From a virus, in IMG/VR virus record IMGVR_UViG_3300035703_000091, positions 1 to 63,441 of that record: a stretch of 63,441 nucleotides of DNA, one strand, 5' to 3'. The notes beneath the pieces were generated by a model. That model did not search any database. It saw only the letters and a list, made by a program, of their open reading frames with translations, and was not told where the DNA came from. Position 1 is the first letter of the stretch, and every line of letters starts with the position of its first letter. Positions 1-63,441 of this stretch are shown here, in pieces. Made by a program: the position numbers and the translations under genes.

Positions 1-203
1 TCGTCGTTGAGGTCGTAGTGCGTGATCGCCGGCGAACGCCACCCCGACGTCGGGGCCGCCGGCTGCCCCACCACGTCCTCGGCGTCGCCGCCGTTCCGAC
101 GTCCCGTGACGCGCCAGTATTTGCCATCCGCCTCGATGCGGATTTCGTCGATCGGGCGGAGTTCGCCCACTCGACTTAGCATCTCGTCCACGGTCGTCGG
201 GGT
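1..203. repeat. Left copy of imperfect terminal repeat (assembly overlap)
   Basis: These 203 bases recur at 63239-63441. Two positions differ: C at 67 versus T at 63305, and T at 76 versus C at 63314. Both changes alter the helicase reading frame (Gly/Glu and Asp/Gly). The helicase gene reads continuously only when the two copies are merged, so the repeat marks a circular genome cut at an arbitrary point. The mismatches point to a mixed population or to consensus error at contig ends. Confidence 0.9.
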
Positions 204-1715
204 CGGTTCGGCCCCGCCGCACCCTTTCCACCAGCCGCGGACCAGGCCCGCCGCCTTGGGGTTCTCGACGGCCACCCACTCCTTGTGCGCGACCACGCCG
301 CAGAGATAGTCGACGCGCACGCTGGGCGGCGAGCCGAACTTCTCGTGACGCCGGAACGTGCGCTGCGTGACCTTGACCCAGGTCGCCTCCGACTTGGACA
401 GGATCGGCGCCGCGGCGGCCGTCTTCGTGATCTTGTCGCTGACCTGTCGCTCCCACTGATGCCCGCAGTCAGGGCATTCCATGACGGAGGCGTGGACCAC
501 CGAGTAGCACTTCGGGCAGGTCTTCACGGGTGCATCGCCCTTGCCGGAGCCGGGCTTGCGCGGCTTGACCATGTCGATCGGCCCGTGCCGCTTGATGTTC
601 CCGGCGAAGTCCAGCACCAGGCAGTTCGGCTTCGGCCCCGCCGCGATGGCGGCCAGCCGCCCCTCGCGCGTCGAGAGGTCGTGGCCCCGCGCGTAGATCG
701 GCCGCGTGCCGCGCCCGCATATCTGAACGTACAGGCTCGTCGACTCGGTCGGCCGCGCCATCGCCAGCAGGTCCACGCCGGGGGCGTTGAAGCCGGTCGT
801 CAGCACCGAGGCGTTCGTCAGGGCCCGGATGCGGCCGCTGCGGAAGTCTTCGATGATCTGCTTCCGCTCGCCCGCCGGGGTCTCGCCCGTGATCGTCGCT
901 GCGCTGTAGCCGCGCCGCCTGATCTCGTCGGCGAGGTGATGCGCGTGCTCGACGCCCGCGCCGAAGACCAGCCAGGAACGCCGCGCCTGGCCGTAGTGGA
1001 CGATCTCGTCGACGATGGCCGTGGTCAGTTCGTCCTTGTCGACCGCCGCCTGAAGTTCGCCCGCCTTGAAGTCGCCGCCCGTGCGGCCGACGCCCGAGAC
1101 GTCCATCTCGGCGGCCGTGGCCTTGGTGACGAGGGTCGAGAGATAGCCGTCGTCGATCAGCCGGCGGATTCCGACCTCGTAGGCGACCTTCTGGAACAGC
1201 GCGTCGTCGCCCTCGGTCAGGCGGCCGGAGTCGATGCGATAGTCGGTCGCCGTGAAGCCCATCAGGCGCATGTCGGGGTTCATCTCGCGCAGGTCGCGGA
1301 TGAAGGTGAGGTACTGGCCGTTGCCCTTCTTGGGGATCAGGTGCGCCTCGTCGATGAACAGCGCGTCGACCCGGCCCAGCTTCGCGGCCTTGTTGTAGAC
1401 CGACTGGATGCCCGCGAAGAGAATTTGGGCGTGCATCTCGCGCCGCCCCAGACCCGCGGAATAGACGCCGGCAGGCGCCCACTCCCACATGCCGATCAAC
1501 TCCTCGTAGTTCTGCTGCACGAGTTCGGCGACGTGGGTGGCGTTGACGATCCGCAACGGCCCGAACTCGTCCAGCATCCGCCGCATGATCGTGCAGATGA
1601 TGCCGGCCTTGCCGCCGCCGGTCGGGACCACGATCAGGCTGTCGGTCCCTTCGGCGAGGGCGTCGAGTCCAGCCTCGATCGCCTCAGCTTGATAGTCGCG
1701 AGGGGTCCAGGTCAC
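1..1715 (-). CDS. DEAD/DEAH-box helicase, C-terminus continues across the contig junction
   Basis: Superfamily 2 helicase, likely acting in phage DNA replication or recombination. The minus frame is open from a GTG at 1713-1715 to the left edge; the last codons and stop lie at 63226-63238, giving about 575 aa. Visible are a Walker A-like VVPTGGGKAG near residue 30, a DEAH box (FIDEAH; the Asp-Glu-Ala-His codons lie at 1341-1352), a motif VI-like QICGRGTRP, and a C-terminal four-cysteine zinc ribbon (two CPxC pairs around 465-520). The GTG overlaps the TGA of the upstream DUF4326 gene, so translation is probably coupled. A simple ORF search misses the gene because it has no stop inside the left end; a 339-aa ORF at 469-1488 in another frame is only its shadow. 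Family is clear; the precise role is not. Confidence 0.9.
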   Translation of the reverse strand, partial: MTWTPRDYQAEAIEAGLDALAEGTDSLIVVPTGGGKAGIICTIMRRMLDEFGPLRIVNATHVAELVQQNYEELIGMWEWAPAGVYSAGLGRREMHAQILFAGIQSVYNKAAKLGRVDALFIDEAHLIPKKGNGQYLTFIRDLREMNPDMRLMGFTATDYRIDSGRLTEGDDALFQKVAYEVGIRRLIDDGYLSTLVTKATAAEMDVSGVGRTGGDFKAGELQAAVDKDELTTAIVDEIVHYGQARRSWLVFGAGVEHAHHLADEIRRRGYSAATITGETPAGERKQIIEDFRSGRIRALTNASVLTTGFNAPGVDLLAMARPTESTSLYVQICGRGTRPIYARGHDLSTREGRLAAIAAGPKPNCLVLDFAGNIKRHGPIDMVKPRKPGSGKGDAPVKTCPKCYSVVHASVMECPDCGHQWERQVSDKITKTAAAAPILSKSEATWVKVTQRTFRRHEKFGSPPSVRVDYLCGVVAHKEWVAVENPKAAGLVRGWWKGCGGAEPTPTTVDEMLSRVGELRPIDEIRIEADGKYWRVTGRRNGGDAEDVVGQPAAPTSGWRSPAITHYDLND

Positions 1716-1972
1716 GACGCGACCTCCGCCAACTCGACAAGCACGTCGCCGTGACAGGCGGCGGGGCCGCACCAGCAGCCGAGCGTCTTGCCCTTCAGTT
1801 CGCCGAGGCTGGCCATGAGGTCGGGCTGGGTGACAACCCAGGCGCGGTATTTCGCGATGACCTCGTCGCGTGTGCCGTCGCGCCCGATGACGAACGGATT
1901 TCCCCACTTGGAGGGGCGGCCGATGTAGACGTCATAGGGCATGACGCGGCAATGAACGACGTGGCCCTTCAT
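1712..1972 (-). CDS. DUF4326 domain protein
   Basis: An 86-aa protein that is almost entirely one DUF4326 domain. The signature VYIGRPSKWGNPF lies near residue 15, followed by a GTR...YR segment and the cysteine motif GCWCGPAACHGDVL near 65-78, which could bind metal. The family is common in phages and small mobile elements and has no established biochemical function. Its ATG overlaps the stop of the gene before it and its TGA overlaps the helicase GTG, so it sits within the translationally coupled replication operon. Confidence 0.8.
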   Translation of the reverse strand: MKGHVVHCRVMPYDVYIGRPSKWGNPFVIGRDGTRDEVIAKYRAWVVTQPDLMASLGELKGKTLGCWCGPAACHGDVLVELAEVAS

Positions 1973-2139
1973 CCCCGCACCCGCTTCACGTCCGCCTCGG
2001 CCTTCGCCGCAGGCGTCAGCATCGCCAGAGGCACGACAACGAAGCCTTGGCGATAGAGGGCCGAGATGATCTCGGTCGGCTGCTTGCCGGTGTTCGCCTG
2101 AAGCGCGGCGTGCGCGGCCTGGTGCGCGGCAGGGATCAT
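1969..2139 (-). CDS. Small hypothetical protein
   Basis: A 56-aa frame beginning MIPAAHQAAH, without recognised domain. It is placed by coupling: its ATG (2137-2139) overlaps the stop of the methyltransferase upstream in an ATGA, and its own stop overlaps the DUF4326 start in the same way. It is predicted to be helical with a hydrophobic central stretch (FVVVPLAMLTP). The function is unknown. Confidence 0.65.
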   Translation of the reverse strand: MIPAAHQAAHAALQANTGKQPTEIISALYRQGFVVVPLAMLTPAAKAEADVKRVRG

Positions 2140-2660
2140 GCGGCCCTCCCGACGAAATCGGGGAGCGCGTTGCCCGGCCGCGTGAACAGATACCAGCAGC
2201 AGTTGTCCTTGCCGTCCATCTTGGACCCCTCGATCCATTTTAGGCGGCCGATGCTGACGACCCGGCGCAGACGCGGCAGGAGCGGGGCGGCCTGCTTCGT
2301 GTGCTTCCAGTCGGCGTCGAACAGAAGCCAGGTCGGGGCCTGGTCGGACAGGTGAACTATCAGCGGATGCAGGAGCGCGCGGGTCCACGGCGGGTTCGTG
2401 ATGAAGGCGTCGATCCCCTCCGCCTTGATCTTCATGGCGTCGATCTTGCGGATGCCCTCGGCCAGAGGTTCGATGTCGCTCGCGCCGACGCAAATGTGTC
2501 CTGCGGCGATGAGTTGTTCGACCAGCCGCCCCGCGCCGGCGCACGGCTCGACGAACCGCGTCTGCGGCATCAGATGCGGCAGCAGGGCCGCGACGGCGCG
2601 CGGGTCGAAGGTCTCGTAGAGGTCGTTCTTGCGACGCTCGAACTCAGAACGCTTCCCCAT
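2136..2660 (-). CDS. Class I SAM-dependent DNA adenine methyltransferase-like protein
   Basis: A 174-aa protein. Motif I FVEPCAGAGRL near residue 35 is a SAM-binding glycine motif, and NPPW near residue 88 is the catalytic (D/N)PP(Y/F/W) motif of amino-methyltransferases acting on adenine N6 or cytosine N4. It is short and shows no obvious target recognition domain, so it could be a solitary methyltransferase or a degenerate relative. Likely roles, by inference, are protection from host restriction or masking of regulatory sites. The start MGKRSEF is supported by the one-base TGATG overlap with the GcrA-like gene. Confidence 0.75.
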   Translation of the reverse strand: MGKRSEFERRKNDLYETFDPRAVAALLPHLMPQTRFVEPCAGAGRLVEQLIAAGHICVGASDIEPLAEGIRKIDAMKIKAEGIDAFITNPPWTRALLHPLIVHLSDQAPTWLLFDADWKHTKQAAPLLPRLRRVVSIGRLKWIEGSKMDGKDNCCWYLFTRPGNALPDFVGRAA

Positions 2661-3121
2661 CACGCCGCCGCCTTCAGCAGGGACTTCAGGTCGATCGGCG
2701 CGGCCGGGCGGTAGGCCCGCTCGGCGTGCGCCGCGCAATAGCCGCCGCGCACGATGGGGGCGCAGCACGCGCGGTCGTCACCCACGGGCCAGGCGCACTC
2801 GCCGCCCTCTTTCAGCGCGATCGGCTTGGCGGTCGGCACGTCTTCGGCCGGCAGGTCGTGCAGGCCATCGGCGTTGATCTTCGGGGGCATGATCCTCTGT
2901 TCCTTGAGGCTGAAGCGGACGACGGTCGACATGCCGTTGGAGTTGGAGCCCTTCACCGTCACGCGATGGGGGACACGCCAGCCCATGCGGTTCGCCTTGC
3001 CGCAGATGGCCGAGCGCGTGGTCTTCATGACCTTCGCGATGAAGCCGGCCGAACGGTCCTCGTCGATCCACAGCTTCCGCAGTTTTTCGACGCGCTCGGG
3101 CGTCCAGAACTCACTCGACAT
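2660..3121 (-). CDS. gcrA-like: GcrA-like cell-cycle regulator
   Basis: A 153-aa protein with both ends of the GcrA family. The N-terminal helix-turn-helix begins WTPERVEKLRKLW and continues with a recognition segment containing AICGKANRMGW. The C-terminal half has CAWPVGDD followed by GGYCAAHAERAYRP, matching the conserved Cys/Trp-Pro/Tyr-Cys-His pattern. In Caulobacter, GcrA binds sigma-70 and activates promoters at GANTC sites methylated by CcrM. A phage copy could redirect host RNA polymerase or tie phage transcription to replication; that role is inference. It overlaps the nuclease gene before it by 11 bases. Confidence 0.85.
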   Translation of the reverse strand: MSSEFWTPERVEKLRKLWIDEDRSAGFIAKVMKTTRSAICGKANRMGWRVPHRVTVKGSNSNGMSTVVRFSLKEQRIMPPKINADGLHDLPAEDVPTAKPIALKEGGECAWPVGDDRACCAPIVRGGYCAAHAERAYRPAAPIDLKSLLKAAA

Positions 3122-4100
3122 TCAGGCTCTCGGGGTTGGCGATGGGCTCCGGCGACGGCTGTTCGCCGTCGATCCAGGTGCGGCCGTCGCGAAGGGTGTA
3201 GGTGACGGTCTCGCGCTCCTCGTCCACGTCGATCTGTTCGCCGGGGACGAGGGCGGGGATGAAGAGGTGGGCGGGGCAGGCGGCGCGCTGTTCGTCGGCG
3301 GAGAGCGGCTTCGCCCAGCGGGAGCAGTCCCACGCCGCGTCGCCCGACATGAGGGGTGTGGCGTGCAGGCAGGTCCGGCAGTTCACCCGCGCGAACGACT
3401 CGCCCAGGCACAACGGCTTGGCCTTGCAGAACCGGCAGTCGGGCGCCTCGCGCTTCTCGCTGATCGGGACGGGCGGCTGGTCCATGGCGATGATGCGCTC
3501 GAGGCGGGCGAACAGACGAACGCACCATGCGTTGTCGTATTCGACGCGCTCGTAATAGACCTCATCGGTGTTCTTGTTGACGGCGGCGTAGAGGGCCCGG
3601 TCGATGCCGCGGACGTGCATGTAAATCTGGCATTGAACCCAATGCTCGAACTTGCCCTTGTGGACGCCGTGGACCTTGACCTTGCCGAACGACTTGTCGG
3701 AGTGGCTCTTGCACTCGAGCACATGCGCCTTCGTCGGCGCTTCTGGCACGCCCTCGGGGATGATGCCGTCCAGCTTGCCGCGGACGTGCCCGGCCAGAGC
3801 GCGGGCCGACCACTGGCGACCGTTGGCCGGGTCGACGTCGAGAACCTCGATGCCGGCCATGCGGAGGTCGGCGATGATCCGCTCCTCCTCGATGTGGCCC
3901 GTCTGAAACAGGCGCAGCATCCGGCCGCTGAACTTCTCCTTCGCCGAAGCCCAGCGGAACAGATACCAGAGCGCGCGGTCGCACTCGGTCCCCAGCATGG
4001 ACGGCGAGAAGCCGAGCCCACCCCAATCCTCCGCCCGCGCCTCATAGGCGGCGTAGACGAGATCGGGAATGCTCGAGCGTGGGCGCGGGAGCGGGGCCAT
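3111..4100 (-). CDS. PD-(D/E)XK nuclease, Cas4/RecB-like
   Basis: A 329-aa putative exonuclease. The core reads GKLDGI near residue 110 followed by HVLECKSHS near 128, the D...ExK triad of the PD-(D/E)XK fold. A single early cysteine (GTECDRALW) and a later cluster CRFCKAKPLC resemble the split four-cysteine iron-sulfur site of Cas4 and AddB nucleases. The C-terminal third holds two more cysteine pairs. It lies among Sak4-like, DUF669 and helicase genes, so it probably processes DNA ends for single-strand annealing recombination. No Cas genes are nearby. Confidence 0.8.
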   Translation of the reverse strand: MAPLPRPRSSIPDLVYAAYEARAEDWGGLGFSPSMLGTECDRALWYLFRWASAKEKFSGRMLRLFQTGHIEEERIIADLRMAGIEVLDVDPANGRQWSARALAGHVRGKLDGIIPEGVPEAPTKAHVLECKSHSDKSFGKVKVHGVHKGKFEHWVQCQIYMHVRGIDRALYAAVNKNTDEVYYERVEYDNAWCVRLFARLERIIAMDQPPVPISEKREAPDCRFCKAKPLCLGESFARVNCRTCLHATPLMSGDAAWDCSRWAKPLSADEQRAACPAHLFIPALVPGEQIDVDEERETVTYTLRDGRTWIDGEQPSPEPIANPESLNVE

Positions 4101-4793
4101 TCAGGCGGCCTCGCGACGCGACAGATGGGCGAGAAGCTGACGCCCCAGGTGCTCGGTGTAGGCGGGCGGAATCGCTTCGCTCATCTCGCCGCAGGTCATC
4201 CAGTCGATTCCCATGGCGCGGCCCATGGCGTCGCGGTGTCCCGCCGGCCATTCGTCCTTCGTGCCGCGGCCGCCCTTCTTGGCCGAGCGGTTGCGGGCGT
4301 GTCCGCCGTAGACCCCGATCACCGCGCCGCCGGAGTGGGCGCAAGGACCGGGCGGGGCGATCTCGACGTTGCTCTCGAACAGGCGATGGCGCTGAAGTTC
4401 GCAGCCATAGGCGCCCAGGCCGAACATCGTGCCGCACAGGGTGATGGGGGCGTGCATCTCTGCGCGTGCGCCCTCGACGTTCTCGATGACGTAGGGGAGT
4501 CCGCTGGCCTCGAGCATGTCGCGGACGGGCGCGATCAGGCGCGGCGCACCCCGCGCGCCCGGCGCATGGCGCAGGTCCGTGTACCCCTGGCACGGCGGGC
4601 TGGCGTGGACGGCGTCGAAGTTCGCCGCGATCCATGCGGGGTCGAGGTCCAAGCAGTCACGCTCGATCACCGGGTGCGGGTTGTTCTTGCGAACGACCAC
4701 GTCGACGCCCGTCACCTCGAACCCAGCGCGGGCGTAGCCCATGCCGGCGCCGCCAGCGCAGCAGAACAGATCGAGGAGGCGGGGTTTCGACAT
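4101..4793 (-). CDS. C5-cytosine DNA methyltransferase
   Basis: A 230-aa protein with the ordered motifs of 5-methylcytosine methyltransferases: LLDLFCCAGGAGMGY (motif I) near residue 5, the catalytic SPPCQG near 65, and ENVEGAR near 102. It is shorter than typical Dcm enzymes (about 330-470 aa), so the recognition region is minimal. I chose ATG at 4791-4793 (MSKPRLL), which has GGAAG upstream; a TTG seven codons earlier is possible. Likely role: protecting phage DNA from host restriction. It ends directly before the nuclease start. Confidence 0.85.
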   Translation of the reverse strand: MSKPRLLDLFCCAGGAGMGYARAGFEVTGVDVVVRKNNPHPVIERDCLDLDPAWIAANFDAVHASPPCQGYTDLRHAPGARGAPRLIAPVRDMLEASGLPYVIENVEGARAEMHAPITLCGTMFGLGAYGCELQRHRLFESNVEIAPPGPCAHSGGAVIGVYGGHARNRSAKKGGRGTKDEWPAGHRDAMGRAMGIDWMTCGEMSEAIPPAYTEHLGRQLLAHLSRREAA

Positions 4794-4863
4794 AGAAATA
4801 GCGTTCTTCCGCAAGGGGCGGGAAAAGAGCCGGGGCCGAAGCCCCGGCGGTTTCAGGATGGTC

Positions 4864-5415
4864 TTAGGTCCGGCGCTGCCAGGACCGGCCGCCGGCCGAA
4901 GACGAAGGCGGCGGAGGCGGGGGCGACTGCGGCGCCGCGGAGGCGGGCGGCTTGCCCTCGGGGATCGGGTCGGGCTCGACGCCGTCGAACAGATACTTGA
5001 CGATCTTGTTCTTCGACATCTCCTTCTGGTGCTTCCTCGAGAAGTAGGTCTCGATGCCGACCTGGGCGTGGAAGGGCCGGAAGTGGAACTGATCGCTGTC
5101 GCCGCTCTGAAGCGGCCACGGCAGGTCGCACGCCTGCGCCAGGGCGCGAAGCTGGCCCTGCGCGATCTGCTGCGCCTGGGCGCTCTCGTGCTGGATCGAG
5201 GTGATGCCGTCGAACCACCAGACGCCCTTGTGCGGGCCGGACGCGACGCGCACCTTGTAGTCGAGGTTCTGGCCCTTGCCCGTCGAGTTCAGCTTGACGT
5301 CGGACTCGAAGATTTCGAGTTCATAGACGTCTTCGGGGATGATGGTGACGGAGCCCGAGCCGCCCGTCGAGGCATTGGCTTCGACGTTGGCGTCGATTTG
5401 ACCGAGGCTGGCCAT
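4864..5415 (-). CDS. DUF669 family, SSB-like phage protein
   Basis: A 183-aa protein matching DUF669: an N-terminal linker, a beta-rich core with SVTIIPEDVYELEIFESDVK and LDYKVRVASGPHKG, and a disordered proline/serine-rich tail (PPPPPPSSS). DUF669 proteins are predicted single-strand DNA-binding proteins that accompany phage recombinases, and here the gene lies two positions after a Sak4-like ATPase. A leftward spacer of about 70 bases separates it from the methyltransferase. Binding to ssDNA is inference from the family. Confidence 0.75.
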   Translation of the reverse strand: MASLGQIDANVEANASTGGSGSVTIIPEDVYELEIFESDVKLNSTGKGQNLDYKVRVASGPHKGVWWFDGITSIQHESAQAQQIAQGQLRALAQACDLPWPLQSGDSDQFHFRPFHAQVGIETYFSRKHQKEMSKNKIVKYLFDGVEPDPIPEGKPPASAAPQSPPPPPPSSSAGGRSWQRRT

Positions 5416-5434
5416 GGTGAGGGAAGTCCTTCGT

Positions 5435-5566
5435 TCAGTTGGTGAGGAGGTGGATGAAGGCGGCGATGACGGCGATGCCGCCGATCACGGCCAGCCAGCC
5501 GATGCAGACGAGAAGCCCCAGAAGGGCCACCTTGCGTCGGAGGTCGTAGTCGGGCGCCGGCGTCAC
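5435..5566 (-). CDS. Small membrane protein
   Basis: A 43-aa frame starting at GTG 5564-5566, whose GTGA overlaps the stop of the Sak4-like gene. A hydrophobic segment from about residue 13 to 40 (ALLGLLVCIGWLAVIGG and onward) would form one transmembrane helix. There is no recognised family. The coupling and clean hydrophobic profile argue that it is translated. Its placement in a recombination operon is unexplained. Confidence 0.55.
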   Translation of the reverse strand: MTPAPDYDLRRKVALLGLLVCIGWLAVIGGIAVIAAFIHLLTN

Positions 5567-6336
5567 GACGCGCTGCCCGGAAGGTGCTTGGCGATCTCCT
5601 CCCAGCCCTTGCCGGGCTTGTAGGTGATCTCGCTGGGGTGGTTGTAGCGGGAGCCGGCGATGAAGCCGGGGCGCTCGTCGAAATACATGACCCGCAGGCC
5701 GGCGCCCTCGCCGCGCTTGGTCTCCTGGTTGAAGCCGCCCTTCTCCTTCACGATCGACACCCGATGGTTGACGAAGGCGATGAAGTCGGCCTGAGCCTGG
5801 ATCAGGTCGGCGACGTTCTTCCGCAGGTTCGGGCGGTAGCGGTTGTAGGAGTCGCTCGTCGGCGAATCGAACTTGGTGATCTCGGCGTGGGTGATGAGCA
5901 GGACGCTCATGCCCTTGATCGTCCGCAGGTCGGACAGGGCGGCCAGCACCTCGTTGTTCCAGATGTTCAGGGCCTCGACATAGCCCTTGCCGTAGCCGGG
6001 CTCCTCGATCGACGGCCAGCCGTTGCGCTTGCACGCCTCGTCCTCGACCAGGCGGTTCAGGCCGTCGCCCGAGTCGATGATGAAGGTTTGGAAGTCGTGG
6101 TCCTCGGTGATGAGCGAGCCGACCGCGTCGAAGAAGTCGTTCAGCGTCTTCGCCTCGTCCTCGAAGGTGTCGACCTCGACGCCCGCCGGCGGGTTTTCGC
6201 CCGGCGTCCGCAGCAGGATCGGCTTGGGCGCCTCGCAGGCCAGCGAGGTCTTGCCGACCTTCTCGACCCCGTAGATCAGGCCGAAGGGGTTCGAGCGCGG
6301 CGCGCTCTTTTTCAGGGAGGCGAGGGACATCGCCAT
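5563..6336 (-). CDS. Sak4-like RecA-fold ATPase (phage recombinase)
   Basis: A 257-aa AAA/RecA-like ATPase. Walker A is YGVEKVGKTSLAC near residue 25; Walker B is TFIIDSGDGL near 92, and a polar segment LLITHAEI near 150 fits the sensor position. The size and position next to an SSB-like protein match the Sak4 group of single-strand annealing recombinases. It probably mediates homologous recombination during phage replication. It follows the winged-helix gene by 25 bases. Confidence 0.8.
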   Translation of the reverse strand: MAMSLASLKKSAPRSNPFGLIYGVEKVGKTSLACEAPKPILLRTPGENPPAGVEVDTFEDEAKTLNDFFDAVGSLITEDHDFQTFIIDSGDGLNRLVEDEACKRNGWPSIEEPGYGKGYVEALNIWNNEVLAALSDLRTIKGMSVLLITHAEITKFDSPTSDSYNRYRPNLRKNVADLIQAQADFIAFVNHRVSIVKEKGGFNQETKRGEGAGLRVMYFDERPGFIAGSRYNHPSEITYKPGKGWEEIAKHLPGSAS

Positions 6337-6361
6337 GGGTGGTTCTCTCCTGCGGTTGGGA

Positions 6362-6703
6362 TCAGGCGGCTTGCGCGTTGAGGACGCGCTGCCAGGTGAA
6401 GCGGCCGACGAGACGCCAGCCGCGGTCGCGCACCGTTTCGATCTCGACGCCGAAGGGCGTCAGCTTCTTGCGGATGCGGGCGATGTAGACGTCGATCGTG
6501 CGGGTCTCCGGCACGGCCGCGCCCTCGGCGATGGACGCGCGGGTGGCGCAGTCGACGGCGAGCAGGGCGCGGAACACGCGATCTTCCGTCACCGTCAACT
6601 TCCACTCGGCGGGAAGAACGGCTTGCGTGTCGGCCAGCTTTGCGCGCAGGGTTTGAACCTGTTCGCGCAGCGCCAGAACTTCTTGCGTATCGCCGTTCGT
6701 CAT
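6362..6703 (-). CDS. OmpR/PhoB-type winged-helix DNA-binding protein
   Basis: A 113-aa protein: a short N-terminal coiled coil (EVLALREQVQTLRAKLAD), then a PhoB-type winged helix whose recognition part reads TIDVYIARIRKKLTPFG and whose wing reads ETVRDRGWRLVG. It lacks a receiver domain, so it cannot be a response regulator. It is the first gene of the leftward operon and is divergent from the repressor, the position of a Cro- or early-regulator gene. A GGTTTTATTCC element at 6708-6718 lies directly against the ATG. Confidence 0.8.
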   Translation of the reverse strand: MTNGDTQEVLALREQVQTLRAKLADTQAVLPAEWKLTVTEDRVFRALLAVDCATRASIAEGAAVPETRTIDVYIARIRKKLTPFGVEIETVRDRGWRLVGRFTWQRVLNAQAA

Positions 6704-6794
6704 GCTAGGTTTTATTCCACGGTCGCTTGGGTGCGTGCAACCTTTGTGTCGGTTGCGCGTATCTGCATGTCCAATCGAGTAACGGACGAATCCG
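6704..6794. promoter_or_regulatory. Divergent control region between repressor and leftward operon
   Basis: This gap contains a perfect 6-bp inverted repeat GCAACC(N8)GGTTGC at 6737-6756. A direct repeat AACGGACGAA occurs at 6781-6790 and 6803-6812, 22 bp apart (two helical turns); the second copy lies inside the repressor 5' end. TTGACA on the minus strand (6799-6804) is a candidate -35 for the leftward operon, but its -10 is poor. No confident rightward promoter was found. It is most likely the immunity operator. Confidence 0.55.
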
Positions 6795-7481
6795 GTGCTG
6801 TCAACGGACGAACAGAATATTTCGCAGAGCCCGCTATCCAACCTTGCCGAAAGGTTGCGCGAGCGACTGACCGCGCTCGGCATCTCCGAGAGAGAGGCGG
6901 GCCGGCGGGCGGGCTTCGGCCTCTCTTATGTGGGCGACGTCGTTCACGGCCGATCGCGCGAGCCCTCAACGCCTCGGTTGATAAAGTTGGCCGAGGTTCT
7001 TGACTGCGATCTGGACTACCTTATTGGAAGACAAGAGACGCCGCGTCGGGTGGCGACAGGGGCCGAGCCAGGCCGGGAACTGCGCGCAAATAATGTGCAG
7101 CCTCAACGACTCATTGACTTGTTCTCGTCATCCTCGCTGTCAGAAGACCTCTGGGTCAGGGCCTCTACTGAAGCGGTGGACAAGGTGCCTGTGATTCCGC
7201 CCCTCGCGCATGTGAACAGCGCCTACGCATGGTCGGTCTCTACTCCGCACATGGAGCCGAGATACTTCATCGGCGAGATCATCTATCTTCACCCCGGCCT
7301 CGTGCCGCGGGCAGGCGACTTCGTGCTTGCTCGGCGCAAGAGCGGCGACGTGTCGGTCGCCCGACTCGTCGGATACGAGGGCGCGGCCGTCCGCCTGGGC
7401 TACCTGGCCAACCCCGAGACCCTGCTCGTGCCGAAGACCGACATCGAGCATCTGCACCGGATCGTGGGGTCCGCCGGATAA
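6795..7481 (+). CDS. CI-like repressor: HTH plus S24-type domain
   Basis: A 228-aa protein with an Xre-type helix-turn-helix at about residues 18-75 (ISEREAGRRAGFGLSYVGDVV) and a C-terminal LexA/CI-like S24 fold (TPHMEPRYFIGEIIYLHPG and DVSVARLVGYE). The catalytic Ser of the usual SMEP box is His and the expected Lys before RL is Ala, so RecA-stimulated self-cleavage looks lost. It should dimerise and repress lytic promoters; induction may need another route. The start is GTG at 6795 without a clear ribosome site, so the true start could lie a little downstream. Confidence 0.85.
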   Translation: MLSTDEQNISQSPLSNLAERLRERLTALGISEREAGRRAGFGLSYVGDVVHGRSREPSTPRLIKLAEVLDCDLDYLIGRQETPRRVATGAEPGRELRANNVQPQRLIDLFSSSSLSEDLWVRASTEAVDKVPVIPPLAHVNSAYAWSVSTPHMEPRYFIGEIIYLHPGLVPRAGDFVLARRKSGDVSVARLVGYEGAAVRLGYLANPETLLVPKTDIEHLHRIVGSAG

Positions 7482-7507
7482 ATCGGAACCGACGACCGAT
7501 TTATCCG
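7475..7507 (+). promoter_or_regulatory. 12-bp perfect inverted repeat over the repressor stop
   Basis: CGGATAAATCGG at 7475-7486 and CCGATTTATCCG at 7496-7507 are exact reverse complements with a 9-base spacer. The left arm contains the repressor TAA and the right arm abuts the -35 TTGACA at 7508. It lacks a following T-run, so it is more likely an operator or weak terminator than a strong intrinsic terminator. The right arm belongs to a 16-base block seen upstream of four other promoters. Confidence 0.65.
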
Positions 7508-7536
7508 TTGACATAGCGGAAACGTCCGCCTAGCCT
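7498..7536 (+). promoter_or_regulatory. Promoter for the rightward clamp/integrase operon
   Basis: The block GATTTATCCGTTGACA occupies 7498-7513 with the -35 TTGACA at 7508-7513. A 17-base spacer leads to TAGCCT at 7531-7536. The spacer contains the dyad GCGGA(N4)TCCGC. The first gene starts 31 bases further on. Unlike the accessory-region promoters it has no TTTTATTCC element. Confidence 0.6.
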
Positions 7537-7567
7537 CGGTTGCATCGAACGCAGCCGAGGCTTTTTC

Positions 7568-7837
7568 ATGCAGACTTGGACCTGGGGCGAGAGCACCGAT
7601 TTCCCGCCGTCGATTCGCCGGGACGGCGAAGACGTCTACGACCTGCTGCGCGCCAACCGCTTCGACGAGGCGAAGGACGCCGTCAAGACCTGGCGCGGCG
7701 ACAACCCCATCCGCCTCCTGATCGAGGGCGAGGATTTCCAGACCGCCATTTGCGATCTGGGCTCGATCCTGTTCCCACAGCGCCAGCCGCACGGTTTCGG
7801 CGACGCGATCCGCGCCCTCGAGCGCGACGCTTTCTGA
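7568..7837 (+). CDS. Hypothetical protein, first gene of the rightward operon
   Basis: An acidic 89-aa protein beginning MQTWTWGESTDFPPS with a predicted helical middle (DVYDLLRANRFDEAKDAV). No family is recognised. Its promoter-proximal position directly after the repressor, like cII/cro-region genes of other phages, suggests an early regulatory or host-takeover role, but that is inference only. Confidence 0.6.
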   Translation: MQTWTWGESTDFPPSIRRDGEDVYDLLRANRFDEAKDAVKTWRGDNPIRLLIEGEDFQTAICDLGSILFPQRQPHGFGDAIRALERDAF

Positions 7838-7865
7838 CCAATCCATTTTCAACGGAGAGACCAAG

Positions 7866-8153
7866 ATGCAACGTCAACAGATCAGGCGGGTCGCCCGCAT
7901 CGCCAAGAAGCGCCTCGACGCGCGGCGTGAGCGCGGGGCCCGTCAGGCCGTCCTCGAGACCCTCCGCGCCTGCCGCGTCAAGACCGTCGTGCAGGGACCG
8001 GGCTCGCTGGCGCCGCTGGGCCGCAAGTTCAAGAAGCCGAAGGGCCAAGCCAACTGGCGCGTGAAGAACGTGCGGTCGTACATCGGCGGCGTCCCGGTCG
8101 ATGTCGAGTTCCACACGACCAAGGGCGCGCGGCGCTGGACGGTGGCGGCGTGA
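7866..8153 (+). CDS. Hypothetical basic protein
   Basis: A 95-aa, strongly basic protein (MQRQQIRRVARIAKKRLDARRERG at its N-terminus) preceded by a GGAGAG ribosome site. The arginine/lysine-rich helix suggests nucleic-acid binding; the C-terminal half looks beta-rich. No known family was recognised. The TGA overlaps the ATG of the next gene. Confidence 0.55.
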   Translation: MQRQQIRRVARIAKKRLDARRERGARQAVLETLRACRVKTVVQGPGSLAPLGRKFKKPKGQANWRVKNVRSYIGGVPVDVEFHTTKGARRWTVAA

Positions 8154-8377
8154 TGAGCACTCAGTCCCCCGCCCAAATCAGGGCCACCATCAAGGACGCC
8201 GTCATCGAGGACGCCGATGACGGGCGCTTCGCCTTCGGGGCGGTTTACGGACACATCGGCGGTGTATTCGCCGATGGCGCCCCGTTCCGAACCGCCACGA
8301 TCACCTCCGGCCCCGACGAGGGCGGCGTCGTTCAGACCGAAGACGGAGACTACCGTCTCGAGATGCGCCCCGAATGA
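8153..8377 (+). CDS. Hypothetical protein
   Basis: A 74-aa acidic protein (MSTQSPAQIRATIKDAVI...) with no recognised domain. I use the ATG at 8153, which overlaps the previous stop; a GTG one codon earlier is possible. It ends four bases into the beta-clamp gene (ATGA), so the pair is probably translationally coupled. Confidence 0.55.
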   Translation: MSTQSPAQIRATIKDAVIEDADDGRFAFGAVYGHIGGVFADGAPFRTATITSGPDEGGVVQTEDGDYRLEMRPE

Positions 8378-9498
8378 AACTCACCATCCCCCAACCCCGC
8401 CTCGCCGCCGCCCTGTCCAAGGGCGGGGCGGTCGCGCCGAAGTCGCACGCCGCGCCGATCGTGACGAACCTGCGCCTGACCGCGATCGACGGCTTCCTGC
8501 TGATCGCCTCGACCGACATGGACCGCTTCGCCGAGGCGAAGACACCGGCCGGTGTCGACGCCACGGGCGACACGACCGTATCCGCCGCCGCGCTGACCGC
8601 CTTGGTCGGGCGCCTGCCGAAGGACAAGGACGTCGCCATCGAACTCGAGGGCGAGCACCTGATCGTCAAGTGCGGCCGGTCACGCTCGAAACTGCCGACC
8701 CTGTCGCCCAAGCTGTTCCCGTCATGGCTCGACGACGCAGCCAGCGTCGAGGTCGAGATGACAGGCGCCGATCTGGCCGACCGCTTCGGCCCGCCGCGGC
8801 CGATGTCCGAGCCGAACGGCCTGACCAACGTCATGCTTCAGGGCGTCCACGTCGCCGCCCAGGACGGCGTGATGCGCTTCGTCGCCACCAACCGCTACAT
8901 GGTGGCCATGGTCACGGCCGCGACCGACGTCTCTTTCGCCGGCGTGACCGTGCCGAACGAGACGGTCGACGCGGCCCTGCGCGTCTTCAAGAGTGAGGAG
9001 CGCGTCGTTCTCGCCGTGTCGAAGAACAAGGTCGAGTTCTCGAACCACGCCTACCGTCTCGGGTCCAAGCTGATCGCCGAGACCTATCCGCTGGCCCAGG
9101 TGCTCGGCTTCCTGTCGGCGCCGCCGGCGGGCACGATCACCGCGCCCCGCGCCGCCCTGATCGAGTCGATCGAGCGGGCCCGGTTGGGGATGGACGCCGA
9201 GGGCGTGCGCGCCGTCGTGTTGCTGATCCCGCGCGCCGAGACCGATCTCGAGGTCAAGGGCTTCAACTCCAACGGCGGCGAGGTGCGCGACGGGGTCGAG
9301 GTCGACACGACCGAGGGGTTCGAGTTCGCGGCATTCGACCCGCGCTATCTGCTGAACGTGCTGTCGGCCATGGACGGCGAGGAGGTCGAGATTCGCCAGT
9401 GCGACGATCGGATCAAGCATCTGATCGCCTCGCCGGCCAACCCCGACTTCCTGGGCCTGGTCGCGGCGGTGCGGTCGAACGCGGCGATGGCGGAGTAG
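8374..9498 (+). CDS. dnaN-like: DNA polymerase III beta subunit (sliding clamp) homologue
   Basis: A 374-aa protein, the usual length of bacterial DnaN. The N-terminal MKLTIPQPRLAAALSKGGAV, the repeated three-domain pattern and LIASTDMDRF/LVKRL-like positions fit the clamp fold. Conserved-looking segments include FVATNRYMVAMV in the middle domain and FDPRYLLNVLSAMDGEEVEIR in the third. It would encircle DNA and tether host polymerase III to phage DNA. No phage DNA polymerase is seen in the window, so it presumably serves the host enzyme. Encoding a whole clamp is unusual for a temperate phage of this size. Confidence 0.85.
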   Translation: MKLTIPQPRLAAALSKGGAVAPKSHAAPIVTNLRLTAIDGFLLIASTDMDRFAEAKTPAGVDATGDTTVSAAALTALVGRLPKDKDVAIELEGEHLIVKCGRSRSKLPTLSPKLFPSWLDDAASVEVEMTGADLADRFGPPRPMSEPNGLTNVMLQGVHVAAQDGVMRFVATNRYMVAMVTAATDVSFAGVTVPNETVDAALRVFKSEERVVLAVSKNKVEFSNHAYRLGSKLIAETYPLAQVLGFLSAPPAGTITAPRAALIESIERARLGMDAEGVRAVVLLIPRAETDLEVKGFNSNGGEVRDGVEVDTTEGFEFAAFDPRYLLNVLSAMDGEEVEIRQCDDRIKHLIASPANPDFLGLVAAVRSNAAMAE

Positions 9499-9501
9499 GT
9501 C

Positions 9502-9747
9502 ATGACCGCCGCTCTCGTCTCTCTCGCCTGGGTCGTGATGGACTTCCTCTGGTGGCTGAACAAGCCGCTGTGGCGGATGGCCTGCGCGCTCCACCTCGAG
9601 GTCCGTTACGGCTGGCCGCCCGAGCACGCATGGCCCTACACCGAAAGCCTGCTCGAACTGGCCGACGAGGCGCGCGACGAGTGGGGCTGCTTCTGGTTCT
9701 CGCCGGCCGATGCGGTCGAGGTGGATGCGGAGTATTGGGATGGCTAA
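9502..9747 (+). CDS. Small hypothetical, possibly membrane-associated protein
   Basis: An 81-aa protein. Residues 4-20 (ALVSLAWVVMDFLWWLN) are hydrophobic and tryptophan-rich, enough for a membrane anchor. The rest is acidic (ELADEARDEWGCFWF). No family is recognised. It starts three bases after the clamp stop and overlaps the next gene by 8 bases. Confidence 0.55.
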   Translation: MTAALVSLAWVVMDFLWWLNKPLWRMACALHLEVRYGWPPEHAWPYTESLLELADEARDEWGCFWFSPADAVEVDAEYWDG

Positions 9748-10204
9748 GGCTCCCGCCCCCAAGAAGCCCAGCCGCGTCACCGTCCCGCCGCGGGCGCACC
9801 CGCTGGCCCGTCTCGTCTTCGCCGAGATGCAGCGGCAGGGCGTGACCTACGAGGAACTGTCCTTCCGGTCCAACGTCCTGCCGCACACCTTCAAGGCGTG
9901 GCGCACCGACAACACGCCGGGCCTGTCGACGATCGAGGCGTGCCTCGGCTCGCTCGGCTGGGCTCTCGTGCCGGTCCCGCGCTTCGAGGAGGTGCCGGAG
10001 AACGTGCGCGCGGGCGCCCGCGCCCTCGCGGCCGAGTGGCAGAACGAGAACCGCGTGCTGGCCGAAATCCTCGCGACGGTCTGCACCAAGCCGATCATCG
10101 TCAACACCGATGGCCCGGTCGTCGCCACCATCACGCCCCGCCGGCCGAAACGTCTGCGCGTCCATCCCGACCAGGCGGTTCTCTTCGAGGGGGAGGCCGC
10201 GTGA
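9740..10204 (+). CDS. Helix-turn-helix regulator
   Basis: A 154-aa protein with a basic, proline-rich N-terminus and a central helix-turn-helix-like region (QGVTYEELSFRSNVLPHTFKAWRTD then STIEACLGSLGW), reminiscent of phage Xre-type proteins. The C-terminal half is unassigned. It lies just before a winged-helix gene with which it overlaps by four bases, so the two may be a regulatory pair. Start ATG at 9740. Confidence 0.6.
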   Translation: MAKAPAPKKPSRVTVPPRAHPLARLVFAEMQRQGVTYEELSFRSNVLPHTFKAWRTDNTPGLSTIEACLGSLGWALVPVPRFEEVPENVRAGARALAAEWQNENRVLAEILATVCTKPIIVNTDGPVVATITPRRPKRLRVHPDQAVLFEGEAA

Positions 10205-10590
10205 GCCAGGTCGAGGAACAACTGCGGGCGGAGATCGCCTGGCTGAAAGAGCGCATCCGCGACCTGACGCGGGCGGAGGACTGGCAGGACATTCGCGCGG
10301 TCCTGAACTGCCGGCCGCAAGTCGCAAAGGTCATGGCCCTGCTCTGGGGTCGGACGGGAGTGTGGATTTCCTCGGAGGCCATCTACAAAGAGGTCTTCAT
10401 GAAACCGACCGGCGAGGGGCCCGAGACGAACGTCGTCTCGGTCTGCATCGCCCACCTTCGCGCCGCCCTGAAAGCGGCAGGGGGGCCGGCCGTCGAGAGC
10501 CGATACAAGACCGGCTACCGCTGCACCCCCGAACTCGCCGCCTGGATCGACGAGAAAGTGTTCGGCGCGACGGCGGAGGAGGCGGCGTGA
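10201..10590 (+). CDS. OmpR-type winged-helix protein
   Basis: A 129-aa protein starting at a GTG that overlaps the previous stop. A short coiled coil (EEQLRAEIAWLKERIRDL) precedes a winged helix: VAKVMALLWGRTGVWISSEAIY, the recognition-like NVVSVCIAHLRAALKAAG and the wing RYKTGYRCTPE. It has the same architecture as the first gene of the leftward operon, and no receiver domain. It may be a middle or late gene activator. Confidence 0.7.
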   Translation: MSQVEEQLRAEIAWLKERIRDLTRAEDWQDIRAVLNCRPQVAKVMALLWGRTGVWISSEAIYKEVFMKPTGEGPETNVVSVCIAHLRAALKAAGGPAVESRYKTGYRCTPELAAWIDEKVFGATAEEAA

Positions 10591-10847
10591 ACGACCTCGT
10601 CCGCCAGATCATGCAGGCGTCCCACGAAGCCCACGGCGGGCCGTGTTGGACGTCGAAGCGCCGCGGCACATACGTCGCCCAAGCGATCACCGGGATCGCA
10701 GCGCGCAATCTGGCGCCGATCATCGGTCGCAGCCGTGCGGCGACCTATAAGGCGTGCGCCGAGACCGCACGCCGCCTTCGCTCCGATCCTGACGAGGTCG
10801 CCGTCGTGCAGCCGCTTATGGAGGCGTTCTTGGAGCACGCGCGATGA
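10587..10847 (+). CDS. Small HTH-like protein, weakly DnaA-domain-IV-like
   Basis: An 86-aa protein starting at GTG 10587-10589, coupled to the previous stop. The segment YVAQAITGIAARNLAPIIG followed by RSRAATYKACAETARRL has the spacing of a helix-turn-helix and faintly recalls the DnaA C-terminal domain, but the diagnostic DnaA signature is absent. DNA binding is plausible; replication initiation is only a guess. Confidence 0.5.
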   Translation: MNDLVRQIMQASHEAHGGPCWTSKRRGTYVAQAITGIAARNLAPIIGRSRAATYKACAETARRLRSDPDEVAVVQPLMEAFLEHAR

Positions 10848-11041
10848 AGCAGGCGCGCAAAGGCTGGGGCGCGCAGCGCCAGAGCGAGTGCGGCGGGAAG
10901 AAACGCTATCGCACCTGGGAGCAGGCCAGCCTCACCCGCCGCACGCGGATGACCTACGGAGCCGATGACCTCCGCATTTACGAGTGCCGGTTCTGTGCCG
11001 GATTTCATTTGACGAAACAACGAGTTAAGGACGCAATATGA
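10844..11041 (+). CDS. Small basic protein with a Cys pair
   Basis: A 65-aa protein rich in Arg/Lys. The C-terminal YECRFCAGFHLTKQ is a knuckle-like CxxC followed by His, suggesting metal binding; an upstream Cys (SECGGKKRY) could complete the site. Similar small proteins occur in alphaproteobacterial phages. It overlaps both neighbours by four bases. Confidence 0.55.
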   Translation: MKQARKGWGAQRQSECGGKKRYRTWEQASLTRRTRMTYGADDLRIYECRFCAGFHLTKQRVKDAI

Positions 11042-11448
11042 GCCAGATGAATCTAGAAATCGTAGCCGCAGGCAACGTCCTCCGTGACGCCGCCTTCGGC
11101 GCGTCGTCGGCCGCCGGTTGGTGGCGCAAGGGCGAGGAAGACCTCACCGAGGCGGCGCGCAACGGCGGGCTTTGGGGTGGCGCCCTCGTCGCCCAAAAGC
11201 TGTGCCTGATCCACTCCGAGATCAGCGAGGCCATGGAAGGCCACCGCAAGGGCCTGATGGACGACAAGCTGCCGCATCGCTCGATGATCGAGGTCGAACT
11301 GGCCGACGCCGTCATCCGCATCGCCGATCTGGCCGGTGCTCTGAACCTCGATCTGGGCGGCGCCATCGCGGAGAAGATGGCCTTCAACGCCGTGCGGCCG
11401 GACCACAAACCGGAGGCCCGCGAAGCGGCCGGCGGGAAGGCGTACTGA
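11038..11448 (+). CDS. MazG-like nucleotide pyrophosphohydrolase
   Basis: A 136-aa all-alpha protein of the MazG/dUTPase-like superfamily. The metal-binding pattern is visible as HSEISEAMEG near residue 60 (ExxE) and EVELADAVIRIADLAG near 84 (ExxxD). Such enzymes hydrolyse (d)NTPs or alarmone-related nucleotides to monophosphates. In phages they are thought to adjust nucleotide pools or stringent signalling. The substrate cannot be told from sequence. Confidence 0.75.
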   Translation: MSQMNLEIVAAGNVLRDAAFGASSAAGWWRKGEEDLTEAARNGGLWGGALVAQKLCLIHSEISEAMEGHRKGLMDDKLPHRSMIEVELADAVIRIADLAGALNLDLGGAIAEKMAFNAVRPDHKPEAREAAGGKAY

Positions 11449-11576
11449 TGACCCCCCTCCTCGCTCTCCTGCCTCTCATCGGCGTGCTCGCCGCCTGGGC
11501 CGGCTACGAACTCTACGAGCGCGGCTACCGCCGCGGCTTCAAGGACGCCGAACTGATCTGGCGGAGAGACCGATGA
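11448..11576 (+). CDS. Single-pass small membrane protein
   Basis: A 42-aa protein: a hydrophobic segment at residues 3-20 (PLLALLPLIGVLAAWAGY) and then a basic tail (YERGYRRGFKDAELIWRRDR). It starts at ATG 11448 immediately after the MazG-like stop and overlaps the next ATG by four bases. No family is recognised; the topology would be N-out or a membrane hairpin too short for two helices. Confidence 0.55.
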   Translation: MTPLLALLPLIGVLAAWAGYELYERGYRRGFKDAELIWRRDR

Positions 11577-11788
11577 CGCCGCGCCAGAAGGCCGACACCC
11601 TCGCGCTCGAGTTCCTCCGCGACGAAGGCCCGCACACCATGCCGAGCCCGCTCGAGACGGTCGAGGCGATCGCCGCGGCCATCGTCTTTCTCGATCTCAT
11701 GAAGGAGGGACTCGTGTCGAAGATCGACTTCGGCGGCGGGCGTGTCCAGTTCGCGATCACCGAGGCCGGGCGGCGGAGGTTGGGATGA
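11573..11788 (+). CDS. Hypothetical protein, possible winged-helix fragment
   Basis: A 71-aa protein. The order helix-helix-strand (LETVEAIAAAIVFLDLMKEGLVSKIDF then VQFAITEAGRRRLG) resembles a MarR/PadR-like winged helix ending in the frequent 'T..GRRRL' turn. No other evidence is available. It is overlapped at both ends by operon neighbours. Confidence 0.5.
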   Translation: MTPRQKADTLALEFLRDEGPHTMPSPLETVEAIAAAIVFLDLMKEGLVSKIDFGGGRVQFAITEAGRRRLG

Positions 11789-12165
11789 CGAGCCCGCCCC
11801 TTCGCATCCTTGTCTGCGGCGGCCGGGATTTCGCCGATCGCGACTTCGTATTCCGCACCCTCGATCAGTTGACGATCGAGGAGGGCGAGATGATGCCGCG
11901 CAACGGCACGGTCATCATCCACGGCGACTGCCCCACAGGCGCGGATCGCTGGGCCGACGAGTGGGCCGTGGTGAACTGGACGCCGGTCGAGCCCTATCCC
12001 GCCGATTGGTCGGCACTTGGTCTCTCGGCGGGCCCGAGCCGTAACGCGCGCATGTTGACCGAGGGTTGTCCTGATCTGGTGCTGGCCTTCCCAGGCGGCC
12101 GCGGGACGGCAGACATGATCGGCCGGGCCAACAAGGCAGGCGTGCCGGTGAAGATCGCATCATGA
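11785..12165 (+). CDS. SLOG-fold protein, YspA/DUF2493-like
   Basis: A 126-aa Rossmann-like protein. The N-terminal ILVCGGRDFADRDF, the middle VIIHGDCPTGADRWADEWA and the C-terminal LVLAFPGGRGTADMIGRA match the SLOG superfamily, which binds nucleotide-derived ligands. The family is frequent in phages and has been linked to nucleotide signalling; no enzymatic role is established for this subgroup. It might sense NAD- or ADP-ribose-like molecules during infection. Confidence 0.8.
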   Translation: MTSPPLRILVCGGRDFADRDFVFRTLDQLTIEEGEMMPRNGTVIIHGDCPTGADRWADEWAVVNWTPVEPYPADWSALGLSAGPSRNARMLTEGCPDLVLAFPGGRGTADMIGRANKAGVPVKIAS

Positions 12166-12383
12166 CCGCCCCCGCCTTCACCGAACGCGATCTCGAGAAG
12201 GCGCTGAAGGCGACACAGGCCGCCGGACTGACCATCACCCGCATTGACGTGAACCGTCATACCGGGCTTATTTCCATCATCACGGCGGACGGCCAGCCCT
12301 CCGCACCCACCCAAGAGCGAGACGAGATCGGAGAGTGGCTTGACCGACATTCCGATGAAGGGCGTTCACCGCGTCGTCGCTAA
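12162..12383 (+). CDS. Small hypothetical protein upstream of integrase
   Basis: A 73-aa protein (MTAPAFTERDLEKALKATQAAG...) with a helix then strands ITRIDVNRHTGLISIIT, typical of small proteins just before phage integrases in Alphaproteobacteria. It overlaps the integrase start by 44 bases if the TTG start is used. An excisionase role is possible from position only. Confidence 0.5.
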   Translation: MTAPAFTERDLEKALKATQAAGLTITRIDVNRHTGLISIITADGQPSAPTQERDEIGEWLDRHSDEGRSPRRR

Positions 12384-13368
12384 GGGCCGGACCTATTGGT
12401 ACGCCGAGCGCGGCGGGCCGCGCCTGCCGGGCGAGCCCGGCTCCCGCGAGTTCCTCGAGGCGCTGATCGCCTTCCGCCAGCGGCCGGAGGAGAGCCGGAC
12501 GATCCGGCGCCTCGTGGTCGACTACAAGGCCAGCGACGACTTCGCGCGCCTGTCCGAGACCACGAAGAAGACCTACACACCCTGGTTCGACCGGATCAGC
12601 GACGGACTCGGCCGGCTGTCGATCAAGTCCTTCAACGACCCGCGCATCCGCAAGGTCATCAAGAAGTGGCGCTCGGAGTGGAAGGACACGCCGCGCCAGG
12701 CCGACACGGGCAAGCAGGTCTTGAGCGTGATCCTCTCCTACGCTGTCGAGAACGGGTCGCTGATGACGAACCCGTGCTTCGGCATCTCCAACCTCTACGA
12801 GGCCGACCGCTCGGGCCTGATCTGGCTCCCCGAGGACATCGACCTGTTCGCCAAGCACAGCAGCAAGGAGTTCATGTTCGCCCTGCGGCTGGCCACGCTG
12901 ACGGGCCTGCGGAAGTCCGACCTGCTGCGCCTCGAGTGGCGGCACGTCGGGGAGAAGTCGATCGACCTGCCGACCGGCAAGTCCAAGGGCCGACTGTCTT
13001 ACGAGGTGCCGCTCTACGGCGAACTGCGCGACCTTCTGGCCGAGATCAAGGCGCATTGGTCGGGGCGCAAGGTGCGGCCGCTCACGGTCCTCGGCGGCGA
13101 GCGGGGTCATGCGTGGACGCCGAACGGCTTCGGCACGGCGTGGCAGCGGGCCAGGGTGGCCGTCGAGACCGCCGGCGACATCGAGTGGCATCTGACCTTC
13201 CACGACGCCCGCGGCACAGCCGCGACCAAGTACGCCGGCCTCGGCTTCTCCGACGAAGAGATCGCCGAGATGGTCGGCTGGGAGAAGACCGAGGTGACGA
13301 AGATCGTCGACCGCTACGTCAGGAAGGGCGCGCGGCTGAAGGCGAAGATCGAGCGGTTGGGGGGTTAA
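12340..13368 (+). CDS. int: Tyrosine recombinase (phage integrase)
   Basis: A 342-aa tyrosine integrase that recombines attP with the host attB. The catalytic domain shows TLTGLRKSDLLRLEWRHV (first Arg), LTFHDARGTAATKYAGLG (HxxR) and the terminal MVGWEKTEVTKIVDRYV with the nucleophilic Tyr. The N-terminal part carries a core-binding helical domain. TTG at 12340 has GGAGA five bases upstream; ATG at 12355 is the alternative. Its stop overlaps that of the convergent gene at 13365. attP lies about 1.9 kb downstream. Confidence 0.92.
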   Translation: MTDIPMKGVHRVVAKGRTYWYAERGGPRLPGEPGSREFLEALIAFRQRPEESRTIRRLVVDYKASDDFARLSETTKKTYTPWFDRISDGLGRLSIKSFNDPRIRKVIKKWRSEWKDTPRQADTGKQVLSVILSYAVENGSLMTNPCFGISNLYEADRSGLIWLPEDIDLFAKHSSKEFMFALRLATLTGLRKSDLLRLEWRHVGEKSIDLPTGKSKGRLSYEVPLYGELRDLLAEIKAHWSGRKVRPLTVLGGERGHAWTPNGFGTAWQRARVAVETAGDIEWHLTFHDARGTAATKYAGLGFSDEEIAEMVGWEKTEVTKIVDRYVRKGARLKAKIERLGG

Positions 13369-13616
13369 CGAATAAGTCCTGCGGCGTGGTAATGCTCGTC
13401 CCACCGGGCGTCATGCGCCGCTTTCTGCTCCGCCTTCTCGTCAGCGTTCAGCCAGCCGCGCTCCGCTGCGGCCCTTGGCCACCCATCGCGCATCCGCTCG
13501 ACGGCCTTCCGCTCGCGCTGGGTCCGGCAGTTGCCGCACTTCCCGTCATAGGCGCTGGCCTTGCCACGCCTACATCTACAGGTCTTGCCGGCCATGGGGT
13601 GAGGGGCGTCGGTCAC
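13365..13616 (-). CDS. Hypothetical protein with CxCx and CxxC pairs
   Basis: An 83-aa protein from GTG 13614-13616, coupled to the previous stop by GTGA; ATG at MAGKTC is an alternative. KTCRCRRGKASAYDGKCGNCR gives four cysteines suited to a zinc site, followed by a basic helix. It is the last gene of a six-gene leftward set and converges on the integrase with a four-base stop overlap. Confidence 0.5.
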   Translation of the reverse strand: MTDAPHPMAGKTCRCRRGKASAYDGKCGNCRTQRERKAVERMRDGWPRAAAERGWLNADEKAEQKAAHDARWDEHYHAAGLIR

Positions 13617-13819
13617 GGGTTCGTCTCCGGCGGATCGGGCGGATAGATGCCGTCGATCATCGCGAGAATGATCTCCCGAATCTCCTCGTCCGTCGTCGCC
13701 CCGCGCGTGGCGCGGCGCAGGTTCCGGCCCTTGAGGGCGACCCTGCATTGGTGGACGCCGCCGTAACCGCTGTCGCGCAGGGCTGTGACCTGTTCGGCTG
13801 ATGGATCGAAGCGGCTCAT
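13613..13819 (-). CDS. Hypothetical protein
   Basis: A 68-aa protein beginning MSRFDPSAEQVTALRDSGYGG with a central basic stretch (VALKGRNLRRATRG) and an acidic helix (DEEIREIILAMIDGIYPP). No family is recognised. It is coupled to both neighbours by four-base overlaps. Confidence 0.5.
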   Translation of the reverse strand: MSRFDPSAEQVTALRDSGYGGVHQCRVALKGRNLRRATRGATTDEEIREIILAMIDGIYPPDPPETNP

Positions 13820-14028
13820 CCCGGCATCCTGTCCTGAAGTTCCTGGGGCGTGCGGGCGACCGTGACCGCGCTCACGCGGCGACCGCGCACGTCAGACAGC
13901 ATCTCCGCCCGCCCCTCCGACCTGGCGGCGTCGAGGAGGCGGTTGAGGTGTTCGTCGCTGTGAACGTCGAATGATCGGTCGCCGAACAGCCGATCGCACA
14001 GCGCCTTGTTCTCTGCGGAGAGGGTCAT
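13816..14028 (-). CDS. Hypothetical protein
   Basis: A 70-aa protein (MTLSAENKALCDRLFGDRSF...) with a predicted helix LNRLLDAARSEGRAEMLSD. The same frame is open upstream, but this ATG overlaps the preceding stop by four bases, which is the rule in this operon. Function unknown. Confidence 0.5.
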   Translation of the reverse strand: MTLSAENKALCDRLFGDRSFDVHSDEHLNRLLDAARSEGRAEMLSDVRGRRVSAVTVARTPQELQDRMPG

Positions 14029-14222
14029 CGGCCTCGAGCCTCCATCATGGCGTCGGCGATGCGGTAGCAGGAATCGCCGAGTTTTTGCTGAAGTCCCTCG
14101 CTCCGAATGTCGGGATTCGACAGCAGCCCCGTCAGAGCCGCCATGGCGAACTCGTCGCGGAGGTGGGTGTCGGCGGGGCGGCGGGCGTTGCGGTCGGCCA
14201 GTTCTCGAAGGGAGTCGGTCAT
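14025..14222 (-). CDS. Hypothetical helical protein
   Basis: A 65-aa, mostly helical protein (MTDSLRELADRNARRPADTH...). It contains FAMAALTGLLSNPDI and LGDSCYRIADAMMEA segments. No recognised family. The start is set by overlap with the neighbouring stop. Confidence 0.5.
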   Translation of the reverse strand: MTDSLRELADRNARRPADTHLRDEFAMAALTGLLSNPDIRSEGLQQKLGDSCYRIADAMMEARGR

Positions 14223-14614
14223 TGGGCGGGCTCCGCCTCGATCGCGCGCCGGATGATCTCGCGCCCCTCGTCGTTGTGGTGGATCGTGCCGGCAGCGGCC
14301 ATGGCGACATACTCGTTGCTGACGGCGCGGCTGTCTCCCGGCTCCATCTTGCCGAGGCGGATCAGGGCCAGGTCCAGCGCCGCACGCAGATCGTCCCGCT
14401 GCCTCTTCAGGTGCCGGCGGGCCACGTCGTCGCAGCACTTCGGGGAAAACTCCGGCGCTTCGTCTTCGTGCAGCATGGACACCCCTGACACGGGGTCGAC
14501 GCGATCATTCGCCTCGGACTTGGTGTAGCGGCCGGCTTCGTCCCTGATCCCGGTGTAGCCGGAAGAGTTCGGGCGATAGTAGAGCCCGCGCTTCATGAGG
14601 AGGTAGTGGCTCAC
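14219..14614 (-). CDS. Hypothetical protein with LYYRPN...GYTG motif
   Basis: A 131-aa protein from GTG 14612-14614, coupled to the stop of the gene before. The N-terminal GLYYRPNSSGYTGIRDEAGRY followed by EA and acidic residues recurs in small phage proteins of Proteobacteria that have no known role. The second half is helical. A Cys-Cys pair (SPKCCDDVA) could bind metal. Confidence 0.55.
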   Translation of the reverse strand: MSHYLLMKRGLYYRPNSSGYTGIRDEAGRYTKSEANDRVDPVSGVSMLHEDEAPEFSPKCCDDVARRHLKRQRDDLRAALDLALIRLGKMEPGDSRAVSNEYVAMAAAGTIHHNDEGREIIRRAIEAEPAQ

Positions 14615-15117
14615 GACGCAGTCTCCCCTTCGACCTTCACATGCCGCGACGTCAGCCCGTCGTAGGACTCGATCTCCGCCTCGAGCGCGCGGACCTCGGC
14701 CTCCAAGATGACGCGGCGCCCCGTCGCCGGGCTGCACGGCCGCGAAACCACCTTCCGCGCCGCATCGAGCAGCGGGCCGAAGGTGTCCTTGCGGTCGTCT
14801 TCGACGATCTGCTGGACGTGATCGTTGAAGTAGGAGATCACCACATCGGCCGGATAGGTGGCCTTCGACAGCACGCCGCCCGTGACCTCGGAGATGATCT
14901 TCGGGACGTGCTCGCACACCATCTGGTGATCGCGCAGTTCGGCGGCGACGTCGTCGCGCGTCAGTTCGCGGTCGTCGTAGAGGCCGGCGAGCCAGTCGAA
15001 GGCGCGGAGCGCCTCGATCGCGCGGGTCATGACGGCGTAGTCGGTGTCGGTCTTGTCGGGCGTCGCCAACAGGTTCTTGTTGCGGATCGCCTCGAGGCGG
15101 GTGGCCAGGTCGGTCAT
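14611..15117 (-). CDS. Hypothetical protein, first gene of the attP-side leftward set
   Basis: A 168-aa mostly helical protein (MTDLATRLEAIRNKNLLAT...), with a coiled-coil-prone end (RRVILEAEVRALEAEIESY). It is followed by five overlapping small genes. The clear promoter upstream (15150-15177) carries the phage operator-like core, so the set is probably repressed in the lysogen. Function unknown. Confidence 0.55.
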   Translation of the reverse strand: MTDLATRLEAIRNKNLLATPDKTDTDYAVMTRAIEALRAFDWLAGLYDDRELTRDDVAAELRDHQMVCEHVPKIISEVTGGVLSKATYPADVVISYFNDHVQQIVEDDRKDTFGPLLDAARKVVSRPCSPATGRRVILEAEVRALEAEIESYDGLTSRHVKVEGETAS

Positions 15118-15130
15118 CTAAAATCCTCTC

Positions 15131-15177
15131 GTGCTGAAAAAGCACGATGACCATACACCGGATCATTCCAGTGTCAA
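15131..15177 (-). promoter_or_regulatory. Leftward promoter with operator core and leader hairpin
   Basis: On the minus strand TTGACA (15172-15177) and TATGGT (15150-15155) are separated by 16 bases, and the spacer contains GGAAT. The same arrangement drives the giant RNA and the cassette at 58.3 kb. A small hairpin, GTGCT with AGCAC at 15131-15145, lies at the expected start of the transcript. The ATG of the first gene is 33 bases past the -10. Confidence 0.7.
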
Positions 15178-15202
15178 CGGACAAAGCGGAAACAGATCAA
15201 AT

Positions 15203-15224
15203 GTAAAACTGCTGTAAAACTGCT
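15203..15224 (+). repeat. Tandem 11-bp repeat, candidate arm-type integrase sites
   Basis: GTAAAACTGCT occurs twice head to tail (15203-15213 and 15214-15224). A related GTAAAACTGTG lies at 15399-15409 and a weaker GTAAACTTG near 15345, on the other side of the attP core. A 6-bp hairpin (GCTCCG/CGGAGC, 15222-15237) follows. Direct repeats on both sides of the core are what arm-binding domains of tyrosine integrases recognise. Confidence 0.55.
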
Positions 15225-15265
15225 CCGCATACGGAGCGCAGACCACCGCTAAGTCATTGAAATGA

Positions 15266-15310
15266 TGGAGCGGGCGAAGGGAATCGAACCCTCGACATAC
15301 AGCTTGGGAA
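15266..15310 (-). other. attP: attP core: 3' half of tRNA-Gly(CCC)
   Basis: Read on the minus strand, these 45 bases are the 3' part of a tRNA-Gly gene: TTCCCAA of the anticodon loop (anticodon CCC), then the T-arm GAGGG TTCGATT CCCTT, the acceptor strand CGCCCGC and TCCA. No D-arm or 5' acceptor strand precedes it, so it is not a functional tRNA. Phages that integrate in tRNA genes carry such a 3' half to restore the gene. It lies between arm-type repeats and 1.9 kb from the integrase. Confidence 0.8.
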
Positions 15311-15361
15311 ATCTTACGTCTGGAAGGAATCGCAAGGACTTACGGTGTAAACTTGGCCGAT

Positions 15362-16093
15362 CTAAGCCCTTGGAGACGCTAGGGTCGGCCGCGGCGCTGT
15401 AAAACTGTGCGGCCAGGCCGGGTAGGATATATCCGGCACAAATCGGTTGTTCTTCTTCCGGTTTTCGTCCGCCGTGATGATCCTCAGATTCCAAGGAACG
15501 TGAAGGCCGCAGACCTCTCGACCTAGTAGTGGGATCATGTGGTCGACGTGATGGCGCACGCCGGTTGCCTCGGTCAGGATGCGGGCCTCATCGTAGATCG
15601 CGATGATCTGAGCCCTTTGAATGTCGCTCAGAGGCAGCGTTTGGCGGATGATCGCTTGCTGAGATCGCTTTTTCATGCGGCGCCGAGCCAGTCGCACGGA
15701 GTCGGCGTTTTGGGCTGCATAGTTCCGCTGGTAGGCCCTAGCCTCCTCTCGAGTCCTTTCGCGGTGGTCCATCTTCACCCGCATCCAGGTCTCAGGATTT
15801 TCCGCTCGCCACTTGCGACACCGCGCTCGATCACATGAACGGCATAGCGTCGAGCGCCCGTCCTTCGCCTTGCGATTTACAGTGTAGGCGCTCAAAGGGT
15901 GCTCTGCACGGCACCTCGAGCACATCTTCGTCGGCTCCGGTGCCGGGGGCGGTGGCTGCGACCTTATTTTGGCCCGCCGCGCTCTTTGGTAGTCAGCAAA
16001 GCATCTCTTGCAATACGGCCCCGCCGCGCCGGCTCTGACCGTAAACGCCTCAACCGGCTTCTCTTCGCCGCATCTGCTGCACAGCTTCAGCAT
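15362..16093 (-). CDS. HNH homing-type endonuclease with N-terminal zinc ribbons
   Basis: A 243-aa protein. Two zinc-ribbon modules, each with two CxxC pairs (CSRCGEEKP...CKRC and CSRCRAEHP...CRSC), precede a basic helical linker and a C-terminal HNH nuclease core (VRHHVDHMIPLLG, then NLRIITADENRKKNN). This is the layout of free-standing phage HNH endonucleases that cut DNA and spread by homing. Its ATG is 8 bases after the intrinsic terminator of the giant RNA and has no ribosome site of its own, so it may depend on readthrough. The last codons overlap an attP arm-like repeat. Confidence 0.8.
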   Translation of the reverse strand: MLKLCSRCGEEKPVEAFTVRAGAAGPYCKRCFADYQRARRAKIRSQPPPPAPEPTKMCSRCRAEHPLSAYTVNRKAKDGRSTLCRSCDRARCRKWRAENPETWMRVKMDHRERTREEARAYQRNYAAQNADSVRLARRRMKKRSQQAIIRQTLPLSDIQRAQIIAIYDEARILTEATGVRHHVDHMIPLLGREVCGLHVPWNLRIITADENRKKNNRFVPDISYPAWPHSFTAPRPTLASPRA

Positions 16094-16097
16094 CCAT

Positions 16098-16905
16098 AAA
16101 TAGGAAACGCCCCCGATCCGAAGACCGAGGGCGTTGGGTCCGCGTGACCGATCGCGCTATCAGATCGGCTCGCCGCCGAAACGGCGGATTCCGGCCGACC
16201 ATCACTCCCATCCATTTCTACCCCGCCTCCGGGTGGCGGCCGCGCCCAAGGGGCAACCGCCGTCTTTCCGGCTGTCATCGGTTTGCCCTTTCGGGCCGTC
16301 GCCATCGGTCGCTACCCGGCTCTCGACCGGACGAGTCTAGGCTACATGGGGCACCCAACCGAAACCCGCGCCTGGCTCCCCGGCCCGGCTTGCACGGGCG
16401 GCCGGCGTCACCACCGGGCGGGGTTCTCGTGTGGCCCGAAGGCCGAAACTGGCCGGGATCACGCGGGTCCGTCTTCAACGGCCGCCACCCCGACTGCGCT
16501 TGGCCTTCGCGCAGCACCGTCTTTCCGGCTGTCCGCTTGGTGGCGGAATCGGTATCCGCCTTTCGCCGGGAGCCGGCGTCCCATTTTCCGCCCTGGGAAC
16601 GGGGTGGACCCTATAACGCTCGGCCCCTGCTTACGACCGCTGGCCCCCGGATTTTGTGATCTACCGGGCGGCGGTTGGTCGAAACTTACGGGGAGGAAAA
16701 GTCGGGCGTCCCTGACCACCTCCCCTGCGGGCCCTGTCACACCGGGCGTCCCGGCAGCGCAGCAGCCCGAATAGTCCGCAGACATCGCACTCTCCGGGGC
16801 CTGCGAGCCCGTCAATCAGGGCGGAGAAGCCCCGGTGCTTGCGCCGTTCTCTCTCGGCCGTCGACCCAACGACGCGGGGTCTGCGCTTACATTCGCCAGA
16901 ATGTG
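16098..16905 (-). ncRNA. Giant structured noncoding RNA candidate (about 800 nt)
   Basis: No reading frame here looks like a protein, yet the minus strand has a promoter (16912-16939), an intrinsic terminator (16106-16135) and many perfect stems. Examples, as plus coordinates: ACATTC/GAATGT 16889-16910; GACCC/GGGTC 16863-16881; CCGGGGC/GCCCCGG 16794-16835 enclosing GCCC/GGGC 16807-16822; CCGGG/CCCGG 16742-16754; GGGGAGG/CCTCCCC 16690-16725; GCCGG/CCGGC 16565-16577; CTGCGC/GCGCAG 16494-16514; GGCC-UUCG-GGCC 16433-16444; GCCC-GAAA-GGGC 16285-16296; CCGCCG/CGGCGG 16173-16187; CCGATC/GATCGG 16148-16168. A 9-base pairing joins 16863-16871 with 16132-16140, near the two ends. A 17-nt block repeats at 16260-16276 and 16517-16533. 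Size and phage context recall GOLLD and ROOL RNAs; homology to either is untested. Confidence 0.75.
16102..16135 (-). terminator. Intrinsic terminator of the giant RNA
   Basis: On the minus strand AACGCCC (16129-16135) and GGGCGTT (16106-16112) form a 7-bp stem with inner pairs, followed by TTTCCTATTT. The U-tract is imperfect, so some readthrough into the HNH gene is likely. Its 5' arm overlaps the sequence that can pair with the 5' end of the RNA. Confidence 0.75.
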
Positions 16906-16911
16906 AATGTG

Positions 16912-16939
16912 ACCATACAGGCGTTTATTCCTGCGTCAA
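16912..16939 (-). promoter_or_regulatory. Promoter and operator core of the giant RNA
   Basis: Minus-strand TTGACG (16934-16939), a 16-base spacer with AGGAATAAA, and TATGGT (16912-16917). The promoter at 58333-58360 has the same -35, -10, spacing and AGGAAT. CAGG/CCTG symmetry lies in the spacer. The inferred transcript start is about 16905. Confidence 0.75.
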
Positions 16940-17082
16940 GTGATTTTTTTCTTAGGAGGGTGTCGCCCCGACCTACACGCGCGAGAGACCAATCAGCACG
17001 GAGAGGATGCGGGCCTGCCGGTGGCCGAGGCGACGCCGAACCATAGCCCGCTCACGCGATCCGCGAGGACGGGTGTGGTGGC

Positions 17083-17394
17083 CTACTCGACTTCGTGCTT
17101 CCAGCCGCGGGCGTGGGCGACTTCGTGGCAGGCGATTTGCGCGAAGACCTCGTCGCGGAAGACACACGGGTCGGGCAGGATCACGAAGCCGTCGACATAG
17201 CAGCCGACGATCATGTTGCTGGCCCGGCCGCCGATCTGTCGGCAGGCGGCGTCGATCAGATGGGCGGGGACCACGATCAGGCCCATGGCGATCGGCGGGC
17301 CGCCCACGAACTCGGCCGGCGGGCGCGTGACGAAGTCGGGCGCCGAGGCGGAGACGGTCATGGCCATCGCGGCCGAGAGAGCCAGCTTCATCAT
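17083..17394 (-). CDS. Secreted HExxH zinc metallopeptidase-like protein
   Basis: A 103-aa protein with a signal peptide (MKLALSAAMAMTVSASA, cleavage near residue 18) and a C-terminal ACHEVAHARGW motif, the HExxH zinc-binding signature; further cysteines (GCYV, DPCVF, IACHE, DAACR) could form disulfides in the periplasm. It is too short for a standard peptidase domain. It could be expressed from the lysogen to act on an envelope target, but that is inference. The leader of about 170 nt contains a 12-bp hairpin. Confidence 0.6.
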   Translation of the reverse strand: MMKLALSAAMAMTVSASAPDFVTRPPAEFVGGPPIAMGLIVVPAHLIDAACRQIGGRASNMIVGCYVDGFVILPDPCVFRDEVFAQIACHEVAHARGWKHEVE

Positions 17395-17453
17395 GGGTCG
17401 AGGCTGACACGAGACGGGCCGAGGTGCGCGGTCGGTCGGATGGCCGAAACGAC

Positions 17454-17487
17454 AACGGCCGCGCCCTGGGTCAATGGCGCGGCCGTT
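17454..17487 (-). promoter_or_regulatory. 12-bp perfect hairpin in the metallopeptidase leader
   Basis: AACGGCCGCGCC (17454-17465) and GGCGCGGCCGTT (17476-17487) are exact reverse complements with a 10-base loop. No T-run follows on either strand, so it is not a standard intrinsic terminator. It lies between the promoter at 17571-17598 and the start at 17394 and could stabilise the leader, attenuate transcription or bind a protein. Confidence 0.55.
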
Positions 17488-17570
17488 CAGATCACATGAG
17501 CAGTCGGGACGGGTCAGCGCATCGTGGTCGCTCCTGGGGTTGAGGGGTTCAGTCCTCTGCGAGAGCCCCC

Positions 17571-17630
17571 ATCATGCCTGATTATTTTCCTGCGTCAAGC
17601 CTTGACGATAGGAAAGAAGTCGCACATGGA
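17571..17630. promoter_or_regulatory. Back-to-back divergent promoters
   Basis: Minus strand: TTGACG (17593-17598), 16 bases, CATGAT (17571-17576). Plus strand: TTGACG at 17602-17607, 17 bases, CATGGA at 17625-17630. The two -35 boxes form the palindrome CGTCAAG-C-CTTGACG (17593-17607). Each spacer carries an AGGAAA version of the operator core. One regulator dimer could control both directions. Confidence 0.65.
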
Positions 17631-17658
17631 GGGGGTGCTCACAGCACAGGAGAGAGGC

Positions 17659-17850
17659 ATGGTGCGCGTCAATCTTCAGGAGGTTTCACCTTCGGGCGGT
17701 TACGATAAGGTTCACGAGATGGCCGCAGTTCCGCGAGAGGGGGAGAACATTTTCATCGGAGAAGACGGCGACGTGGCCTCCGGCACGGTGTGCCGCGTCC
17801 TCTGGACTGTCGGCTACAGCAAATACGACGTGCAGGTCAGGTTCCGATGA
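17659..17850 (+). CDS. Hypothetical protein
   Basis: A 63-aa protein (MVRVNLQEVSPSGGYDKVHEM...) preceded by AGGAGAG at a good distance. The frame is open upstream, but that part overlaps the promoter, so ATG 17659 is preferred. The C-terminal VCRVLWTVGYSKYDVQVRF looks beta-rich. Function unknown. Confidence 0.55.
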   Translation: MVRVNLQEVSPSGGYDKVHEMAAVPREGENIFIGEDGDVASGTVCRVLWTVGYSKYDVQVRFR

Positions 17851-18035
17851 ACCTCACCATCCAGCAGATCGACTTCCTTCTTAGCCTCATGGGCGTGGGG
17901 AAGGAATCTGGCATCCGCCCTGGCGGCAACTTCACCGCCCTTCAGGCCCTCAACCTTCAACGGACCCTCGAGCATGAGCGCGACCTTCTCTCTCCGAAAC
18001 CGAATGCTGCTGGAAACCCAGCTAACTCAGCCTGA
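17847..18035 (+). CDS. Hypothetical protein
   Basis: A 62-aa protein (MNLTIQQIDFLLSLMGVGKES...) coupled to the previous stop by ATGA. A hydrophobic helix at residues 4-17 is followed by a polar tail. No family is recognised. Confidence 0.5.
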   Translation: MNLTIQQIDFLLSLMGVGKESGIRPGGNFTALQALNLQRTLEHERDLLSPKPNAAGNPANSA

Positions 18036-18228
18036 GCGGCTTCAACTGCTCGCCCTGCACGTCCCAGGGCAGCACGAGGCGCTCAACAAGGCGCTGGACG
18101 CGGCTCGAGAGGAAGGGCGGCTCGCGGAGGTCCATCGCGTCGCCAACGAGAAGCACGTCCGCCTCTATGGGCGGCCGCTGGGCGACTTCGATCTACCGCA
18201 GCCCCAGCCTGCCTACACCGGCGGGTGA
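17974..18228 (+). CDS. Hypothetical helical protein
   Basis: An 84-aa frame overlapping the previous gene by 62 bases; ATG at 18004 (MLLETQL) is an equally possible start. The body is helical (LQLLALHVPGQHEALNKALDAAREEGRLAEVHRV). Its end overlaps the convergent phosphoesterase gene by 36 bases. Reality is likely but start uncertain. Confidence 0.4.
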   Translation: MSATFSLRNRMLLETQLTQPERLQLLALHVPGQHEALNKALDAAREEGRLAEVHRVANEKHVRLYGRPLGDFDLPQPQPAYTGG

Positions 18229-19404
18229 AGGCTCGTCGAACACGCCCAGCATCTCGGGTCGGGTTGTCCGCCGATCGACCTCGCCATAGTCGTCGTGGTA
18301 CGTCACCATCATGCAGCCGCGGCGGCTGACCAGGCCCTTCGACATGGCATAGTCGTCGGAGGGCGCGAGAGACGGGTGCTGGGTCGCGAGAAGCCCGTCC
18401 TTCTCCTTCTCGTGTATATGGTGCTGGTGGCCGGCGTGCGCGTAGGCGTACTCGGCCTGACCCCACATCGAGCGGAACATGGCGGCGAACTTCCCGGCCA
18501 GTTCGGTCAGCTTCGAGCCTTGGCCGTGGTGGATGCAGAGCATCACCTTCCCGAACAGCAAGGCGTAGTAGGGCGCGCGGGACTGCACGACCTTCAGGCG
18601 GGGTTCGTCGCGGTAAACCCGCGCGATCATCTTCGGCACCCACAGGGCGCCGAACTCATCGTGGTTGCCGGCCGCCCAGACGAGATGGACCTCCTCGTGC
18701 GTCTCGAGCGCGCGATCGACGGCGTAGAACGCCAGGTCCAGGACCGCGTCGATCATGTCCATCGCGTCGCCGTCCGCGTTCAGGACGTGCTTGCTGCGCG
18801 GCGTGACGGGCTTCAGGCTGTCGTAGTGGGCGGCGTCGCCGCCGAAGCAGAGGACCAGGCGCTTCGCCTTCGGGGCCCGCGCGAAGGCGTCTTCGATACT
18901 GGCCCGCACCGTCCGCGTCGCGATCTCGATGTTCCACCGACCGGCGGGATCGTCCGACGAGATGCTCTCGCCGATGTGCAGGTCGAACAGGCCGAGGAAG
19001 TTGGTCAGCGCCGATGCCCTCGCATCGGTTGATGGCGCTGGGGTCGGGGCGAATCGGGGGAAGTCTTTCAGGCGCTCTTCGCAGCGCGCCACCGCCGCCT
19101 CGATGTCAAACCCGTCTGGGTGCTGGCGCTCCCAGGTTCGCTCGACCTCGCCCAGGGCGTTGCGCTGGACCGTGACCTTCCCCATGCGGTTGCCGGGAGC
19201 AACGCCGCTGGTGAAGTGGCCGGGCGCGATGCCTTGTTTCGCCGCTCGCTTCTTCAGCTTGTCCAGCGCGTCCGAGATGTTGCTCGGAGAGCAGTCTAGG
19301 GCCTCGGCCGCGGCGCGGTGCGTGCCGTGCTGCTCCAAGGCCGCGACGATGCGCTTCTCGCGGTCGGTCGCGACCTCGAGAACGCGGGGATCAACGTGGC
19401 TCAT
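18193..19404 (-). CDS. HTH-fused calcineurin-like metallophosphoesterase
   Basis: A 403-aa protein. The first 60 residues form a helix-turn-helix (HRAAAEALDCSPSNISDALDKL). The rest carries the metallophosphoesterase motifs LFDLHIG (DxH), FGGDAAHYD (GDxxH-like), AGNHDE (GNHD) and a late AGHQHHIH (GHxH). These coordinate two metals for phosphodiester cleavage of nucleic acid or nucleotides. Similar HTH-fused enzymes are common at the ends of phage late operons, with unknown substrate. The ATG at 19402-19404 is four bases from the previous stop. Confidence 0.8.
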   Translation of the reverse strand: MSHVDPRVLEVATDREKRIVAALEQHGTHRAAAEALDCSPSNISDALDKLKKRAAKQGIAPGHFTSGVAPGNRMGKVTVQRNALGEVERTWERQHPDGFDIEAAVARCEERLKDFPRFAPTPAPSTDARASALTNFLGLFDLHIGESISSDDPAGRWNIEIATRTVRASIEDAFARAPKAKRLVLCFGGDAAHYDSLKPVTPRSKHVLNADGDAMDMIDAVLDLAFYAVDRALETHEEVHLVWAAGNHDEFGALWVPKMIARVYRDEPRLKVVQSRAPYYALLFGKVMLCIHHGQGSKLTELAGKFAAMFRSMWGQAEYAYAHAGHQHHIHEKEKDGLLATQHPSLAPSDDYAMSKGLVSRRGCMMVTYHDDYGEVDRRTTRPEMLGVFDEPSPAGVGRLGLR

Positions 19405-19408
19405 GAAC

Positions 19409-19756
19409 CTATTTCGACGTGGCGCGCGTGCGAGGCGCGGGGCGCATTTCGACCAGGCGATCCAGCCGGTCTGCGAGTCGGTTGAGGGCGTCGGCGACGC
19501 GATCCTCGGACTTCTGAAGCATCTCGATCGTGGCGAACTTGGCGACGACTTCCGTGCGGTAGGCGGCCAGTTCGGCATGAGCGGCAGCGACGGCGGCTTC
19601 GGCGCGGGCGTAGGCGGCGTCGGCGCGCTCCTGCGCGGCCTTAGCCATGGCGTGTGCGCTCTCGCCCTTGTAGCGGCCCACAGCCCAGCCGCCGTAGATG
19701 CCGACTGCCGTCAGGACGAGCATTCCGGCCGAGAAGACCCAACTCCACTCGCTCAT
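19409..19756 (-). CDS. Membrane-anchored coiled-coil protein of the lysis cassette
   Basis: A 115-aa protein with one N-terminal transmembrane helix (WVFSAGMLVLTAVGIYGGWAVG), an alanine-rich coiled coil (AYARAEAAVAAAHAELAAYR) and heptads through DRVADALNRLADRLDRL. It overlaps the Rz1-like gene by four bases. It may be a spanin accessory, a holin regulator or an inner-membrane structural protein. Confidence 0.6.
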   Translation of the reverse strand: MSEWSWVFSAGMLVLTAVGIYGGWAVGRYKGESAHAMAKAAQERADAAYARAEAAVAAAHAELAAYRTEVVAKFATIEMLQKSEDRVADALNRLADRLDRLVEMRPAPRTRATSK

Positions 19757-20043
19757 TCGCCCGACCCTCCGATCAGGTCGTAGCGCACGGCGTCGGCTCC
19801 GCGGGCCCGCAGCCTCTCAGCGCAGGTACGCCCCCAAGCCAGCGTGTCGACTTGGTACGCCTCGGCCCGGCCCTTGGTGGTTTCCTGGGCCGGCGGGGTG
19901 GGTTCAGGTCCGCACATGAAGTCAGCGAGCGTCCAAGCCGGTAGCGGACGGGGCGGCGTCGGAAGGCCGGGCTCCGGTCGGCTCGCGCATGAAGCGGTAA
20001 GCACCGTCAGAGTAGCGGTAAGGATCGTCAGCGCCGGGCGCAT
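19753..20043 (-). CDS. o-spanin (Rz1-like lipoprotein)
   Basis: A 96-aa lipoprotein: signal LTILTATLTVLTASC with the lipobox Cys near residue 19, then a proline-rich stretch (RPEPGLPTPPRPLP) typical of Rz1. Its 5' part overlaps the Rz-like gene by 122 bases in another frame, the classic Rz/Rz1 arrangement. It should sit in the outer membrane and pair with the i-spanin to fuse envelopes at lysis. It is longer than lambda Rz1. Confidence 0.8.
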   Translation of the reverse strand: MRPALTILTATLTVLTASCASRPEPGLPTPPRPLPAWTLADFMCGPEPTPPAQETTKGRAEAYQVDTLAWGRTCAERLRARGADAVRYDLIGGSGE

Positions 20044-20347
20044 TTTCGGCTTCCTGTTTCGCGGTTCCGGCCGCGTCCCGAATGGTCACGATGGTCTGCG
20101 TCTCGGCGGCTCGCGCCTTGGCGGTCTCGAGAGCGAGAGACACCTGCACGTTGTAGGCGTTCTTCCAGTCGGTCAGGGACGCTTCGGTGGCCTCGAGTTT
20201 CGTCTCGACCGCCTTGGTCTCCGCCGCGCGCTGGGCGCTCTGGTCGCGGTAGTGGTTGGCGGCGAACAGGGCGCCGGCCAGGGCGATCCACACCCAATGC
20301 CGCAGCAGGAAGCCGCCGACGATCTGCCCGAGTTTCAGCCAGGTCAT
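19922..20347 (-). CDS. i-spanin (Rz-like)
   Basis: A 141-aa protein with an N-terminal transmembrane helix (HWVWIALAGALFAANHY) and a long periplasmic coiled coil (AETKAVETKLEATEASLTDW and onward). Position after the holin-like gene and the overlapping lipoprotein gene identify it as the inner-membrane spanin subunit. The C-terminal 35 residues are disordered. Confidence 0.8.
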   Translation of the reverse strand: MTWLKLGQIVGGFLLRHWVWIALAGALFAANHYRDQSAQRAAETKAVETKLEATEASLTDWKNAYNVQVSLALETAKARAAETQTIVTIRDAAGTAKQEAENAPGADDPYRYSDGAYRFMREPTGARPSDAAPSATGLDAR

Positions 20348-20646
20348 TTGTCGTCGTCCTCGAACGAGAGTTCGGCCGTGGCGTCGCCCTTGGTCAGTTT
20401 CACGCCCGACGCCTTACCCCAGGCTAGCGTGACCATCACCACCGCGACGATCGCCGTGGCCGCCAGACCCATCCACGTCACGCCGTGGATGCGGGCCAGC
20501 CAGACGGCTTCGCTGTCGGGGAACTGGCCGTAGGCGAGCCACGCCTGCACCATGCCGGCGGCGATGGACGCCATCACGCCACCGCCCAGCATCAGGGCGA
20601 AGCGGATCAGCGGTAGGGCCTTCAGGGCGGCGACGATCTTTTCCAT
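20344..20646 (-). CDS. Holin-like membrane protein
   Basis: A 100-aa protein starting at ATG 20644-20646, two bases after the endolysin stop. Two transmembrane helices are visible (FALMLGGGVMASIAAGMVQAW and MGLAATAIVAVVMVTLAW), and the C-terminus is acidic (AELSFEDDDK). Size, topology and position between endolysin and spanins fit a holin; sequence alone cannot prove pore formation. Confidence 0.65.
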   Translation of the reverse strand: MEKIVAALKALPLIRFALMLGGGVMASIAAGMVQAWLAYGQFPDSEAVWLARIHGVTWMGLAATAIVAVVMVTLAWGKASGVKLTKGDATAELSFEDDDK

Positions 20647-20648
20647 GG

Positions 20649-21158
20649 TCACGCCTGACTTTCGCCGGTCGGGACGCCGGCCGCGTTCAGCCAAATGCGG
20701 TTCGGCAGGGGCAGGTCGACGCCCCTCGGCCAAGTCATCGCAACCAGGCTGGTCTTGGGGATGCGGGTGATGCTGACGCGGTTGCCCTGGTTCCCACCCA
20801 AAATGTGAAGGTGGGTTCTGTCCTCACCGATATAGAAGCCGACGTGACCTCCGCCCTTGCGATCGAACACGCAGACGCAGCCGAGTCGGGGGTCGTTCAG
20901 AATGCGACCCCACTTGGGACTCGCCCACTCCTTCGCGCGCACGGCGATCTTGGGCGGCTCGATGCCGACCTTGAACATGCACCAGGCGACGAAGGTGCCG
21001 CACCAGGCGGTCTCGTCGGAAGTGACGCTGATGCCGAGGACGCGGGCGCCCATCTTGGCGATCCAGCCCATGATCGTCGGGTTGTGGCGCGGTCCCACAA
21101 CCTCTTGAACGCCCATGTTGCGGCGCGCTTCGGTCAGCCAAGCAGGTTCGATGGACAT
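20649..21158 (-). CDS. Endolysin, NlpC/P60-CHAP-like peptidase
   Basis: A 169-aa protein of the TIGR02594-like group. The catalytic Cys lies in TAWCGTFVAWCM near residue 52 and the His in GHVGFYIGE near 105. Such enzymes cleave peptide bonds of peptidoglycan. There is no signal peptide, so it depends on a holin. It begins the lysis block after the tail gene D. Confidence 0.8.
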   Translation of the reverse strand: MSIEPAWLTEARRNMGVQEVVGPRHNPTIMGWIAKMGARVLGISVTSDETAWCGTFVAWCMFKVGIEPPKIAVRAKEWASPKWGRILNDPRLGCVCVFDRKGGGHVGFYIGEDRTHLHILGGNQGNRVSITRIPKTSLVAMTWPRGVDLPLPNRIWLNAAGVPTGESQA

Positions 21159-21215
21159 GGCGTGATCTCCTTGATCGACACCATGCCTCGGGGTTCCCGT
21201 AACGCCGGGACGGGT

Positions 21216-22193
21216 CTAGTCGCTTTGGCCGATTTCCAGTGACAGGTCCGTGCGATAGCCGCTGGAATCGAGCGTGTGCGTGACCGACCGGATGCGGTAT
21301 TCGCCATCCACGTCGGGGTCGAAATCCTGCACCTGGGCCTTGCCCTCAGCGAAGACGTCGGGCAGGCCAGGACCGCTCGCCGTCATCGAAATCTTGCCCC
21401 GCTTCGAGTCGCCGAGTTGGGCCTCGGCCGCGGCCTTGGCCTCCGCCTCTGAGCGGTAGACGCGCCGGTCGCGATGCTTCGTCTCGCCGGAGCCGGCCGT
21501 CACGCTGACGCGCTCGCCCTTCGCGTGGTCGATGTAGGTGCATACGACGGCGTCGTAGCCCCCACGCTCGCCCGACGTCGCCTCCCAGGACGAGACCATC
21601 TCCGGCGTCAGCACGATCGGCGTCTTCTCCCCACCGGACGGCAGGCTCGAGCCGCCGCGCGCCGCGATGACGGCCTTGCCGTCCGCCAGCTTGAACGACG
21701 CACCGACGCGCTTCGCCACGCGGGTCAGGAACGACAGGTCGGACTCGTTCTGCTGGTCGATGTGCTCGAGCGAGATCGAGCCGATGCGCGGGTCCACGAT
21801 CGGCGTCAGGCCGTGGTCGCCGGCGACCTGGGCGGTGATCTGCTGGACCGTCTTGCCGTCGAAGCTGCGGCTCTTGGCGGCGCGGATCGCGCTCGTCATG
21901 TCGGCGCCCTTGGCGCTCACGCGAAGCTGCCGCGGCATGGCCGACTTCGACCACTCGTCGACCTTGAACCGGCCCATGTAGGTCGGCGCGGGCTCGTAGC
22001 CGAGCCAGACCTGCACCTCTGCACCTTTCGGCGGGGCCTTGAAATACTCGCGGTCGTCGATGACGAGTTCGAGCGTGTCGGACTTGTTGCCCGTCTCGTC
22101 GGTGATCGACAGCGACACGAGGACGCCAGTCGGGCCGAACACCTCCGTCGAGATGTCGCGCCCGTCCAGAATGAGCCGAGCGGCGGGCTTCAC
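21216..22193 (-). CDS. D: Tail protein D (P2 gpD-like baseplate hub)
   Basis: A 325-aa protein matching the P2 D / phage late-control D family that forms the baseplate hub. The first half contains the beta-rich ARLILDGRDISTEVFGP and LVIDDREYFKAPPKGAEVQVWLGY; later parts include VSAKGADMTSAIRAAKSRSF, where the family has a similar AK/R motif. The four-base overlap with X and the order U-X-D are those of P2. Confidence 0.88.
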   Translation of the reverse strand: MKPAARLILDGRDISTEVFGPTGVLVSLSITDETGNKSDTLELVIDDREYFKAPPKGAEVQVWLGYEPAPTYMGRFKVDEWSKSAMPRQLRVSAKGADMTSAIRAAKSRSFDGKTVQQITAQVAGDHGLTPIVDPRIGSISLEHIDQQNESDLSFLTRVAKRVGASFKLADGKAVIAARGGSSLPSGGEKTPIVLTPEMVSSWEATSGERGGYDAVVCTYIDHAKGERVSVTAGSGETKHRDRRVYRSEAEAKAAAEAQLGDSKRGKISMTASGPGLPDVFAEGKAQVQDFDPDVDGEYRIRSVTHTLDSSGYRTDLSLEIGQSD

Positions 22194-22408
22194 GACCAGA
22201 GCCTCGTGCTCTGGCGACGGTCCTGCTGCGTCGGAATCGGGATGCGGATGGTCAACCCGGCCGGGAGGATCGCCTGCGCGGCTAGGCCGGGGTTGGCGTC
22301 AAGGATCGCCTCGGTCGGCCCGCTCGAGCCGCCGAACCGATTGAACGCGATCAGGTCGACGGTGTCGCCTTCCTGCGTCAGGTAGTTCTCGTAGGTCACG
22401 TCAGCCAT
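22190..22408 (-). CDS. X: Tail protein X (LysM-like)
   Basis: A 72-aa protein of the P2 gpX family, a small LysM-like tail protein (YLTQEGDTVDLIAFNRFG then ILDANPGLA and ILPAGLTIRIP). It helps assemble the tail or baseplate and may contact peptidoglycan. It overlaps U and D. Confidence 0.85.
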   Translation of the reverse strand: MADVTYENYLTQEGDTVDLIAFNRFGGSSGPTEAILDANPGLAAQAILPAGLTIRIPIPTQQDRRQSTRLWS

Positions 22409-22793
22409 AGGCCACCAGGGAGAGATCGAAGTCGATCCTACGGGGCGTGCCGTCGCTGAAGAAGACGGTCTGGGTCTCGTTGACGGACGTGATGCAGAAC
22501 TCTCCCAGCACGCGGCCGGCGCCGGAGACGAGCAGCAGGGGCACGCCGAGGCCCGCCTGGGCTCGCATGGCCGGAAGCTGCTCGAGCCCCGCGCGCTGGG
22601 CGATGAATCCGGGGAAGATCGTGCCGCTCAGGCGGATCGTGTCGGCGCCCTCGCCGACGAACTGCTGCGCCGGCTTGCGGCCGATCCGCTCGACCTGGGC
22701 CCAGCGGTATTCGGTCTGGCGCTCGAGCGCCTGGTAGGCGGCCGACGAGATCGAGAATCGGAAGGCCCCGAGGGCCATCATGACGGTTTCCAT
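22401..22793 (-). CDS. U: Tail protein U
   Basis: A 130-aa protein of the P2 gpU family: MALGAFRFSISSAAYQALERQ near the start, WAQVERIGRKPAQQFVGEG in the middle and RRIDFDLSLVAYG at the end. gpU is a conserved contractile-tail assembly protein. It shares one base with the tape measure stop region and overlaps X by 8 bases. Confidence 0.88.
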   Translation of the reverse strand: METVMMALGAFRFSISSAAYQALERQTEYRWAQVERIGRKPAQQFVGEGADTIRLSGTIFPGFIAQRAGLEQLPAMRAQAGLGVPLLLVSGAGRVLGEFCITSVNETQTVFFSDGTPRRIDFDLSLVAYG

Positions 22794-24979
22794 CAGTCGT
22801 TCATCCTCGCCGACTGCTCACGGCGAGCCTTCTGCTCGAGGCGCTTCATGACGGCCTCGGCGACGGCGTTGGGGTCGCCCGCGCCCTGAACATAGAGGTG
22901 GATCGTGTCGCCGCCCGCCTGAGCCGGCGCGACGGCGATGCCCCCCGACAGCGCGGCGATCAGCGCGGCCGTCGCCTTGGCCGGGATGATCGTGCCGGAT
23001 CGACCGGGCGCGAAAAGTTCCTGGCCCTGCTCGTTGATCTGGTAGAGCGAGCCGCGTGTCACGCCGCCGCCGCGGGCACGACGGCCCACACCACCGGCTC
23101 CGAAGTTGTCGCCAGACGGGTTACCGAGGTCGGGCAGGTCACCGGCCGGGCGCATCGTGAAAAGGTTGCGGACGGCGGTGATCGCCACCTTCAGCCCTTC
23201 GATGAACCTCATGACCTTGTTCGTCATGCCCCCGATGACCGCGCCGAACGCCTCGCCCGCAGACTTCCACTTCTCGGTCTCGGCCGGGGCGAACAGGCTA
23301 CCTAGCCAACCGAACACGGCGCCCAGGGCGTCGCGCAGAAGTTCCAGCGGCAGCAGCGCGATCCTGAACGCCCCCGCCAGAACCGACCCGAAGGTCTGAA
23401 GACGTGCCATGCCCTCGGGGCCGACCGCGTCGGCGAAGCCCTGCTTCATGCCGTCGAAGAACGCCTTGAAGCCGCTCCACTTCGACACGATCCACGCGAC
23501 CGCCACACCCAAAGCCCCGATGGCCAGCGCCAGAGGCCAGGCGGTGACGGCCGCCGCGGCGAAGCCGTAGCGGGCGGCGATCATGGCGATCCGCAGCGGG
23601 GCGAACCGCATCAGCAGGCTCCCGATGAAGCCCCCAAGTTTGAACAGGCCGGTCCCGAGCCGAAGCGCCATGGTCGCGAGACCACCGAACAGCCAGACCA
23701 CGACCAGGCCGACCACGCGCAGGCCGATCAGAGCCGCGGTGACGCCGACGATCGCTTTGGTCAGGCCGGGGTTGCGCTCGGCCCACAGGGCAACCTTGCC
23801 GGCCACCTTGGCCAGCCACTCCGCGCCGGATGCGAGCGCCGGAAGCAGGGTCGAGCCGATCGTGATGGCCAGCGACTCGATTGCCGCGCGGAAGCGCCCC
23901 AGCGACGTGCGCGTGGTCCCGCTGATGCGCTTCCAGTCGGCCTCGAGCACGCCGGACGCGGCGCGCGAGGCGTCCTTGATCCGCTCGTACTCCTTGCGGT
24001 GCTGAAGCAGGGCAAGGGCGGCTTGGCGGGCCTGGCGGTCGGGGAACAGCTTCGTCAGGGCGATGGCGTCCGAGCCGTCCTTCGTCAGGCGGCCGATCTC
24101 GTCGAGCATCATGTCGACGAAGTCCGCGCCGGTCTCCTGCGACTTCTTGAACATCGCGCCGATGTCGACGCCCAGCTTCGAGAAGTGCTGCTGGGTCTCG
24201 TTCCCCGTCAACTTGTCGAGGAAGTTTAGCAGGTTGTTCTCGGCTTCCTCGGCGTCGCGCGCGTTCTTGCGCGTGATCTGAAGCATGGCCGCCATTCGGT
24301 TCACGCCGTCCAGACCCTTCATGCCGAGCAGCGAGGCGCGCGACGACAGGCCGGGGAAGGCCCGCGCCATGCTGTCGATCTCGAAGCGGCCCTCCTTGCC
24401 CGCCTTGGACATGATGTCGAAGGCGCGGCCGAGTTCGCTGACCGAGACCTTCAGGTTGTCCACGACGGCGATGGCGGCCTGCGACGCCTCGAGCCTGTCG
24501 ACGCCGGCGGTTCGGGCCAGCATCAGCGTCGGGTCAAGCATCCCGATCGCGGTCTGGAACGAGTCCATGCCGTCCGCCTGAATGCCGGACTGCACGAAGT
24601 CGTTCAGCGCGCCCAGGGCCTCACGCGCGCCGATGCCGTACTTCTTGCCCGCGGCGACGGCAGCACGGCCGCCGGCGTCCAGGCGTCGGCCGTGAACCTC
24701 GGCGGTGTTGCCGACGCGGACGAGCGCGTCCTCGAACTCGACGGCCGGGCGCATGAACTCGAGCAGGCCGTAGCCCAGCATCCCCGCCTCGAAGATGCCC
24801 TGGGTGCGGTTGCCCGCCCCAGCCTCGAGGCTCGACTGCAACCGCGTCATCTCCGCGTTCATGACGCGGAGGCGCTGGCCCATCTGTGCGAAGCGTCGCT
24901 CGGTCGCGGTCGCGGCGGCGTTGACGCTCGCCCCGACCTTGGCGCCGATGTTGACGAATACGTTCAGACCGCGGGCCAT
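22793..24979 (-). CDS. T: Tail tape measure protein
   Basis: A 728-aa protein. The N-terminus is coiled-coil (RFAQMGQRLRVMNAEMTRLQ), the middle has the TP901-type pattern (LARTAGVDRLEASQAAIAVV), and the region around 390-560 has several hydrophobic segments (AIVGVTAALIGLRVVGLVVVW). It sets tail length and is ejected with DNA. Its ATG overlaps the stop of the E' frame, as expected for the E-E'-T order. Confidence 0.9.
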   Translation of the reverse strand: MARGLNVFVNIGAKVGASVNAAATATERRFAQMGQRLRVMNAEMTRLQSSLEAGAGNRTQGIFEAGMLGYGLLEFMRPAVEFEDALVRVGNTAEVHGRRLDAGGRAAVAAGKKYGIGAREALGALNDFVQSGIQADGMDSFQTAIGMLDPTLMLARTAGVDRLEASQAAIAVVDNLKVSVSELGRAFDIMSKAGKEGRFEIDSMARAFPGLSSRASLLGMKGLDGVNRMAAMLQITRKNARDAEEAENNLLNFLDKLTGNETQQHFSKLGVDIGAMFKKSQETGADFVDMMLDEIGRLTKDGSDAIALTKLFPDRQARQAALALLQHRKEYERIKDASRAASGVLEADWKRISGTTRTSLGRFRAAIESLAITIGSTLLPALASGAEWLAKVAGKVALWAERNPGLTKAIVGVTAALIGLRVVGLVVVWLFGGLATMALRLGTGLFKLGGFIGSLLMRFAPLRIAMIAARYGFAAAAVTAWPLALAIGALGVAVAWIVSKWSGFKAFFDGMKQGFADAVGPEGMARLQTFGSVLAGAFRIALLPLELLRDALGAVFGWLGSLFAPAETEKWKSAGEAFGAVIGGMTNKVMRFIEGLKVAITAVRNLFTMRPAGDLPDLGNPSGDNFGAGGVGRRARGGGVTRGSLYQINEQGQELFAPGRSGTIIPAKATAALIAALSGGIAVAPAQAGGDTIHLYVQGAGDPNAVAEAVMKRLEQKARREQSARMND

Positions 24980-25119
24980 CAGCTTGCCTTGTTAATCCGC
25001 TCCTCCAACTTCATCGCCGCGGTGACGGCGCTGCTGAAGTCGTCGACCTCAAGGTCAAGAATGGCGGGCCAGGTGAAGCCGCCCTTGCTGACCTTCATCA
25101 GGAGCAGAGCGGCTTCCAT
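24979..25119 (-). CDS. E': Tail assembly chaperone extension (E'), reached by frameshift
   Basis: A frame of 46 aa after an internal ATG (MEAALLLMKVSKGG...), but open upstream into the end of gene E. In P2-, lambda- and Mu-type tails the gene before the tape measure is expressed both alone and as a frameshift fusion. Here the fusion needs a -2 (or +1) shift near GGGGCG at 25144-25149, reading on through LPDEEGF. The stop overlaps the tape measure ATG. The shift itself is inferred. Confidence 0.65.
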   Translation of the reverse strand: MEAALLLMKVSKGGFTWPAILDLEVDDFSSAVTAAMKLEERINKAS

Positions 25120-25132
25120 GAACCCTTCCTCG

Positions 25133-25420
25133 TCAGGAAGCGCCGCCCCGAAAGGACTCGTACTGTTCCTGCACCTTCGTCGCGTCGTACTCGTCGAGTT
25201 CGGCGACGTGCTCCGGCGTCCAGGCGACCTCGCCGGTTTTGCAGAGACGGGCCAGCAGGGCCATGTTCTGCTCGACCTGATCGCCCTTCTGACGCCGGGC
25301 CCACAGGGTGTCGGCCACCTTCGGGCGGCGGATCGTGACGAACTTCAGGGTGTCGCCGTCGATGGTGACGGGGAACTCGAGGTCGATCGTGACCTCGAGG
25401 CGCTTGTCGAAGGTGCTCAT
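25133..25420 (-). CDS. E: Tail assembly chaperone E
   Basis: A 95-aa acidic protein (LEVTIDLEFPVTIDGDTLKFVTIRRPKVADTL near its start) in the P2 gpE position between tube and tape measure. It should chaperone tape measure folding, with a minor fusion product E-E'. It ends QEQYESFRGGAS just after the presumed slippery sequence. Confidence 0.8.
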   Translation of the reverse strand: MSTFDKRLEVTIDLEFPVTIDGDTLKFVTIRRPKVADTLWARRQKGDQVEQNMALLARLCKTGEVAWTPEHVAELDEYDATKVQEQYESFRGGAS

Positions 25421-25443
25421 CTTCTCTCCTTATGAGCGGTGAA

Positions 25444-25938
25444 TCAGCGGCCGAGGGCGGCGCGCTGGGCGGCCAGTTGGTCGACTCCGCCCACGACCCG
25501 CACCATGTTCGGCACGTCGATCACGAGCAGGTCAGCACCGGCCTGGTTCCAGCGGAAGTAGTCGACCGCGATCTCGAACTCCGGCTTGTTCATGTCGCCG
25601 GCCTTCCACGAACCGGCCATGAAGCCCTTCGTGCGGCCGCCGAGTTCGACGAGAACCGGGATGGTCACGCGGGTCTGGTCGTTGACCAGGGCGCCGCGAA
25701 GCTGGATACGACGGCCGGCGTTCAGGTTCTTGATGACGTCGGCGGGGTACTCGGCGAACGTCAGCTTGGCCGACATCACCTCCTGGCCCATCTCGATCTC
25801 GTAGGGGGCGTCCATGCCCCCGCCGCGATGCTCCTCCATCTTGAACTTGATGTCGGGCAGTTGGGCTTCCTCGCACAGCCCGGCGTAGCCGATGCCGTCG
25901 ATCGAGCAGTTCCAGTTTTTGAGGACGCTGGGGATCAT
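25444..25938 (-). CDS. FII: Major tail tube protein
   Basis: A 164-aa protein of the P2 FII family: MIPSVLKNWNCSIDGIGYAG at the start, YEIEMGQEVMSAKLTFAEY in the core and WNQAGADLLVIDVPNMVRVV near the end. It polymerises into the inner tube. It follows the sheath gene by six bases. Confidence 0.9.
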   Translation of the reverse strand: MIPSVLKNWNCSIDGIGYAGLCEEAQLPDIKFKMEEHRGGGMDAPYEIEMGQEVMSAKLTFAEYPADVIKNLNAGRRIQLRGALVNDQTRVTIPVLVELGGRTKGFMAGSWKAGDMNKPEFEIAVDYFRWNQAGADLLVIDVPNMVRVVGGVDQLAAQRAALGR

Positions 25939-25944
25939 CTGCTC

Positions 25945-27372
25945 TTATCCGAAGATGTTGATGACGTAGTCGGCCACGATCGAGGACTCGAACGTGACGC
26001 GCTCCGCCGGGGTCGGCGGGGTGAAGTCGTAGGAGAAGGTGACGTGACCGGCCTGAATGTCGGCGTCGGTGTTCTTGGCCGGGTCGACCCAGCACTCACC
26101 GCCTAGGATCGCGCCACGCGCCTTCAGTTGGCGCATGTAGGCGTTGACCGAGGCCACGACGTCCTCGAAGTACGCCTTGTTGATGACCTTGTCGACGGCG
26201 TAGCGGTGCGCCTTCTGGATCGACAGGTCGATCATGTCCTTGGTCCGCGAGACGGACAGGAAGGCGTAGAGCGCGTCGGACGAAGCGGTGCGGTTGCCCC
26301 ACAGACGCCAGCCCTCGTCGCGGATGAAGGTCGCGATCTCGTTCTCGTTCAGCAGGTTCGCGCGCGTGTTCGGATCGCCCAGCGCCCAATCGACGGGGCG
26401 GTCCAGGCCGCCGATGCCGTTGACGGTCTCGTTCGAGGGCGACTTCCAGAAGCCGATCTCGTGGTCGATGCGGGCGATCAGGCCGGCGGCGCGCGGCGAG
26501 TTCGGCTTGGAGACGTAGGCCGCGGCCACGGTGTCGTACACCTTGACCTTCGGGTCCACGATGTAGACCCGGCGCGAGCCCCAATCGTTGCGATAGGCTA
26601 GCGCGGCCGCGTCGGTCGTGCTGGGGCCTTCGGCGATGATGTGGGCCTTGAACTGATTGGCCAGCGGCAGCAGGGCCGACACGACCGGGTTCGCGGCGGA
26701 GCCCGTGGTGGCGGTCGCCGCGGCGCCCGTGCCGCCGCCGCCAGTGAAGGCGATGGTCGGGGCTTCGGTCAGGTGACGGCCAGGATTGGTGATCGTGACG
26801 GCCACGACCTTGCCCGCGTCGGCGCCCGTGCCGAGGACAGCCACGGCGGTCGGCAGCACCTTGTTCGGGTCCGTGCCGCCGCCCGTGAACGCCACGGTCG
26901 GGGCGGAGGTGTAGCCCGTGCCCTGGTTGGACAGGGTGATCGAGACCACGCCGGTCGGGCGGTCGCCCGTGAAGCCGGGCGCAATCAGGAGCATCGGCTG
27001 CACGCCGGTCTCAGTCTCGGCCGCGCGGAACGCCTGCACGCCCAGAAGAGCGCCGTTCATGTCCACGCCGCCGATGATGTTGGCGACCGTCTCGCCTTCA
27101 TTGGCGCCGGCGTCGACGCGGACGACCACGACGAAGGGCGAGAACTGATCGAAGATGCCGTCCAGGGCATCCTTCAGGGTTCCGGTCGCACCGATCTGGG
27201 CGTAGCCGGATCGGGAGTTTACCAGGACCGGGGTGTCCAGCGGGAAGGCGTCTTCATCGGCCGCCGGGGCGGTGCCGATCAGGCCGATGACGGCGCTGCG
27301 GACGGTCTGGATCGGGCGAGGGCCACGGTCGACCGTGACCACCTCAACGCCATGCAGAAAATCGGTCGCCAT
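25945..27372 (-). CDS. FI: Tail sheath protein with an inserted repeat domain
   Basis: A 475-aa contractile sheath protein of the P2 FI type: FLHGVEVVTVDRGPRPIQTV at the start and GHVTFSYDFTPPTPAERVTF near the C-terminus. Residues about 140-235 hold an insertion with two copies of a motif, GYTSAPTVAFTGGG and LTEAPTIAFTGGGG, spaced about 48 residues. P2 FI is shorter (396 aa) and lacks it. The insertion probably decorates the outside of the sheath. Confidence 0.9.
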   Translation of the reverse strand: MATDFLHGVEVVTVDRGPRPIQTVRSAVIGLIGTAPAADEDAFPLDTPVLVNSRSGYAQIGATGTLKDALDGIFDQFSPFVVVVRVDAGANEGETVANIIGGVDMNGALLGVQAFRAAETETGVQPMLLIAPGFTGDRPTGVVSITLSNQGTGYTSAPTVAFTGGGTDPNKVLPTAVAVLGTGADAGKVVAVTITNPGRHLTEAPTIAFTGGGGTGAAATATTGSAANPVVSALLPLANQFKAHIIAEGPSTTDAAALAYRNDWGSRRVYIVDPKVKVYDTVAAAYVSKPNSPRAAGLIARIDHEIGFWKSPSNETVNGIGGLDRPVDWALGDPNTRANLLNENEIATFIRDEGWRLWGNRTASSDALYAFLSVSRTKDMIDLSIQKAHRYAVDKVINKAYFEDVVASVNAYMRQLKARGAILGGECWVDPAKNTDADIQAGHVTFSYDFTPPTPAERVTFESSIVADYVINIFG

Positions 27373-27446
27373 CGGGCGGGTGCCTCCTAGAAGTTAGCTG
27401 GACGATAGACCCTCACGCCCTGATCTTCGTGGCGGGTCTGGTCGCC

Positions 27447-28055
27447 CTAAAGGTGGATGCAGGCCAGCAAGGCCACGTTGCGGGGGCGGTTCTCGGTGCC
27501 GGCGTTCTGATCGACGGTGACGGCTGCGCCAGCATTGTTCGACGACGCAGGCTTGGACGCCGAGCCGTTGTTGACGCTCGAGGCGTTGCTGATCGGGTGA
27601 GTGTGCGGGCCGATCATCTCGGCCTGGGCCGAAGCCAGGCCACGCCCGGAGTCGATGCCGCGGCCGTCGTCCAGCCCGCGCACGAACTCGCCCCGAAGGT
27701 CGGGCAGGGTCAGGCGCTTGTGCGCGGCCCAATCCGCAGCAGCCGAGGCTCCGCGGGTGGAGCCGGCGCCAGCCGACGTCAGGATCGCGAGCGTCGTGTC
27801 GGCCCACAGGGCGTTGAACAGAGACTCGGTGTCGGCGTTGGCGCGACTCGCGCCCGACGAGGCGTTGCCGATGGTGGAGCCGTTGGCCTTCAGCCACCCG
27901 GTCGGTGCGGTCGTGCGCGCAAACCAGGCCACTGCGCCCGTGTAGCCGGCAGTCGCCAGCGCCGTCACGTCCGCCTTGGCTGAGAGCGCGGTCGTGACCT
28001 CGGATGAACTTACAGGGGTGGCAATCGCTCGCTGCCACGCGCGGGAACCAGGCAT
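27447..28055 (-). CDS. Tail-collar domain protein, short paralogue
   Basis: A 202-aa protein ending in a phage tail-collar fold: WFARTTAPTGWLKANGS, LPDLRGEFVRGLDDGRG and ETENRPRNVALLACIHL-like end with His-rich GPHTHPIS. It closely parallels the C-terminal half of the neighbouring fibre gene, so it is a duplicate lacking the shaft. It could be a fibre tip, an alternative receptor binder or a fibre chaperone. Confidence 0.8.
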   Translation of the reverse strand: MPGSRAWQRAIATPVSSSEVTTALSAKADVTALATAGYTGAVAWFARTTAPTGWLKANGSTIGNASSGASRANADTESLFNALWADTTLAILTSAGAGSTRGASAAADWAAHKRLTLPDLRGEFVRGLDDGRGIDSGRGLASAQAEMIGPHTHPISNASSVNNGSASKPASSNNAGAAVTVDQNAGTENRPRNVALLACIHL

Positions 28056-28076
28056 TACGGTCTAGCGGGCCCCCAT

Positions 28077-29399
28077 TCAGGTTTTGATGCAGATGAGCAC
28101 GGCGACGTTGCGAGGCCGCGTCTCGGCGCCGCCGGCGGCGGCGGTCTGGTACGGCGCAACGAACTCGACGCCGCCCAGGCCGGTCGTGGTGAAGCCCGAG
28201 CCGCCCTCGCCGGACGCCGCGGGCGGTGTGACGTTGTGGACGTGCGACTTGATCTCGTCGGCTTGCGTCGATCCGAACACCCGCCCGGCGTCGACGCCGC
28301 GGCCGTTGTCCCAGCCGCGCAGGAACTCGCCGCGGAAGTCGGGAAGCCGAAAGTCCGAGCCGGATTCTCCGCCCGTGTTGAAGGCCGTGCCGATGGCGTT
28401 GAACAGCGCGGCATAGGTGGTCCGAGCGACGACCTGGCCGTTGCAGGGCAGGTAGCCCGTAGGGGCGGTCGATCGCGCGAAGGTCTTGATCTCGCCCGGC
28501 TGCGCGGCGGCCAGAACCGCAGCCGCGATAGCCGCGTCGACCTCGGACTTCGTGTAGGTCGTCGACGTGTTGGCCTTGCCGCCCAGGAGGGTGTTCGCCT
28601 CCGTCTTCGTGTAGACCTCGGCTTTCTGGTAGTAGCGAGCGTCCGACTGCGTCTTGGTGAAGACGTTCGCCAGCGTCACGGCTCCGAACTTCACCCAGGA
28701 CACGACGTCCCCAGCAGTCAGTGCGCCGGGGAGACCGATGGACGTGCCGGAGGTGGTGACGACGTCGGACGCCGGCAGCGTTACGCCATTTATCGCCACG
28801 ACGATGTTGCCGGGATCGTAGCCGCCGTCGACGGCGACGGAAGTCTCGCCACCGGCCGCCGTGAACTCCTGTTGCTCCAAGATGCCGGACACGGCCGAGC
28901 CGGCGTCCTGCCAGGACGTGCCGGTGTAGACCCGCATCCGGTTCAGCACCGTGTCAAAGTAGGTCGCGCCGGCCGTGACGGGGTCGCCGTTATCGTCGGT
29001 CGTCGGAGCCGCATCGCGGGCTCCCAGATACTTCGAGCGATAGGCGACCAGGGCCGTCGCCATCTTGGCCAGGGTGTCGAACTCAGTGACGACGCCGTCG
29101 CGCACTAACGCAAGAACGGCCGCCGCCTGTTCGGCCTTGAAGGTGTCCTCGGAGTATTCGTCCTGAAGGCCCTTCAGGTAGGCGTCGATGCTCTCCGCGT
29201 CCTCGAAGATCGGGATGAGCGCCTCGGCGAGCCGCTCGAGACCGACTTGCCGCAGTTGCTCGATCGCCGCGAGGAAGTCAGGCTGGATCGCCTCGACTGC
29301 GCGGAAGCGCGCGTCGATGTGCGCCATGGCCCGGTTCATCCGGGCTGGCGTCGCGGCCGGATCAGCGGCGAAGTCGAGGGCGGCGGGAAGCGTGGTCAT
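28077..29399 (-). CDS. Tail fibre with C-terminal collar domain
   Basis: A 440-aa fibre protein. The N-terminal third resembles the baseplate-attachment part of gpH-like fibres; the middle contains heptad-like shaft segments (VYTKTEANTLLGGKANTSTTY). The C-terminal collar domain shows FARSTAPTGYLPCNGQ, LPDFRGEFLRGWDNGRG and ETRPRNVAVLICIKT. It follows baseplate I as in P2 and likely binds host receptors. Confidence 0.85.
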   Translation of the reverse strand: MTTLPAALDFAADPAATPARMNRAMAHIDARFRAVEAIQPDFLAAIEQLRQVGLERLAEALIPIFEDAESIDAYLKGLQDEYSEDTFKAEQAAAVLALVRDGVVTEFDTLAKMATALVAYRSKYLGARDAAPTTDDNGDPVTAGATYFDTVLNRMRVYTGTSWQDAGSAVSGILEQQEFTAAGGETSVAVDGGYDPGNIVVAINGVTLPASDVVTTSGTSIGLPGALTAGDVVSWVKFGAVTLANVFTKTQSDARYYQKAEVYTKTEANTLLGGKANTSTTYTKSEVDAAIAAAVLAAAQPGEIKTFARSTAPTGYLPCNGQVVARTTYAALFNAIGTAFNTGGESGSDFRLPDFRGEFLRGWDNGRGVDAGRVFGSTQADEIKSHVHNVTPPAASGEGGSGFTTTGLGGVEFVAPYQTAAAGGAETRPRNVAVLICIKT

Positions 29400-29411
29400 C
29401 AGGCTTGGGCC

Positions 29412-29588
29412 TTAGTCGGCCGGCGTAATGGTCTTGGCGACGCCGTCCTCGAGCATGGCGAGCAGAATGCTCTCGTTGACCGTCACGTCCTGCGACGGCT
29501 TGTAGCGGAAGCCCTCATGCTCCCACACCCGGTCCAGAGCGACCTTGTAGTAGCCGCTCTTGGACTTCTTGTATTTGGCCTCGGCCAT
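29412..29588 (-). CDS. Small hypothetical protein among the fibre genes
   Basis: A 58-aa basic-then-acidic protein beginning MAEAKYKKSKSGYYKVALDR and ending VAKTITPAD. ATG at 29586-29588 has GGAGAGAG upstream, and it fills a 200-base gap between fibre and DUF4815-like genes with good spacing. It is too short for usual ORF cutoffs. Function unknown; perhaps a small baseplate or fibre-attachment protein. Confidence 0.6.
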   Translation of the reverse strand: MAEAKYKKSKSGYYKVALDRVWEHEGFRYKPSQDVTVNESILLAMLEDGVAKTITPAD

Positions 29589-29600
29589 CGGTCTCTCTCC

Positions 29601-31850
29601 TTAGAGCGCGTAGTCCTTGCGCCAGCCGAAGTGGAAGGTGCGGAGCACCGAGTCGGTCGTGGCCTCGAACTGAATCTTGTAGGCGTCGATGCCGGCGCCC
29701 AGGTTGAACAGCCAGGTCCGCTCGATCGAGCCGTCCTCGGCCACGACGTCCACGAAGGACGAGGCATTCGTGACGGTCGTGAAACCGGCGCCGCTCCGCA
29801 GCTTGCAGGTCGCGGTGTGGTGGACGGCGTCGAACGTCTCGAGGCGACCAATGACGCGAATCTGCGTCGAGGAGGCCGGCAGGGTGCGCTCGGTCGAGAT
29901 GTGCGTCAGCGAGGTCCGCGGACGCGAGACCCGAACGCGCGAACCCGTCAGCTTGACGGCCGGCATCACGTCAGGCGTGCCGGTGAAGACGGCCCGCAGC
30001 GGAACCAGGGGCGGGACGTTGCCGCCCGCGCCCAGGACCGACTCGTCGGTCTCGGAGATCGGAGTCCAGACGTTGCCGACCTGAATCTCGAAGGTCAGTT
30101 CGGTCGAATCCGGCACGATGGCGTCGGCCAGAATGTCCAGAGTCGTGATGCCGCCAGACAGTTGCAGGGGAGCCATCTCGATCACGGCGCGCGACTGCGA
30201 GAAGCGGGCCGAGTAGAGCGAGAAGCACAGGTCGCGCGTGCCGTCGCCCTGCTGGTAAGCGCCGTCGAGGACGTAGAAGAACGTGCCCTGCGGGAAGTTC
30301 TCGCCGTTGGTCGTGGCGAGCCAGTGGTCCGCAGCGGCGATGATGACGATGGCGTAGCGCACGCCGCCCTTCAGGAAGGCCGGCTGCACGGGGATGACCG
30401 TCTCAGCGTTCAGCACCAGGCTCGAGCGGTCGACCTCGGTGTACGAGATGACCTTCGACAGGTCGGGGGCTCCGCGGTAGGTCTCGCAGACGGCCAGCGT
30501 GACGCCGCCCGTCGCCGCCAGGCGCGTGAAGTTCAGGCCGACGCTGGTCAGCCACATGTCGTTCGCGTTCAGGAACGTCTCGGCGACCTGGGCGCCGGGC
30601 ACGCTGTGGTCGACCGTGACCCGCTCCCAATAGGGCTCTTGGATCGTGTCGTACCAGAAGCGGCGGACGCGCACGATGTCGTGGGCGCCGACCGAGCGCG
30701 TGGCGTTGAAGACGTTGAAGGTTTCGCCGTTCCGCTGGAAGGTCTCGGTCTCGTAGTCGTACCGGCCCGACTGCCACCAGGCGGTGTTCGAGCAGACCGT
30801 GAAGGACTCGCCGTAGCGGATGCGCGTGCGCGACATGGTCTTCTGGACCATCTCGTGCGTCTGATAGCTGTAGGCGCTGACCTGAACCTCGCCCTGGCGC
30901 GGCCCCACGGCAAGACGGACGTCCTGGGTGTAGGCCGGGAACATGACGCCGCCTGTGATGCGGGCGCGCGGGTTCAGGGCGTCGAAAATCTGAAGGGCCG
31001 ACTCGTTGGCCGCGTCGTTGGCGAAGCGGATGCCCTCTTCGACCAAGGCCAGGAAGTTCGGGTGGGTGAGGTCGGACTCCTCGGTGTCGAGGAAGAAGTC
31101 GGCGTCGCTGTCGGAGGCGTTGGACGGGATGCCCGACTTCTCTTCCAGCACGGCCAGGCGCGCAACGATGCGGCCGTAGGTCTCGCGTCCGACATTGCCG
31201 GAGGCGGTGCTCGTCAGAGCGGCGATGTCCGAAGCCAGAGACGCGACTTGCGGCTCGGTGCGGGTGCGGAACGCCTCGAGGGCCGCAGAGCGGGCCGCGA
31301 CGCTCTTGACGCTGTCGAGGGCGTTGGCCGCGATCATCTCGACCGACTGAATGCCGGTCGGCGACAGGACGATGCGGGCGATCGGCAGAACGCCGACGTC
31401 CACGATGGGGTCCAGCGGGTCGGCGTTCTCGGAGCCCAGCACGACGTTGACGTTGGCGATGCGGGCCAGTTCGGTCGCGACGACGCGCGGCTCCGAGGCG
31501 CCGGTCTCCTCGTTGATGAGGAACTCGCGGGGCGTGTTCGCCGTCTCGACCTCGGTGCCGAAGGCGACGATCAGGGCGATCTTGCGCGCGGCGACCGGCA
31601 GGCGGGTCGTGAAGTCCTCGACCAGGGTGGTCGCACGGGCATAGACCTTGCCGCCCACATAGAGGCGACCCGGCTGCACGGTGAGGACCGCGGTGCCCGT
31701 GGCGGCGGCTCCGAAGCCGGCGTATTTGCGCTGGTCGGTGATCCCGTCCGCGACGACGTGCTCCATCGACTGCTGAACGAAGTCCTGAATGGTGTTCAGG
31801 TCTTCGGCGTCGTTGTCCATCCCGTCTTGGGAGATGAAGCGACTTTCCAT
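29601..31850 (-). CDS. DUF4815-like baseplate-associated structural protein
   Basis: A 749-aa protein starting MESRFISQDGMDNDAEDLNT, where the first 200 residues resemble the DUF4815 family of phage structural proteins. The remaining part is beta-rich with many aromatic residues (WWQSGRYDYETETFQ) as in carbohydrate-binding baseplate or tail proteins. It lies one base from gpI, so it is likely in the baseplate-fibre network. The assignment is by pattern only. Confidence 0.65.
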   Translation of the reverse strand: MESRFISQDGMDNDAEDLNTIQDFVQQSMEHVVADGITDQRKYAGFGAAATGTAVLTVQPGRLYVGGKVYARATTLVEDFTTRLPVAARKIALIVAFGTEVETANTPREFLINEETGASEPRVVATELARIANVNVVLGSENADPLDPIVDVGVLPIARIVLSPTGIQSVEMIAANALDSVKSVAARSAALEAFRTRTEPQVASLASDIAALTSTASGNVGRETYGRIVARLAVLEEKSGIPSNASDSDADFFLDTEESDLTHPNFLALVEEGIRFANDAANESALQIFDALNPRARITGGVMFPAYTQDVRLAVGPRQGEVQVSAYSYQTHEMVQKTMSRTRIRYGESFTVCSNTAWWQSGRYDYETETFQRNGETFNVFNATRSVGAHDIVRVRRFWYDTIQEPYWERVTVDHSVPGAQVAETFLNANDMWLTSVGLNFTRLAATGGVTLAVCETYRGAPDLSKVISYTEVDRSSLVLNAETVIPVQPAFLKGGVRYAIVIIAAADHWLATTNGENFPQGTFFYVLDGAYQQGDGTRDLCFSLYSARFSQSRAVIEMAPLQLSGGITTLDILADAIVPDSTELTFEIQVGNVWTPISETDESVLGAGGNVPPLVPLRAVFTGTPDVMPAVKLTGSRVRVSRPRTSLTHISTERTLPASSTQIRVIGRLETFDAVHHTATCKLRSGAGFTTVTNASSFVDVVAEDGSIERTWLFNLGAGIDAYKIQFEATTDSVLRTFHFGWRKDYAL

Positions 31851-31851
31851 C

Positions 31852-33135
31852 CTATCGGACCTCTTTGATCTCGCCGAACGTGAACTCGCCGAACCTCAGT
31901 TCAGGCGAAAAACGCACTTGGCCGTAAGTAGCCGTGTCAATGAGCACCGTATCCCGCAGGGCCTTGGAAACGCGGACGGCTTCAATAGCCCTGTTGAGCG
32001 GAACCATGCTCGCCGCCTTGCGGAAGCCGACGCCGTTCCACCTGCCCGACCGGCGGACGGGGCGAGTCATGGGAACGCGAATCCGCAGTTCGGCGGTGAA
32101 GGGCGCGATGCCGTAGCGGCCGTATCCGTAGTAGGAGCGCGCCGTGCGTCGGCCGCCGAGCCGCTCGGGGTCGTGCAGGCTGATCTTGTCGTAGATCAGC
32201 AGCGGCGCGTGCGACCGCAGCCGGAACCGCTTGCCGCGGCCGCGTCCCAGGCTCGTCCCGTCGAGATAGGATTCGTCGTCGACGGACAGGACGCCCGGCG
32301 CTTCTCCGGTGGGATACGACCGGAAGCGCCCGAAGAACGATCTGGGGGTTGGCGCGACGCGAGGCTGAGCCACGCGCTGCGGGCGAACGTCGACCGGCGT
32401 CACGCCGCGGCCGATCGCCGCCAGCCCCAGGTTCTCGTCCGTGCGGATCGTGACGACGTTCGCGTCAGCGTCGGTCGCCTCGAGAAACCCGGAGCCGTAG
32501 AAGCCGGGCCCGCGCCAGGAACGCTTGCGCGTCGAGCCGATGTAGACCTGCTGGACCGCCCCGCCCTCGAGGATCGAGATTTGGACGTCGGTCTCGACGC
32601 CTCGGTCGAAATAGGTCGCGCGCTTGGCGTAGAGCGAGCGAGCCCGCGTCTTCCGCATCCAGCCAGTGCCGCGGAACTGACGGATCGACGCACGGCGGAA
32701 GAACAGGCGGCTTTTGGCGATTGAACGCTGGTAGAGCGGATAGACGCGCACCTGGGGCAGGCTCTCGAGCCATGCCTTCCGCTGCTCGTCCGTCATCGAA
32801 CCATAGCGGAAACCGCGCGCGGGCGGGCGAATGACGCGCAGCACTTCGGCGCCGGTCAGGGCGACGTGGGCCTTGATGCCGGCGACGGTCGTCTTCAGGC
32901 GGTGCAGTCGAAACGCCTGGCGGCAGACCTCGCGCTTCTTCGTCTCCGGCCAGTCCTCATACCAGACGTCGATCGACAGCGACGCCGCCAGGTAGGACAG
33001 CAGATGCGCGGGGCAGGTGTCGGGGTTGAGGATCGCGCCCGCCACCTCGAACGGGACGGGCCGTTCGGCGTCGACGGTGGCGACCGCGACCTCCCACGAC
33101 GTCCGGTTGTTCGGAAGCAGGGTGACGTCGGTCAC
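31852..33135 (-). CDS. I: Baseplate protein I with long C-terminal extension
   Basis: A 427-aa protein. The first 150 residues match P2 gpI (NPDTCPAHLLSYLAASLSID, RLHRLKTTVAGIKAHV and GAEVLRVIRPPARGF). P2 gpI is only 176 aa; here 250 further residues are Arg/Tyr-rich with segments such as ARSYYGYGRYGIAP. The extension may replace a fibre adaptor. It overlaps J by four bases. Confidence 0.85.
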   Translation of the reverse strand: MTDVTLLPNNRTSWEVAVATVDAERPVPFEVAGAILNPDTCPAHLLSYLAASLSIDVWYEDWPETKKREVCRQAFRLHRLKTTVAGIKAHVALTGAEVLRVIRPPARGFRYGSMTDEQRKAWLESLPQVRVYPLYQRSIAKSRLFFRRASIRQFRGTGWMRKTRARSLYAKRATYFDRGVETDVQISILEGGAVQQVYIGSTRKRSWRGPGFYGSGFLEATDADANVVTIRTDENLGLAAIGRGVTPVDVRPQRVAQPRVAPTPRSFFGRFRSYPTGEAPGVLSVDDESYLDGTSLGRGRGKRFRLRSHAPLLIYDKISLHDPERLGGRRTARSYYGYGRYGIAPFTAELRIRVPMTRPVRRSGRWNGVGFRKAASMVPLNRAIEAVRVSKALRDTVLIDTATYGQVRFSPELRFGEFTFGEIKEVR

Positions 33136-34028
33136 TCGATCACCTCATGCGTGATCGTGATGTCGTCGCAGTAGGCGGCCGAAAACGAGTCCGGCACGAC
33201 GTCCTGCGCCGGCGCGGTCAGAATCGCTCGCTCGACGCCGCCGACCGACGCCGCAGCCTCGATCATCTGGCGATAGACGGGCAGGCCGACGCGATGGCGC
33301 GAGTCGACATAGGCGCGGACGGATCGCTCCGCTGCCTGGCGCACCAAGGCGGGGTCGGGCCCGCGCGGCAGACGCAGGGTCAAGGTCACGTCGTAGGTCA
33401 CGACGTCGGCGGCACGCACCGACACAATGTCCGTCAGTTGAGTGGCCGCGTCGTCCTTGAAGGCGTTGTAGACGGCGTTGACGACAGACTCCTCAACCGT
33501 GCCGTCACCCTCACGGGCCAGGAGCACCACGTCGACGCGACCTTGTCCCCGCTTCACGGCCGCGACGTCCTTGACGCTCGGCGCGGTGAGCAGGGCGAGG
33601 GAGCGGTAGCCGCCGCCGGTCATGCCGGCGTAGGGCAGCGCCTCGGGCGCGAGTTGGACGCGGCGTCGAAGGTCTTCGTCCGGCTCCATGACGGCCGGAT
33701 CGGGCGGATCAGCGGGGACGAGGACGTGACGCTGGACGCCATAGAAGGCGGCCAAGTTGTCGAGGTTCGCGCCCGTGGCGTAGGGCAGCAGCAGGGACCG
33801 CACCGCGTCGTTCAGCGCGGCGTAGCCAAGCGTCTCGCGGTAGGCGCCGACCTGCTGAAGAATGACCGCGGGGTCAGTCTCGAGCGCGTCCATGTCGAAG
33901 TCGGGCCAGAGTTCCTTAAACCTGGCCAGGCGCGCGGCGAAGATGGACTCGTAGCTGACGCCCTGCACGGCTTCGGGAGCCGGCAGGCGCGACAGGTCCA
34001 GGGTCTCAGAGACGAAGCGTGCGGTCAC
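33132..34028 (-). CDS. J: Baseplate protein J
   Basis: A 298-aa protein of the baseplate J family: FKELWPDFDMDALETDPAVILQQVGAYRE at the start, followed by ALLLPYATG-like SLLLPYATGANLDNLAAFYGV and RRVQLAPEALPYAGMTGGGY. J forms the baseplate wedge with I and W. It overlaps the genes on both sides by four bases. Confidence 0.92.
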   Translation of the reverse strand: MTARFVSETLDLSRLPAPEAVQGVSYESIFAARLARFKELWPDFDMDALETDPAVILQQVGAYRETLGYAALNDAVRSLLLPYATGANLDNLAAFYGVQRHVLVPADPPDPAVMEPDEDLRRRVQLAPEALPYAGMTGGGYRSLALLTAPSVKDVAAVKRGQGRVDVVLLAREGDGTVEESVVNAVYNAFKDDAATQLTDIVSVRAADVVTYDVTLTLRLPRGPDPALVRQAAERSVRAYVDSRHRVGLPVYRQMIEAAASVGGVERAILTAPAQDVVPDSFSAAYCDDITITHEVIE

Positions 34029-34180
34029 AGTTCCACCCCCATGCGGCGCTGCGCCCGCTCACGCGCGAAGACCTCGCGCAGATCGACGACCTTGTCGCCG
34101 GCCGCACGGATCAGTTCGTTTCGGCGCTCGGTCGTGAGCGTCCGCATCAGCCAGGCCGCCTCGCGGTTGTCGATGCTCAT
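34025..34180 (-). CDS. Small protein between W and J
   Basis: A 51-aa charged helical protein (MSIDNREAAWLMRTLTTERR...). ATG at 34178-34180 overlaps the W stop and its own stop overlaps the J ATG, so it is clearly within the baseplate operon. Nothing else is recognised. It may be a baseplate assembly factor. Confidence 0.6.
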   Translation of the reverse strand: MSIDNREAAWLMRTLTTERRNELIRAAGDKVVDLREVFARERAQRRMGVEL

Positions 34181-34533
34181 AGCGCCACGCTCGCGGTCTT
34201 CGGTTCGGAAACGCTGAAGTCTCCCAGATGTCCGCGCGGGAAGTAGACGCCTTCGATAGCCAAAGTCAGGCGGCCGTCCGTCGTTGCGCCCTCCACGCCC
34301 ATGCGGGACACGCGGAACCGAGGCTCGTATCGCAGAGCCTCCGCAACCGCGGCGTAGAAGTCGATCAGCGTGACGGGCGAGATCGGGGCGTCGACCAGGC
34401 GCGGCATGTTCGTCCCGATGTGCCGACGCATGATGCGCGACAGCTTCGGGGTGGTGAACAGCACGCCGAGCGACTGGACGACGTGCGCCCAGCCGGAGAG
34501 AGGTTTTCCCGTCAGGCGGTCGACGCCAGCCAT
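34177..34533 (-). CDS. W: Baseplate protein W (T4 gp25-like)
   Basis: A 118-aa protein of the gpW/gp25 family: DRLTGKPLSGWAHVVQSL near the start, TPKLSRIMRRHIGTNMPRLVD with the lysozyme-like gp25 pattern, and a beta-rich end. I use ATG 34531-34533, which overlaps the fibre stop; a longer start is possible. gpW joins I and J in the wedge. Confidence 0.88.
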   Translation of the reverse strand: MAGVDRLTGKPLSGWAHVVQSLGVLFTTPKLSRIMRRHIGTNMPRLVDAPISPVTLIDFYAAVAEALRYEPRFRVSRMGVEGATTDGRLTLAIEGVYFPRGHLGDFSVSEPKTASVAL

Positions 34534-37397
34534 CAGACCGACGTGATGGTCTCGACCATCTCCCACTCATATCCGTCGCCGACCACAAGCACGTTGAAGG
34601 TGTCGGCGCCCGTAGTGCCGCTGTTACCGGCGTTGAGGGTGTAGGTGCCGGCGAACGACCCCGAAGCCGCGATCACCGTTTCCGCCGTAGCCGCCACCGC
34701 CGTCACCGTCGTACCGTCGAAGGTGAACAGGCGACGCAAAATCACCGCTTTCTGCTGCGAGTTGTCGGCGTTCCTGCTGATCAGCTTGACCTCGACCATG
34801 CTCGTGCCAACAGGGACTTTGCCGATGCGTAGGACCGTCGTTGACGCGGTGCTGACGACAGAAAACTTTGCCTCGCCCTTGAACGAGACGAACGCGCCGC
34901 CGAGGATCGGCTTGTCCGACTGGAAGTCGCCCGGCACCTTCACGGAGCCCCCGCTGGCCCGGATGCTGTAATCGCTCGCGTTCAGGATCACAGGCTCGCC
35001 GAAGAACTCGACGCTCGGAGAGCCGGTCTCGACGAACAGGCCGGCGTACATCGTGGCCGCGTCGCCGCGCGCATCGAAGTCGTAGAAGCGGTAGGAGCCG
35101 GAACCCGACTCCGTGAGACGAACGGCGGAGCCGCCGAAGACGTTGGCCGCGTTGAACTCGGCGGTCACCACATCTCCCGCCGACGCCGGCGTGGTCAGAA
35201 CGAATCCGCCGGAGCCCTTAGACCAGGCAGCGGTCACGCCATTCACCTTAACCGTCTGAGGGTACGCCCGAATGCGGAAGAAGGTCTGGCCGGCCGTCGC
35301 CGTGTAGGTCTCGACGGCCAGCTTGTTGACGTTCCTGACGTTGAAGGTGTGGAACTCGATGTCCTCGGGGGCCGTCGCATACGAGCGCAGAGCCGAACCG
35401 CCGCAGTTTCGGCCCTTCGTCAGGTGGTAGCGATGACGCTTGATGCCCCCCCCTTGAAGCTGGACCATCGCGTCAAAAATGTCCTCGCCGGCGATATGCG
35501 CCTCAAGGTCTTCGACGTTGTCGCCCGAAGACATAAGACGGGCGACCTTCTTGGCGCGACCCTCAAACTTGACGCTGCGGATTTTCTTGCCCTCGGCCAA
35601 GGCGTTCGCCACTACGGCCACCTCGAACAACTGCGACCCGATTTGATAGCCGCAAATGTCCTTGGCGACGATGTTTTCCATGTCCAAGACATTGCCGCCG
35701 CCAAGCTGGCACTTCACGCCAGACAAGGCGATCCACTCGAGAGCGGTGCCGAGGATGCTCAGATTGCCAGACTGAATGTAGAAGCCGTGCTGGCCGGGGA
35801 TGTCGTGGATTATGCCGCCAAGGACGGTGCGCGGAACGGCCGGATGCGGGCCGTCCTCCCACTCATCCAGAATGCCTTGCGCCGTGCCAGAAATGTCCGG
35901 CGCGACAACCTCAAAGCCTTCGCAGGGGCCGTAGGCTGCGCTGTGAACGAAGCTTATCCCCATCTGATAGTTCGCTTCCAGCCCGTCGCCGACCTCCCCA
36001 GGATACTTGATGACAGAGCCCAGGCGATGAGTTCCGACCACCTTGGGGAAGGTCAGCATAGCGAACTTGCAGCCGTTCAAGAGAATGCCGGCGTGACCGC
36101 ACCGCAAGATGTGCGCGCGGTCGATCGAGACATAGTCGCTGTCCGTCAGCCAGATTCCGCGATCTTCGGACGAGGTGTTGCCGGTCCAAGGACCGCCAGG
36201 GTTACCGCCGAACGTGCCTTCGCCGTAGATGCGCCCGCGATTGAGGTTCATCACCAAGCCGTCCGCCTGGTGTCCGCGGAATGTCGGGGTTGATGCGAGA
36301 CCCTGTGTAATGACGGTCTTGTAGCCTTGGAAGTCAATGCGCTGACCGGCATGGACGTTCAGGATGCCGTTGACGCGGAACGCGCCCTCGGGGAAGAAGG
36401 CCCGATCCATGGCCGCAAGGGCGGCGGCAAGCTGATCGCGAATGTTGGTCATCGACGTGCCGCCGAGGATTTCGGCGTCGAGATCGGGGTCGACCCAATG
36501 CAGTACCGAGTCTTCGCCGCCGATCGCGCCCCAGCCACGCAGCGTTCGCGCGAAGGTGCCGCTGTTGCTTCGCTTGTGCAGGATCAGCAGGCCGCCCGAG
36601 CCGTCCGGTGCGGCCAACTCCGACTTCTGCGCCGCGCCGACAATGCGGGAATCGTCGCCCGCAGCAACGGTGCCGGCCGTGGTTCCGACGCTACGCAGAG
36701 AGGCGTTTCCGAGACCCAGGGCCGTGCGGAAGGCTTCGGCGTTCGTGATCGCCGCCGTGATGTTGGCCTGAGTGACCGAAGCGTCGGAGCCGGCCGGGCC
36801 GCGTAGGTCTTCCAGCGCCACAAGGGTCGTCCACGCGCCCCCCGTGCCGGCGTAACGCCATTCAAGATGCGTGACCGTGCGGCCCAGTTCGACGTTGAGG
36901 CCGTCGTCGCCGTCGATACCAGGATCGCCCTGGTCGCCCTTGTCACCCTTGCCGAAGGGGATGCCGGCAGACCAGCCCGTGATGCCCTGGCGGAAATACA
37001 GCAGGCCCTCGTCGAGGGCCAGGAACGAGAAGCCCTCATCCTCGGCGTTGTAGGCTCCTCGCTCGGAGATGTTGCCTTGGGCGTCGACCGCGAAGGGGTC
37101 GCCCTTGTCGCCTTTGGGGCCCTGGACGTCGGTCAGGGTGAAAAGGTCGATCCATGTCACCGTGCCGGCTTGACGCCACTGGACCTTTCCGGCGGACACA
37201 CGGAGTTCGGCCGACTTGCCGTCCTCGCCGTCGCTGAAGATTCCGCTCATCTGCTCGATGAGGAACTGGATCAGCAGGTCGAGCGTACCGCTGCGGAGCG
37301 AGGCGTCGTCCTGCCCGATCGGGAACAGGTCGGTGCGCGCCAGGGCCACGGCCGGCGTGATGTCCTGAATGCGAGCAGGGAACAGGGTATCGGTCAT
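34533..37397 (-). CDS. Tailspike/receptor-binding protein with collagen-like shaft and beta-helix
   Basis: A 954-aa protein. Residues about 90-165 carry short collagen-like Gly-X-Y runs (GPKGDKGD and GKGDKGDQGDPGIDGDDG). From about 300 to 640 a right-handed beta-helix pattern is seen, with a pectate-lyase-like start (FFPEGAFRVNGILNVHAGQR) of the kind found in capsule- or O-antigen-degrading tailspikes. The end (about 850-954) resembles a trimer-forming knob. It lies between V and W, not after I as in P2. The substrate is unknown. Confidence 0.8.
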   Translation of the reverse strand: MTDTLFPARIQDITPAVALARTDLFPIGQDDASLRSGTLDLLIQFLIEQMSGIFSDGEDGKSAELRVSAGKVQWRQAGTVTWIDLFTLTDVQGPKGDKGDPFAVDAQGNISERGAYNAEDEGFSFLALDEGLLYFRQGITGWSAGIPFGKGDKGDQGDPGIDGDDGLNVELGRTVTHLEWRYAGTGGAWTTLVALEDLRGPAGSDASVTQANITAAITNAEAFRTALGLGNASLRSVGTTAGTVAAGDDSRIVGAAQKSELAAPDGSGGLLILHKRSNSGTFARTLRGWGAIGGEDSVLHWVDPDLDAEILGGTSMTNIRDQLAAALAAMDRAFFPEGAFRVNGILNVHAGQRIDFQGYKTVITQGLASTPTFRGHQADGLVMNLNRGRIYGEGTFGGNPGGPWTGNTSSEDRGIWLTDSDYVSIDRAHILRCGHAGILLNGCKFAMLTFPKVVGTHRLGSVIKYPGEVGDGLEANYQMGISFVHSAAYGPCEGFEVVAPDISGTAQGILDEWEDGPHPAVPRTVLGGIIHDIPGQHGFYIQSGNLSILGTALEWIALSGVKCQLGGGNVLDMENIVAKDICGYQIGSQLFEVAVVANALAEGKKIRSVKFEGRAKKVARLMSSGDNVEDLEAHIAGEDIFDAMVQLQGGGIKRHRYHLTKGRNCGGSALRSYATAPEDIEFHTFNVRNVNKLAVETYTATAGQTFFRIRAYPQTVKVNGVTAAWSKGSGGFVLTTPASAGDVVTAEFNAANVFGGSAVRLTESGSGSYRFYDFDARGDAATMYAGLFVETGSPSVEFFGEPVILNASDYSIRASGGSVKVPGDFQSDKPILGGAFVSFKGEAKFSVVSTASTTVLRIGKVPVGTSMVEVKLISRNADNSQQKAVILRRLFTFDGTTVTAVAATAETVIAASGSFAGTYTLNAGNSGTTGADTFNVLVVGDGYEWEMVETITSV

Positions 37398-37446
37398 GAC
37401 GCCACAATACCGGGGCCGCGCCTAGAGGCGTGGCGGTTTGGGTCGC

Positions 37447-38142
37447 CTAACCCTGCGGCTGGCCAGACAGGCCCGAGCCAGGTTGGGTGTTCTCGTGGCG
37501 GTGTTCTTCGCCCACGTCGACGCCGTTGTGCGTGAAGATGGGCCCGTCGATCTCGAGGCCGTCGTTGCCCCTGATGCGGCCGGAGGACACAGCGCCCTCG
37601 CCGCCCACGACAAGTGTCTGCCCGCCCGCTGATAGAGTGATCGAGCCGTTCTGGATCGTGACCGTCGCATCGCCGATGGCGTGGACGATCTGCTCCTCGG
37701 TGATGGTCGTGGTCGCGCCGCCGACCGTCGTCTTCATGGTCTTCGAGCCGAGGTCGTACTCGATCGACGATCCGTCGCGGAAGTCCTTGCGCCAGAGGTC
37801 GCCCCGGTCGCCCACGGCCGGGTTATCCTCGTTGTAGATCGTGGCCGGGATCACCACGCCGTTCGGCAAGTCACCCGACTCCGACAGGACCATGACGGCC
37901 TCGCCGACCTGAAGTGGGTTCCATTCATCGGATCGACCGCCGGCCATGGGGAGCCAACCCGTCTTAATGTAGCCCTCGGCATCCGCGGGATCGCCGATGC
38001 CGACACGGACGCGCGCCTTGGCGTAGTCGGTCTCGATCACCCTGCCGGACTTCACGACGTCGGCCAGGCGGCGCTCGTTCTCGGTCTGCTCTGGCGTGCC
38101 GACGCCCTGGGTGCGCGTCCAGTCGCGCTCGAGACCGAACAT
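37447..38142 (-). CDS. V: Baseplate spike protein V
   Basis: A 231-aa protein of the P2 gpV family: an OB-like domain (VIETDYAKARVRVGIGD and GWLPMAGGRSDEWNPLQVGE), a beta-helical stem with T/V repeats (TMKTTVGGATTTITEEQIV) and the tip VDVGEEHRHENTQPGSG, where the HxH pattern binds iron in P2. It pierces the outer membrane. Confidence 0.9.
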   Translation of the reverse strand: MFGLERDWTRTQGVGTPEQTENERRLADVVKSGRVIETDYAKARVRVGIGDPADAEGYIKTGWLPMAGGRSDEWNPLQVGEAVMVLSESGDLPNGVVIPATIYNEDNPAVGDRGDLWRKDFRDGSSIEYDLGSKTMKTTVGGATTTITEEQIVHAIGDATVTIQNGSITLSAGGQTLVVGGEGAVSSGRIRGNDGLEIDGPIFTHNGVDVGEEHRHENTQPGSGLSGQPQG

Positions 38143-38747
38143 CAGAGGGCCTCGGTTCCGTGAATGAACTCGTCGCCGGCGCGGGGCGGGGTCGATGGCG
38201 AGGTCGGGCCCGGCGGGAGGGTGTATCCGTCCGACCCGCCCGAAGGCTCGCCGTCAGTCTCAGGGTCTTCGTCGGGGAGCCAGCCCTGGCTTGTGTCGGG
38301 GCGGCGAGCCACGAGGTAGCGGAACTCGTAGGTCATGAAGATGCCGCCGACCACGACCTGCTGCCCGTCCGTGACGTCGATCTGCGCCTCGGTCAGGTTG
38401 AAGTCTCCACTCGGGAACTCCGTTACGGTGTGGTTCTCGAGGAGGGCTTCGATCTGCTCGGCCAGGTCGTCCAGCCTGTCGTCGATGCTCTGGCCCTGCT
38501 TCGCCGCGGTCAGCGCCTCGATCACGATTTCGACCGTGTGCCAGGCCCAGGTGTCGGCGCCGTTGGTCGAGTACTCGACCTTCGTGGTGCCGCGGGTGTA
38601 GGCGAAGATGACCGGCCCCTCCTCGAGCACCATCGTCTCGAGGTTCACGGTCGGCGTCATCGTGTCGAAAACGCGATCCTGGGCCGTGGTGATGTTGAGA
38701 AGGCGGTTCTTGACCGACGCACGGATGATCTTGCGAGGGTGGGCCAC
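38142..38747 (-). CDS. Minor tail / tail completion protein
   Basis: A 201-aa protein (MAHPRKIIRASVKNRLLNITTAQDRVFDT...) with an alpha/beta body like lambda gpU and the phage tail terminator group (VEIVIEALTAAKQGQSIDDRLDDLAEQIEALL). The C-terminus is disordered and Pro/Gly-rich. Position after the head-tail joining gene supports a tail terminator. Confidence 0.6.
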   Translation of the reverse strand: MAHPRKIIRASVKNRLLNITTAQDRVFDTMTPTVNLETMVLEEGPVIFAYTRGTTKVEYSTNGADTWAWHTVEIVIEALTAAKQGQSIDDRLDDLAEQIEALLENHTVTEFPSGDFNLTEAQIDVTDGQQVVVGGIFMTYEFRYLVARRPDTSQGWLPDEDPETDGEPSGGSDGYTLPPGPTSPSTPPRAGDEFIHGTEAL

Positions 38748-38748
38748 G

Positions 38749-39084
38749 TCAGGCTCGCATCAGTTGCAGGACCGTCATGCCCGTGCCGTCCGGCTTCGTG
38801 TCGTGGACGTTGAAGTCGCCGACTCCGGGGATCGAGACGAGCGCGCGGCCAGCCCTCACGGCGGCCAAGTCAGAGGAGCGGGCCCGGAACTGCGGCTTGT
38901 TCCCGCTCACCTCGGCCTGGTGGTCGTAGCCGTTGCTCTGGGTGACGCCGCGCGTCAGGTGCGGGGCGTCGTAGATGCCGGAGACGATGATGGGATCGCC
39001 GCCATTCGGCGTGATCGTCGCCTCGACGGCGAAGTCGTCAGAGTTGAGGAAGGCGAGCCGGTCGGCGTCGTTTTCAACGGCCAT
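38749..39084 (-). CDS. Head-tail joining protein (FII-like)
   Basis: A 111-aa protein: DRLAFLNSDDFAVEATITPNG at the start, VSGIYDAPHL and the end FNVHDTKPDGTGMTVLQL, a pattern seen in lambda gpFII-like head-tail attachment proteins. It lies between the capsid genes and tail terminator, where that ring protein is expected. Confidence 0.65.
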   Translation of the reverse strand: MAVENDADRLAFLNSDDFAVEATITPNGGDPIIVSGIYDAPHLTRGVTQSNGYDHQAEVSGNKPQFRARSSDLAAVRAGRALVSIPGVGDFNVHDTKPDGTGMTVLQLMRA

Positions 39085-39115
39085 CCCGGCTCGCTCCTAC
39101 TCTAGTCGCCGCCGC

Positions 39116-39631
39116 TCATTCCGAGCGCGCGGCCCACAGACGGTCGACTTCCTCGACCGTGACGTCGTCGAAGCCGGTGGCGTCTTCGATCGCCTTGACC
39201 TTCGGGCGGCCTTCGCGCTCGCCGGTCTTGACCATGTCGGCGTCCGCCAGAATCTCGAAGGCTTCGAGGATGGCGGCGTCGCGTTCGGCCGGCTCGACGG
39301 GGGCGTCGTTCGTGCCCTCGAGCGGCTGGCCTTGGTCGGCGATCTCAGCCTCGGCCGGGGGCGCCGGCTCCAAGGTCTCGGCGGGCGGAGTTTCTTCCGC
39401 CGCCGAGGGCGTCACAGGCTCCGCCAACCCGGCATCCGAAGCCTCGCCATCCACTTTTTCAGCAGCCTCGGTCTCGTCGGTCTTCTCGACGAACACGACG
39501 TCCACCTCCTCGGCGACGCCCAGGCCGATCAGGGCCCGGCCTTCGTCCTCGGAGACTTCGATGAAGGGTTCCGGCGGGCTCTGAAGCCCGCCGTGCCCGA
39601 TCAGGACCGCGCCTTTCCCACGGACCCGCAT
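39116..39631 (-). CDS. Hypothetical head-region protein with acidic linker
   Basis: A 171-aa protein in three parts: a small N-terminal fold (EDEGRALIGLGVAEEVDVVF), a long Glu/Ala/Pro linker, and a C-terminal helical domain (EREGRPKVKAIEDATGFDDV). In lambda-like heads the gene after the major capsid gene is FI or a connector, which this could replace. It starts two bases from the capsid stop. Confidence 0.55.
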   Translation of the reverse strand: MRVRGKGAVLIGHGGLQSPPEPFIEVSEDEGRALIGLGVAEEVDVVFVEKTDETEAAEKVDGEASDAGLAEPVTPSAAEETPPAETLEPAPPAEAEIADQGQPLEGTNDAPVEPAERDAAILEAFEILADADMVKTGEREGRPKVKAIEDATGFDDVTVEEVDRLWAARSE

Positions 39632-39632
39632 C

Positions 39633-40667
39633 TTATCGCACCGTCGCCGACAGCAGGTTGTTCGGGCGGTACGGAACCAGCAGCGGCGCCGACTGCATCA
39701 GCAGGAAGCGACGGCTGGGGTCCGGCTCGACCCACGACTTGACGAAGTACTGCCGGGCCTGAAGGCCGGCGTCCTCGTCGCGAATGGCGCCGAAGTGGCG
39801 AACGCCATCCACGTCACGCGAGCCGATCAGGACCGTGTAGGCCGGCAGGACCGGCTTGGTCTGCATGTCCTCGGGATCGGTGTACGAGTTGGTGTACGTC
39901 CAGAAGCGCAGGTAACCCACGCGGCCGCGGTAGACGACGCCGGCGCGCGGTTGCGGGACGTAGCCGGTCGCGATGTTGGCATCGGCCAGTTCGCGGCGGT
40001 TGGTGTCCAGCAGCTTCTCGATCTTCGGATCGGCGCGATAAAGGTTCCAGGCGTCGACCGTCATGACCACGTCGGTCGGCACGTTGCCCGTGTTGTCGGT
40101 GACTTCCTGGGCCCACGCCTCGACGTTGTCGTAAGGCGAGACGCCGGACTCGCCCCAGCGGGCGGTCGAGGTCAGCACCTTGCGGTTGCCCGCGCGACGG
40201 CCGTAGTCGATCACGGCGGTCGGATACCGCTCGCCGGAGATGGTGGCGGTGCCGTTCACCAGCACGTCGCCGGCCATCACCTCGAGGCGACGGTTCAGCA
40301 TCGTGATCTGCTCGTCCAGCGCGAAGGCGATCTTCGCCTGGTGGCGCTGGGCCGGGGTCATAGAGCCGCCGATGCGCTCGCCGGCCATGCGGCGGAACGC
40401 CTTGTTCGGGTCGAAGACGCGCTTGTCCTTGGCATAGGCCGGACGGAACGACTTGGTGGCGTAGCCCTGGTCGGCGACCAGCTTGCCCTCGATCAGCGGC
40501 GACACGAACGGCGTGATGAGTTTCCGCTCATTCGTCACGTCGAACATGATCGTCTCTTCTTCCGAGGTGGCGACCTCGGGGAAGAAGGTGTTCACGAGGA
40601 ACTGCGTGTCGTCGACCCGTTCGTCGACCACGCGGTTCAGCACATAGGGATCGAAGATGTCGACCAT
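39633..40667 (-). CDS. E: Major capsid protein (lambda gpE family)
   Basis: A 344-aa major capsid protein, the usual size of the lambda E family (341 aa). Segments such as DTQFLVNTFFPEVATSEEETIMFDV, LAPFVSPLI-like ITPFVSPLIEGKLV, and RRMAGERIGGSMTPAQRHQAK are typical. It assembles the HK97-fold shell. It lies after the decoration protein gene. Confidence 0.92.
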   Translation of the reverse strand: MVDIFDPYVLNRVVDERVDDTQFLVNTFFPEVATSEEETIMFDVTNERKLITPFVSPLIEGKLVADQGYATKSFRPAYAKDKRVFDPNKAFRRMAGERIGGSMTPAQRHQAKIAFALDEQITMLNRRLEVMAGDVLVNGTATISGERYPTAVIDYGRRAGNRKVLTSTARWGESGVSPYDNVEAWAQEVTDNTGNVPTDVVMTVDAWNLYRADPKIEKLLDTNRRELADANIATGYVPQPRAGVVYRGRVGYLRFWTYTNSYTDPEDMQTKPVLPAYTVLIGSRDVDGVRHFGAIRDEDAGLQARQYFVKSWVEPDPSRRFLLMQSAPLLVPYRPNNLLSATVR

Positions 40668-40685
40668 GGTGGTTTTCCGGCCTCC

Positions 40686-41069
40686 TTAGCCGACGATCGT
40701 TTCGAGGTAGATGCCGCGGTCACGCAGCACCTTGTCGACGCTGGCCGCGGTGTGGCCGGTGCCGAAGGTGATGGCGCCCGAGTTGAAGCGGCCGGCGATT
40801 GCGATGGCGGCTTCCTTGTCGCCCGAGGTCGCGTCAACCGGCTCGAGCAGAATGGCGACAGGGTCTTCCGAGCCGTCCGTGGCCGCGGCCAGGGACAGGA
40901 CGTACTTGCCAGTCGCGTCGATCTGGCCCAGCAGGGCGCCGCGCGCCAGGTTGCCGGTGTCGATGATGCCCTTGCGCTGGATCGTGTCGCGATCCATCAG
41001 CTTGTCGGGCGTGTAGGTGCCCTCAGCGTTCAGGCCCGAGGCGTTGATGGTCGAGAAGTCGGTGCTCAT
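40686..41069 (-). CDS. D: Head decoration protein (lambda gpD family)
   Basis: A 127-aa protein of the lambda gpD family that trims the shell as trimers: LARGALLGQIDATGKYVLSLAAATDG, VAILLEPVDAT and a C-terminal GTGHTAASVDKVLRDRGIYLE. It follows the protease/scaffold gene by 13 bases. Confidence 0.88.
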   Translation of the reverse strand: MSTDFSTINASGLNAEGTYTPDKLMDRDTIQRKGIIDTGNLARGALLGQIDATGKYVLSLAAATDGSEDPVAILLEPVDATSGDKEAAIAIAGRFNSGAITFGTGHTAASVDKVLRDRGIYLETIVG

Positions 41070-41082
41070 CTGTCAGCGCCCC

Positions 41083-41469
41083 TTACTTGCCGTCCGCCAG
41101 GTCGGCGGCGGCGACGATGTTCTTGACGAGCGCCTCACGGGCCTCGGCTTCGGTCGGCTCGTTGTCCTTCGAGGCGCTGACCTTCCCGGCCTTCTCCTCG
41201 TCGGCCTTCAGGGCCGTGATCTGCTTCTCGCCGGCGTCGGCCTTGGCCTTGGCGGCCAGATCGGCGACGGCCAGGGCGAAGGTGGCGACGTCGGTGCCGT
41301 CTTCCTTGGCCTTGGCCACCACGTCGGCCGGAACGGCGTGCGCGGCGGCGATGCGGTCGATGCCCGCCATGCGGGTGCGCTCGGCCGCCAGGGCCGAAGC
41401 GACGAGAGCGGCGGCGTCCACCGTCTCCGCCTTCGGTTCGATGGCCGGTTCGGCCGGGGTGTCGCTCAT
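41083..41469 (-). CDS. Nested capsid scaffold (Nu3-like), internal start
   Basis: Inside the protease gene an in-frame ATG (41467-41469, MSDTPAEPAIEPKAET) is preceded by AAGGGAAC at the right distance. It would give a 128-aa acidic, helical and Lys/Ala-rich protein with the composition of scaffolds. The same C/Nu3 arrangement is established in lambda. Use of this start is inference from the ribosome site. Confidence 0.65.
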   Translation of the reverse strand: MSDTPAEPAIEPKAETVDAAALVASALAAERTRMAGIDRIAAAHAVPADVVAKAKEDGTDVATFALAVADLAAKAKADAGEKQITALKADEEKAGKVSASKDNEPTEAEAREALVKNIVAAADLADGK

Positions 41470-42330
41470 CGAGGTTCCCTTACGAGCAGTTGATCCGGCG
41501 GCCTGCGTCTTCTTGCGACCAGCGGAGAGTTCCGCCAGCACGCTCTCGAAGTCGCCGACCGCGTCGGCCAGACCGGCTTTCACCGCATCCTTACCGACGA
41601 AAGTGCCACCCTTCCCGAAGTCATTCAGGACGGTTTTGGTGTCCACGCCTCGGTTCCGGGCCACAGCCTCCACGAAGACCTCGCCCATGGCGTCGACGGT
41701 CTTCTGGATTTCGGCGTCGCCGGCCTCAGTGCCGGGGTCCGCGTTCTTGTTGGGCGAGACGGACGAGACGAAGCGGAACCGCTTGACGCCGCGCTTCTCG
41801 TCGGCGGCGGTCGTGTCCAGCGTGGCGATCTGGGCGCCGATGGAGCCCAGCACGGCCAGCGGGTCGACGATCACGCGATCGGCGGCGGAAGCCAGCCAGT
41901 AGCCCGCGGAAGCGCCCATGCCGCCGACATAGGCGATGATCGGCTTCTTGCCGCGAGCCTGGTAGACGGCCTCGGCCAGTTCGTTCACGCCCAGGGCGGA
42001 GCCGCCGGGCGAGTCGACGTTCAGCAGCACCGCCTTGACCTTGGGGTCGTCCATGGCGGTCTGAAAATCGCGCCGCAGGTTGGCGTAGGACGTCGCGCCC
42101 GACATCTCGGTCATGAGGTTGGCGCGCTGGAACATCGGGCCGATCGCCTCGATGATCGCCACGCCGTCGCGCATTTTGGCGCGTTCGGCGCGGTCGAGCG
42201 ACTTCGCCCGATAGGCTTCCAGCGCCTCGGGCGTCACCTCGTTCTGGCGAGATGCGATTTCAAGGAATCGCTCGAGCGCGTTCGGCTCCATCGCCCAAGT
42301 GGTCGTCAGGGCGGCGTCAAGAACCCGCAT
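41083..42330 (-). CDS. C: S49 capsid maturation protease with scaffold tail
   Basis: A 415-aa protein. Residues about 55-260 are SppA/S49-like: VDSPGGSALGVNELAEAV, and the nucleophile region GGMGASAGYWLASAAD with the catalytic Ser; the partner Lys is presumably in the downstream VARNRGVD/FGKGGTFVGKDAV part. The last 150 residues are scaffold-like, with an internal start. It processes portal and scaffold during head assembly. It overlaps the portal gene by 14 bases. Confidence 0.9.
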   Translation of the reverse strand: MRVLDAALTTTWAMEPNALERFLEIASRQNEVTPEALEAYRAKSLDRAERAKMRDGVAIIEAIGPMFQRANLMTEMSGATSYANLRRDFQTAMDDPKVKAVLLNVDSPGGSALGVNELAEAVYQARGKKPIIAYVGGMGASAGYWLASAADRVIVDPLAVLGSIGAQIATLDTTAADEKRGVKRFRFVSSVSPNKNADPGTEAGDAEIQKTVDAMGEVFVEAVARNRGVDTKTVLNDFGKGGTFVGKDAVKAGLADAVGDFESVLAELSAGRKKTQAAGSTARKGTSMSDTPAEPAIEPKAETVDAAALVASALAAERTRMAGIDRIAAAHAVPADVVAKAKEDGTDVATFALAVADLAAKAKADAGEKQITALKADEEKAGKVSASKDNEPTEAEAREALVKNIVAAADLADGK

Positions 42331-43921
42331 TGGGGGCTCCTCCTTGCGTCGGCGCCGGGGTCGGCGGCGGAACGGCCGGCTTGGCCGGCGAGATGTCGAG
42401 TTTCAGGGCCTTGCGCTGCGCCACCTCGCGGCCACGCACTTCAAGGTTCCGGTAGATGTCGCCGCCCGTGACCTCGTGCGTGACCTCTTCGAGCGTCTTG
42501 ATGCCGAGGTCGACGTAAGCCTCGGCGGCTTTCGCTTCCTTGGCCGGATCGAGGGTGATCTGGGCCGGGCCGATCCAGTCGCATCCGCACCACGCGGCGC
42601 GGCGGATCGGGTCTTCAAAGAAGCCGGGGGCCTCGATGATGCCGCGGGCGACGCACTCAGCCAGGAACCACTCGTAGACCGGCTGGCAGAAGTTGCGGGC
42701 GAGCCAAGTGCGGCGCTCGAGGTAGAACTGGCGCGCGACTTCCAGAGCCGCCTTCGAGGCGGTGTAGCTAGACGAGAAGTGCATGATGAGCACTTCGTAG
42801 GGAATGCCGAGCGAAATCCCGATCTGACGGACCATCGCCAGCCAGAAGGGGTCGAAGTTCGGGTTCGGCCGGTTCGAGGAGATGACGGTCGGCTCCTCGC
42901 CGGGTGCGCCCTCGATGATTGTGCCCGAGCCGAGCGCGACCTGATTGGCCGGCAGCGGCGGCCCGCCGATCGTCTCGCCTTCGCCGACGATGTCGCTGCC
43001 GCCCTCGGTGTTCTTGATGAAGACCGTGAAGAAGGCCGACACGACCGCGGCCATGAGTTCGGCCTCGGTGTAGCGATCGAGTTGCTTCAGGCTCTCGATG
43101 ACGGGCGCAAGCGCCGGCACACCTCGGGTCAGGCCGATCCGGTCCTTGTCGAACAGGTGGATGACCAGGGGTGTCCCGTTCTCACCCATGACGGGCACGC
43201 GGACGAAATCGCGGTCGGTCGGGCGATAGGTCGTCGTGCGGACCAGATCATCGCCGGGGTGCGTGTTCCTAATGTGAACGGCGAGCGGCTGGCCGTCGCG
43301 GTCGACTTCCACGCCGTCTCGAATGTCGCGGGTGGAGCCGGCGGCGTCGTCAGGGGTCGCGACCCGGTCGGCCTCGATCATCTGGACGCATAGCGCCAGG
43401 AACGACCCGCCCTCTTTGTAGCGCCGCATGGCGAAGACGTCGCCGCTGTCGAAGGCGCCGAGGAAGGCGAGGGCCTGAAGTTCATAGAAGTTCTGGGTCC
43501 GCGTGACGTCGCAGAACTTGGAGCGGGCCCACAGGTCGAACAGGACTTCGGCGCGGTCCTCCCACGCTTCCGCCTGGGCGTCGGACAGGCCCAGCAGTTC
43601 GCGTTGCAGCATCGAGCGCATCCGCAGGCCGCGGCCGACGACGTTGACCTTCGAGGTGTTTCGCGCGCCGCGCGCCAGGCCGGCGTTGCGGGTTAGATCG
43701 CGCGAGCGGGCCCGCAACGCCGGCAGGTCGCCCAGCGAATCGCTGTCGGCGGAGCCCGCGGCCGGGTTGAAGTTCCGCATCGAGGTCTTTTCGGACCTCG
43801 CGCCGGCGTACTGGCCCGCGCCGTAGAAGGCGAGGCGGGCCTGGTAGTTGCGCGCGGCGAAACCGCCCAAGCCGATGTTGGACAGCGTGCGCTCGATCAG
43901 GTTGGGCTTCGGCAGGCTCAT
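42317..43921 (-). CDS. B: Portal protein (lambda gpB family)
   Basis: A 534-aa protein, close in size to lambda B (533 aa). Recognisable parts are RSRDLTRNAGLARGARNTSKVNVVGRGL, ITIPYE-like GISLGIPYEVLIMHFSSSYTASKAALEV and RRTWLARNFCQPVYEWFLAECV. It forms the dodecameric ring for DNA passage. It overlaps gpW by four bases. Confidence 0.92.
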   Translation of the reverse strand: MSLPKPNLIERTLSNIGLGGFAARNYQARLAFYGAGQYAGARSEKTSMRNFNPAAGSADSDSLGDLPALRARSRDLTRNAGLARGARNTSKVNVVGRGLRMRSMLQRELLGLSDAQAEAWEDRAEVLFDLWARSKFCDVTRTQNFYELQALAFLGAFDSGDVFAMRRYKEGGSFLALCVQMIEADRVATPDDAAGSTRDIRDGVEVDRDGQPLAVHIRNTHPGDDLVRTTTYRPTDRDFVRVPVMGENGTPLVIHLFDKDRIGLTRGVPALAPVIESLKQLDRYTEAELMAAVVSAFFTVFIKNTEGGSDIVGEGETIGGPPLPANQVALGSGTIIEGAPGEEPTVISSNRPNPNFDPFWLAMVRQIGISLGIPYEVLIMHFSSSYTASKAALEVARQFYLERRTWLARNFCQPVYEWFLAECVARGIIEAPGFFEDPIRRAAWCGCDWIGPAQITLDPAKEAKAAEAYVDLGIKTLEEVTHEVTGGDIYRNLEVRGREVAQRKALKLDISPAKPAVPPPTPAPTQGGAPNAGS

Positions 43922-44163
43922 AGCGGCACAGCCCGACGAACGCGACGGCGGGTCAGGCCGGCGGCTTCATTCTGGGCCAGCGGCTCGAGGCGGCGGCGTT
44001 CGGCGTAGAGCCACTCGAGATCGCCGCGCCAGACTTCGCGGCCGGTCGGGCCGTCGCCGATGCGGTAGCGTTGGCCCCGCTCGGAGACAGCCGTGATGGC
44101 CTCGTTCACCTGGGCGAGCGAGTCTCGATAGTAGGTCGGCGATCCGATGACGGGCGTCGGCAT
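43918..44163 (-). CDS. W: Head-tail connector gpW-like
   Basis: An 81-aa protein of the lambda gpW type: helical N-terminus (DSLAQVNEAITAVSERGQRYRI) and GREVWRGDLEWLYAERRRLEPL. It would close the portal. It follows the packaging genes after a gap of 52 bases that holds no other signal. Confidence 0.75.
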   Translation of the reverse strand: MPTPVIGSPTYYRDSLAQVNEAITAVSERGQRYRIGDGPTGREVWRGDLEWLYAERRRLEPLAQNEAAGLTRRRVRRAVPL

Positions 44164-44215
44164 GTCCGCACACTACGGCGCAGCCGACTATTCCCGTGGG
44201 CGGTTCGGGTGGCGG

Positions 44216-44491
44216 TTAGGTCTGGACCCCGCGCGGGTAACCCGGCTTGACGATGTCCTTCATCGTCGGCGGTACGGCGCCGGCCAGCATCATCTCGACG
44301 GCCACCTCGATCGGGCCCGACAGGGCGCTCTTGCCGTCTTCCAGCTTCGAGATGTGCGATCCGCCGTAGCGCGGCGACAGCTTCAGAGCCCTGGCGAGTT
44401 CGGCCCGCGTCAGCGGGCGGCCGAGACCCCACAGGTCTCCCAGCTTCTCGCGGGCGGTCGTGATGTACGCCGAAACTTCACCGTCTTGCAT
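44216..44491 (-). CDS. Xre-type HTH regulator inserted in the packaging operon
   Basis: A 91-aa protein with a helix-turn-helix (LTRAELARALKLSPRYGGSHISKLEDGKSAL) and a helical C-terminus (EVAVEMMLAGAVP). It lies between terminase and gpW with its own promoter (44515-44543) and strong AGGAGGA ribosome site. Lambda-like phages have no such gene here. It could be a lysogenic-state regulator, a moron or an antitoxin relic. No toxin partner is visible. Confidence 0.75.
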   Translation of the reverse strand: MQDGEVSAYITTAREKLGDLWGLGRPLTRAELARALKLSPRYGGSHISKLEDGKSALSGPIEVAVEMMLAGAVPPTMKDIVKPGYPRGVQT

Positions 44492-44514
44492 TCTTTCCTC
44501 CTGATGGGAATGAA

Positions 44515-44543
44515 GTCATAGATGGCCTCATTCGCGAGGTCAA
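44515..44543 (-). promoter_or_regulatory. Promoter of the inserted HTH gene
   Basis: Minus-strand TTGACC (44538-44543), a 17-base spacer and TATGAC (44515-44520). It overlaps the terminase stop codon. A second TTGACC lies 8 bases upstream. The spacer contains GAATGAGG, like the promoter at 58.3 kb. Confidence 0.55.
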
Positions 44544-46510
44544 GCGGTCAAGCCTTGGCTTCTGACGCGCCGGCCGCGGCTGGCGGGCACGGGCGCGACC
44601 TTTGCAGGCTCGATGGCCGCGTCCTTGCGGTTCATCATAGCACGCCATTCGGCCAGGCGGCGCGAGACGTCAACAGGCGAAGAACGTCGCGCAGCAAAGG
44701 CATAGATACGACAGTCCCAAGGCTCGTTTCTGCCGCCATCCGGCGTGTGCCATTCGTTGTAGGCGCGGCCGAACTTGTATTTAGTGATCCGCTTCTCGAT
44801 GGTCAGGCCGGCGAAGTATGCTTCGTCGTACTTCTCGTTCTTCGGGAAGTGGCAGTAACCCGGCCCAGGTTCTCGCAGGAGCAGGCGGCGTTGCGTGGCC
44901 GACTTGGCGTCGTCCAGGCCGATCAGGAAGACGTCGGTCTGCTTCGCGACGTTGCGCGTCGCCTTTTTCGGCCAGATCGGCTTGCCGATGCTGCTCGTCG
45001 GGCCCTTGATGGCGAAGACGCGGCGCGAGAATCGCGGCCGGCAGAAGTCGTAGACCTTGTGGGTCTCGAAGCCGGAGTCGACGCAGGCCGTGTCGATGCG
45101 GATGGTCGGGCCGTAGGGGTGGCGGAAGGTCCGCAGGAGGTGGTCGTCGAGCGCCTCCCAGAACGAAGACGAGCCAGGGTCTCCGTAGTGGACCTCGTAG
45201 TCGAGCGACCACGACTCCTCGCCCTCGCCCCAGCCGACGGTCTCACACTCCCAGCGGTTGCCCTGAATGTCGACGCCGGCGGTGACGATGCCGACACCTT
45301 CCGGCAGCGGGTCAAACGAGTAGTTCTCCCGGCGCCCGAACAGGGTCGTCGGGTCGGCGCGCTCGCCGCCGATCTCGAACGTCTCGCCCAGGACGGTGTT
45401 CACCCAGGTCTTCAGGCGGTCGGGATAGTCCTTGACCTCGAGGAACTCCCGCACGACGCGCATCAGCGGCACGCGCTTCGAGGCCAACTGCGAAGCGTGG
45501 AAGCTGGCGTGGCCGCGGAACTCCTTGGCCGCGATCCACCCGTGGTCGGCGCGGAGCATGGAGGCCGAGATCGCGTCCTGGCGCTGGGCCTCGGTCCACG
45601 CCTTGCCGCAGCCGACTTCGCCCGTCTCGGAATCGTGGGCGTCCGCGTCACAGTGGTACAGCGCCTTGTCAGGCTGACCCTCGGGCCACCTCACGTTCTT
45701 CCACTTGAACGACTGAAGCAGGCCGCAATGGGGGCAGTTGACGTGGAAGCGCCTCTGGTCGCCCTCGAGATACGATGCCTCGATCCGGCTGTCGCCCTTG
45801 ATCGTCGGGGTCGACGCCAGCACGATCTTGCGGTTCCAGAAGGTCGTCGTCCGCTTCTCGGCCAGCGCGACCGGGTCGCCCTCGCCCTTGCCGCCACCGC
45901 GGCCGGCATCCTTGGGGTAGCCGTCAATCTCGTCGAGCAGGACGACACGGATGGGGCGCGAGGCGAGGCCGCGGGGGGCGTTGGCACCGGCCAGGGCGAT
46001 GTAGCCGCCGGGGAACGCCTTGTTCCGCAGCGTGTCGGAGGCGTCGCGCGTCTTGCCGTTCGAGCCGAAGATCGCCGACAAGACCGGCGTGTCGCGGATC
46101 ATCGGGTCGAGGCGCTGCTTCGAGAAGTTCTCGGCCTCGTCGATCGAGTTCTGGACCAGCAGGATCGGTGACGGGTCGCCGTGGGCGAAGTAGCCGGCCA
46201 GATTGAGGATCAGTTCAGTCTTGGCCAACTGCGCGGCCATCATGACCGTGACCTTCTCGACCGTGGGATCGGACGCGGCGTCCATGATGCCCTTGGCCAG
46301 GGGCTCGTTCGACGTCCGCCAGCGGCCCGGCAGGGCGGCGCTCTCAGCCGAGAGGTAGCGATAGGTGTCCGCCCACTCCGACAGCGTCAGTTTCGGCGGT
46401 GGGGTGTAGGCACGGGCCAGGCCGGAGCGCACGGCGACGCGCAGCCGGTCGCGCATCGCGTCCCGGTTCTGCTCGACGACGCCGTAGGTCTTGGCTTCAG
46501 CCAACGTCAT
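44540..46510 (-). CDS. A: Terminase large subunit (GpA family)
   Basis: A 656-aa lambda gpA-like packaging ATPase and nuclease. SEWADTYRYLSAESAALPGRWRT near residue 45 begins the family. The atypical Walker A is VTVMMAAQLAKTE and Walker B VVLLDEIDGYP; late acidic residues in VTAGVDIQGNRWECETVGWGEG match the RNase H-like nuclease. Lambda-type terminases cut at cos sites. It overlaps the small subunit by 14 bases. Confidence 0.93.
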   Translation of the reverse strand: MTLAEAKTYGVVEQNRDAMRDRLRVAVRSGLARAYTPPPKLTLSEWADTYRYLSAESAALPGRWRTSNEPLAKGIMDAASDPTVEKVTVMMAAQLAKTELILNLAGYFAHGDPSPILLVQNSIDEAENFSKQRLDPMIRDTPVLSAIFGSNGKTRDASDTLRNKAFPGGYIALAGANAPRGLASRPIRVVLLDEIDGYPKDAGRGGGKGEGDPVALAEKRTTTFWNRKIVLASTPTIKGDSRIEASYLEGDQRRFHVNCPHCGLLQSFKWKNVRWPEGQPDKALYHCDADAHDSETGEVGCGKAWTEAQRQDAISASMLRADHGWIAAKEFRGHASFHASQLASKRVPLMRVVREFLEVKDYPDRLKTWVNTVLGETFEIGGERADPTTLFGRRENYSFDPLPEGVGIVTAGVDIQGNRWECETVGWGEGEESWSLDYEVHYGDPGSSSFWEALDDHLLRTFRHPYGPTIRIDTACVDSGFETHKVYDFCRPRFSRRVFAIKGPTSSIGKPIWPKKATRNVAKQTDVFLIGLDDAKSATQRRLLLREPGPGYCHFPKNEKYDEAYFAGLTIEKRITKYKFGRAYNEWHTPDGGRNEPWDCRIYAFAARRSSPVDVSRRLAEWRAMMNRKDAAIEPAKVAPVPASRGRRVRSQGLTA

Positions 46511-47042
46511 GATCCGCGCTCTCGCCCAGATAGGACGAGACCTCGGTCAGGGCATCCACGATGGCGCTCTCGACAGCCGACACCAGCTTCTCGGAGGCCG
46601 GGCGGTCGTTGTTCAGGTGCGTCAGGGCGATCGGGCGGACGGCGTTCGGTATGGCCAGGAGTCTCGAGCGCACGCGCGAGTGCTCGTCGACCACTATGGC
46701 CTTCACCTCGTCGATCGGGACCAACTGGCCGGCGCGCTCGGCGGCGTCCAGTTCGTGCTTGTCGGCGAGGGCTCGCTCCTTCCGGGCCTTGGCCTCGTCT
46801 TCGGTCTCGATCATGTCTTCGTTGAACGGGTCAGCGGCCTTCTGCCGAGGCGTCTTGGCCCGGCCGTCGCGGTTCTGGAACTTGCTGGCCGCGTACCACT
46901 CGATGACTTCGCGGGTCTCGAACTCCCACTCGACGCCCTTGGAGCCCTGCCGGGTGTATGGCAGGCCGTCGTCGAGCCAGGCGGTGACGGTCGGCTTGGA
47001 AATCCCGAGGATTTCGGCCAGTTGGGCGCGGTTGACCCTCAT
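46497..47042 (-). CDS. Nu1: Terminase small subunit (Nu1-like)
   Basis: A 181-aa protein. The N-terminal winged helix-turn-helix (VNRAQLAEILGISKPTVTAWL) recognises packaging sites, and a charged helical C-terminus contacts the large subunit. The ATG at 47040-47042 overlaps the kinase stop by ATGA. Confidence 0.85.
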   Translation of the reverse strand: MRVNRAQLAEILGISKPTVTAWLDDGLPYTRQGSKGVEWEFETREVIEWYAASKFQNRDGRAKTPRQKAADPFNEDMIETEDEAKARKERALADKHELDAAERAGQLVPIDEVKAIVVDEHSRVRSRLLAIPNAVRPIALTHLNNDRPASEKLVSAVESAIVDALTEVSSYLGESADHDVG

Positions 47043-47551
47043 CGCTCGAGCATCCCGGCCACCAACCACGACAGATCGGCCTCGGTGCCGTCGTTCACGA
47101 GCAGGCGGTCATAGGGAAGGTCGGCGTTCTCCGACGCATGGGCCATTTTCGCCGTTCCGGGGCGCTCGACACGCCAGATCACGCCCCCCAGGGCCCTGAT
47201 CGCCTCGATTTCGTTCGGGAATCGCACGTCATCGGCCACGATCGACGCGCCCGCATCGACTAGGGCTCGGGCCTTCCGGGTCCACAGCTTGACCCAGATG
47301 TCGGGATTTATCTGCTCGCGGCCCCAATCCGTGCCGAGGGTCTGCATCATGAGCCGCGGCGTGACCCCCAGGTCGTCCATGACGACCTCTTTCTGGGAGC
47401 CATAGAGTTGCTCGCGGGTCAGGCCGACCGCGCCAAGCATGGATTTGAGGGGATCGGCGAAGGCCAGGCGGTTGAAGTCGAACGACCGCTCGAGCACGCC
47501 GGCGGCCGTGCTCTTACCGGAGCCAGCCAAGCCGCAGATTCCAACGATCAT
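47039..47551 (-). CDS. Deoxynucleoside monophosphate kinase
   Basis: A 170-aa P-loop kinase: MIVGICGLAGSGKSTAAGVL (Walker A) at the start, FADPLKSML near residue 30 and the lid-like RFPNEIEAIRALGG. It resembles phage dNMP kinases (T4 gp1 type) that phosphorylate modified or ordinary dNMPs. The frame is open upstream, but the ATG at 47549-47551 is in the normal place. It begins the late operon. Confidence 0.85.
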   Translation of the reverse strand: MIVGICGLAGSGKSTAAGVLERSFDFNRLAFADPLKSMLGAVGLTREQLYGSQKEVVMDDLGVTPRLMMQTLGTDWGREQINPDIWVKLWTRKARALVDAGASIVADDVRFPNEIEAIRALGGVIWRVERPGTAKMAHASENADLPYDRLLVNDGTEADLSWLVAGMLER

Positions 47552-48015
47552 TCTTGCCTTCCGGGCGAAATCTCTCCGAGAAGACAAGTCTGCCCCCGAA
47601 AAGCCCGCCAGATGGGGCGTTTTCGGTCGCCATGGGCCATTCTGATAGCTTCCGCTCATGGCCTGACGCGGGAAACAAATCGACTTTTCACATTTGCAGC
47701 TAGCCATAGATCGGGGTTCGCCCGTCACCCGCACCCGCACGGCCCCTGGGAGAACCTAAAAAAGTCAATTAAATCAATGACTTAGGTCATGTGTTGCATG
47801 GATGACACATAGGACAATCATCCTATTTGCGAATGAGTGGCAAGTGCGTTTGCATTCGTTTGCATAAGCGAATGTTATGGGCCACGTCGGGGCGGGGCCT
47901 AGGCGTCAGTCGGATTGATCGTCGCCGGGCGGGGTTGACCTAGCAGCCCCGGCGGGTCATGCGCGCGCGTATGCGCGAGGGCGCGCGGCCTCTATGGCGT
48001 CGCCGGATTTATCGG
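47552..48015. promoter_or_regulatory. Late control region with tandem dyads; candidate cos region
   Basis: This 464-base gap has no gene. Its AT-richer core (47762-47880) packs four inverted repeats: AAGTCA/TGACTT (47762-47783), ATGTGT/ACACAT (47789-47810), ATAGGA/TCCTAT (47809-47826) and CATTCG/CGAATG (47853-47874), with repeated TTTGC words. A plus-strand TTGCAT-17-TGTTAT (47850-47878) is a possible promoter. 47881-48000 is GC-rich with CGGGG/CCCCG hairpins. Late transcription and DNA cutting are both expected beside the terminase genes; neither is proven. Confidence 0.55.
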
Positions 48016-48055
48016 TTGACAGGGTGCGGGATGCGTGGTTTTATTCCGGCATCAA
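48006..48055 (+). promoter_or_regulatory. Accessory promoter with dyad operator
   Basis: The block GATTTATCGGTTGACA (48006-48021) supplies -35 TTGACA (48016-48021); a 17-base spacer leads to -10 TTTTAT (48039-48044). The dyad GATGC...GCATC (48030-48052) spans the -10 around GGTTTTATTCC. The gene starts at 48072. Confidence 0.75.
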
Positions 48056-48071
48056 GAACGGAGTCGCAGTC

Positions 48072-48338
48072 ATGACCGCCAAGATTCACCCGCAAATCCG
48101 AGACGCCTTCAATGCTGGCGTTCTCGCTTCGCCCGGCGCTCAATGCCCTCATATCTGGTCGTCGGATTGCTTTGAGGCATGGGAAGCCGGGCGCGCGCTG
48201 GCGTCGCAGGGCCACGACGTCGAGTCGCTGGTCAAAAAGTCCCGCGCGACCTTCACGGCCCGCCTTTCCAGCGGGCGCGAAGTTTCCGCGACCGTCCGCT
48301 ATGTCGGCAAGGGCTCGCATCAAATCGCCCTCTCCTAA
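48072..48338 (+). CDS. Hypothetical protein
   Basis: An 88-aa protein (MTAKIHPQIRDAFNAGVLAS...) with a helical N-terminus (CFEAWEAGRALASQGHDVESLVKK) and a beta-rich end (FTARLSSGREVSATVRYVG). It is the first gene of a short cassette under the 48.0-kb promoter. No family is recognised. Confidence 0.55.
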   Translation: MTAKIHPQIRDAFNAGVLASPGAQCPHIWSSDCFEAWEAGRALASQGHDVESLVKKSRATFTARLSSGREVSATVRYVGKGSHQIALS

Positions 48339-48369
48339 CCCCATCCCTCCCGCACAAGGACTCACGCCC

Positions 48370-48714
48370 ATGGCCACCCTCGCCCCCAGCGTCTTCAACG
48401 TCAGCCCCATGCGCGACATGGGCTCGCCCAGCGGCGAAGACGAAACTTGGTTCGTTCCGTGCGAAGCGGAGGACGCCGAACAATGGACGGTATTTTATAC
48501 TCCGAGAGGCGAGCGCGCCGATCCTTTACCCGTAGCAGACTTCGCCACTAAAGATGAAGCGGACAAGCTTGCGGCGGAAATCGTCAACCTTCGCCCCGGC
48601 GACGTTTTCGAGACGATGCACGGATGGTTCGTCGTGATCGACTCGCATGACTTCGCCGCTGACGGCCCCATGACCGAGGCCGAGGCGCGCGAACACGGCG
48701 ACACGTTCGCCTAA
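48370..48714 (+). CDS. Hypothetical acidic protein
   Basis: A 114-aa, strongly acidic protein (MATLAPSVFNVSPMRDMGSPSG...) with aromatic clusters (WTVFYTPRGERAD, GWFVVIDSHDF). Acidic DNA-mimic-like composition occurs among anti-defence proteins, but nothing specific supports that here. A GGACTC stretch upstream serves as a weak ribosome site. Confidence 0.5.
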   Translation: MATLAPSVFNVSPMRDMGSPSGEDETWFVPCEAEDAEQWTVFYTPRGERADPLPVADFATKDEADKLAAEIVNLRPGDVFETMHGWFVVIDSHDFAADGPMTEAEAREHGDTFA

Positions 48715-48746
48715 GCCCCATCCCCTCCCGAACAAGGACTCACGCC

Positions 48747-48998
48747 ATGCGCCGTCACCTTCTCCCCTTCGCCGCCTTTCTCGCCTTCGCGTCCGCGCCT
48801 TGGATCATCGCCGCCGACGCGGCGAAGCTGGCGCGCCAGTGCGCGACCGACTCGGAATGCGCCGCCATGCACGGCGGGAGCGGCGACCCCGTCCCCATGC
48901 CGCGCCTAGTCGCCTTCGGATGCGACGGCGCGGCGGGCCCGCTCTATGCGCGCGAGGAGTCGGACCTGCCCCGTTGCGACGTTGTCGAGACGTTCTAG
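48747..48998 (+). CDS. Small secreted protein
   Basis: An 83-aa protein with a signal peptide (RRHLLPFAAFLAFASAPWIIA) and four mature cysteines (RQCATDSECAAMHGG, FGCDGA, PRCDVVE) that may form disulfides in the periplasm. The same short C-terminal plan (YACHD.SGPVYLSERAEAPDC) recurs in the lipoprotein at 52307, so the two may be related. Perhaps an envelope-acting exclusion factor; inference only. Confidence 0.55.
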   Translation: MRRHLLPFAAFLAFASAPWIIAADAAKLARQCATDSECAAMHGGSGDPVPMPRLVAFGCDGAAGPLYAREESDLPRCDVVETF

Positions 48999-49031
48999 GG
49001 CCGCGCCTTCACCCGCTTCGCCGTCGTCCGA

Positions 49032-49310
49032 ATGAACGACTCGGACTTTTGGCGGCTGACGCATCTTCGGAGCGGGGCAAGCGTCGACTCTATCCTTCCC
49101 GCCCTCCCGCGCAAGCTGACCATGGCGGATAAACTCGCCGTTGCGGCGGCCTTTGAAACGCTGACGTATTGCGATTGGTCGGCGTTCGACTCCCTCCCTC
49201 AAGTCACGCTCGAGACGAAGGACGCGCCCCGGCTGACGCCCTCGCCCTCGCTCCGCGTGACTATGGATGAAATGCGGCGCGTTGCGTGGCAAGCCTTGGG
49301 AGTCGCCTAA
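49032..49310 (+). CDS. Hypothetical protein
   Basis: A 92-aa protein (MNDSDFWRLTHLRSGASVDS...) ending in a helix (TMDEMRRVAWQALGVA). No family is recognised. It is spaced 33 bases from the previous gene and its TAA overlaps the next ATG. Confidence 0.5.
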   Translation: MNDSDFWRLTHLRSGASVDSILPALPRKLTMADKLAVAAAFETLTYCDWSAFDSLPQVTLETKDAPRLTPSPSLRVTMDEMRRVAWQALGVA

Positions 49311-49507
49311 TGGCCGCCCCCATCATTCCCGACCTGCCGCACGGCTGCGGCTCTTGGATCATCGTCCGCAAGGGGACGCTGGACTCGGTCGCGGAGTTTT
49401 TCGACCGCGCCACGGTCGAGCGCGTCAACGGCGAGCGTTACGACGCCCTCACGGCGCTCGATTACCTGGGCCGCCTCAATCGCCAGATACGGGACGCGGG
49501 AGCCTAA
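49310..49507 (+). CDS. Hypothetical protein
   Basis: A 65-aa protein (MAAPIIPDLPHGCGSWIIVRK...), with a helical end (YDALTALDYLGRLNRQIRDAG). ATG 49310 overlaps the previous TAA; a longer start is less likely. It converges on the next gene with a four-base stop overlap. Confidence 0.5.
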   Translation: MAAPIIPDLPHGCGSWIIVRKGTLDSVAEFFDRATVERVNGERYDALTALDYLGRLNRQIRDAGA

Positions 49508-50100
49508 ACCGCTCCCGTCTCCGCCCATCGCACTAGCAGCCGCCCATATATCGGCCCAAACTCGCGCCGGACGGTGCCGGCGACTATCTCGAGCGCGTCG
49601 AGCCGTTCGGGCACGTCGGCGCCTGTTTGCAGCTTCCCCATGACGATTAGGGGAAGGCGGCTCTTACCCTTGCGTCTGACGACTAGCGCCCCGCCGAACG
49701 TCTCAATGACGAAAGGCTTACGCTTGGACCGTGCCGCGCTCCGCAAAGTCCGGCGGACCTGCGTATGCGTCCCCACGCGCGAGATGGCGCCGCCGGGATA
49801 GGTGGGAACAAAAAGCTTGCCGCGCTTCTCCTCCCCGATCCCGACGACGTGCCGCCCCATGTAGCGGTCCACGCTCCCGACTTGGGCGTTTAGGTTGCCC
49901 GACGACGCCGGGCGCATCCTCACGCCCTTGTCGATCCACGTCCGCCGCTTGTGAAAGACCTTGTGACCCGCGCGCCAGTAGGGCACGGCCTTTTCAGCCG
50001 TGAACGTGAGCGACTTTGCCGCCATGACGCGCGACACACTGGCCAGCCTGTTTAGGCGGCGCAGATCGCGGCCGTCGAGCGTGAGGACGATTTCAGTCAT
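49504..50100 (-). CDS. Unknown protein of structural character
   Basis: A 198-aa basic, beta-rich protein (MTEIVLTLDGRDLRRLNRLAS...) with FTAEKAVPYWRAGHKVFHKRRTW, GSVDRYMGRHVVGIGEEKRG and FVIETFGGALVVRRKGKSRLP. The pattern loosely recalls phage minor tail Z/HK97 gp10-like completion proteins, but it is far from the late operon. It may be a captured structural gene or an unrelated accessory function. Confidence 0.5.
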   Translation of the reverse strand: MTEIVLTLDGRDLRRLNRLASVSRVMAAKSLTFTAEKAVPYWRAGHKVFHKRRTWIDKGVRMRPASSGNLNAQVGSVDRYMGRHVVGIGEEKRGKLFVPTYPGGAISRVGTHTQVRRTLRSAARSKRKPFVIETFGGALVVRRKGKSRLPLIVMGKLQTGADVPERLDALEIVAGTVRREFGPIYGRLLVRWAETGAV

Positions 50101-50123
50101 GCGATTTTCCGCATATCCGCGCC

Positions 50124-50528
50124 CTATGCGCCTTCGGGCATAAGCGGCGCACCCTCCTGCACGATGGCGCGCACGGCCGCGCGGGCCTCGTCTAGGCTCC
50201 GCATCTTCGCCACGCGCACGTCAAAACCGAGGCCGCGCAAGAGCGCGTGTCGGGCCTTCTGATCGGCATTGAGCGAGCCGCCGTCCGCCTTGTTTTCCAG
50301 CAGGATCAGGCGAGCGCCGGGGAAGTAGAATCGCAGGTCCGGCTCCCCGGCCTTCATGCCGGTTGCGCGCGCAAGGTCGCGCTGGCCTGGGTGCAGCCTC
50401 ACGCCCTCTAGCCCGGCGGCATAGGCGAAGGCGTGGCCGGCGGCGAGCAACGCCTCGCATTCGGCGACCTGCTCCGCTTGCAAGCGCCATTCGGGAATGC
50501 GGTTTGAGGTTCGGTCGGCGGCGGCCAT
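50124..50528 (-). CDS. VRR-NUC-like nuclease
   Basis: A 134-aa protein with the PD-(D/E)XK pattern of VRR-NUC domains: AGEPDLRFYFPGARLILLENK (D then ExK) near residue 60-78, followed by ADQKARHALLRGLGFDVRV. Such small nucleases occur alone in phages and cut or process DNA. It is the middle gene of a leftward three-gene island. Confidence 0.75.
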   Translation of the reverse strand: MAAADRTSNRIPEWRLQAEQVAECEALLAAGHAFAYAAGLEGVRLHPGQRDLARATGMKAGEPDLRFYFPGARLILLENKADGGSLNADQKARHALLRGLGFDVRVAKMRSLDEARAAVRAIVQEGAPLMPEGA

Positions 50529-50583
50529 GCGAAAAACCCTAGGCCTTGCGGGCCTAGGGGTCGCGGCGGGTTGGGTGGCGGGC

Positions 50584-50784
50584 TTAGCCCAGATAAACCG
50601 GCTTCAGGCCGCGAGCCGCGCACCATTCGCGCACCTCTTGTTCCGTGCCCAGATAAGCCGCCTCGCGGGTCCAGTTCCAGCACGACTCATCGCGGACATA
50701 GACGCGGAAGTTACAGCCGGGACCGGAGCCGTTGCGGTCGGCGCAATAGCGGGCCTCGTCGGCGGGAATGGGGGTGCTGGTCAT
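50584..50784 (-). CDS. Small Cys-rich hypothetical protein
   Basis: A 66-aa protein (MTSTPIPADEARYCADRNGSG...) with cysteines ARYCAD, GPGCNF, ESCWNW and EWCAARG, enough for a metal site or disulfides. It begins the leftward island behind its own promoter (50812-50839). Function unknown. Confidence 0.55.
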   Translation of the reverse strand: MTSTPIPADEARYCADRNGSGPGCNFRVYVRDESCWNWTREAAYLGTEQEVREWCAARGLKPVYLG

Positions 50785-50810
50785 CTCGTTAACTCCATTT
50801 CTGATGCGCC

Positions 50811-50892
50811 CATCATGCCTGAATAAAAACGCACGTCAAGCGGATTTATCCGTTGACATGGCGGATGACATGCGGTTTTATTCCGTCATCAA
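50811..50892. promoter_or_regulatory. Divergent promoter pair with shared operators
   Basis: Minus strand: TTGACG (50834-50839), 16 bases, CATGAT (50812-50817). Plus strand: GATTTATCCGTTGACA (50843-50858), 17 bases, TTTTAT (50876-50881), with dyad GATGAC...GTCATC (50864-50889) over the -10. The two -35 regions form a near-palindrome around ATTTAT. It drives the leftward nuclease island and the rightward cassette. Confidence 0.75.
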
Positions 50893-50907
50893 CCGATGGA
50901 GACCGCC

Positions 50908-51444
50908 ATGACCAACCGCCCCGCCGATATGGAAGCCGCCCGCGAACTGGCCTTGTTCGCTGAAAACGACGGCGACCTGTACCGCTCGCGCATCCTGCCG
51001 ATCATCGCCAATCTGGCGAAGAAAAAGGCCGCCGGGACGTATGACGCCGCGCTCGCCCTCAAGCTGTGGGGCTATGCCGCCGACGACGCGGCGAAGCGGT
51101 ACGCCAAAGCGCACGGCGGGTCGTTCGACGTGCCGACCCGCAAGGCCGTCGCGCCCATGCTGGCCGAGTCCTACGCCGAACATCTGGCCGAAGAGGCGCA
51201 GACTCTCACCCTTCGCAAGCTGTGGACGGTATCGGCCATCAAGGCCGCTCACGAGGCCGCCGGGGGCGTGTTCTTCGATCGGTCGCACATGAGGGCGAAC
51301 GGCGAGACGCTTAAGTCCTTCTCGGTCGAGATCAGGCACGGCAACGTCTACCTGATGCGCGACCGCGACGGCGCGGCGTGGTTCTTCAACCCCGCCACGG
51401 GCCGGTTGGATAAGTCCAACCACGGCACGGCCCATCGCGGCTGA
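50908..51444 (+). CDS. Hypothetical protein
   Basis: A 178-aa protein. ATG 50908 (MTNRPADMEAARELALFAEN) has GGAG seven bases upstream; an ATG four codons earlier is possible. The first two thirds are helical (LKLWGYAADDAAKRYAKAHGG, MLAESYAEHLAEEAQTL) and the last third is beta-rich (FSVEIRHGNVYLMRDRDG). Small helical proteins of this kind are frequent in alphaproteobacterial plasmids and phages; no function is assigned. Confidence 0.55.
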   Translation: MTNRPADMEAARELALFAENDGDLYRSRILPIIANLAKKKAAGTYDAALALKLWGYAADDAAKRYAKAHGGSFDVPTRKAVAPMLAESYAEHLAEEAQTLTLRKLWTVSAIKAAHEAAGGVFFDRSHMRANGETLKSFSVEIRHGNVYLMRDRDGAAWFFNPATGRLDKSNHGTAHRG

Positions 51445-51479
51445 CCGCCATTCCCCGCCCTCGCCTTTGGAGCCTGACC

Positions 51480-51839
51480 ATGACACCCGCCGACGCCCTC
51501 GCCGCCATCATCGCAGAATGGGACTCGGGCCGCTCCGGCTGGCGCGATGACCTGTCCGCCCGTCTCGACGGCCTGTCGGAGGTGATCGAGAAGGCGCGCG
51601 GCGTGTCTGTGCCGCCCATCCTGACCGAACGCCAGAACAGCGGCGACGCCCCGATCCAAGGCCAAGCCGCCGCCATCGTCCACGACGGCGCCCGCTATCT
51701 GGCGCGCTTCCCGCTCGCCATCATGACCCGCTCCGAGGCATGGGACGCCGCGACCCGCTGGCGCGACGAGAACGCGCCCGGCGCCGTCGTCGGCTGGTTC
51801 ACGGGCCGCATGATGCCGATTTTCGAGAACGCACAATGA
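51480..51839 (+). CDS. Hypothetical protein
   Basis: A 119-aa protein (MTPADALAAIIAEWDSGRSG...) with a helical N-terminal half and a beta-rich C-terminal half (ARYLARFPLAIMTRSEAWDAA). No family is recognised. Its stop overlaps the next ATG by four bases. Confidence 0.5.
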   Translation: MTPADALAAIIAEWDSGRSGWRDDLSARLDGLSEVIEKARGVSVPPILTERQNSGDAPIQGQAAAIVHDGARYLARFPLAIMTRSEAWDAATRWRDENAPGAVVGWFTGRMMPIFENAQ

Positions 51840-52027
51840 CCGCCCCGCTCTACTCCCTGACCGTCAAGCGAGAACTGGCGACGCGATACAGCGTCAACGA
51901 GACGACGCGGGCTCTTTCAGCCGCGCGCGACGCCTTCCCCGGCCACACCCTAAGCGTTGAAGCGGACGGCCAAGGCCGGTTTCTCATCGCATCGGAGGGG
52001 CGCGTTGCGCGCTGGCTTCGCCAATGA
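51836..52027 (+). CDS. Hypothetical protein
   Basis: A 63-aa protein (MTAPLYSLTVKRELATRYSV...) with a small alpha/beta look. Four-base overlaps at both ends identify the start. Function unknown. Confidence 0.5.
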   Translation: MTAPLYSLTVKRELATRYSVNETTRALSAARDAFPGHTLSVEADGQGRFLIASEGRVARWLRQ

Positions 52028-52140
52028 CCGCCCGCCTGTGGCGCGACGCCGCCGTGACCGCCCTTTTCGCCGCCCTGTTCTGCGCCGGCCTCGCCCTGAT
52101 GCCTGAGCGCCCGCCCGTGACCTGTGAGGCCAACCGATGA
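52024..52140 (+). CDS. Small single-pass membrane protein
   Basis: A 38-aa protein: basic start (MTARLWRDAAV) then a hydrophobic helix (TALFAALFCAGLALMP) and a polar tail (ERPPVTCEANR). It is too short for usual ORF cutoffs but has ATGA overlaps with both neighbours. Function unknown. Confidence 0.5.
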   Translation: MTARLWRDAAVTALFAALFCAGLALMPERPPVTCEANR

Positions 52141-52310
52141 ACCGAACCGAAGCCCGCGCGCTCGCTGAACGCGCCCTGACCCTTCCCCGCATCGTCGCGG
52201 CCACTCCGCGCAAGTCGGGTGGCTCCTACTCGGTCCACATCACGGCCGAGCACGGGGCGACCGTCTGGCACAAGGCCGACGACGACTCCCGCTGGAATCC
52301 GCCCGCATGA
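52137..52310 (+). CDS. Small hypothetical protein
   Basis: A 57-aa protein (MNRTEARALAERALTLPRIV...) with a helical N-terminus and a beta-rich end (YSVHITAEHGATVWHKADDD). It too overlaps both neighbours by four bases. Function unknown. Confidence 0.5.
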   Translation: MNRTEARALAERALTLPRIVAATPRKSGGSYSVHITAEHGATVWHKADDDSRWNPPA

Positions 52311-52618
52311 CCCGCCGCGCCCTTCTCGCCGCCGCGTCCGCCCTGGCGCTCGCTTCCTGCGAACCGGCGCCCGACGTGCAGCTTGTGGCCTACGCCTGCC
52401 ACGACGCGAGCGGGCCCGTCTACCTGTCGGAGCGGGCCGAGGCTCCCGACTGTCCCGAGGTCGGCCCGCGCGGTGATCCCCGCCCCGACTATGAGCGGTG
52501 CTTAGATCGGGCCATCCGCGCCGACTGGCGCGGCGACTATGCCGAGGCGTCCGCCTGGTATGGGGCCGCCGACGCGGCGAAGGCGGGGCAACCGTGCCCG
52601 TCGTGGGTGCGGTTCTGA
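52307..52618 (+). CDS. Small lipoprotein
   Basis: A 103-aa protein with a type II signal (RRALLAAASALALASC, lipobox Cys near residue 18). The mature part has paired cysteines (YACHDASGPVYLSERAEAPDC and later ERCLDR, QPCPSW). A similar short module follows the signal peptide of the 48747 gene. Outer-membrane location suggests superinfection exclusion as one possibility, not tested. Confidence 0.6.
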   Translation: MTRRALLAAASALALASCEPAPDVQLVAYACHDASGPVYLSERAEAPDCPEVGPRGDPRPDYERCLDRAIRADWRGDYAEASAWYGAADAAKAGQPCPSWVRF

Positions 52619-52912
52619 GGGGCGGCGGTAAAGGGGGGTTTCGGGGTAAACGGGGTTTAGCCTATAGAGACTCCTGCTAACACGGGAATAAAACCAAATA
52701 TAAAAAGGCTCCCCCCTCTAAACCCTCTATACTAAATCTAACCTACCTATATATATGATATATAAGGATTATTTCTAGGTAGGTTTCCATTGTGTTTAAG
52801 GGGGTAACACATTTTGGCCACAAACCACCGCAGACAGGCTGTCACAAAAGTTTCACACACAGCCGCCCGAATATGTGGTTTTATTCCTTCATCGCTTTAG
52901 GAGATTTCAGCC
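52619..52912. other. AT-rich island, candidate replication origin
   Basis: A gene-free region strikingly richer in A+T than its surroundings. It has a perfect 10-bp inverted repeat AACCTACCTA/TAGGTAGGTT (52740-52785) around a TATATATGATATATA loop, GGGGTTT/GGGGTAAAC repeats at 52632-52659, the palindrome GACAGGCTGTC near 52834, and a minus-strand operator core GGAATAAAACC (52685-52695). Easily melted sequence and iteron-like repeats are typical of origins. At 52870-52894 an operator-type TTTTATTCC (52879-52887) precedes the next gene, with only a weak -35. Confidence 0.5.
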
Positions 52913-53293
52913 ATGACCACCGCCGCCCCCGAGATGACCGACTTCGAGCGCGATACCCTGTCCAATCTGGCCAGGGTCTACGGTATCGCCGCAATCCTCG
53001 AAGCTGCCACCCCCACCCCCACCGCCGACGACTTCGCCCGCGCCGTAAACCGCTGGGTCGGAGCCTCCGGCCGATCCAGCATCGACGCCGCCCGCGAGGC
53101 GCTGGACGCGATCACCCCCGCCGGGTTGCATCTGCGCCCCTCCGCCTCCGGCCACGCCGTGAACGTGCATCTGGCCGGTGAGAGCGAGTCCGTCGCCCTG
53201 TTCTACCTGAACGAACATCGCTCCCGCGTCCGCTCGCCGCGTCTGGTGAAGCTGGCCTGGGCCGCGATCTTGGCCATGGGAGAGGCGAAATGA
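52913..53293 (+). CDS. Hypothetical protein
   Basis: A 126-aa protein (MTTAAPEMTDFERDTLSNLAR...), helical first half and a mixed second half (VNVHLAGESESVALFYLNEHRS). It begins right after the AT-rich island under the operator-type element at 52870. If the island is an origin, this could encode an initiator, but no initiator motif is seen. Confidence 0.5.
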   Translation: MTTAAPEMTDFERDTLSNLARVYGIAAILEAATPTPTADDFARAVNRWVGASGRSSIDAAREALDAITPAGLHLRPSASGHAVNVHLAGESESVALFYLNEHRSRVRSPRLVKLAWAAILAMGEAK

Positions 53294-53682
53294 GCGCCGC
53301 CTTCACCCTCGACACGTCGGGCTCGATATGGAGCGCGCCGGAGGGCATCGCCCGACGCCTCATGACGTGGCGCGACCTCTCGCCCTTCGCGCAAGGCTAT
53401 GTGGAGGCGATGTTTACGGCGTCCTATGGCGACATTCGCGCCGACATAGCCGGAGCCCAGGGCTGGGATGGCGACCGCGAACCCGCCTTCGCCGACCTCG
53501 CCCCGGAAACCCTCGCGCGGATCATCGCGGACTGTGAGGCTTTCGTGGCGGAGCCGACCGTCATCGTGGACGCCAGATACGGACGCAACTTCTGGCGCGT
53601 CCGCCAGCGCGGCGACCTACCCAAGTTCCCGCCCCTGACCGTCCAGCTTGGCGACGACGGCAAGGTGAGATTTGCCGACTGA
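53290..53682 (+). CDS. Hypothetical protein
   Basis: A 130-aa protein (MSAAFTLDTSGSIWSAPEGI...). The middle contains FAQGYVEAMFTASYGD and the end is strand-rich (NFWRVRQRGDLPKFPPLTVQLGD). Its TGA begins the GATTTATC block of the next promoter. Function unknown. Confidence 0.5.
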   Translation: MSAAFTLDTSGSIWSAPEGIARRLMTWRDLSPFAQGYVEAMFTASYGDIRADIAGAQGWDGDREPAFADLAPETLARIIADCEAFVAEPTVIVDARYGRNFWRVRQRGDLPKFPPLTVQLGDDGKVRFAD

Positions 53683-53729
53683 TTTATCCGTTGACACCCT
53701 CCCCGATGCGTGGTTTTATTCCCGCATCG
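53681..53729 (+). promoter_or_regulatory. Accessory promoter with dyad operator
   Basis: GATTTATCCGTTGACA (53681-53696), a 17-base spacer, then -10 TTTTAT (53714-53719). GATGC (53705-53709) and GCATC (53724-53728) form a dyad over the -10 around GGTTTTATTCCC. It is nearly identical to the 48.0-kb promoter. Confidence 0.75.
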
Positions 53730-53743
53730 AATAGGAGACACCG

Positions 53744-54190
53744 ATGACCACCGTCAGCTTCACCACGAAAAAGAGCCGTCACGCCGCCGCCGAAGAAATG
53801 GCCGCTACGCTCCGCTCCATCGCGCCCACCGCCGAAGTCACGATCGAACCGGAGGGCGACGTGTACGGCAAGCGCCGCGTCACCGTCCGCGCCAAGGTTC
53901 ACGGCGTCGAATCCAAGTGCGACCTGGACGGCGAGAGCATGGCTTGCGGCCTGGTGTCCTGGTACATCTACGGCCGCGAACCCGCCCGCTTCACCGACGC
54001 CTTCGCCTTCATGATCGGCGGCTCGATCAACACCTGCCACCGACAGAAAGCGACGGGCCCCTTCGCGCGCGGCAACCAGACGAAGCGTGGCCAGTACGAC
54101 CGCGCCGCGTGGCTCGAGATGACGTCGATTTGGGCCGCCGCGCTCGCCGACGTGGCGCTGGGGAATGAAGGCCGGGCGGTGACGCTGTGA
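53744..54190 (+). CDS. Hypothetical protein
   Basis: A 148-aa protein (MTTVSFTTKKSRHAAAEEMAA...). VTIEPEGDVYGKRRVTVRAKV is strand-rich and SWYIYGREPARFTDAFAFMIG is more hydrophobic. No family is recognised. It overlaps the next gene by four bases. Confidence 0.5.
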   Translation: MTTVSFTTKKSRHAAAEEMAATLRSIAPTAEVTIEPEGDVYGKRRVTVRAKVHGVESKCDLDGESMACGLVSWYIYGREPARFTDAFAFMIGGSINTCHRQKATGPFARGNQTKRGQYDRAAWLEMTSIWAAALADVALGNEGRAVTL

Positions 54191-54489
54191 CCCACACCTA
54201 CACCACCAAGCGCGAGAAGAACGGCGCGGCGCTGCAACTCTGCAAGATCGGCGGCTCCCGCTACCTGCGGATCGTTCGCGCCAGCGACGGCAAGATCGCC
54301 GCCCGTTGGGACGGCGCCCCGTTCTCGGGCAAGCTGGCCGACGCCTACGCGGCCTTCGATGCGGTCATGGACCGGCCCATGCCGGAGGGCGACGACTTCA
54401 CGGCCGACGACATGGCCTTCGGCGAGCGCCTGGGCCAGATGCTCAAGCGCACGAGCCCGACCTCGTATGAGGTTCGCCCCGCCGCCTGA
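54187..54489 (+). CDS. Hypothetical protein
   Basis: A 100-aa protein starting at GTG 54187 (coupled to the previous stop). An N-terminal beta part (YLRIVRASDGKIAARWDG) is followed by an acidic helical end. No function is assigned. Confidence 0.5.
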   Translation: MTHTYTTKREKNGAALQLCKIGGSRYLRIVRASDGKIAARWDGAPFSGKLADAYAAFDAVMDRPMPEGDDFTADDMAFGERLGQMLKRTSPTSYEVRPAA

Positions 54490-54534
54490 TTTATCGGTTG
54501 ACTTCGTTCCTAAGTTACGTTTTCATTCCTAGAT
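54488..54534 (+). promoter_or_regulatory. Accessory promoter, variant form
   Basis: GATTTATCGGTTGACT (54488-54503), 17 bases, TTTCAT (54521-54526). The TTTCATTCC element replaces TTTTATTCC and the flanking dyad is mostly lost, so repression may be weaker. The gene starts at 54555. Confidence 0.65.
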
Positions 54535-54554
54535 CAACAGCAAAGAGATTTCAG

Positions 54555-55715
54555 ATGACCAGCAAGGTTTATGCCTCCGGCGAGACGCCGATGGTGGGCG
54601 ACGTGGTGCGGCGTGACGAAGCCCCCTGGTTCGGCGTCGCGGTCGGCGACGTCGCGGCCGTGCGCGAGGTGCGTGACCTCGGCCAAGGGATCAAGCTGGA
54701 TCGCGGCGACGACGCCGCAACCCACTCGACCTGCACCTTCACCCTGATCGCCCGCGCCGGCGAGCCGGTGGAGTATCGGCCGGGCGACGTGGTGGAGGGG
54801 GTCGAAGAACCCATCATCACCGCCGTTCGCCCCGGCCGGAGGTACGTCATCAAGGCGCCGGAAAATGGTGGCAAGGCGCCCACCATCGACCTCGACGGCG
54901 ACCGCCGCTTCATCGGCAAACCGGCCGAGAACGTTCGCGCATCCGTCCGCCTGGTCCACCGCCCCGACGCCCCGGTCATCGCCACCCCCGACGCCCCGCC
55001 CATCGGCGTCCCCCTGACTGAAGGGACCGCGAAGCTGCTGCGGGCGGGCGATCTGGTGCGGGCGGAGTGGGACGACACGAGCCGCTGCGGGGGCTGGGCC
55101 GCCGGAGACGTCCTCACCATCACGGAAGGCGGAAGCAGCCTAGTCCGTTTCGTCGACAAGGATGGCGACCTCCGAGAGCGTCGTGCAGAAGGCTACACCT
55201 TCATCGGTCGCCCCGACGCCGAGGGCTGGGTGGCGTTCACCACCTGGCCCGAAGGGCTGGACGTCTCGAAGTTCGAGTTCAAATCGAAGAACGGCAATGT
55301 GTTCGGCGGCATCCCCAATCTCACACAGACCGACAACGCCAAGCGTCACGAGTCCGTAGCGATCACCGCCTTCCGCCTGCTGCCGGCCGACGAAGCACCG
55401 AAGATCAGCGCCATCGCCGACGTCGCCCGCGATCTGCGGCCAGGCGCCCGCGTTCGGGTCACTGTCGAGGGCCGCGTGAACCCACGCGGCGACGTCGTGA
55501 CCGACGCCGGCCCCTGGCTGCACCACCAGGCCGTGCCGCACGCCACCGCGATCGAGGTCATCGCCGACGCCCCGCTGGCCGTGGGCGACCGGGTCGTCGG
55601 CCCCTTCAGCGATGACGTCGGCGTGATCCGCCACATCGCGCACGAGTGCGCCGCGGTCGAGTTCGACGACGACTTCCGCATGATTGTGCTCAAGCGCCTG
55701 GGGCGGGCGGGGTGA
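54555..55715 (+). CDS. Large repetitive beta-rich protein of unknown function
   Basis: A 386-aa protein built of at least three related modules, each with a GDVVR/GDLVRAEWDD/GARVRVTVEG type strand, a Val-rich loop and an 'FIGRP/FIGKP' turn (RRFIGKPAENV, YTFIGRPDAEG). The modules resemble small SH3- or KOW-like barrels repeated in tandem. It is the largest accessory protein and has its own promoter. Binding to nucleic acid or protein is likely from the fold; the role is unknown. Confidence 0.55.
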   Translation: MTSKVYASGETPMVGDVVRRDEAPWFGVAVGDVAAVREVRDLGQGIKLDRGDDAATHSTCTFTLIARAGEPVEYRPGDVVEGVEEPIITAVRPGRRYVIKAPENGGKAPTIDLDGDRRFIGKPAENVRASVRLVHRPDAPVIATPDAPPIGVPLTEGTAKLLRAGDLVRAEWDDTSRCGGWAAGDVLTITEGGSSLVRFVDKDGDLRERRAEGYTFIGRPDAEGWVAFTTWPEGLDVSKFEFKSKNGNVFGGIPNLTQTDNAKRHESVAITAFRLLPADEAPKISAIADVARDLRPGARVRVTVEGRVNPRGDVVTDAGPWLHHQAVPHATAIEVIADAPLAVGDRVVGPFSDDVGVIRHIAHECAAVEFDDDFRMIVLKRLGRAG

Positions 55716-55751
55716 ACGCCCGCCAAGCCCTCCAACCCAAGGAGCCCTCCA

Positions 55752-55985
55752 ATGCAGGGGAATGATGAAGCGGTGCTGAAGCCGTGCCCGTTCTGTCAGG
55801 GCCGCGCAGAAGTGGCGGGACAGAAATGGTCCGGAAGGTGGTTTTACGGTGTCCAGTGCGCCGAGGACTGTGGCGTCTGGATGGACGCGCGAGAGGCAAC
55901 GCCTGAAGGGGCGATCGCCGCATGGAACACCCGCGCTCCTGAGCCCCCCGCCCTTCAATCCGTCAGGTCAGGGGAGGGGTCGTGA
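55752..55985 (+). CDS. Lar-like zinc ribbon (restriction alleviation family)
   Basis: A 77-aa protein with LKPCPFCQGRAEV near residue 9, QCAEDCGVW near 35 and AIAAWNTRA near 55, the pattern of Lar/restriction-alleviation proteins. Rac-prophage Lar reduces type I restriction; most homologues are untested. Here it could protect incoming phage DNA. Confidence 0.75.
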   Translation: MQGNDEAVLKPCPFCQGRAEVAGQKWSGRWFYGVQCAEDCGVWMDAREATPEGAIAAWNTRAPEPPALQSVRSGEGS

Positions 55986-56212
55986 TGGGCCTCTACTGCG
56001 AAGTCATGTGCGATCTGCGGATTTCGGGAACCGACCCGCGCCAGCCCCTCAACCCGCTGTGCTGGTCTGACGCCAACAACAACCCGCAGGGTCCGAACCC
56101 TGCCGCCGCCCGGTCTGCGGCGCGCGATGAGGGCTGGACCCTCGGTCGCGGCCGAAAGGCGATCTGCCCAGGCTGCGCTGCTCACACGAAAGCCCAACCC
56201 CATGACCACTGA
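55985..56212 (+). CDS. Small Cys-rich phage protein
   Basis: A 75-aa protein (MGLYCEVMCDLRISGTDPRQ...). Cysteines at YCEVMC, LCWSD and ICPGC suggest a zinc site; the RSAARDEGW/RGRKAICP segment recurs in small phage proteins. I use ATG 55985; a GTG one codon before overlaps the Lar stop. Function unknown. Confidence 0.5.
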   Translation: MGLYCEVMCDLRISGTDPRQPLNPLCWSDANNNPQGPNPAAARSAARDEGWTLGRGRKAICPGCAAHTKAQPHDH

Positions 56213-56462
56213 TACGACCACCCCCTCTGCGGTGTTCCAGCTTCTCCCCGGCGAACAAGTCCTGTGGATCGTCGGGATGCCCGGTCCTGACGTCGATAAA
56301 TGCGAGGTCGTCAGCCAAGACGGCGACGCCGTGACGATCCGGTTTCAGGTCTGGGGACAAGGCCCGTTTCACGAAAAGGTCGTGTCGTTGGAGCGCGACA
56401 TAACGTGGCGCAAAGACTCGGACACCGAGTGCCGCCACCGCCAATGGAAGGCTATCCAATGA
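56202..56462 (+). CDS. Hypothetical protein
   Basis: An 86-aa protein (MTTDTTTPSAVFQLLPGEQV...), beta-rich (VVSQDGDAVTIRFQVWGQGP). ATG 56202 overlaps the previous gene by 11 bases. Its stop overlaps the next ATG. No family is recognised. Confidence 0.5.
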   Translation: MTTDTTTPSAVFQLLPGEQVLWIVGMPGPDVDKCEVVSQDGDAVTIRFQVWGQGPFHEKVVSLERDITWRKDSDTECRHRQWKAIQ

Positions 56463-57490
56463 CCACCCCAACCTCCTCCGTGCTGCGGCATGGGCCTGTG
56501 ACGGACCTTCTGCGTCGGTTCCGCGATTTGATGGTCGCCCAACCCGAAGGCGTCATGTCTCACCATCACCCCATCTGGGTTGAGGTCGCGGAAGCCCTCG
56601 CCCAGCCCGCCGCCCAGCAGTCGGAGGCGGAATACGTCACCTACCACGGTGGCGATCCGAAAGTCCGGTTCCGCGACTTCAAGGGCAACGAACCGAAGTG
56701 GGCACAGGACATTCAGCCAGCCCACCAGCCGGAACCCCCCGTTTGTGATCCCTCCCCCTTGCCTGTGGATGGGCTGATCGAGCGGCTGCGGGAAATCGTC
56801 AGCGACGATGAGGTCGCCCGCGTCCACGGCAACGCCAACTTCGGCACAATGTCGCCGCGCGAGGTCGTGAACGATGGGGTCCGCAAGTATGCGGTCGGCT
56901 ACCAAGGCGGCCACACGCAACTCTGCATCCTCATGGAACACGGCCTCATCACGAAGCCGCGCCCCGGCCGCTACGACGCCAGCCTGACGAAGAAGGGTCG
57001 ACGCTACTTCCGCGAACTTCAGCAGTCCGCCGCCGATGCCCTGGAAGCCGCGAAGGCCGAGATTGAGGGGCTGCGGGCGCTGTCAGACCCGAAGCATTGG
57101 CGCGACCGTGACGACCAGTGGTCCGATGCTGTGCGCGCCGTTCACCCGACGAGATCAGACGACCCGAAGCGCCACGAGCGGTTCATGACCGCGCTCGAAA
57201 TGGTCGGCAACCGCCACGGCAAATACGAACTGGTCGGCCTCGTTCAATGGCTGCTGACGCGGGCAGAACGCGCCGAAGCCGAGGCCGCTGATCTGCGGAA
57301 GACGTTGGAGGCCGAACGCGCCTGGCACGACTTGCAGGCCGAGGGGTTGTTTGAAACGGCCCGCGAAGCCGCCGCGCGCAAGGAACCCGACGAGAGCACA
57401 CTCTGCGCCCGATCTGTCGCGCACTCCGCACGGGCGCAATCCATCCGCCAAGCCCTCGCCGCCCATGCAAAGCAGGAGCCGGGAGCATGA
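56459..57490 (+). CDS. Large hypothetical protein
   Basis: A 343-aa protein. ATG 56459 is coupled to the previous stop. The first 60 residues are helical, then comes a low-complexity linker. A central segment (TQLCILMEHGLITKPRPGRYDASLTKKGRRYF) has a winged-helix-like pattern ending in a basic turn. The C-terminal 100 residues form coiled coil (EAEAADLRKTLEAERAWHDLQ). DNA binding is possible. Confidence 0.5.
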   Translation: MTTPTSSVLRHGPVTDLLRRFRDLMVAQPEGVMSHHHPIWVEVAEALAQPAAQQSEAEYVTYHGGDPKVRFRDFKGNEPKWAQDIQPAHQPEPPVCDPSPLPVDGLIERLREIVSDDEVARVHGNANFGTMSPREVVNDGVRKYAVGYQGGHTQLCILMEHGLITKPRPGRYDASLTKKGRRYFRELQQSAADALEAAKAEIEGLRALSDPKHWRDRDDQWSDAVRAVHPTRSDDPKRHERFMTALEMVGNRHGKYELVGLVQWLLTRAERAEAEAADLRKTLEAERAWHDLQAEGLFETAREAAARKEPDESTLCARSVAHSARAQSIRQALAAHAKQEPGA

Positions 57491-57741
57491 GCGTCGATGA
57501 CCGGCGATGCGGTAATTGCGAGCACTTCAGGCAACGAGAAACCGTCGTTAACGCCATGCGGCTCTTCGGGAAAGAGAAGGTCGAAATCCGAACCTACTGC
57601 ATGTGGACGCCTCCGATCCCCTACTGGGCGGCATCGCATCACATCCCGGAGGGGATGACCGAGACGCGGGCGCGAGCGAAGTCGGAAGACGACGGGCGCT
57701 TTTGTGCGGCGTTCTTGCAAAAGACGGAGCCGGGAGCATGA
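57487..57741 (+). CDS. Cys-rich zinc-binding-like protein
   Basis: An 84-aa protein with CGNCEHFRQ near the start, YCMWTPP in the middle and RFCAAFLQ near the end, a four-cysteine arrangement seen in small phage proteins. It overlaps the previous gene by four bases. Function unknown. Confidence 0.55.
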   Translation: MSVDDRRCGNCEHFRQRETVVNAMRLFGKEKVEIRTYCMWTPPIPYWAASHHIPEGMTETRARAKSEDDGRFCAAFLQKTEPGA

Positions 57742-57748
57742 GCGTCCT

Positions 57749-58090
57749 ATGACCCTCTGGCTCGAGGAAACCGACCCGCGGCGCCTCCCGGAAACTGAGG
57801 CGACCGCGCTCTACATCGAGCACCGCCCCGGCCCCTACCCCCAGGCGCTTCTCGACCACTGGCAGGTCCGCCGCGACTCCGCCCTGCGCCGCAACACCCT
57901 GACCACCATCGCCGGCCGTCTGCGCGACGTCATCGTCGATCCGACCGCCGGCAACTGGCGCGACTTCCGCGACCTGGGCGAGGCGATTTTCACGCGCACG
58001 GCCACGGGCTACGCCCGCACCGCCTTCGGCGATGAACTCGCCGCCCTGATCCAGAGCGACCGAAAGCGCCTCGCGGATAAGTCCGCCTAA
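57749..58090 (+). CDS. Hypothetical protein
   Basis: A 113-aa acidic-then-basic helical protein (MTLWLEETDPRRLPETEATA...), no family recognised. ATG 57749 lies seven bases from the previous stop. Function unknown. Confidence 0.5.
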   Translation: MTLWLEETDPRRLPETEATALYIEHRPGPYPQALLDHWQVRRDSALRRNTLTTIAGRLRDVIVDPTAGNWRDFRDLGEAIFTRTATGYARTAFGDELAALIQSDRKRLADKSA

Positions 58091-58133
58091 GTCCACCGTA
58101 AGTCTGGGATTTAGCAGAGGAGCATTCCCCACC

Positions 58134-58301
58134 ATGAGCACCACCTTCCAGGTTGGCCAGCGCGTCACCTTCACCACGCCGGGCCGCTATCCGACCCAGC
58201 AGACCGGCGCGATCCAGGCGATCGATTCCAGGTTCGCCGACGTGAAATGCGACGACGGCAAGGTCCGCCGCGCCCGGCCGGCGACGCTGCACGCCGCCTG
58301 A
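58134..58301 (+). CDS. Small SH3-like protein
   Basis: A 55-aa protein (MSTTFQVGQRVTFTTPGRYP...) resembling a single KOW/SH3-like barrel: VGQRVTF, TGAIQAID, FADVKCDDGKVRRARP. It is below usual ORF cutoffs but has AGAGGAG nine bases upstream of the ATG. It may share ancestry with the modular protein at 54555. Confidence 0.55.
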   Translation: MSTTFQVGQRVTFTTPGRYPTQQTGAIQAIDSRFADVKCDDGKVRRARPATLHAA

Positions 58302-58313
58302 CGGAAAAGTCCG

Positions 58314-58360
58314 CCATACGCGATTTTATTCCTTGACGTAGGAATGAGGTCGCGTATGGT
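58314..58360 (+). promoter_or_regulatory. Palindromic promoter-operator
   Basis: A 10-bp perfect inverted repeat CCATACGCGA/TCGCGTATGG (58314-58323, 58350-58359) encloses a second one, ATTCCT/AGGAAT (58328-58345). Within it lie -35 TTGACG (58333-58338) and, 16 bases on, -10 TATGGT (58355-58360). It also contains TTTTATTCC (58324-58332). A repressor could cover the whole promoter. Confidence 0.75.
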
Positions 58361-58388
58361 GGCTCCATTGCAGAGGAGAGAGATTGCA

Positions 58389-58646
58389 ATGAGAACCAAC
58401 GTAGTCGCCCTGACGTCGAACACGATCCACACCCGCGCCAGCGTCGCCGCGGCCATTCAGGAGGCCCGCGCCGGCGGCCGCGCCCTGGCGGCCGATCTCG
58501 AAGCCCGTGCCCGCGAACTCGCCATGGAAGCCCGCATGATCGCGGCGCTGGGCGAGGCCGTGCCGGTCGGCATCGCCGAGACCGCGCGCCAGATGGCCGA
58601 GCAGGTCGAAGGGCACGCGAACCGGATTCGCTGCATTCTTTCCTGA
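58389..58646 (+). CDS. Hypothetical helical protein
   Basis: An 85-aa Ala/Arg-rich helical protein (MRTNVVALTSNTIHTRASVA...), like small phage or plasmid proteins seen near defence loci. Nothing more specific is recognised. It begins the cassette under the palindromic promoter; GAGGAGAG lies upstream. Confidence 0.55.
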   Translation: MRTNVVALTSNTIHTRASVAAAIQEARAGGRALAADLEARARELAMEARMIAALGEAVPVGIAETARQMAEQVEGHANRIRCILS

Positions 58647-58719
58647 GCCCCCTGCTGGTCGGCCATCCGTGAGGTGGCCGCCCTACCGGACGCTCAGGTC
58701 CGAATAGGAGAGAAAAACC

Positions 58720-58908
58720 ATGGGCCAGCCCCAGCAGCCGGTCGCGTTCCCACCCGGCGAGAACACATTCACCTACGTCACGCCCGAAGTCGCCGCGCGC
58801 TTCCCCGGCCCGACGCCGCCGCCGAACGGCTACGTCCCGAGCGCCGGCGGGTTGGACCGCGTGTCGGACCACGTCAACACCCGCTTTCCCGAGAAGAAGA
58901 CGTCCTAA
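58720..58908 (+). CDS. Small hypothetical protein
   Basis: A 62-aa proline/aromatic-rich protein (MGQPQQPVAFPPGENTFTYV...) preceded by AGGAGAG. It overlaps the membrane protein that follows by one base (TAATG). Function unknown. Confidence 0.5.
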   Translation: MGQPQQPVAFPPGENTFTYVTPEVAARFPGPTPPPNGYVPSAGGLDRVSDHVNTRFPEKKTS

Positions 58909-59129
58909 TGCAGGCCCGCCTTAACCTTCTTCGGGTGACCGCCACCATCGTCGTTCTGGCCACCTTAGCCAGCCTCGGCACAGTCTGGTGGGGTGTCGTC
59001 GTGATCGGACAATACTGGCTGACGGCGCCGGTCCTGAACAACATCTTCGTCATCATCCTGGGGCCACTCTGGGCGCTCTACTGCGCCTATGAGGCGACCC
59101 GCTTCATCTGGAAGAAATCACCCAAATGA
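58908..59129 (+). CDS. Two-helix membrane protein
   Basis: A 73-aa protein with two hydrophobic helices (VTATIVVLATLASLGTVWWG and LNNIFVIILGPLWALYCAY) and a short basic tail (RFIWKKSPK). It overlaps the SPFH-like lipoprotein gene by four bases, so the two may act together in the inner envelope. Confidence 0.6.
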   Translation: MQARLNLLRVTATIVVLATLASLGTVWWGVVVIGQYWLTAPVLNNIFVIILGPLWALYCAYEATRFIWKKSPK

Positions 59130-59806
59130 GAATCCTAGCCCTAGCCGCCGTAGCGGCCCTGTCCTTCGCCACGGCGGCGTGCGACCGCGCCATCTCCAAC
59201 ATGCAGACCTACGTCTCCGACGACTGCGGCGTGAGGTGGAAGGAAATCCCGCCGGGTGGCGCCGTCCCGGCCCGAGTCGGCGTCTGCGCCCTGAAGGTCA
59301 CGATCCCCGGCTACCCCATGGCCGGCGAGGCGAAGTTCCGCACTTCTTTCGCCAACCGTGTCATGGCCGACGTCTCGATCAGCTACGAATATACGATCGT
59401 GGATGGCAAGAAGTTCCTGACCGAGGCGCGCTACCTGGGTCGCCAGAACTCGGAGGGCGACGGCGAGGCCAACTCGGCGTCGAAATACGAGAGCGCCGAG
59501 AACACCATCATCGACCGGCGTATCCGTGAGGCCGTCACCTCGTCTTTGATCGGACAGGACATCGTCGACTTCGACCAGGGCAAGTCCGAGGACGTGCTGA
59601 TGGGCGCGATCAACAAGGCTCTGGCCGAGCGCGGCGTCGAACTGGTGTCCATGGCCCTCGTCGTCACGCCGGACAACCAGACGCGACAAGCGATGGACGT
59701 GGTCTCGGCGCGCCGGGTCTACGCTTCGGCCGCGATCCCCGATCTGGGCGACGACATCATCGTCGCGCGGTCAGGCGCGAGCCAGGTCACGGTGCAGTCG
59801 AAATAA
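59126..59806 (+). CDS. SPFH/Band 7-like lipoprotein
   Basis: A 226-aa protein: type II signal ILALAAVAALSFATAAC, then a beta-rich part (ADVSISYEYTIVDGKKF), helical EARYLGRQN and NTIIDRRIREAVTSSLIG, and a C-terminal AINKALAERGVELVSMALVV typical of the SPFH (stomatin/prohibitin/HflC) fold. SPFH proteins form membrane cages that control proteases or microdomains. A lipidated phage copy beside a two-helix membrane protein suggests envelope control or superinfection exclusion; inference. Confidence 0.7.
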   Translation: MRILALAAVAALSFATAACDRAISNMQTYVSDDCGVRWKEIPPGGAVPARVGVCALKVTIPGYPMAGEAKFRTSFANRVMADVSISYEYTIVDGKKFLTEARYLGRQNSEGDGEANSASKYESAENTIIDRRIREAVTSSLIGQDIVDFDQGKSEDVLMGAINKALAERGVELVSMALVVTPDNQTRQAMDVVSARRVYASAAIPDLGDDIIVARSGASQVTVQSK

Positions 59807-59827
59807 GACCCACCCCCGCCTGACGAG

Positions 59828-59853
59828 AAAACCCCGCTTCGGCGGGGTTTTTT
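59828..59853. terminator. Bidirectional intrinsic terminator
   Basis: AAAACCCCGC-TTCG-GCGGGGTTTT (59828-59851) is a perfect 10-bp stem with a UUCG loop. It has T-runs after it on the plus strand and A-runs before it, so it works for both the rightward SPFH transcript and the leftward primase transcript. The primase stop lies in its right edge. Confidence 0.92.
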
Positions 59854-62191
59854 ACGCCGCCTCGTCCACCGCCACCTTGGCGAACACCCGCTGCGTCGGC
59901 CGCCCGCCCTTCTCGCCCGATCGGACGTCCCGGTAGACCTCCTCGGCCGCGAGAAGCTGGCCCATGATGTCGTCGTAGCGGCGCTTGTCGAACTTGCCGC
60001 GGATCGCGCGGATCAGGTCGCGCTCGGGGATGCCCCACTGGCCCGCCTCGCGGACCTGGCGCAACACCCACAGATACTCCGCCTGCTTGTCGCTGTCGGC
60101 GACGCGCGATTCCAGCGCACCCAGGAGCGCCGTCGCCGAACACGTCACCACCGTCCGCGCCCATTCGAGCGCCGCCGTCGTGATGACCGGGTTCTCCGCC
60201 TCGCAGCCCACCGCGTAGAGCAGGGCCAGCTTCACGACGTGCTCCGCTTCGCGGCTGGCCACGATCTCGCGCATCCCGCCCGACGACATGGCCTCCTCCC
60301 GCTTCGAGGTTCGGAAGTCCATGAACCACTCTTCGGCGCCGACGCCCCACTCGGCCCTGATCGGCTTGTTCGGCATCCCGCCGACGCCGTTCAGGTTGCC
60401 CTTGGGCCGCACGTCCATGATGGCCCGCAGTCGGGCCAGGAGCGCGGCCGGCGGCTGGCTGGGGTCGGCCTTCGGCCGGACGATCTCGGGGCGCGCGTCG
60501 CCCACGTCGAAGATCAGGAAGCGCGGCAGCAGGCCGTCCTCGGCGCTGGCCGACGAGAAGGTGTTCCACAGCTTGCCCGGCGTCGTCGCGCCGCCGATGC
60601 ACAGGTTCGGGTTCATGATCGGCACGGCCTTCTCGGTCGCGCCCTCGGAGCCGTGATAGACCCCGTTGGCGCGCGAGAACAGCGTCAGCATCATGTCCCG
60701 CATTCGCCGGTCATGGGCGGCCGCCTTGCGGTCCAGAATCTTCCCGATCCAGCCGTCGAACTCGTCCATCAGGACGGCGACGCTGGGCTTGATCTCGAGC
60801 AGCTTACGGAAGGCGCTGTCTGATTTTATATCCTCGGGCCCCAGATATTTTTGCAGGCCCGCCTCATAGGCCAGCGTCGAGCAACACGTCGGGCTATGGT
60901 TCTTCCCGAAGCCAGTGGGTGCGACGCCCACCGTGTAGAAGTTCGTCCGCGCGCGGGTCGGACCCTCGAAGCGCCGACCGATGAACGCACCCAGCGTGGG
61001 GATTGCGGCGGCGAGCGCCAGTTGGGGCGACGGCGTGTCGGCGCTGGCGACGATCCACTCTGTGATCTCACCCAGGACGCCGGGCGGGAAGCACGCTGCG
61101 TCGGGCACGACGGGGCCCAGCGGAGCCGGCTCATGCAGGATCGACACCTCGGCCACCACCGCCGCGTTCGGATCGACCAGGCCCGCCAGGTTCGTTCTTT
61201 TCGGCGCGGCCGGAACCTCGGGCTCGGCCATGGATTTAAGGGCCAGAGTTACGGGCTTTTGAGGTGCGACATGCTCCTGCAACCAGCGGAAGGCCAGGTC
61301 GAGATCGCACCCGCACGCGGCCATGACGAGGTCGAGGGGAGTGTAGCCCTTGTCGGCGTCGCCGAAATCCTTGATGCCGTGGGGGTCGATCGACAGGTTC
61401 GCCGCGCGCTTGGAGATGTGCCGACCGGACGCGGACGGGCGCCAGTGCGCCGTCGCGCGATAGCCGCCGCCGGAGCGGGTGCAGTTGTAGAGGTTGAGCG
61501 CCGGCACCCAGGCGTCGAGGTTCTGAAGCGCGGCGTCGTTCAGCGCCCGATGGATGCTCTCGCCCTCGAGGCTGGCCTCGCCCTTGGCGTGGACGACGGG
61601 CGGCTGATAGCCGAAGGGAGCGAGCGCCGCGGCGATCTGATCACCGATGTCGTCGGGCAGGACGGGCAGGTCGGCGAGATCGTAGGTCTCGAGGGTGTCC
61701 GGCGTGATCCAGTGATAGGCCCCGCCGCTCGGGTGGATCGTCGGCGGAAGCACCGTCTGCCGCCCATGGGCCAGCAGGTCCAGCACGCGCTCGCCGCCGA
61801 CGTTGAAGCTGCGGTTGATGACGGCGGGACGGGCCAGGTAGAAGCGGCACTCGCCCTTTCGGCCGCGCTTTCGCACGGGCGAGGGCGGCAGGACGCCGTT
61901 CATGGCGGCGACGAGCGCGGCGTCGTCCGTGTCGACGTCGGCCGCGACGAGGATCATGCCCTTCACGCCGCTGGACGCACCCAGGGCGACGCCGATGCCG
62001 GCGTCGGGCCACTTCTCCCAAACGTTCATCTCGAGGTCGGTCGGCTTGCGGTCGCAGAACCGCGACCAGCCGTGCTCGAGCCGCCACTGGCCCTGCGTCA
62101 TGGTTCCGGGCGCCTTGGCTCCCGGCATTATGGGGATCACGGAGAGGCCGTTGTCGCGGAGGCGATCACCGGCGGCGGCGAAGGGAGACAT
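59852..62191 (-). CDS. Primase-polymerase/helicase replication protein
   Basis: A 779-aa protein. The N-terminal 200 residues match the Prim-Pol (bifunctional DNA primase/polymerase) domain: NGLSVIPIMPGAKAPGTMTQ, then VAADVDTDDAALV and a Lys/Arg-containing ECRFYLARP. The C-terminal 450 residues resemble DUF3987 helicases with an APTGFGKNHS P-loop-like segment and VAVLMDEFDGW (Walker B-like). It probably primes and unwinds phage DNA. It ends in the bidirectional terminator. Confidence 0.8.
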   Translation of the reverse strand: MSPFAAAGDRLRDNGLSVIPIMPGAKAPGTMTQGQWRLEHGWSRFCDRKPTDLEMNVWEKWPDAGIGVALGASSGVKGMILVAADVDTDDAALVAAMNGVLPPSPVRKRGRKGECRFYLARPAVINRSFNVGGERVLDLLAHGRQTVLPPTIHPSGGAYHWITPDTLETYDLADLPVLPDDIGDQIAAALAPFGYQPPVVHAKGEASLEGESIHRALNDAALQNLDAWVPALNLYNCTRSGGGYRATAHWRPSASGRHISKRAANLSIDPHGIKDFGDADKGYTPLDLVMAACGCDLDLAFRWLQEHVAPQKPVTLALKSMAEPEVPAAPKRTNLAGLVDPNAAVVAEVSILHEPAPLGPVVPDAACFPPGVLGEITEWIVASADTPSPQLALAAAIPTLGAFIGRRFEGPTRARTNFYTVGVAPTGFGKNHSPTCCSTLAYEAGLQKYLGPEDIKSDSAFRKLLEIKPSVAVLMDEFDGWIGKILDRKAAAHDRRMRDMMLTLFSRANGVYHGSEGATEKAVPIMNPNLCIGGATTPGKLWNTFSSASAEDGLLPRFLIFDVGDARPEIVRPKADPSQPPAALLARLRAIMDVRPKGNLNGVGGMPNKPIRAEWGVGAEEWFMDFRTSKREEAMSSGGMREIVASREAEHVVKLALLYAVGCEAENPVITTAALEWARTVVTCSATALLGALESRVADSDKQAEYLWVLRQVREAGQWGIPERDLIRAIRGKFDKRRYDDIMGQLLAAEEVYRDVRSGEKGGRPTQRVFAKVAVDEAA

Positions 62192-62231
62192 TCAGAGACC
62201 TTGTGCGAGAGGAGCGGGGAGCGCGAGCCGC

Positions 62232-62612
62232 CTAGAATGGCGGCGCTGCTCTCGCGGCTTCGGCCATGGCCTCGCTGTATCCACACAGCATGTGCGCGGA
62301 AAAGGCGTCGAGTTCGGCGTCTGAGAGATCACGAAGATCGAACTTGCCGATGGACGCAAGATATTCTCCGGCGCGATCCATCCCTACGCGCAGGGCCGCG
62401 GCTTCGGTCTCGGAAACGTCGTTCATGGCTTCTCTCATGGGTGCGTGGCTGGCGCAGCGGCCGCAGACGGCCAGGTGCTTATAGGTGAGGTTCTTGGGCG
62501 CGGGCTCGCGCCGGCAGACGTAGCAATAGGAGCCCTGGGCCGCCCGCATGATGTGCGCGGCCTCGTCGAGGGTCTGGGGCTCGAAGCTGTGGCGGGCGGG
62601 TTCGTCGGTCAT
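62232..62612 (-). CDS. Cys-rich hypothetical protein
   Basis: A 126-aa protein. SYCYVCRREPAP and VCGRCASHAPM give two CxxC pairs for a zinc ribbon near residues 29-58; it may belong to DUF6511. A helical acidic C-terminus follows. It overlaps the Dcm-like gene by four bases in the replication operon. Confidence 0.55.
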   Translation of the reverse strand: MTDEPARHSFEPQTLDEAAHIMRAAQGSYCYVCRREPAPKNLTYKHLAVCGRCASHAPMREAMNDVSETEAAALRVGMDRAGEYLASIGKFDLRDLSDAELDAFSAHMLCGYSEAMAEAARAAPPF

Positions 62613-63217
62613 GCGAAAACGCTCACTCGTTCACCGGGGCACCCGGCCTCAATCCAGCCGCCCCATTGGTCGGCCATGGCGTCGGCGATGCCGGAATAGG
62701 TCTGGCTCCGCAACTTCCACCGATCCTCGCTGGGCGGCATCTTGTGGATGCGCGCCTCGCGGCCCTCGACGACGTCCGTGGGTGTCAGCTTCGGAAGGCC
62801 CTTCAGCCAGAGACAGGTCGCCTTGGTCTCGCCGTGCCCGAACTGCCACGGCTGGATCGTCTGGTCGGGGCGCCGCCAGACCGAGGACATGATGCAGACC
62901 GGGTTCTCGATCGCTATGCGGGGAATGTCCAGCTTCGCCAGGCGCATGAAGAACGCCACCGCGGCCTGCTGCTGGCCAGTGAGGCGCTTGCCCTCGAAGT
63001 GACGCGCCCCCGAGACGGCGAGGTGCGTGCAGGGCGGATGGAAGATGGCCAAGTCCCACGGATAGTCGACGACGTCGAACACATCGCCCTGATAGTGCGG
63101 GCCGGGTGCGTCGGTCGGAAGCAGATCGGCAGACATGGCGTTGTGGCCACGGCGGATGAAGGCGTCGCGGACAGCCCCGCTGTATTCGCACCCGATCAGG
63201 ACGTTGAGAGGTTTCAT
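62609..63217 (-). CDS. Dcm-like cytosine methyltransferase family protein
   Basis: A 202-aa protein: VLIGCEYSGAVRDAFIRRGHNA near the start, IFHPPCTHLAVSGARHF near residue 60 (Cys in the position of the catalytic PPC) and ENPVCIMSSVWRR near 108. This family is annotated widely in phages as DNA cytosine methyltransferase, but the recognition domain is very short and activity has rarely been shown. ATG 63215-63217 is eight bases from the helicase stop. Confidence 0.7.
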   Translation of the reverse strand: MKPLNVLIGCEYSGAVRDAFIRRGHNAMSADLLPTDAPGPHYQGDVFDVVDYPWDLAIFHPPCTHLAVSGARHFEGKRLTGQQQAAVAFFMRLAKLDIPRIAIENPVCIMSSVWRRPDQTIQPWQFGHGETKATCLWLKGLPKLTPTDVVEGREARIHKMPPSEDRWKLRSQTYSGIADAMADQWGGWIEAGCPGERVSVFA

Positions 63218-63225
63218 GAGCGATT

Positions 63226-63441
63226 TCAAAAAGGAATGTCGTCGTTGAGGTCGTAGTGCGTGATCGCCGGCGAACGCCACCCCGACGTCGGGGCCGCCGG
63301 CTGCTCCACCACGCCCTCGGCGTCGCCGCCGTTCCGACGTCCCGTGACGCGCCAGTATTTGCCATCCGCCTCGATGCGGATTTCGTCGATCGGGCGGAGT
63401 TCGCCCACTCGACTTAGCATCTCGTCCACGGTCGTCGGGGT
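63226..63441 (-). CDS. C-terminal part of the DEAH helicase (second copy of junction)
   Basis: These codons complete the helicase that runs off the left edge at position 1: the frame reads DEMLSRVGELRP and on to HYDLNDDIPF before the stop at 63226. Two residues differ from the left copy (Gly versus Asp, Glu versus Gly). The apparent GTG start at 63429 is not real. Confidence 0.88.
   Translation of the reverse strand, partial: TPTTVDEMLSRVGELRPIDEIRIEADGKYWRVTGRRNGGDAEGVVEQPAAPTSGWRSPAITHYDLNDDIPF
63239..63441. repeat. Right copy of imperfect terminal repeat
   Basis: Matches 1-203 except at 63305 (T versus C) and 63314 (C versus T). Packaged direct terminal repeats are unlikely, because the helicase runs through the repeat and the GpA-type terminase predicts cos packaging. 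Confidence 0.9.

Follow-up and report, generated by a model that had tools for sequence, protein, structure and literature searches.

The 63,441-base viral record analysed here (the window) comes from a temperate tailed phage with an integrase, a gpA-type terminase, a lambda-family portal and capsid E, and it raises the question of what is specified at 16098–16939, a stretch with no plausible gene. The first-pass annotation had proposed an undescribed giant structured RNA of ~800 nt, transcribed from the minus strand between its own promoter and terminator. The stretch is flanked on one side by an HNH/endonuclease VII-like gene (15362–16093, minus strand; phrog_1035, E = 1.2e-28) and on the other by a small minus-strand ORF (17083–17394). 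A protein-family match was looked for in Pfam and PHROG and none was seen for the seven ORFs on the two strands of the stretch; GC content at the three codon positions of its longest ORF is flat (0.68/0.69/0.70, compared to 0.66/0.49/0.87 in the phage's long genes). These data agree with the claim that no protein is encoded here.

The proposed promoter, TTGACG-16-TATGGT, is present on the minus strand at 16912–16939. Related sites recur in the same phage at 15177–15150 (minus), 17598–17571 (minus), 50839–50812 (minus) and 58333–58360 (plus), forming a five-site family with the pattern CTTGACGnAGGAAT...TATGGT or CATGAT, and this recurrence strengthens the promoter call. The proposed intrinsic terminator is a 13-bp UUCG hairpin (16106–16135, minus strand) followed by a U-rich, imperfect tract, and the HNH gene lies directly behind it. 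Judged by sequence, both signals hold up and bound a presumed transcription unit of ~800 nt (16102–16905, minus strand) with a predicted start. We read the RNA as a putative accessory cassette that carries its own promoter and terminator and separates the late operon from the integrase; the HNH gene is possibly a read-through target or a hitch-hiking endonuclease.

The giant size and the hairpin argument fared less well. We counted eight hairpins with perfect stems of 5 bp or more, rather than the ten or more cited as evidence, compared to 6.7 ± 2.3 in dinucleotide shuffles, and 76 of 200 shuffles had at least this number, placing it at chance level for this GC content. The folding z-score of the minus strand is −3.3. 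However, that of the opposite strand (16098–16915, plus) is lower still, at −5.6, so the low folding energy is no pointer to a minus-strand RNA, and the 149-nt core described below folds no better than shuffles on its own (z = −0.87). These results are what would be expected if the stretch were only GC-rich non-coding DNA with chance hairpins, a reading that conservation across phages and compensatory changes make very improbable and that is refuted for 16248–16396, although not for 16397–16905. Conservation in other phages is confined to 16248–16396 and a short repeat at 16517–16533. The ~500 nt on the 5′ side of the core showed no conserved structure, and the whole ~800-nt unit used as a DNA query against phages and plasmids gave no match. 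Only a domain of ~150 nt is thus kept in relatives. What stands of the original proposal is an undescribed structured RNA that is phage-associated, lies on the minus strand, is missing from Rfam and has promoter-like and terminator-like sites of its own. Two outcomes that would have counted against it, a protein-family match and a lack of covariation in homologues, did not occur.

The core was reached through a 17-mer, GACAGCCGGAAAGACGG, that occurs twice in the unit. Scanning IMG/VR with this 17-mer, where counts rest on the matches listed and are to be read as at least, led to a contig (L021) that carries two motifs at the same spacing as in the window. The two motifs are paired in many further contigs; with cmsearch, the number of other phage contigs that carry the full core rose to about 30, in addition to annotated phages. 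When the window and its two closest relatives were left out of training, a covariance model (R2) still recovered 16248–16396 on the minus strand with 63.2 bits and E = 1.2e-25, model E-values being rough. Comparison across these genomes shows that 16248–16396 belongs to an uncatalogued family of predicted phage RNAs found in many unrelated bacterial viruses. It is this comparative evidence that supports the core as a real RNA despite the failure of the hairpin argument. Nothing in Rfam 15, including GOLLD, ROOL, introns and ribozymes, matches the family, and no published description of it was found in the open-access literature.

Annotated carriers of the element include Klebsiella phage N1M2 and Serratia phage Sureiya, where it lies in tRNA clusters, Xanthomonas phage FoX2, where it adjoins a tRNA-Leu gene, Klebsiella phage P7641 and Myoviridae ct7L0027. 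The 3′ module of the core, element B, is absent as a pattern from lambda, phiKZ, Felix O1, phiCbK, PAK_P1, PB1, KVP40, P1 and ICP1. In bacterial genomes, the exact pattern of the 5′ motif, element A, was found in 12 stretches, none of which is followed by element B, and model searches, in which 7–10 candidates per genome were scored, gave one moderate match among 398 genomes from one order and no match among 296 from a second. These searches weakly support absence of the family from bacterial chromosomes. Other genes of the window phage did not lead to further members: the small protein at 17083–17394 found zero relatives as a query, relatives of the HNH gene have no adjoining RNA, and the RNA is absent from phage relatives found via the window phage's exonuclease. 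In the closest of these (L273), the exonuclease is followed by lysis-cassette-like genes and, farther on, an integrase-like stretch.

The core is composed of a 3-bp helix (P2), variable middle hairpins and, at its end, a hairpin whose GAAAGA loop is invariant, all on the minus strand. Element A, GGGUUUCGGUUGGGUGCCCC (16348–16367), forms the P2 hairpin by pairing 16365–16367 with 16349–16351, and its loop holds UCGGU (16358–16362). Helix c, GCCC-GAAA-GGGC (16285–16296), is the GNRA hairpin singled out in the first-pass annotation; it exists and matches a conserved helix of the family. It directly precedes ACCGA (16278–16282, within AAACCGAUGAC), which is nearly invariant in 27 sequences and would form the second strand of a pseudoknot with UCGGU. 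Element B (16259–16276) consists of GACA and the hairpin GCCG-GAAAGA-CGGC. The second copy of the 17-mer, at 16517–16533 (minus strand), is an element B without element A (R2 E = 0.0083).

Three of these helices, P2, helix c and the element B hairpin, covary among the homologues, as expected of a family of structured RNAs. In a set of 27 phages that was not selected for pairing, 81 of 81 outer pairs of the element B terminal hairpin are kept, compared to a permuted mean of 45.7; the larger 17-mer set, in which the stem pairs by construction, is evidence of distribution and not of covariation. Helix c scores 117 compared to 100 ± 3 in permutations. The P2 pairs vary as GGG/CCC, GCG/CGC and GGC/GCC, and because of the latter two variants the outer pairing is preferred over a nested alternative (inner GGG with CCC) that is energetically favoured in two members (L127 and L132). 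On alignment A3, 62 cells are doubly changed, compared to 22.7 after shuffling, and the signal collapses in slid controls, these statistics ignoring kinship. The proposed UCGGU/ACCGA pseudoknot, with strands ~75 nt apart, is plausible, its nearly invariant strands offering little variation to compare. Element B as a product of chance in GC-rich DNA is ruled out by the covariation in the unselected set together with the differently paired copies in one contig (L069). A non-coding stretch of that contig (L069:1-1140) contains five copies of element B, with stems that are all different, between long self-complementary, partly tRNA-like segments.

The layout had been likened to GOLLD and ROOL, with the caveat that nothing could be aligned to either, and the Rfam models agree with the caveat. 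In the window and 31 family loci, the GOLLD model gave nothing at the gathering score or at E up to 5, and the ROOL and group I and group II intron models gave zero matches; at lenient scores the scan returned chance-level matches. Membership in GOLLD, ROOL, introns or ribozymes was rejected, as Rfam scans yielded only tRNAs and chance matches. Like GOLLD and ROOL, the family consists of unexplained RNAs of phages or prophages near tRNA genes. However, the conserved core of those classes spans several hundred nucleotides, compared to ~150 nt here. GOLLD assembles into a 14-mer cage.

Other phage RNAs were also compared. The theta (HDV-like) ribozymes of gut phages are likewise small pseudoknotted RNAs adjoining tRNAs, but they sit 3′ of the tRNA and cleave at its end, whereas the RNA described here is mostly 5′ of the tRNA. 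With no Rfam hit, a helix order that is not HDV-like and most tRNAs downstream, a theta/HDV-like ribozyme was rejected by anatomy. HEARO/IscB-IsrB omega RNA was rejected because there is no Rfam hit and the neighbouring nuclease is endonuclease VII-like. The window contains an exact 19-nt match to the conserved twister-sister hairpin (16383–16401, minus strand); at 18.1 bits, compared to a gathering score of 34, and in a stretch not conserved in relatives, twister-sister was rejected as well. The T4 stable RNAs C and D resemble the family in being unexplained RNAs inside a phage tRNA cluster, but element B is absent from T4 and they were rejected as relatives. With its T arm and acceptor-like ends, T4 rnaC (L253:1909-2047) looks like a tRNA that contains a large insert.

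Element B (UGAC-NGC-stem-GAAAGA-stem) is far commoner than the full core; its ACCGAUG form was found without element A in 45 further places. Of 76 canonical copies, 18 have an Aragorn tRNA no more than 150 nt away, compared to 3.2% at random, and T-arm motifs lie within 400 nt upstream in 17 of 76 and downstream in 19 of 76 (~3% each at random). Element B and its neighbouring tRNAs are on the same strand in all 35 of 35 cases. Where element B precedes a start codon, its 3′ edge mostly lies 16–40 nt away from it. Terminators occur just downstream in 3 of 64 cases, compared to 0.1–0.3 expected, and promoters upstream are weakly enriched (10 of 64, compared to 5–7 expected). Genes adjoining members have no family in common, which would suit a signal that serves transcription in general.

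Two members place element B at an early promoter. In Aeromonas phage pAEv1818 (L289) and L007, element B ends a leader whose start closely follows a sigma-70-like promoter; the leader lies behind a repressor gene and ahead of early genes. A conserved leader of ~110 nt (GGCAGGACGCCCACGAAGUAGC...; L289:1185-1330, L290:1181-1330, L291:1180-1330 and L007:6270-6400) was observed just downstream of an early promoter in phages of Aeromonas, Salmonella and E. coli, and the element B end is found only in pAEv1818 and L007. This is the place occupied by the putL antiterminator RNA of HK022, which lies at an early promoter beside the repressor and forms two stem-loops; put RNA acts on the zinc-binding domain of the RNA polymerase β′ subunit (PMC9378689). 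The likeness extends to the order stem-loop I, short linker, stem-loop II in the leaders of pAEv1818 and L007, the members in which two stem-loops were seen directly behind an early promoter. By contrast, the GAAAGA loop of stem II, the pseudoknot and the tRNA-array neighbourhood set the family apart from put. Similarity to putL or putR was found neither by blastn nor by pattern in the HK022 immunity region, where the putL region was also read and folded, and homology to put was rejected for lack of sequence similarity.

By analogy, we favour, with a probability of roughly 0.4, the reading that the family is a PUT-like cis-acting antiterminator, a leader or intercistronic element unrelated to PUT in sequence. 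The folded RNA leaving RNA polymerase would bind the elongation complex, as HK022 put RNA does, and make it less prone to pause or terminate, which would allow transcription of untranslated tRNA arrays and of genes that lie behind terminators. In the window, polymerase starting from the promoter at 16939 would pass the terminator at 16106–16135 into the HNH gene. This reading fits the placement of the element at operon starts, before tRNA arrays and before terminators, its constant strand and its varied genes; the missing similarity to put and the weak promoter enrichment keep it conditional. Against it, SPN3UB and mEp237 keep the leader and its position without canonical element B, and repeated copies within tRNA arrays (L069, FoX2 and L186) are unexplained by one antiterminator per operon.

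Such repeated copies, of which L168 provides another example, are consistent with element B being intercistronic punctuation, that is, a nuclease signal or self-cleaving ribozyme that separates tRNAs and mRNAs in long phage transcripts. Its sharp 3′ edge, mostly 3–9 nt before the tRNA (4–6 nt in 6 of 9 cases), is consistent with this role, and theta ribozymes have a similar job at phage tRNA 3′ ends (PMC10879173). However, 100 of 184 copies have no adjoining tRNA or gene start, others lie in leaders at the start of a transcript, and no Rfam ribozyme family matches. We regard this as the least likely of the functional readings.

Several tRNA-rich loci show further features. In FoX2 (L250:3440-3900), element B flanks tRNA-Leu on both sides, and an element-A-like GGCUUUCGAUUGG...GCCC follows the first copy, as if permuted. 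Pseudomonas phage Itty13 (L292:890-1240) carries two GACAGCCGGAGAGACGG variants with the loop GAGAGA; they are separated by ~310 nt and lie close to the small terminase gene, where no genes are annotated. Phage tRNA genes of 110–129 nt, with inserts of ~40–50 nt, were observed at L186:3875-4487 (minus), L135:2200-2309, L229:2184-2312 (minus) and L183:4629-4743; the L186 inserts lie at different tRNA positions and share a common hairpin followed by NACAGCAA, like small introns.

The tRNA neighbourhood on a constant strand could also reflect a stable trans-acting RNA like GOLLD, ROOL or T4 RNAs C and D. Transcribed from a promoter of its own or released from tRNA precursors by the enzymes that process tRNAs, it would affect translation or the host by binding a protein or the ribosome. 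The long invariant unpaired stretches, the promoter and terminator in the window and the position of some members just before terminators point in this direction. Yet an evident promoter is lacking in most members (5 of 29 have one, compared to 2.3 expected), and element B in gaps right before start codons is better suited to a cis element; we consider a trans-acting role unlikely, if somewhat less so than punctuation. A more probable proposition, which we advance tentatively, is that these pseudoknotted RNAs, which recur widely in phage tRNA arrays and operons, form a categorically new class and that their GAAAGA module may have an activity unlike those of described phage RNAs, for example as a ribozyme or directed at tRNA or the ribosome.

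The family adds a short, easily searched RNA module, missing from Rfam, to many unrelated phages. If it is trans-acting, it would be a third tRNA-linked phage RNA class beside GOLLD and ROOL, and small enough for direct genetics in the growable phages pAEv1818, FoX2, N1M2 and Sureiya. If it is an antiterminator, the takeover of RNA polymerase by RNA alone, as in HK022, would have arisen more than once, and the module would account for the ability of phages to transcribe long tRNA arrays that are not translated.
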